This document shows, in pieces, positions 1 through 22,703 of a stretch of DNA of 22,703 bases (the stretch's first letter is position 1; each line of letters starts with the position of its first letter). The stretch covers positions 1 through 22,703 of the forward strand of contig CALSCO010000139.1 in assembly GCA_943704415.1 (NCBI GenBank). Reading direction: 5' to 3'. The notes beneath the pieces were generated by a model. It was not told the DNA's origin and searched no databases. It saw only the letters and a list, made by a program, of their open reading frames with translations. The translations under genes and the position numbers were made by a program. Origin of the DNA: Parvularia atlantis. Lineage: Eukaryota; Opisthokonta; Rotosphaerida.

Positions 1-56
1 TTCGTTTTCAGTTGGTTGTTTTCTCGTAACTCATCTCTCTGTGTGTGTGGTCGAAC

Positions 57-80
57 CCGGATGGCTGAGAGCCATGCCGG
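57..80 (+). terminator. Hairpin followed by AATAAA, possible 3'-end signal
   Basis: Bases 57-66 (CCGGATGGCT) pair with 70-80 (AGCCAT, one bulged G, CCGG) around a GAG loop. AATAAA follows at 82-87, which is the canonical poly(A) hexamer. This could be the 3' end of a transcript entering from the left, or part of a structured RNA of a mobile element. Only the fold and the hexamer are seen directly. Confidence 0.35.
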
Positions 81-179
81 AGGAATAAAGAACAACTCTC
101 TCTGTCTCTAGCGTCTGGCCAGAAGGCGAAACGGCGTGTCATGTCACGGTGCCGCTACGTATTGAACGTGCGCACACGG

Positions 180-199
180 CCGTTGAACAGGTTCAACGG
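180..199. repeat. 20-nt palindrome upstream of TPC
   Basis: CCGTTGAAC (180-188) and GTTCAACGG (191-199) are perfect inverted repeats with a 2-nt spacer. The element lies about 100 nt before the TPC start codon. It could be a dimeric transcription-factor site or a transposon-end feature; nothing further distinguishes these. Confidence 0.5.
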
Positions 200-201
200 T
201 T

Positions 202-249
202 GGAATGTTGTTGAATGATCGTGAAAGTTGAATGTTGTTGTTTCTCATC
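202..249 (+). repeat. Diverged block shared, inverted, with 21999-22041
   Basis: Read on the plus strand, this block shares GAATG, CGTGAA, TGAATGTTG and TTTCTCATC, in that order, with the minus strand of 21999-22041. I aligned them by eye with a few short gaps; roughly 36 of 50 columns agree. The copy at the right lies downstream of the Fanzor-like gene, so this may be a second, degraded copy of that element's 3' flank facing inward from the left. It could instead be a shared regulatory sequence. Confidence 0.4.
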
Positions 250-297
250 GACTGTGCACCGTGTCCGCGGTATAGATCGACAGTTGAGTGCGTCGAT

Positions 298-318
298 ATG
301 CACCGCGGCGCTGATGGG

Positions 319-351
<33 letters not shown>

Positions 352-1165
352 GCCCTGCTCGCCGCGCTGCCGCCGCCGGGGCGCCAGTTCCGCGACGCCA
401 TGCCGCTGCACGACGTGCGACCGGCGGGTGCGGGAAAGGCTGCGCCGGCCGCGTCCGGCCTCGAGCTGGCGCCCGCGCTCGATGAGAGCGATGACGAGGA
501 CGGGATGAACGAGGATATCCGTCTGTTCTCGGAAGACGACGAGACGGCCGAGCGGCGCACGGCTGACAACGACGTGCGTCGCGGCCCCATCCGCGGTCGG
601 CGCGATCGCTGAACACGAACCGATCGCCAGCGCCTGCTCGCCGTCACGCTCGTGCGCGACGCCTGGAACGGCCGCTCGTACGACTACCGCGAGGACGAGG
701 CTGCACTGCGGTGCGGCCGCCCGTGGGACGCGGCACGGTGGCGGCTCACGGTGCGTCGCGCAGCGTCTACAACCGTTTCCACAGCTCGTGGCTCAAGAAG
801 CTGTTCCTTGGGGCGAGCATCGGCCTGCTTGCGCTGGTGCTGTTTGAGCGGCCGACGTTTGCTGCGTGGCTGCTGCCCGTGGAGGTTGCACGCGCGGGCG
901 TCTGCGTGTGTGCCGTGTGCTCATGCCTCGGTGCCAGGCGACGATGGCGGCCGAGGCCGTGCTGCTCGGCGTGATGGCCATGCGCCTCGTCGCGATGCAT
1001 GCGTTCCTCAAGCCGCACCGCTTCTGGCTGGACGCGCGGACGCTGATGTCGCTCGGTGTGCTGACAGTACGTTGCGACTGAAGGCTCGGTCGTGTGCGCT
1101 GACGCGGGGCGCGTGCGCAGCTGACCGTGCTCGACATGGTCGTGTCCGCCACCGTGACCAGAGAG
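298..1165 (+). pseudogene. Two-pore channel (TPC) N-terminal part, truncated
   Basis: This is the first part of a TPC-type voltage-gated endolysosomal/vacuolar cation channel. Exons are 298-573, 631-710, 764-884, 938-1066 and 1121-1165, with 53-57 nt introns. The protein begins with ten aspartates (GAC repeat 319-348) and an acidic cytosolic region. It continues with the family's pre-S1 segment (AVTLVRDAWNGRSYDYRED, compare AVVFIEDAIQYRS in animal TPC2) and S1 (LLALVLFERPTF then LLPVE). S2 and S3 follow (AEAVLLGVMAMRLVAMHAFL, FWLDARTLMSLGVLTLTVLD). It stops after about 217 residues where a complete TPC has roughly 700-800 and twelve membrane segments. No S4, pore or second repeat follows; the next bases belong to a gene on the other strand. 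Start 298 is chosen over the in-frame ATG at 232. The cut could be a real deletion or an assembly join. Confidence 0.75.
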
Positions 1166-1472
1166 GTGTGCGTAGAGCCGGCCCTTGACCGTCAGGTGGT
1201 CGTTCTGCGCGCCTCGTTGGCCGTTGTCCTTGTCGAACGCGGCAGGCGAGAGGCAGACGCACGGCGGGCAGGTGGTTGCACCAGTGCGGCCGGCCCGGCG
1301 CGTGGCGCGGCCACTTGAGCCGCGGCGGGTCGCTGACGGACCAGAGCAGCGTCGCGTTGGCGCGGCGGTGGCGCGCGTACGGCGTCTCGATCAGGCCCGC
1401 GGCGGTGAAGGCGGTGCGCAGGAGCGCGAGGCGTGTGCGCGGCACGTCGTCAGCGATCTCGAACGTGCGCAT
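1163..1472 (-). pseudogene. Tubulin-tyrosine-ligase-like (TTLL) N-terminal part, truncated
   Basis: Exon 1 (1472-1263) and exon 2 (1204-1163), separated by a 58-nt GTGCGT...GCGCAG intron, encode about 84 residues. The segment resembles the start of a TTL domain: a helix with ALLRTAFTAAGLIET, then ATLLWSVSDPP (family pattern WnvLWS), and CNHLPA plus HLTVKGRLYAHL (family pattern NHFPG...LTRKDRLarNL). Intact TTLLs are ATP-grasp ligases that add tyrosine, glutamate or glycine to tubulin tails and are at least about 350 residues long. Here the ATP-binding region is absent because coding ends exactly where the oppositely oriented TPC fragment ends. The family assignment rests on short motifs and is moderate. 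The promoter side faces the aminotransferase gene. Confidence 0.5.
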
Positions 1473-1664
1473 CGTGCCAACGCTTGACGTGCTGTGGACG
1501 TGCTGCTTGACGTGCAGTGGACGTGCAGTGGACGTGCAGTGGACGTGCAGTGGACGTGCAGTGGACGAGCTGCTTGACGTGCTGCTGGATGTGCTGCTGG
1601 ATGTGCTGCTGGATGTGCTGCTGGACGTGCCTGCTGCTGCTCACTTCTCCACTTCTCGACGACG
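1473..1664. promoter_or_regulatory. Divergent promoter region TTLL / ACC-synthase-like, with minisatellites
   Basis: This 192-nt gap separates two divergently oriented start codons and must hold both promoters. Most of it is tandem repeat: five perfect 11-nt units GACGTGCAGTG (1509-1563), then four 12-nt units GAYGTGCTGCTG (1576-1623). The GACGTGC core resembles ACGT-core bZIP sites and recurs in the divergent promoter at 5057-5086. I saw no TATA box. Confidence 0.6.
1509..1623. repeat. Two adjacent minisatellites (11-nt x5, 12-nt x4)
   Basis: Units GACGTGCAGTG at 1509, 1520, 1531, 1542 and 1553 are identical. After a 12-nt variant, units starting at 1576, 1588, 1600 and 1612 read GACGTGCTGCTG once and GATGTGCTGCTG three times. 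The two arrays share the GACGTGC core, so they probably arose from one ancestral unit. There are no spacers, so this is not a CRISPR array. Confidence 0.9.
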
Positions 1665-3478
1665 ATGATCTCGGCGCGCGCATCGGCCCTCCTTGCCGCT
1701 GATCCAGGCATCCTGTGCGCGCCGACGGCGCCCGCCCGTGCCGCTCACACCAGCGGACCGCACAGCTTCGAGGGCTTCAACCGGGCGCTGCGCGACCCGT
1801 ACGACGCGACGACGCACCCGGGCGGCACGATCAACCTCGTGCGTAGACGCGCCGTCGTGCGCCGGCACGCGCGGCAGCCAACGTGCGCGCAGGGCACGGC
1901 CGAGAACCAGCTCAACACGGCCGAGATCGTCGCGCGCCTCCGCGACGCCGCCGCCGCGAGCGTCACGTCGGCCGCGACCAAGTATCAGAACCACACGGGC
2001 ACGGCGCGGCTGCGCGCCGCCGTCGCCGCCCTGCTCGCCCGCGCCGTGCGCCCGCTCGCGCCCGTCCTGCCCGCGCACGTCGCGATCCTCAACGGCGCCG
2101 GCACGACGCTCGACACGCTCTTTCAGGGTGCGCGTGCGCCACGTTGCACGGCCGCCTGCTGCTCACGTGTGACGCGCGTGCGCAGTCCTGTGCGACCCCG
2201 GTGACGGCGTGCTGCTGCCCGCGCCCTACTACGGCGCCTTCGACCAGGACCTCGGCAAGCGCGCCCAGGCGCGCATCGTGCCCGTGCCCACCACCAGCGC
2301 CCAGGGCTTCCAGCTGCGCCTGGAAGACGTCGTGCGCGCGCATCGCGAGGCCGTTGCCCAGGGTGTCCGCGTGCGCGCCCTGCTGCTCTCGAGCCCCAAC
2401 AACCCGTTCGGTGCGCGCGCACTCGCGCTCGGTGTGTATGCGTGTGCCTCACGCCGCGCACGCCAAGGCACCATCTACCCGGCCGAGCTGCTGCAGGCGC
2501 TGATCAGCTACACGGCCGAGGTGCTGCCCTGCGTGGTCGTCGTCCAAGTACACCATTGACGCGCGCGCGCGCCCGCAGCACGACCTGCACCTCGTCAGTG
2601 ACGAGATCTACATGCTGTCGGACTACTCGCGCGAGCTGTCGCAGCGCCCGGGCTTTGTGAGCGTGCTGTCGCTGCCACAGCCCAAGCCCGACAACGTGCA
2701 CGTCATCTGGGCGTTCTCAAAGGACTTTTGCGTGTCGGTGCGCGCGTCTGTGCCAAGGGGGCTGGGCCGGGCGCTCAGCAGTGACGTGCAGGGCTTCCGC
2801 ACGGGCGTGCTCGTCTCGCGCAACAGCAAGGTGCTCGAGGCGTTTGACTCGCTGGTGCGTCGCGGCCGCGCCGCTCAAGTAGCCGCTCACGCCGACTTCT
2901 CGACCGCAGTCGTACTTCACGGGCGTGCCGGTGCCGACGCAGAACCTGCTCACGCTGATGCTCGACGACGAGGAGTGGACCGATGGCTTCCTGCGCCTCA
3001 ACCGCCAGGTGTGCCACGCCCCGCAGCTACACACATACCGCTGACATCGCGCCCGCCAGCGCCTCGCCGCGGCGTACCGCTTCATCGTTGCGCGCCTCGA
3101 ACCTCTGGGCATCCGTGTCCTGCCCGCCAACGCCGGCTGTGCGCGCACCCTCCGCCAGCTGTCGGCACGCTGAGCGTCGCGCGCGCAGTCTTCGTCTGGG
3201 TCGACCTGCGCCCGTTCCTCAGCGCGCAGACGTTCGACGCCGAGCTGGCGCTGTGGAACCGCCTGCTCGAGCACAAGCTCTACATCGGTGCGGGCCGTTT
3301 GCCGTGCGTGCGCAGACTGGGCGCTGACACCGCACGGCACGGCGCGGCAGCACCAGGCCTCGCCTTCCGCTCGCCCGAACCCGGGTGGTTCCGCATCATC
3401 ACGGCCGCGCCCACGCAGACGATCGAGCTGGCCGTCGAGCGCGTCCGCCGCGCGATCGCCGCGGGGCCGCGTCTGTGA
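1665..3478 (+). CDS. ACC-synthase-like class I PLP aminotransferase
   Basis: Ten exons (1665-1838, 1893-2127, 2186-2410, 2468-2520, 2579-2737, 2792-2854, 2910-3008, 3060-3138, 3189-3287, 3351-3478) give 437 residues, the usual size for fold-type I aminotransferases. Hallmarks of the 1-aminocyclopropane-1-carboxylate synthase-like branch appear in order: INLGTAENQL, KYQNHTGTARLRAA, NGAGTTLDTLF, PAPYYGAFDQDL, SSPNNPFGT (Asn contacting PLP), LHLVSDEIYM (Asp and Tyr contacting the PLP ring), AFSKDFCVSGFRTG (Lys forming the Schiff base) and EPGWFRIITA (Arg binding the substrate carboxylate). Plant ACC synthase makes the ethylene precursor from S-adenosylmethionine, but animal and fungal ACCS-like proteins do not reliably do so. 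A cytosolic alanine/aromatic aminotransferase or C-S lyase role is therefore equally possible. The 2411 intron ends in AAG rather than CAG. The stop lies 49 nt from the convergent CAP gene's stop. Confidence 0.9.
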
Positions 3479-3527
3479 GGCGTGAGCGGGACGGCGTGCG
3501 GTGGCGACAACAACAACAAGGTGTATT
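3479..3527. other. 49-nt convergent intergenic spacer
   Basis: This separates the stop codons of the aminotransferase (+) and the CAP-domain gene (-). It contains a (CAA) run and TATTTTA but no AATAAA on either strand. Transcripts of the two genes almost certainly overlap at their 3' ends. Confidence 0.6.
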
Positions 3528-5047
3528 TTAGAAGCGCTTCGGTGCGGGTGTGGGCGGCAGCATCGGGTTGCGGGACGCGCTCGCGCCGGGTACGGGCGGC
3601 TTGGGCGCGACGGGCGGCTTGGCTGCGGCGCCGGGCGGGCCGGGGCGCAGCGCCATCGGCGGCGGGCTCATTGGGCGCGGCGTGGCGGGCGCGGCGGCGT
3701 AGGGCGTGGGCGGCGCCGGGCGTGGTGGCGGGCTGGTCGGGCGGGCGGGGACGGGCGACGCGACAGGCACGGGCGGCGGCGGCTTGCGCAGCGACGCGGA
3801 TGAGCCCCCGCTCATCAGCTCGGTCGACGACACGCCGCGGCCGCCGGTGGAGGGGTAGGGCGAGCGGAACGTGTGGTACTTCTCGACGATACGCTTGCGG
3901 AAGACGACGGCGAGCACGACGAGCGCCGCGACGACCAGCGCCACGATCACGCCGGCCGCGATCGCGCCCGCGCTGCCGCCACCACCGCCGCCGGTGCCGT
4001 TCTGCGTCTGCGTCGAGCCGCTGTTGGTGCCGCTGGGTGAGCTGGTCGGTCCGCTCGTCGCTCCGGTCGGTCCGTTGGTCGGTCCGTTGGTCGGTCCGTT
4101 GGTGGGCGCATTCGTCGGTCCGGTTGTCGGCGCGTTCGTGGGTGCGTTCGTGGGTGTATTGGTGGGCGCGTTTGTCGGCGCGTTCGTCGGCGCGCTTGTT
4201 GGGACGGTGGTGCCGGCGGAGCAGCCATTGCAGAGCGACGTCGGGATCGGGCGCTGACCGATGTAGTTGCCCTGGCGCAGCAGCGTGTCAGACACGGGCG
4301 GCGTCACGCGTGCGAAACCCATCGGCTCGCACCGGCGGGTTGAAGTTGCATACCTGGCGCGCGGCGCAACGGCGCGTCAGCGACCGCCTCGCCAGCAGCG
4401 CGTGTGTGAAACGCACCCAAAACGTCCACGAGCCGCTGCCGAAGGGCGAGTTGGCCGTGCACTGGGCCTGCCCCGTCGCTCACGGTCAGCGGGAGGCGTC
4501 AGATTGGGCGCCCGCGAACGCACGACGCCGCAGCCGATGGTTGTGCTGCTCTGCCAGATCACTTGCGTGTAGTGACCGCACTGCTTGCCGGCCGCGCAGG
4601 TGTTGGCCGCGCACGACCAGTCGCTGCGCTCGTCGATCCACCCGTTCGATGCAGATGTCACCGACTGCGACGGCGCGCCGGCCGCGAGCTGCGCGGCTCC
4701 GCTGTCAGCACAAAACGTCAACAAAGACGCGCAACGCACGTTCTCGCCGTAGCCGTAGACCTGCAGGCCCTGCGCGTTCAGGTTCTGCATCGGTGCGTCA
4801 GCGGCACAGACGGGGCGCGCAAGAGCACCGTGAAACGCACGTGCTTGTAGTTGCAGCCCGACGCCCAGAGCTGCGCCTTGGCCGCGACGGCGTCGTCCCA
4901 GGTGAGCGCGTCGAGACACACGGCCGCGCGCGCCTGGTTGTGCAGGCTGAGCAGCGTCGCCTTGTCGGCCGCGCTGACGAGCGACTGCGCCCGCGCGCCG
5001 GCCGCTGCTGCGGCGAGGACGGCGAGGACGGCGAGAGCGAGGCGCAT
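3528..5047 (-). CDS. Membrane-anchored CAP/SCP-domain protein with proline-rich tail
   Basis: Five exons (5047-4841, 4784-4524, 4467-4417, 4353-4333, 4271-3528) encode 427 residues. A signal peptide (1-20, MRLALAVLAVLAAAAAGARA) precedes a CAP domain (CRISP/antigen 5/PR-1 family): LHNQARA near 35-41, GYGEN, GHYTQVIWQSS (CAP signature 1) and VCNFNPPGNYIGQ (CAP signature 2, rebuilt only when the 21-nt fourth exon is included). Its paired cysteines and CAP histidines are present. Unlike secreted CAPs, it continues into a PTNAPTN/PTNGPTN mucin-like stalk, a Gly run, one transmembrane helix (about 281-303, SAGAIAAGVIVALVVAALVV), a basic stop-transfer (FRKR) and a ~120-residue cytosolic tail full of PxxP motifs (for example KPPVAPKPPVPG) that resemble SH3 ligands. 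I infer a type I surface protein that couples an outer CAP domain to cytosolic adaptors. An in-frame ATG at 5131 would spoil the signal peptide, so 5047 is chosen. Confidence 0.88.
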
Positions 5048-5153
5048 GCTGCGCACGCGACGTGCACGCGACGTGCACGCGACGTGAATGAAACTTGCGC
5101 AGCCAATCAGCGCCTGCGACGTCATATTCACTCGCGACCGCTGTCACTCAAGG
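5048..5153. promoter_or_regulatory. 106-nt bidirectional promoter (CAP gene / UNR-like gene)
   Basis: This lies between two divergent start codons. It contains AGCCAATCAG (5101-5110), a perfect match to the NF-Y CCAAT consensus, and GACGTCAT (5118-5125), a CRE/ATF-like site. It also holds two complete and one partial 11-nt units GCGACGTGCAC (5057-5086) whose GACGTGC core is the same as in the minisatellite promoter at 1509-1623. No TATA box is evident. An ATG at 5088 in frame with the UNR-like gene would extend that protein by 22 residues but lies within the repeat/CCAAT area. Confidence 0.7.
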
Positions 5154-8100
5154 ATGGCCTCGTCCGCCGCGCGCCTCGTCGGGCGGGTCAAGCGGCTGCT
5201 GCCGGCCGACGGCGCGCCGACGTACGGCTTCATCCGCGCGGCGGCCGGCCGCGACGACCTGTTCTTCCACATGAGCCACGTCGCGATGCCGTGCGTGACG
5301 CCTGCGCGTCTGGGGGCGGGCCGCGTGGCGCCCTTTGCCGGCTGTGGCGCCAACGCGCGTGTCGTGCGCGCGCGCGCAGCGACATCGCCGAGGGCGACCG
5401 CGTCGAGTTCACGCTGCACGTCGACGCGCGCGGCCGCGTCAACGCGACGGACGTGACCGCGGCCGCGGCCGAGAGCGTGCCGCCCCAGCAACAGCAGCAG
5501 CAGCTGAAGGCCGTCGTTGTGGCGCCACATCCCGCCCAGGACGCGCAGCGCGAGGGCGGCGCCGTGCGCGCCGAGGCCGTCGTCGAGGTCGTGGCCACGT
5601 TGACCGACGCGCCGTGGGGCTCGCTGCGCGTGCGGCAGATTGGGCGCGAGCGGCTGCCCGTCGCGCGCCTGCTGATGTACCACATCGACGACGTCGACCG
5701 GTGCGCCTCCTGCCCGCTCCTGCTGCTGCGCCCGCTCAGCACATGTACAGCCGCTCCGCCAAGCTGCAGGAGGACGACGTTGTGCACTTTGTCATCGCCG
5801 AGGACGAGCAGGGCGAGTATGGTGCGTCGCGTTGTGCCCAATCGTTGCAGCACGGCGCTGATCGCAGTCCGGCGGCCAGGCAAGGACGTCGTGCTCGTGG
5901 CGCGCGCATCGCTGCCGCGCTACCGCGGTGTCGTCGACACGATCAAGGGCAGCCGTGCCTGGATCCGCCCTTCGGTCAGCGGCACGACGACCGCCGTCGA
6001 CCTGCCCGCGTTCGACATCGAGCGCGACTTTGCGGCGTCGGTCGCCGCCGGCAGCCGCACCACCTGCGAGGAGCGCACGCCCGTCTTCTTCTCGCTTCAG
6101 CCCAACACGCCCGGCCGCGCGGTCTACGTCTGCGGGGCCGACGCCGGCGCTGCGGCCGACGTGAGCGACGCGCGCCTGGCCGCACTGCAGCTCAAGCCGA
6201 ACGAGATGCACAACGCGGTCGTCGTGCGCGACTGCGCCCTCGATGCCATGCCGCTACTGCATCAAAACGCCGTGCCGCTGCCGGGCCTCGTGCGCGTGCG
6301 CCTCGACGCGTCGACGGACCTCTATGCGACCTTTGAGGAGAATGACATCGCGCCGGCCGACCACGTGCGCGCTGCCGCCGCGTGCCGCACACACGTGCCG
6401 CTGCTGACGCGTTCTCGCACCGCGCGCACAGGAGCTCGTCGGCTCGATGCTGAACGTGGGCGACGAGGTCCAGTGCCGCCTCGACGTCGCCTCGTCGTTC
6501 GACATCCGCGCCAAGCGCGTGCGGCACGTGCGCTTCGGCCCGCACAAGGTAGTCACGGCGCGCGTCAAGATGATCAAGCGGCGGTGCGCGTGCTGGCGGG
6601 CTGTGGGTCCCGTGCAGCTCATGCGTGGTGCGGCGCGCAGCAACGGCTTTGTTGTTATCCCGCGCATGCAGTACCACGTCTACTTTCCGATCAACGGCGA
6701 TTGCAGCTTTGTCGAAGGCGACGATGTGCGGCGTGCCACGGTGCCGCGCCGCCTGCTGACACGTAACGGCGCGCAGGTCGAGTGCACGCTCATCACGAGC
6801 AACATCCAGGGCCGCCCGACCGCGTTCAACCTCAAGCGCCTCCCGCCGACGCCGTCCGAGGAGGCGCGTACCCCGCCCGCCGTCGTGTGGGCCGCGCTGT
6901 CTAATGCTCGCACTCGTCGCGCGCAGACGATCGTGCTGCAGCAGGCTGTGCCCGCACGCGTCGTGCGTACGCCGCAGGTCGACCACCCCGGGCTGGTCGA
7001 GGTTAGCGGAGGGCCGGTACGGCCGTCCGCCATCCGCCGTCCGCGCACGCTGTGTCTGATGCATGTGCGCGTGCAGACGATCGAGTACGAGAACCGGTCA
7101 GCGACGCGGGAGGGAGGGGCGCACGGGCCGCGCGCCTGACGCGCGCTGGCGGTTGCAGGGACGTCGTGGGCACGCGCCGGCTGGGCGTCAACGATGAAGT
7201 CACGGTCGACATTGTCACGCTGCGCAATGGCAGCACGGCTGCCGTCCGCCTCACGAGCCAGCACGCGGCCGTGTTCGTGGCGCCGCGCCAGCAAGGCATG
7301 CTGTGCGCTGACGACCCGCGCACGCGCCAGCAACGACGGCCCGGCAAGAGAAAAGGGCGTTGTGCTGATGCTCGCGCTGCCCGAGGGGTATGGCTTCATC
7401 GTGCCCTCAACCCCTGCCGACGCCGACGGCATGTACTTTAGCGTGCGCGACGTAACTTTTGCGCTCGAGAAGGTGGCGTGCGCCGTTTGTTGGGCCGCGT
7501 GCTTAACCGTCGACACGCCGCCAGCTGCGCATGCACAGTGAGGTGACGTTTGTGCGCAGCGTCAGCCGCAGGGATGGCCGACCGATCGCCGTCGACATCA
7601 CGCTCGCGCCGGAGGACTCGGTCAAGGTGCGCTCGGCGTGACGCGCTGGCCCGCGACTCACGCGTGCTGCGCCCAGTCGGTGATGCCACTGCGGCGCGGC
7701 AGGATCGAGGGCAACGACAAGAAGCCCATCGTGCGTGCCTGGCTGCGCGGTTAAAGCGTATGCTCATCCGGTATCGCGCGCGCCAGACCTCGATCGTGTG
7801 CGACGACAGCGACAGCCAGGGTGCCATCTACACCTTCTATGAGGCCGACGTGGCCGCGGACCTGTGCGGCTTCCGTGCCGGCGACCGCGTCACCTTCTTC
7901 GGCACACGCAGCGGCGGCAAGCAGTCGGGCAGCCTGGTGCGTTGTGGGCGCGCGCTGTTGGGGCCGTACTGTCTGACACCGCCCTCGAAAGCGCGCGTTC
8001 TGCGTCGCGGTTGAGAAGCCCGCGGACGAGGAGCGCTCGCATGGCATCGTAATTGAGATGAGCGAGCTGCAGTCGGTCATTTGGACGCCCGAAGTCACGG

Positions 8101-8816
8101 TCCGTGTGCCGCTCACGCACTGGGCCCGCTTCGACGAGATTGCCCAGCCGCCGACGCCCGGCACGCTCGTCAGCTTTGTCGTCGCGACCAAGGTGCGCTC
8201 GCAAGCAAGCAGCTGCCCGGCGTGGCTTCGCTGACGTCGCTGCCAGGGCGCCCGCTCGCTCCGTGTCACCCGCGTCAAGCCCGCGGCTGACGACGGCTCG
8301 GTCGTCTTCAAGGTTGCGATTGCGCGTGTCAGCACGCTCTCAACGCTCTCACCACTCACTCTTTGCGCGCGCACAGACCTTTGGCGACGTCAAGCACCTG
8401 CCGACGCCCGAGCGTCCCGGCCGCATCGCGACGGACGACGCGTCGATCCTGCTCACGGCCGAGGCGCTCGTGTGCGTCTGCGCTGGCCGTGCTGACATTT
8501 GACGCTCACACATTCGTTGGCCAGCGAGCCTGTCGACGTCGGCGACACGGTCGAGTTCACAGTCGTCTACGACCGCGAGCAGCAGCACCTCGCAGCACGT
8601 GGCGTGCAGCGGCACCGGCGCAAGTCGCTCTTCACCAAGCGCGCCGAGCCCTCGAGCGAGCGCGTGCGCCTGCAGCTTGCGCCGTCGCCAGACGTGGCGG
8701 TGCTGCGCCAGCCGCGCGGGCCCGACGGCACGATCGGTGCGCGCACCTCGCTGACAAGTGTACGTCGCTCACCACGCGCACACACAGGCTTCAGCGCGGC
8801 GCTCTGGGTGCGGTGA
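5154..8816 (+). CDS. UNR/CSDE1-like multi-cold-shock-domain RNA-binding protein
   Basis: Nineteen exons (first 5154-5290, last 8788-8816) sum to 881 residues; human CSDE1 has about 800. Cold-shock domains follow one another. The first is canonical, with RNP1-like YGFI (24-27) and RNP2-like DLFFHMS (35-41), then EGDRVEFTLHVD. Later units include LEKGVVLMLALPEGYGFIV, RNGFVVIPRMQYHVYFPI with EGDDVECTLITSN, GPTIEYENRDVVGTRRLGVN, and VEPVDVGDTVEFTVVYD. Several units lack the aromatic RNP residues, as in UNR, where canonical and non-canonical domains alternate. UNR proteins bind purine-rich single-stranded RNA in the cytoplasm and control translation and mRNA decay; that role is inferred here. The protein ends in GFSAALWVR, like the C-terminal GF..AR.. 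of UNR. Splice sites were set by restoring G-D-x-V-x-F motifs. Exon 9 is only 20 nt, and the 6882/6885 donor is ambiguous by one codon. Confidence 0.85.
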
Positions 8817-8893
8817 GCAGAGAGAGCAAAGAGCAAAGACTGCTGCATAATGATGCATACAGGCCACTTGCAGTTCAATTGCCTGCGGGACGG
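8817..8893 (+). promoter_or_regulatory. 77-nt spacer between UNR-like gene and TBCD
   Basis: This tandem same-strand spacer must contain the end of the UNR-like transcript and the TBCD promoter. It starts with a purine tract (GCAGAGAGAGCAAAGAGCAAAG) and then a short dyad, TGCAT-AATG-ATGCA. The GCAGAGA unit is the same as the 7-nt repeat upstream of INTS7 read on its sense strand. Confidence 0.45.
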
Positions 8894-13655
<4,762 letters not shown>

Positions 13656-13663
13656 AAAGCAGC
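13656..13663. other. 8-nt spacer between convergent TBCD and INTS7 stop codons
   Basis: Only eight bases separate the TBCD TAA (13653-13655) from the complement of the INTS7 TGA (13664-13666). Each gene's 3' UTR must therefore lie inside the coding region of the other. Confidence 0.9.
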
Positions 13664-16600
13664 TCAACGAAGCACCTGGATGCCGATGAACAGGTCTGGG
13701 CCGGTGTGGAAGACGGTGCCGGTGCGCGCGTCCTCGAGCGCGATGTGCACCGCTACAAGCACGTCGCGCGACGTGGCGGCCGCGCCGACGGGCGGGAGGA
13801 ACATGCGCAAGTCGAGCAGGCAAGTCGTGTCAAAGTAGGCGTCGACCGGCGTCGCCGCGAGCTGCAGGCGGATCTGTCGGGCCGCGCAGGAGTGAGCGGG
13901 CGGCGAAGCAACATGGCGCACACGTGGCACACCACTTCGTCGCTCCCGCCGGCTGTGCCTGTGCCCGTCGCGAGCTCGGCTGTGCTCATGGCCTGCGCGA
14001 GCGTGCGCCGGCGCTGCGGTGTGCTCGCCTGGAAACGTGAGTCCCACACGGCCGTCGCGGCGACGAAGGCGTGCACGCGCGCCGCAGCGAATCGGCGTCG
14101 CGGCCGCGCGTCCTCGGCCTGGCGGATCTGACCCTCGATGCGCACCGTCTGCTGGTTGCCGGCCATGACCCAGTGGCGGCTCGCGCTGCGCCACGACGGC
14201 TCCGTCGTGACCTGCGACGTTGTCAGACCGCGGCTGCGACCTGGCTCAGATACGCCACCTCGACCTCGATGCCCGCACGCGTCGAGAAGAAGTGCGGCGG
14301 CAGCGCAAAGGGCTCCCGCAGCGTCTCGCCTACCACGCGCCGCACGTCGGCCAGCGCGGGCTGGGCCTCGGCGCGCGCGAGGATGGCCGCAGGGAACGGC
14401 GACGCGCGCACGCGCAGCGACATGTTGGCGGGCCTGGGCACGAGCACGTCAGCACGAGCGTCAACGTGGCGAGCGTGGGCCGCACGTTGTCGCCGCCGGC
14501 AGGTCGTCCGCAAGCAGCGCGGGGAAGTGCTCGCGGGCGTAGGCACTCGCGAAGCGGCGCAGCACGACCGCCAGCGCCTCACACGTCGTCTCGCACCGCT
14601 CAAGCTGCCGCGACGACTGCGCGTCGACGTCGACAAACGCGTGCCGCAGGAAACGCGTCTGCGCGCCGAGGTGGGCGAGCTCGCGCGCGGTGTTGAGCAG
14701 CTGTGGCGGCAGACGTCAGCGCGCGCAGCGCCTGCAGCCCGCGCAACGCACGGTGGTCACGGACGCCTCGTTCAGCGGCGCCTGCTCGAGCCGGTCGAGC
14801 TCGCTCACGCAGCGCCAGAGCGCACGGGCGTAGTCGGCGTGCAGCCCGATTAGCCAGCGCGCAAACGTGCGCTCAGTCCCCGTGCACGTCGCCAGGAACT
14901 GCAGCGGTGTGAGCGCAATGCCAGCGACTGAGAGCACGCTTGCATGCACCTCGAGCATCGTTGCAGCCTGTTCAAAGCCTGCGTGCGCCTCACGCAGACC
15001 TGCGGGCGACGCGAGCGCCTGGCCGGCAGCGGCGACGTGGCGCAGGCAGCCGACCCACAGGCGGTGCGCCTCCTGCTCGAGCTGTGCGGCGTCGCATCAG
15101 CGCCGGCTGCTCACGCACACTCGGCGCACCATGTCCTCGAGCGGCGCGAGCAGGTCCGCGGCGAGCTTTGGGAAGCCGTGCTGCAGCGCGACGCACGCGA
15201 CGTCGAACGCGGCCGGCGGGTCCAGCGACGGGCCGGGCTCGCCCGCGCGTGCCGCACAGATGGCAGCCAAGAGCAGACGCGGGTGCTGTCGCAGCCGATC
15301 AGCACAGCACAGAGCAAAGCAGCAGGCAACGCACGGCGCTCAGTGCCGTCGCCCAGTCGGCGGTCGCGGTGCGCACGGCGATGCCAAACGCGCGGAAGGC
15401 CGACAGGCGCGGCGCGAAGCACACGCTGGCCAGCAGCTGCGCAACCAGCGGCGCGGCGGATACCTCGGCAGGCGCGCGTGACCACGCCACAGCGAGATCA
15501 GCGACGACCGCCTCGGCATACTGCGGGTAGGCGTCGAGCAGGGCGCGCGTGGCGGCGGCGCAGTTGGCGGCGAGCTGGCGGTCGGCCAACGGCTCTGCCA
15601 GCAGCACACGCAGCTGCAGCACGGCGAACGAGAGCGTGCGCTGCGCCAAGTGCGCTGCCGTGGTGCGCGCGAGTGTGTTGAGTTGGCGAGGAAGGGCAGA
15701 GCAGCCAGTGCTCACCGCGATCGCCCTCGGTAAGCGTGTGACGGCGCACCGTTGCGGCGAGGCACTGCACGGCCCTGGCCGCGACAGGAGCGCACGGCAG
15801 GGCGCAAGACGACTCGAACACCTCGATCCACCGCGGCGCTGCGACGACGCCGGTGTGAGCACGCGCGGAGAGACGATATTGTCACGCGCACCGATCGGGA
15901 GCGACGGCGCGCCGGGCGCGGTCAGCTGGCGCGCGACGCACGACACGGCGGCAAGCTGCAGGCGCTCGTCGGCGGCGTCGTCCACGAAGCGCACCAGGCG
16001 CTGGCGGCGATTGGTCAGCACCGACCGCGCACCCGATCGCGCAGCCACGTGCGCACCTGGACGTGAGCCGCGGTGAGGATCGCGCGGCGCGTGGCGATCG
16101 CGTGCAGGTTGCGCAGCGCGCCCAGCTGCACTGCACGGCGCGCGTCGCTCTCGGCGGCGTGGAGCAGCAGCTCGACCTGTGCTCGCACATGAGCACGGGG
16201 CGATGGCTGCGCACCGGCGTCGCACACACCTGCTCGTCGAGGTGGTACGTGTAGCGCAGGGCGAGGTGCGTGAGCGTGTCGTGCAGGACGAGGGCAAAGT
16301 CGGCGAGCTCGTACGCCTGCAGCAGCTCGAGGCAGACCTTGCGCGCCTAAGTCCGGCGCACGCTGAGCGTTGTGCATCGCAGACGAGAGCGACGCACGCG
16401 CTGCGCGAGCGACGGCGTGTGGTGCATGTGTCGCAGCAGGTGCACGAGCCGCAGTTTGACGGGCAGCGGCGTCTCAAAGGCTGTGCCGGGCGTGAGAGGC
16501 GTCGCGTAGGGAAGGACGGAAAGGCGCACCGTGGATCTTGGCGCAGAGCGTGTCGACGACGTCCTCGGCGAGCGCGCGTGAGTCCTGGCAGAGGCGGTCG

Positions 16601-17264
16601 AGCGCGAAGACGGCGGCGTGCAGCTCGAGGTCGTGCGGGGCGTGGAGCGACGCGCGGACGCTGTGTGCAGCACACGATCAGCAGCGGGCGACGAGCAAGG
16701 CGCGCGACGTGCCGCTGCTGCACGTCGATCCGGTCCTTGACGAGGCTGGCCATGACGCCGACGACGCTGCGGCGGTGCGGCGCGTGAGGCGAGGGAAGGC
16801 GCGGATCAGGGGGGGGGGCACCGGAGGGTGATGGCGCGCGCGACGGGGTCGTTGCTGCCGAGCACGACGGCAATGCGCCGCAGCACCTCGTCCGTGTTGA
16901 GGATCAGCTCGAGGTGCGGCGTGCACTGGCGCAGCACGCGCAGCATCTGCAGGCGCAGGCTGTTGGACCTGTGCGACGCGGCTCTGCCTCAGCACCCGCC
17001 CTCGCGAGCGATCAGCAGCAGCAGCAGCAGCAGCGGCGCACCCGGCGCGGTACGCGTCCGTCAGCTTCAGGAAGCCCGTGTTGACGACAGCCGGCTGGCG
17101 GTGCCGCTGCAGCAGCTGTGGGAAGAGCAGCAGCTGCTCGAGCTGCTCGAGCGCGCTCGTGCTGCGCAGCCCGGCGTCCTGCGCGCGGATGCGCCCGTGA
17201 GCGCGGGGGGAGTCGCCCTGATCGCGCGATGCCGACGCACGAGCCGCGCGAGCTCGGCCGCCAT
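13664..17264 (-). CDS. INTS7: Integrator complex subunit 7
   Basis: Seventeen exons (first 17264-17241, last 13873-13664) give 912 residues; human INTS7 has 962. Integrator is the nuclear complex that cleaves snRNA 3' ends and terminates paused RNA polymerase II; INTS7 is one of its helical-repeat scaffold subunits. Clear family matches are ALEQLEQLLLFPQLLQRHRQ, VVNTGFLKLTDAYR, LGSNDPVARAITLR, LRLVHLLRHMHHTPSLAQR, ARRAVQLGALRNLHAIATR and a conserved C-terminal beta region with NQQTVRIEG, VDAYFDTTCLLDLRMFLPP and ALEDARTGTVFHTGP. The N-terminal half is alpha-solenoid. Intron 16661-16712 starts with GC; using that donor gives an ungapped alignment to human INTS7 over 28 residues, which no GT donor allows. 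Intron 3 (16767-16821) contains a ten-base homopolymer. Expression from its own promoter is expected because NDUFB10 lies just upstream on the same strand. Confidence 0.93.
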
Positions 17265-17378
17265 CTGTCCTTCTCCAAGTGCCCTCTCTCTGCTCTCTGC
17301 TCTCTGCTCTCTGCTCTCTGCCTTCTCTCTGTCTTCTCGTGCTTCGCACACACCACAGGGACGCGTCTTCACGACGAC
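17265..17378 (-). promoter_or_regulatory. 114-nt spacer NDUFB10 to INTS7 with 7-nt tandem repeat
   Basis: Both flanking genes are on the minus strand, so this contains the NDUFB10 3' end and the INTS7 promoter. On the plus strand, five perfect TCTCTGC units run from 17287 to 17321, followed by degenerate CT-rich copies. On the INTS7 sense strand the array reads GCAGAGA, a purine tract just upstream of the start codon. A matching motif precedes TBCD. Confidence 0.6.
17287..17321. repeat. Five-copy 7-nt tandem repeat (TCTCTGC)
   Basis: Units begin at 17287, 17294, 17301, 17308 and 17315 and are identical. They are followed by imperfect CTCTCTG/CTTCTC copies to about 17338. The array sits within the short INTS7 upstream region. 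Confidence 0.9.
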
Positions 17379-17887
17379 TCACGCCGTTGCCCCCTCGGCC
17401 TTGCCCAGATGGTGCTGCTGCGGCGCGATCATTCAGCGCACCGCCACCTCGCGGACGCAGTGCCGAGCCGCACCTGCTTCTCGATGTCCTTGTACACGGA
17501 CGAGTTGTCGTCGATGCGGCGCACGTACTCGAGCGCGAGCTCGCGGCAGTTCTTGTAGTGGTTGACGCCCTCGCGCTGATAGCACTCCTGCGGGTGCCCG
17601 CGTGCTCGACGTCACGCGCGACGTGCACGCGCGGCACAGAACGCGCACGCGCACCCGCAGCTGCTCGCGGAGCATGCGCGTGGCCATGATCCCAACCCAC
17701 TCGTCCCGCGTCTTCTGCGCGCGCGCCTCGACGAGCGCCACCGGGTCGTTCGGGTCGACCTGCTCGAGCGGCGTCACGCGCTCGTACTCGCGGTGCTGCG
17801 GGGGATGCGCGCCGTGCGCCGCGTGAGCCGTCGCTGTGCAGATGGCGATGAGGCGAGAGCGCGCACCACTGGCCGCTTCCACGACAT
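17379..17887 (-). CDS. Complex I subunit NDUFB10 (PDSW)-like protein
   Basis: Four exons (17887-17867, 17795-17655, 17587-17474, 17417-17379) encode 104 residues, close to the plant subunit and shorter than the animal one. The core VDPNDPVALVEARAQKTRDE and MATRMLREQLRECYQREG continue into VNHYKNCRELALEYV. This follows the plant/fungal pattern DPVAmlE..e...Re.W......iLREkLr.CYR.EGVNHl..C. The two cysteines, spaced C-x11-C, fit the disulfide-type motif of this intermembrane-space-facing accessory subunit of the proximal membrane arm of NADH:ubiquinone oxidoreductase. No cleavable presequence is evident, as expected for this family. The first exon has only seven codons (MSWKRPV), so the start is less certain than the core. 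It is divergent from the PXA/nexin-C gene across a 316-nt promoter. Confidence 0.75.
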
Positions 17888-18203
17888 CGGCGCTCGCGGG
17901 TCGATCTGCGGCTGGTGTGCACGATACCGCGTCAGTCGATGCGCACGAGGCGCGTGCGGACGGCGAGGGGCAGCAAGAGGCGGATGCGAAGACGGATGCG
18001 ACCAACGAGCGACGACCACACCCGACGCGGCCGCTCTGCGCGCTCAAATCTGCCGAGCCCGTCGCCGTATTGACATTGTGTCCGCACATCACCTCTGTCT
18101 GGCGCGTCAATACTGCTGTCGCAGCAATGTCATTCACAGCGTGGCCGCGCGATGCGCGTGGCTGGCGTTGCAGAATCGTGTGGCCAGCCAGACGGTCCCC
18201 AGC
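17888..18203. promoter_or_regulatory. 316-nt divergent promoter (NDUFB10-like / PXA-nexin-C gene)
   Basis: This is the longest internal intergenic region. It lacks a convincing open frame. A dyad, GTATTGAC (18067-18074) and GTCAATAC (18106-18113), sits in the middle in a locally less GC-rich stretch. GCGGATGCGA/ACGGATGCGA direct repeats occur around 17983-18002. I see no CCAAT box or TATA box. Confidence 0.5.
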
Positions 18204-21200
18204 ATGGCACTGGGCCGCGTCGCGATCGCGGCGGCCGTCGCCCTCGTCGCGGCCGTGGCGGGCGGCGCGCGCGTCGCGTACGTGCTGCGCGGCGGCCTGG
18301 CGGACACGGGCGCGACGGGCCTCGATGGTTGGCTGCTCGGTCTCGTGGGGCTCGACGTCGCCGCGGTGCGTGGGCTGCGCGTCGTGACCGGCACGTTTAC
18401 CCGAGACGACGCGCGCCGTCTCGCCAGGCCGTCGCCACCGCGCTCGTCGCCAGCTTTGTGGTCGCGGCCGGCGTGACGCTCGTGCTGCACGTCCGCGCCC
18501 AGCAGCAGCAGCAGCAGCAGCAGCAACGGGCGCCGCGAGAGAGCCGTGCGGCCGGCAGCGTGACGACGACGGTGCGCGTCCTACTGCTGGCGTGGGCGTC
18601 GACACGGTCTCACGACGCCGCGCGGGGCGCAGATCACGTCGTCGCGCCTCGTCGACGCGCAGCTCAACGTGTTCCTCAACAACGTCTTCGCTGAGTTTGT
18701 CGACAACTGGTACCCGACCATCACCAACGACTCGGAGCTGCGCAGCACGCTGCGCCGGCTGGTGGAGGAGCTCGTGCGCAAGGCGTGTTGCGTCACGGCA
18801 CGCTATTGCTCGCGGCCGATGCGCTGACGCGCGCGCAGATCGAGGCGCGCGTGCTCCGCGTCGACCTGATCGACTTCATGTTCTACGACGCCCTGTTTGT
18901 GCTCTGCCGCCACCTCGACTGCTACCGCCAGAGCCGCGCCTTTGCGGGCTCGTCGTACGCCGGCGACCTCGACGTCGACGCCGTGTTTGCGCACCTGCAG
19001 CCGCACTTTGCCCTCACCAGCCCCGAGCACGAGCAGGTGCGTGCGCGCAGATACGGACACGACTCTGTGCTGACGTGCGTGCAGCTGTATATCAAGCACG
19101 TGGCAGAGTGGCTTCTGCAGCTCGTCGTGCCCGAGGAGGAGCACCACAACGAGGTCCTGCGTGTGGCACTGCGCGAGCTGCTCGGCAACGTGCTGCTGCT
19201 GCCGATCATCGACAAGATCTCCGAGCCGGACTTTGTCACCAAGTCGCTCATCACTGTGCGTGTGTGCACGACACGCGCGTGTCTCTGCGCTTACGCCGGC
19301 ACGAGCAGGTGTTTGCGCCGATCGGCGACATGGAGCGGTGCGCTCGGCGTCTGCCGAGGCATTCACGCGCTGACACCCGTGCGCAGATACCTCGCGGTCT
19401 CGCCCGCGGCCGCTGGAGGCAGCGCGGTGCAGGGCAGGGCGGGCGCAACGGGCGGCACTGGGTCGGCCGACGCAGCAGACGTGGCGCGCGGGGGACGGAC
19501 GCGCTCGCACACGCGGCACAGCGCGGCCTCGAGCGATGCGGCCGGCGCTGGCGGAGCGGGCGCGGCCAGCGGCAAGAGCAGGCGCCCGCGCGTGCCCAAG
19601 ATCTTCAAGCGCGCGATGGACAAGCTCAAGGCGGGCGGGCCGCGCGCGTCGCCGCCGGTGGTCTCGTCGCAGTCGTCCATGCCGGCCTCGTCGTCGACCT
19701 CGAGCATTGGGCAGTCGTCCTCGACCGTGCTCAACCAGCTGCGCCAGATGGCTGGCATGGCGCCGCACGTGCTGGCCGCACACCCGACCGGCACACTCCC
19801 GGACGAGCGCATGTGGACGACAGCGCCGGCCGCCGACGGCGGGGCAGCGGGCAAGAAGCACGTCAGCGCGACGGTCTCTCGGTCGGCGTCTGCCGCGGGC
19901 GGCACGCCGGTGCCAGCCGCGGCCGGAGCCTCCGCCGAGCGCGACACGACGTCGCACGGGCTCAACAACATCCTACCGTCGCTGCGGCCGATCACATCCA
20001 AGATGACGTCGCTGTTCAACCCGTCCAACCTCATCAAGCCCCTCGTTGGGCGCTCGGCGTCGCACAGCGTGTACGGGGCCACGGCAAGCGCGGGCGGTGC
20101 CGGGCCGGGCGTGTCGCTCAGCGCGGCGACCAACATGACCGAGAACGGCTTCTTCAAGGAGTCGACCGCGATCGCCATGCCCGTGCCCGCCGCGCCAGCC
20201 GCCCAGGCCGCAACGCGCTCCCGCAACCCGTTCGACGAAGACGCGTGGCTCAGCGAGGACGCCGCCTCGACGCCGCCCAGCGTCGCCGCTGCGGCTGCCG
20301 CCGTCCTGTCTGATGCGTCCGCCGTCGAGGTGCGCGACCGGGCCAGCACGAGCAACAGCGGCCGCTCGCGGGGGGACGGTCTCGCCACGTCCGAGCTCGC
20401 CGTGCCGAGCCGGTCGGAGGACAACGTGTGCGTACAACAAGCAGCGCCGCTGCCGCCGCTGCCGCCGCTGCCGCCGGTGGAGGGCGTCGTCGGGTTGCCG
20501 GACGAGGGCGCGCCGATGTCGTCCGAGGGCGAGCACGGGCTGTCCGACACGGACGTCGACGCCGATGCCGACGTGGACCTGTCGGACGAGTCGGACAGCG
20601 AGCAGGAGCCGCTCTCGCCCGACGGCTCGGTGCCGGGCGCGATCGAGAGCCCCCCGCAGGACGCGGCTGCGTTGCCGCCGTCAACAGCAGCACCACAGCC
20701 ACCATCAGCGCAGCCAGTAGCACAGACCGCCCAGCTGCCAAGCGAATCGGTGCCGCCCGCGCCCGCAGAGAGCCCCGAGCGCGTGGCGTCGCCATCGGCG
20801 CTCGATCTCGACGCGACCGTAGTTGCCGCCGCGCTGCCAGTCGTGCGTCTGCTGCCGGAGGCCGCCCCGCAGCCCGCCCAGGCGCTGTCGTGGATTGACT
20901 CGCTCGGCAGCTCCGTGAGCGGTGCGCGCCCCGCGCTGTGCCCCGCGCCTAACCACGCAGCTCACCTGAGTGTGCACAGAGCTGGTGAGCGGCCTGCGCG
21001 CGGTCGTGCGGTTTGTGAGGGATCTGCGCGCGACCGAGGACTTTGGGCCGTTCACGGCAGCGCTCGACCGCGACGAGCACCTCGACGAGGTGCATGCGCC
21101 CGCACCCGCGTGCGCATCAGCTGACGGCGGCGCGGGCGCCAGCCGCTGTATCATCTGTTTGACCACGTCTTTGCCGCGTCGACGTCGCCGAACGCGTGGA

Positions 21201-21951
21201 TCTTTGCCGGCTTCAACCTCTTCCTGAAGCCGCTGCTGCGTTGGCTGCTAGGAAGAGACCTCATGAACCGGTGCGCGCCGGCGGCCGCGGCAGCACGTCT
21301 GGAGGCGACTGACGATGCGCGCGGTCGCAGGCTGCTGCTGTTCATGCTGCAGTGGGTCGTGAGCGAGGCGCGGCTGGCGTACTACGTCCAGACCCTGACC
21401 GAGTCGCTCTGGGTCGACGGCAAGTGGACCGACGCAGACCCGGTCCTCACGCCGTCGCAAGCCGCGGAGCGGCGGCTGGCCCTGCGCTCGCTGCTAGACG
21501 AGCTGATGGGTGTGCTCGCTGCGAACACGCACACCCGGCAGGGTGGCTCACCGCGCGACCGCAGAGCCGCTGACGTTTGTGCTCGGTGCATGGGCCACAC
21601 ACGACGGCGCGCAGACGCTCGTGGACGTGGTGCAGTCCAAGGCGCGCAACAAACGGGTGGTGCGTGCGCAAACGCTGCCGCAGGTGCGCCTCACGCCGTG
21701 CGTCAGATCTTCATTGCGCTCGACCTGGCTCTCGCCGCGGTCTTCCCCGAGATGGCGCGCGACAAACCGGTCGATCCGCACGGCCTGCCGTATTTGAACA
21801 CGCTCGCGCGCGTCGACGCCGTGGGCGGTGTGCGCCGCCCGCCGCTGCCGTTCGCTGTGCCTAACACGCCCGCATAGCCGTCTTTGCGGCCGACAACAGC
21901 GCAGCCGCAGCCTCGGCGACCGGCGGCAGCAGCAGCGGCAGCAACAGGTGA
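18204..21951 (+). CDS. PXA and nexin-C domain membrane protein (SNX13/14/19/25-like)
   Basis: Thirteen exons (18204-18365, 18428-18571, 18633-18773, 18839-19036, 19085-19255, 19309-19337, 19387-20921, 20980-21089, 21143-21270, 21331-21509, 21565-21659, 21707-21827, 21878-21951) encode 1028 residues. Two membrane helices (about 5-27 and 55-77) form the N-terminal hairpin typical of ER-anchored sorting nexins. A glutamine run (CAG repeat near 18508) follows. The PXA domain spans about 103-275: FLNNVFAEFVDNWYPTITND, VLRVDLIDFMFYDALF, and RELLGNVLLLPIIDKISEPD. A ~510-residue disordered, Ser/Ala/Pro/Asp-rich linker leads to a nexin-C domain (about 831-1000): PLYHLFDHVFAAS, AFEADING-like segments, and ALDLALAAVFPEM. 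I find no PX or RGS domain between them. Full-length relatives act at ER-organelle contacts in lipid handling and endosome maturation. The role here is inferred. Confidence 0.82.
18508..18532 (+). repeat. CAG (polyglutamine) repeat
   Basis: About eight CAG codons followed by CAA encode nine glutamines just after the second membrane helix of the PXA/nexin-C protein, on the presumed cytosolic side. A similar but shorter glutamine run is present in the UNR-like protein near 5488-5505. Confidence 0.85.
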
Positions 21952-21963
21952 GACGTTTCGCTG

Positions 21964-21998
21964 CATTTTGTACGACGACACCCCCTCAGTACAAAATG
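21964..21998. terminator. 10-bp inverted repeat just after the PXA/nexin-C stop
   Basis: CATTTTGTAC (21964-21973) and GTACAAAATG (21989-21998) pair perfectly around a 15-nt loop. The element begins 12 nt after the stop codon of the plus-strand gene, so it may shape that transcript's 3' end. It also lies at the far end of the minus-strand region downstream of the Fanzor-like gene and could mark the end of that element. Confidence 0.55.
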
Positions 21999-22041
21999 GA
22001 TGAGAAACAACATTCAGTTCATTCACGTTCATTCTACATCC
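21999..22041 (-). repeat. Block shared, inverted, with 202-249
   Basis: On the minus strand this reads GGATG, then GAATGAACGTGAATG, then CTGAATGTTG and TTTCTCATC. The same words occur in the same order on the plus strand at 202-249. It lies about 200 nt beyond the Fanzor-like stop codon and directly adjoins the 10-bp inverted repeat. Confidence 0.4.
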
Positions 22042-22241
22042 ACACGAAAGGAGTCAGTACCTGTCCGTGTTTCAAAAGGAGCGCACCTTTGCTTCGGGGT
22101 ATAGGCCCTAGTTCAGAGCCCGATCCGGGTCGGGCACGGTGTGCAATGTGTGCCTTGCCGGTGATCTTGTGAGTGAGGGAAGGCTGCCGGCACGAATGGT
22201 CAGCGCGCGATCGCCGGGCATGCCGGCGCGCCAGACAGACC
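22042..22241 (-). ncRNA. Candidate guide (omega) RNA scaffold region downstream of Fanzor-like gene
   Basis: This ~200-nt stretch follows the Fanzor-like stop codon, has no long convincing reading frame, and shows compact hairpins. CGCCGG/CCGGCG arms lie at 22212-22228 immediately after the stop, and GCCCGA/TCGGGC arms with a 6-nt loop at 22118-22135. In TnpB and Fanzor systems the guide RNA scaffold overlaps or follows the 3' end of the nuclease gene, with the guide lying past the element end. The location fits that pattern, but no conserved omega-RNA motif can be verified here. Confidence 0.3.
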
Positions 22242-22703
22242 TTACTTGCCACGGCGGAAGGCGGCGGGTCGCTCAAGGCCTGCCATGTAGCACTTCCACA
22301 GGTAGGCGATGTTGCGCGCAGCGCTGACGTCCCTGTTCCACGACCACGAATGATTTACACTTTTGCAGTGTTTCGTGGAGTGAAGGGACGGGTGCTGGCG
22401 CATCGCGGAGTGACACTGGCAGCACGTCGTCGCGTGCTCGAGCGAACGGTGGACGGACATCGTGGCGGTCGAGTGCTTCGCCTCCGTCTCCTGCCAGTGG
22501 CCCTCCAAGGCATCTGGCCCTTCTGCCAGAGTCCACCGCCGTCGCCGTCGTCCGGACCCTTCTTGCGCTTGGGCGGCATTGGGCGCCGCGCTCGCGTTAT
22601 GGCAGCTGATGAAAATGGTTTGTTGGAGTGATCCTTCGGGAGAGCGACGACGGTCGGCGAGCGGGTCTGGCCCACCCACTCACCCTCTTCTGTTCGTTTT
22701 CAG
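22242..22703 (-). CDS. Fanzor/TnpB-type RNA-guided nuclease, C-terminal part (runs off window)
   Basis: The stop codon is at 22242-22244. Reading leftward, residues encoded at about 22245-22460 show the family's C-terminal end. A zinc-ribbon-like segment (SLEHATTCCQCHSAM, then KHCKSVNH) is followed by the RuvC-III motif WNRDVSAARNIAYL, whose Asp is the third catalytic acidic residue. The tail GLERPAAFRRGK closes it, as in eukaryotic Fanzors (RP..F.RG). Fanzors are eukaryotic TnpB relatives, often carried by transposons or giant viruses, that cut DNA guided by an RNA. The second metal-binding pair is C..H rather than C..C. Further right the assignment is unclear: the frame is open to 22679, and a GTGAGT...TTCATCAG intron (22606-22683) would fit. 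That donor differs from the host GTGCGY rule, and base composition is less GC-rich than host genes. RuvC-I and RuvC-II would lie beyond the edge. Confidence 0.75.

Follow-up and report, generated by a model that had tools for sequence, protein, structure and literature searches.

The closest described systems are the 'ghost' Spu-1 elements of Spizellomyces punctatus and the TA-flanked Fanzor1 transposons. In the part of the Spizellomyces punctatus study devoted to them, the ghost Spu-1 elements are given as 134 copies with their ends present and no Fanzor ORF, and the ghost guide RNAs tested there functioned with SpuFz1 (Saito et al. 2023, PMC10432273). The relevant sections of Bao and Jurka (2013, PMC3627910) place Fanzor1 in TA-flanked, Tc/mariner-type inverted-repeat elements, some of which carry the nuclease gene alone, and describe chimeric Fanzor elements as well, while the Fanzor signature, as set out in the corresponding part of Yoon et al. 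(2023, PMC10711439), includes E-x6-CxxC for RuvC-II. The repeat family found at our locus in Parvularia atlantis resembles the ghost Spu-1 elements, as portrayed in those pages (PMC10432273), in being short, present in many copies, bounded by inverted ends and devoid of a working Fanzor ORF. It differs in that the ghost Spu-1 ends are related there to those of a Fanzor element, whereas our family revealed no full-length Fanzor whose ends match, and in that both ends of its ORF are still recognisable. With the TA-flanked Fanzor1 elements, as far as they are characterised in the sections cited (PMC3627910), it shares inverted ends in several copies, a TA beside many of them and a Fanzor-type C-terminus, but the protein core is missing and no transposase with matching ends could be tied to it; because the core is missing, Fanzor1 and Fanzor2 are not distinguishable for this family. 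We consider it highly likely that the locus represents the 3′ half of a small, non-autonomous DNA transposon derived by internal deletion from an inverted-repeat element with a Fanzor-like (TnpB-family) gene. The family keeps its inverted ends, a leader and a zinc-ribbon/RuvC-III tail, has no RuvC-I or RuvC-II in the copies read, and is repeated throughout the genome.

The window, i.e., the whole stretch of 22,703 nucleotides that was analysed, is contig C37 of a genome assembly of 16.25 Mb in 616 contigs. Its GC content is about 0.70 over most of its length and falls to 0.602 in positions 22001-22500, in agreement with the lower GC pointed out in the original prediction. The latter had described positions 22242-22703 as the C-terminal end of a Fanzor-type nuclease at the window edge and had thought it more like a gene of a mobile element than one of the host. 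The mobile nature is supported: this 462-bp stretch has 26 matches in the genome with 74-100% identity, 21 of which fall within subfamily A1 or the A1 leader, the other 5 within subfamily A2. At the protein level, the C-terminus has 24 matching places, distributed over 23 contigs. According to the alignment of 18 extracted copies, the element extends leftward beyond position 22242 to about 21982, so that positions 21982-22703 (minus strand) hold the right-hand, 3′ part of an A1 element whose 5′ part lies beyond the contig end. In seven copies homology stops at the base matching 21982, and in an eighth it stops one base sooner. The other contig end (1-270, minus strand) carries the left-hand, 5′ portion of an A1 element in the same orientation, with 84% identity to the left part on contig C574. 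Elsewhere in the window, a sorting nexin is split over several frames (PXA, Nexin_C), as would suit a eukaryotic source, and Rfam gave no match in the window.

The two contig ends, 1-11 and 22693-22703, overlap by 11 identical bases and belong to the same element family in the same orientation; judging from these letters, the contig would be either circular or linear with two element copies pointing the same way at its ends. In addition, 16 of the 21 A1-type DNA matches lie less than 500 bp from a contig end, and the match on C595 starts at base 1. The assembly thus broke inside the A1 repeat, in the window too, and because it breaks inside such repeats, intact copies may be unassembled.

Subfamily A2 comprises loci on C504, C15, C28, C31, C304, C111, C119 and C597, whose tails are 49-67% identical to that of the window. 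It also matches PF07282, and the fourth zinc cysteine is kept in six of its eight loci. Both subfamilies keep the start and the tail of the ORF. Since the joints between start and tail differ between A1 and A2, the two subfamilies look, from their sequences, like separate deletions of related parents.

The right inverted end of the window copy occupies 21982-22038 (minus strand; GATGAGAAACAACATTCA... when read on the plus strand), and in most copies this end reads GTACTCAGGGG. In C524 and C574, the leader runs back into a left end with the inverse sequence of the right end. In the window, the left inverted end lies at 209-270 (minus strand), with a TA directly before it at 271-272, and aligns with the right end with a score of 42, a value reached by none of 2000 random pairs. 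Higher scores were obtained for the left end of C574 against the right end of C83 (62) and for the two ends of C304 (54), and the ends of C504 (16) and C111 (25) are not above chance. A TA follows the right end in 8 of 11 A1 copies (not in the window, C613 and C59) and adjoins it in 6 of 8 A2 loci; before the left end it is present in three of the five A1 copies read and missing in C571 and C247. The genome has one transposase-like match each to DDE_3 (G000:C200:2953-3348) and DDE_1 (G000:C463:9337-9780). The open frames that contain them are 412 and 463 aa long, and neither contig has an A1 end match; they are possibly partners of the element or domesticated genes.

The minus-strand frame 22242-22679 is open over 145 aa from stop to stop, and it contains what the original prediction had read there, namely zinc ligands of CxC type, NRDVSAARN and an RPAAFRRG tail in the order of TnpB and Fanzor proteins. 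The C-terminal zinc-ribbon/RuvC-III remnant of the TnpB/Fanzor-like protein, stop codon included, lies at 22242-22454 on the minus strand, as delimited with PF07282 and guided_TnpB. All following coordinates within it are on the same strand. CCQC, the first half of the zinc ribbon, is at 22413-22424; HCKSVNH, its second half without the second cysteine, is at 22350-22370; and the RuvC-III pattern (RD followed by (N/G)AARN) is present as NRDVSAARN at 22311-22337, which reads NRDVNAARN in other A1 copies and NRDVDAARN in C230. RPAAFRRGK extends to the stop codon, and RPAAFRR is found only in A1 and one related fragment on C162. A complete C4 zinc ribbon is not present, as the second CxxC reads CKSVN and the fourth cysteine is missing; SVN[HY] replaces it in all eight A1 copies covering the site. 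The RuvC-II glutamate of the Fanzor pattern E-x6-CxxC is likewise absent from the window copy, where LEHATTCCQC has a serine seven residues before the CxxC.

Profile searches of this tail, which had been proposed as a check, do place it at the TnpB C-terminus in PF07282, NCBIfam guided_TnpB and a PHROG transposase profile, but with weak scores throughout. The window frame scores 16.9 bits against PF07282 (E=0.0072), below the curated cut-off of 26.3 bits, and the sister copy on C162 gives E=2.3e-4; seven of eight relatives scanned match this family at E<=1. Against guided_TnpB, the tail aligns to positions 347-387 of 389, with E=0.056 for the window and E=0.0021 for C162, both far under the cut-off of 100 bits. 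The corresponding PHROG values are E=0.066 and E=0.0058. The consistent placement over the three libraries, weak as each score is, supports the homology of the window tail to the extreme C-terminus of TnpB/Fanzor. The proposed C-terminus of a Fanzor-type nuclease is therefore upheld as regards the homology of the tail, but the view that this tail ends a nuclease running off the window is not supported.

Upstream of the tail, the zinc ribbon is preceded by MPPKRKK with a start codon within about 50 codons (about 150 bp) in C162, C520 and C415, and the order met when reading upstream from the zinc ribbon in the sister copies is MPPKRKK, a short leader and the inverted end. In the window, MPPKRKK, a basic, NLS-like start of a mini-ORF, is at 22559-22579 on the minus strand. 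The RuvC-I aspartate (DPG or D-x-G) is absent from the mini-ORF and the part upstream of it in the copies read, and RuvC-I and RuvC-II are absent upstream of the tail in the sister copies that can be read further, which leave no room for a core. The original prediction had looked for an upstream RuvC-I/II acidic pair and had held that upstream sequence lacking any RuvC-like core would tell against it; the sister copies show only MPPKRKK, leader and inverted end there, which tells against a nuclease gene in the element itself, though not in its descent. In the genome as a whole, the OrfB core profile PF01385, which is bacterial and could overlook a divergent Fanzor1 core, has matches on C533, C141, C574 and C174 only; the 23 contigs carrying a tail of the window type are not among them. 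A full-length parent, or a full-length Fanzor with related ends, was not found in the assembly, which breaks in these repeats, and the deletion is only inferred because no such parent was found.

A full-length working Fanzor gene, with its core past the contig end at 22703, would fit the fact that the window stops there and that the assembly breaks in the repeat, so intact copies could be absent from it. We regard this as extremely unlikely, since the window reads 280 bp beyond the zinc ribbon, via MPPKRKK and into the leader, and meets no core. The same order of zinc ribbon, MPPKRKK and leader is repeated in C162, and C520 and C415 show it up to the leader, their left end being different. Moreover, the window copy is frameshifted by an 8-base insertion between MPPKRKK and the tail, which puts the start out of frame with the tail. 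This frameshift also bears on the reading that the mini-ORF, with its NLS-like start and zinc ribbon, is a functional small protein, for instance one that binds DNA or RNA and regulates the element. In its favour, C162 and C520 keep an uninterrupted frame between MPPKRKK and the tail, and start and tail have persisted in A1 and A2 alike. Against it stand the damaged window frame, two stops in the mini-ORF of C92, the zinc ligand lost in every A1 copy that covers the site, and the absence of an excess of synonymous changes, as 5 of 22 distinct substitutions in the A1 mini-ORF are synonymous compared with 24% expected without selection (p=1.0). This count is a small one of 22 changes and omits codons 40 on of C524, codons 100 on of C247, codons 1-70 of C477, codons 23-26 and 47 on of C571, and codons 25-28 of C520 and C247. 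Within the limits of such a small test, the mini-ORF evolves without protein-level constraint. The lack of purifying selection, the frameshift and the stops together indicate that the mini-protein is probably not needed for the spread of the element, and a functional small protein is thus very unlikely, if slightly less so than a full-length gene.

The likeness to TnpB could also be due to chance, the segment belonging to an unrelated zinc-finger family or a non-coding repeat. The weak single-copy scores (PF07282 E=0.0072; guided_TnpB 0.056) are compatible with this, as is the finding that neither the window tail nor a profile of eight relatives matched any solved structure and that viral contigs gave no relative. 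Yet three libraries agree on the C-terminal position, A2 yields the same Pfam family in spite of tails only 49-67% identical, and the same genome harbours undoubted TnpB/Fanzor relatives that form mosaics with the window family; chance resemblance is accordingly hard to credit.

For the preferred reading, a gutted element of Fanzor-like descent, we propose that the parent was a terminal inverted-repeat transposon bearing a Fanzor-like gene, from which an internal deletion would have removed the cutting core, the MPPKRKK start being presumably the old N-terminus of the nuclease. A transposase acting in trans, able to recognise the ends and to insert at TA, would have mobilised the copies. More tentatively, the right end, which has been retained, may still code for a guide-RNA scaffold that a full-length nuclease encoded elsewhere could use, in line with the proposal made for ghost Fanzor elements. 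Past the stop codon, a block (22098-22161, minus strand), common to A1 and A2 and in part to a third fragment (A3), is, from the comparison of copies, a possible scaffold. Alignment-based folding of two candidate blocks, with 11 sequences in each alignment, gave covariation terms of +0.06 and -0.04 kcal/mol, the latter for block 22098-22161. When the 3′ regions of an A1 copy and an A2 copy were folded, the z values were -1.8 and +0.8; in these two blocks and two 3′ regions, folding and covariation give a guide-RNA structure no support. If the proposed origin is correct, this genome would lend itself to testing whether 'ghost' copies devoid of Fanzor act as guide-RNA sources. Furthermore, when a C-terminal zinc-ribbon motif lies at a contig edge, sister copies should be read upstream before a nuclease gene is called.

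Several lineages of decayed Fanzor/TnpB elements coexist in this one small GC-rich eukaryote genome, which yielded gutted copies but no intact one. A lineage probably of Fanzor2/IS607 type, called family B here, is clearly TnpB/Fanzor on the strength of its matches to guided_TnpB (L031, E=5.1e-11 over 175-330; L010, E=2.8e-6 over 306-352). Its pieces carry DPG, E-SYTSKT-CGWC (E-x6-CxxC) and RDINGARN, so the published Fanzor expression is present in pieces, although no single open frame read has all of it. Family B forms mosaics with the window family, from which it differs by another core, other ends and another C-terminal sequence; its 5′ end has GG adjoining AGACC in C520, C415 and C533. We take this 5′ end to encode the MerR-like helix-turn-helix of IS607 TnpA; Pfam gave no match for the 37-residue helix-turn-helix piece, and the genome has eight matches to the resolvase family PF00239. 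When one family-B piece was compared with solved structures, the best match was 'TnpB-like protein L79' (E=0.016), followed by unrelated proteins. The pieces L031 (C533), L083 (C141), L036 (C357) and L010 (C538) each have deletions or frame changes.

Among the mosaics, L040 (C520, about 380-800) and L041 (C415, about 240-700) pass from an IS607-type left end with a TnpA-like start into an A1 tail. Because the B left end and the A1 tail meet at an identical point in C520 and C415, between flanks that differ, the sequences suggest that these mosaics themselves move. L055 (C574, 3625-4700) combines an A1 left end and leader with a family-B RuvC-I core, followed by the inverse of the family-B 5′ region. 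It could be imagined that two unrelated mobile systems, an IS607-type and a TA/inverted-repeat Fanzor element, swap halves and that gutted copies of both spread while supplying guide RNA for a shared nuclease, but we hold this to be rather improbable. Neither the gutted copies nor the several Fanzor lineages and their mosaics make the window segment an RNA-guided nuclease. A viral origin was considered and rejected, as viral contigs, scanned twice with queries from family A and once with family B, yielded no relative.

Some minor features of the window copy and of the genome may be added. A leader intron (GTGAGT ... TTCATCAG) is possible at 22606-22683 on the minus strand, as judged from its letters; the original prediction had called the splice donor different from that of the neighbours, and GTGAGT, at 22683 in the window, corresponds to GTGGGT at the matching site in C162, C524 and C574. 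An intron over the A1 stop codon, from GTAAGG at ~22247 to CTCACAAG, was rejected, since in the alignment GTAAGG occurs only in the window copy and C60; the site reads AACTAA in most other copies and AACTGA in C230 and C106. L009 (C566, 1372-1674) is a lone zinc ribbon of TnpB type (PF07282, 39.8 bits) with no core in the translated stretch. Finally, L017 (C26, 1567-2060, minus strand), with DLG and EEYTSKTCGACG, represents a further TnpB/Fanzor lineage, which matches guided_TnpB with E=8.5e-9.
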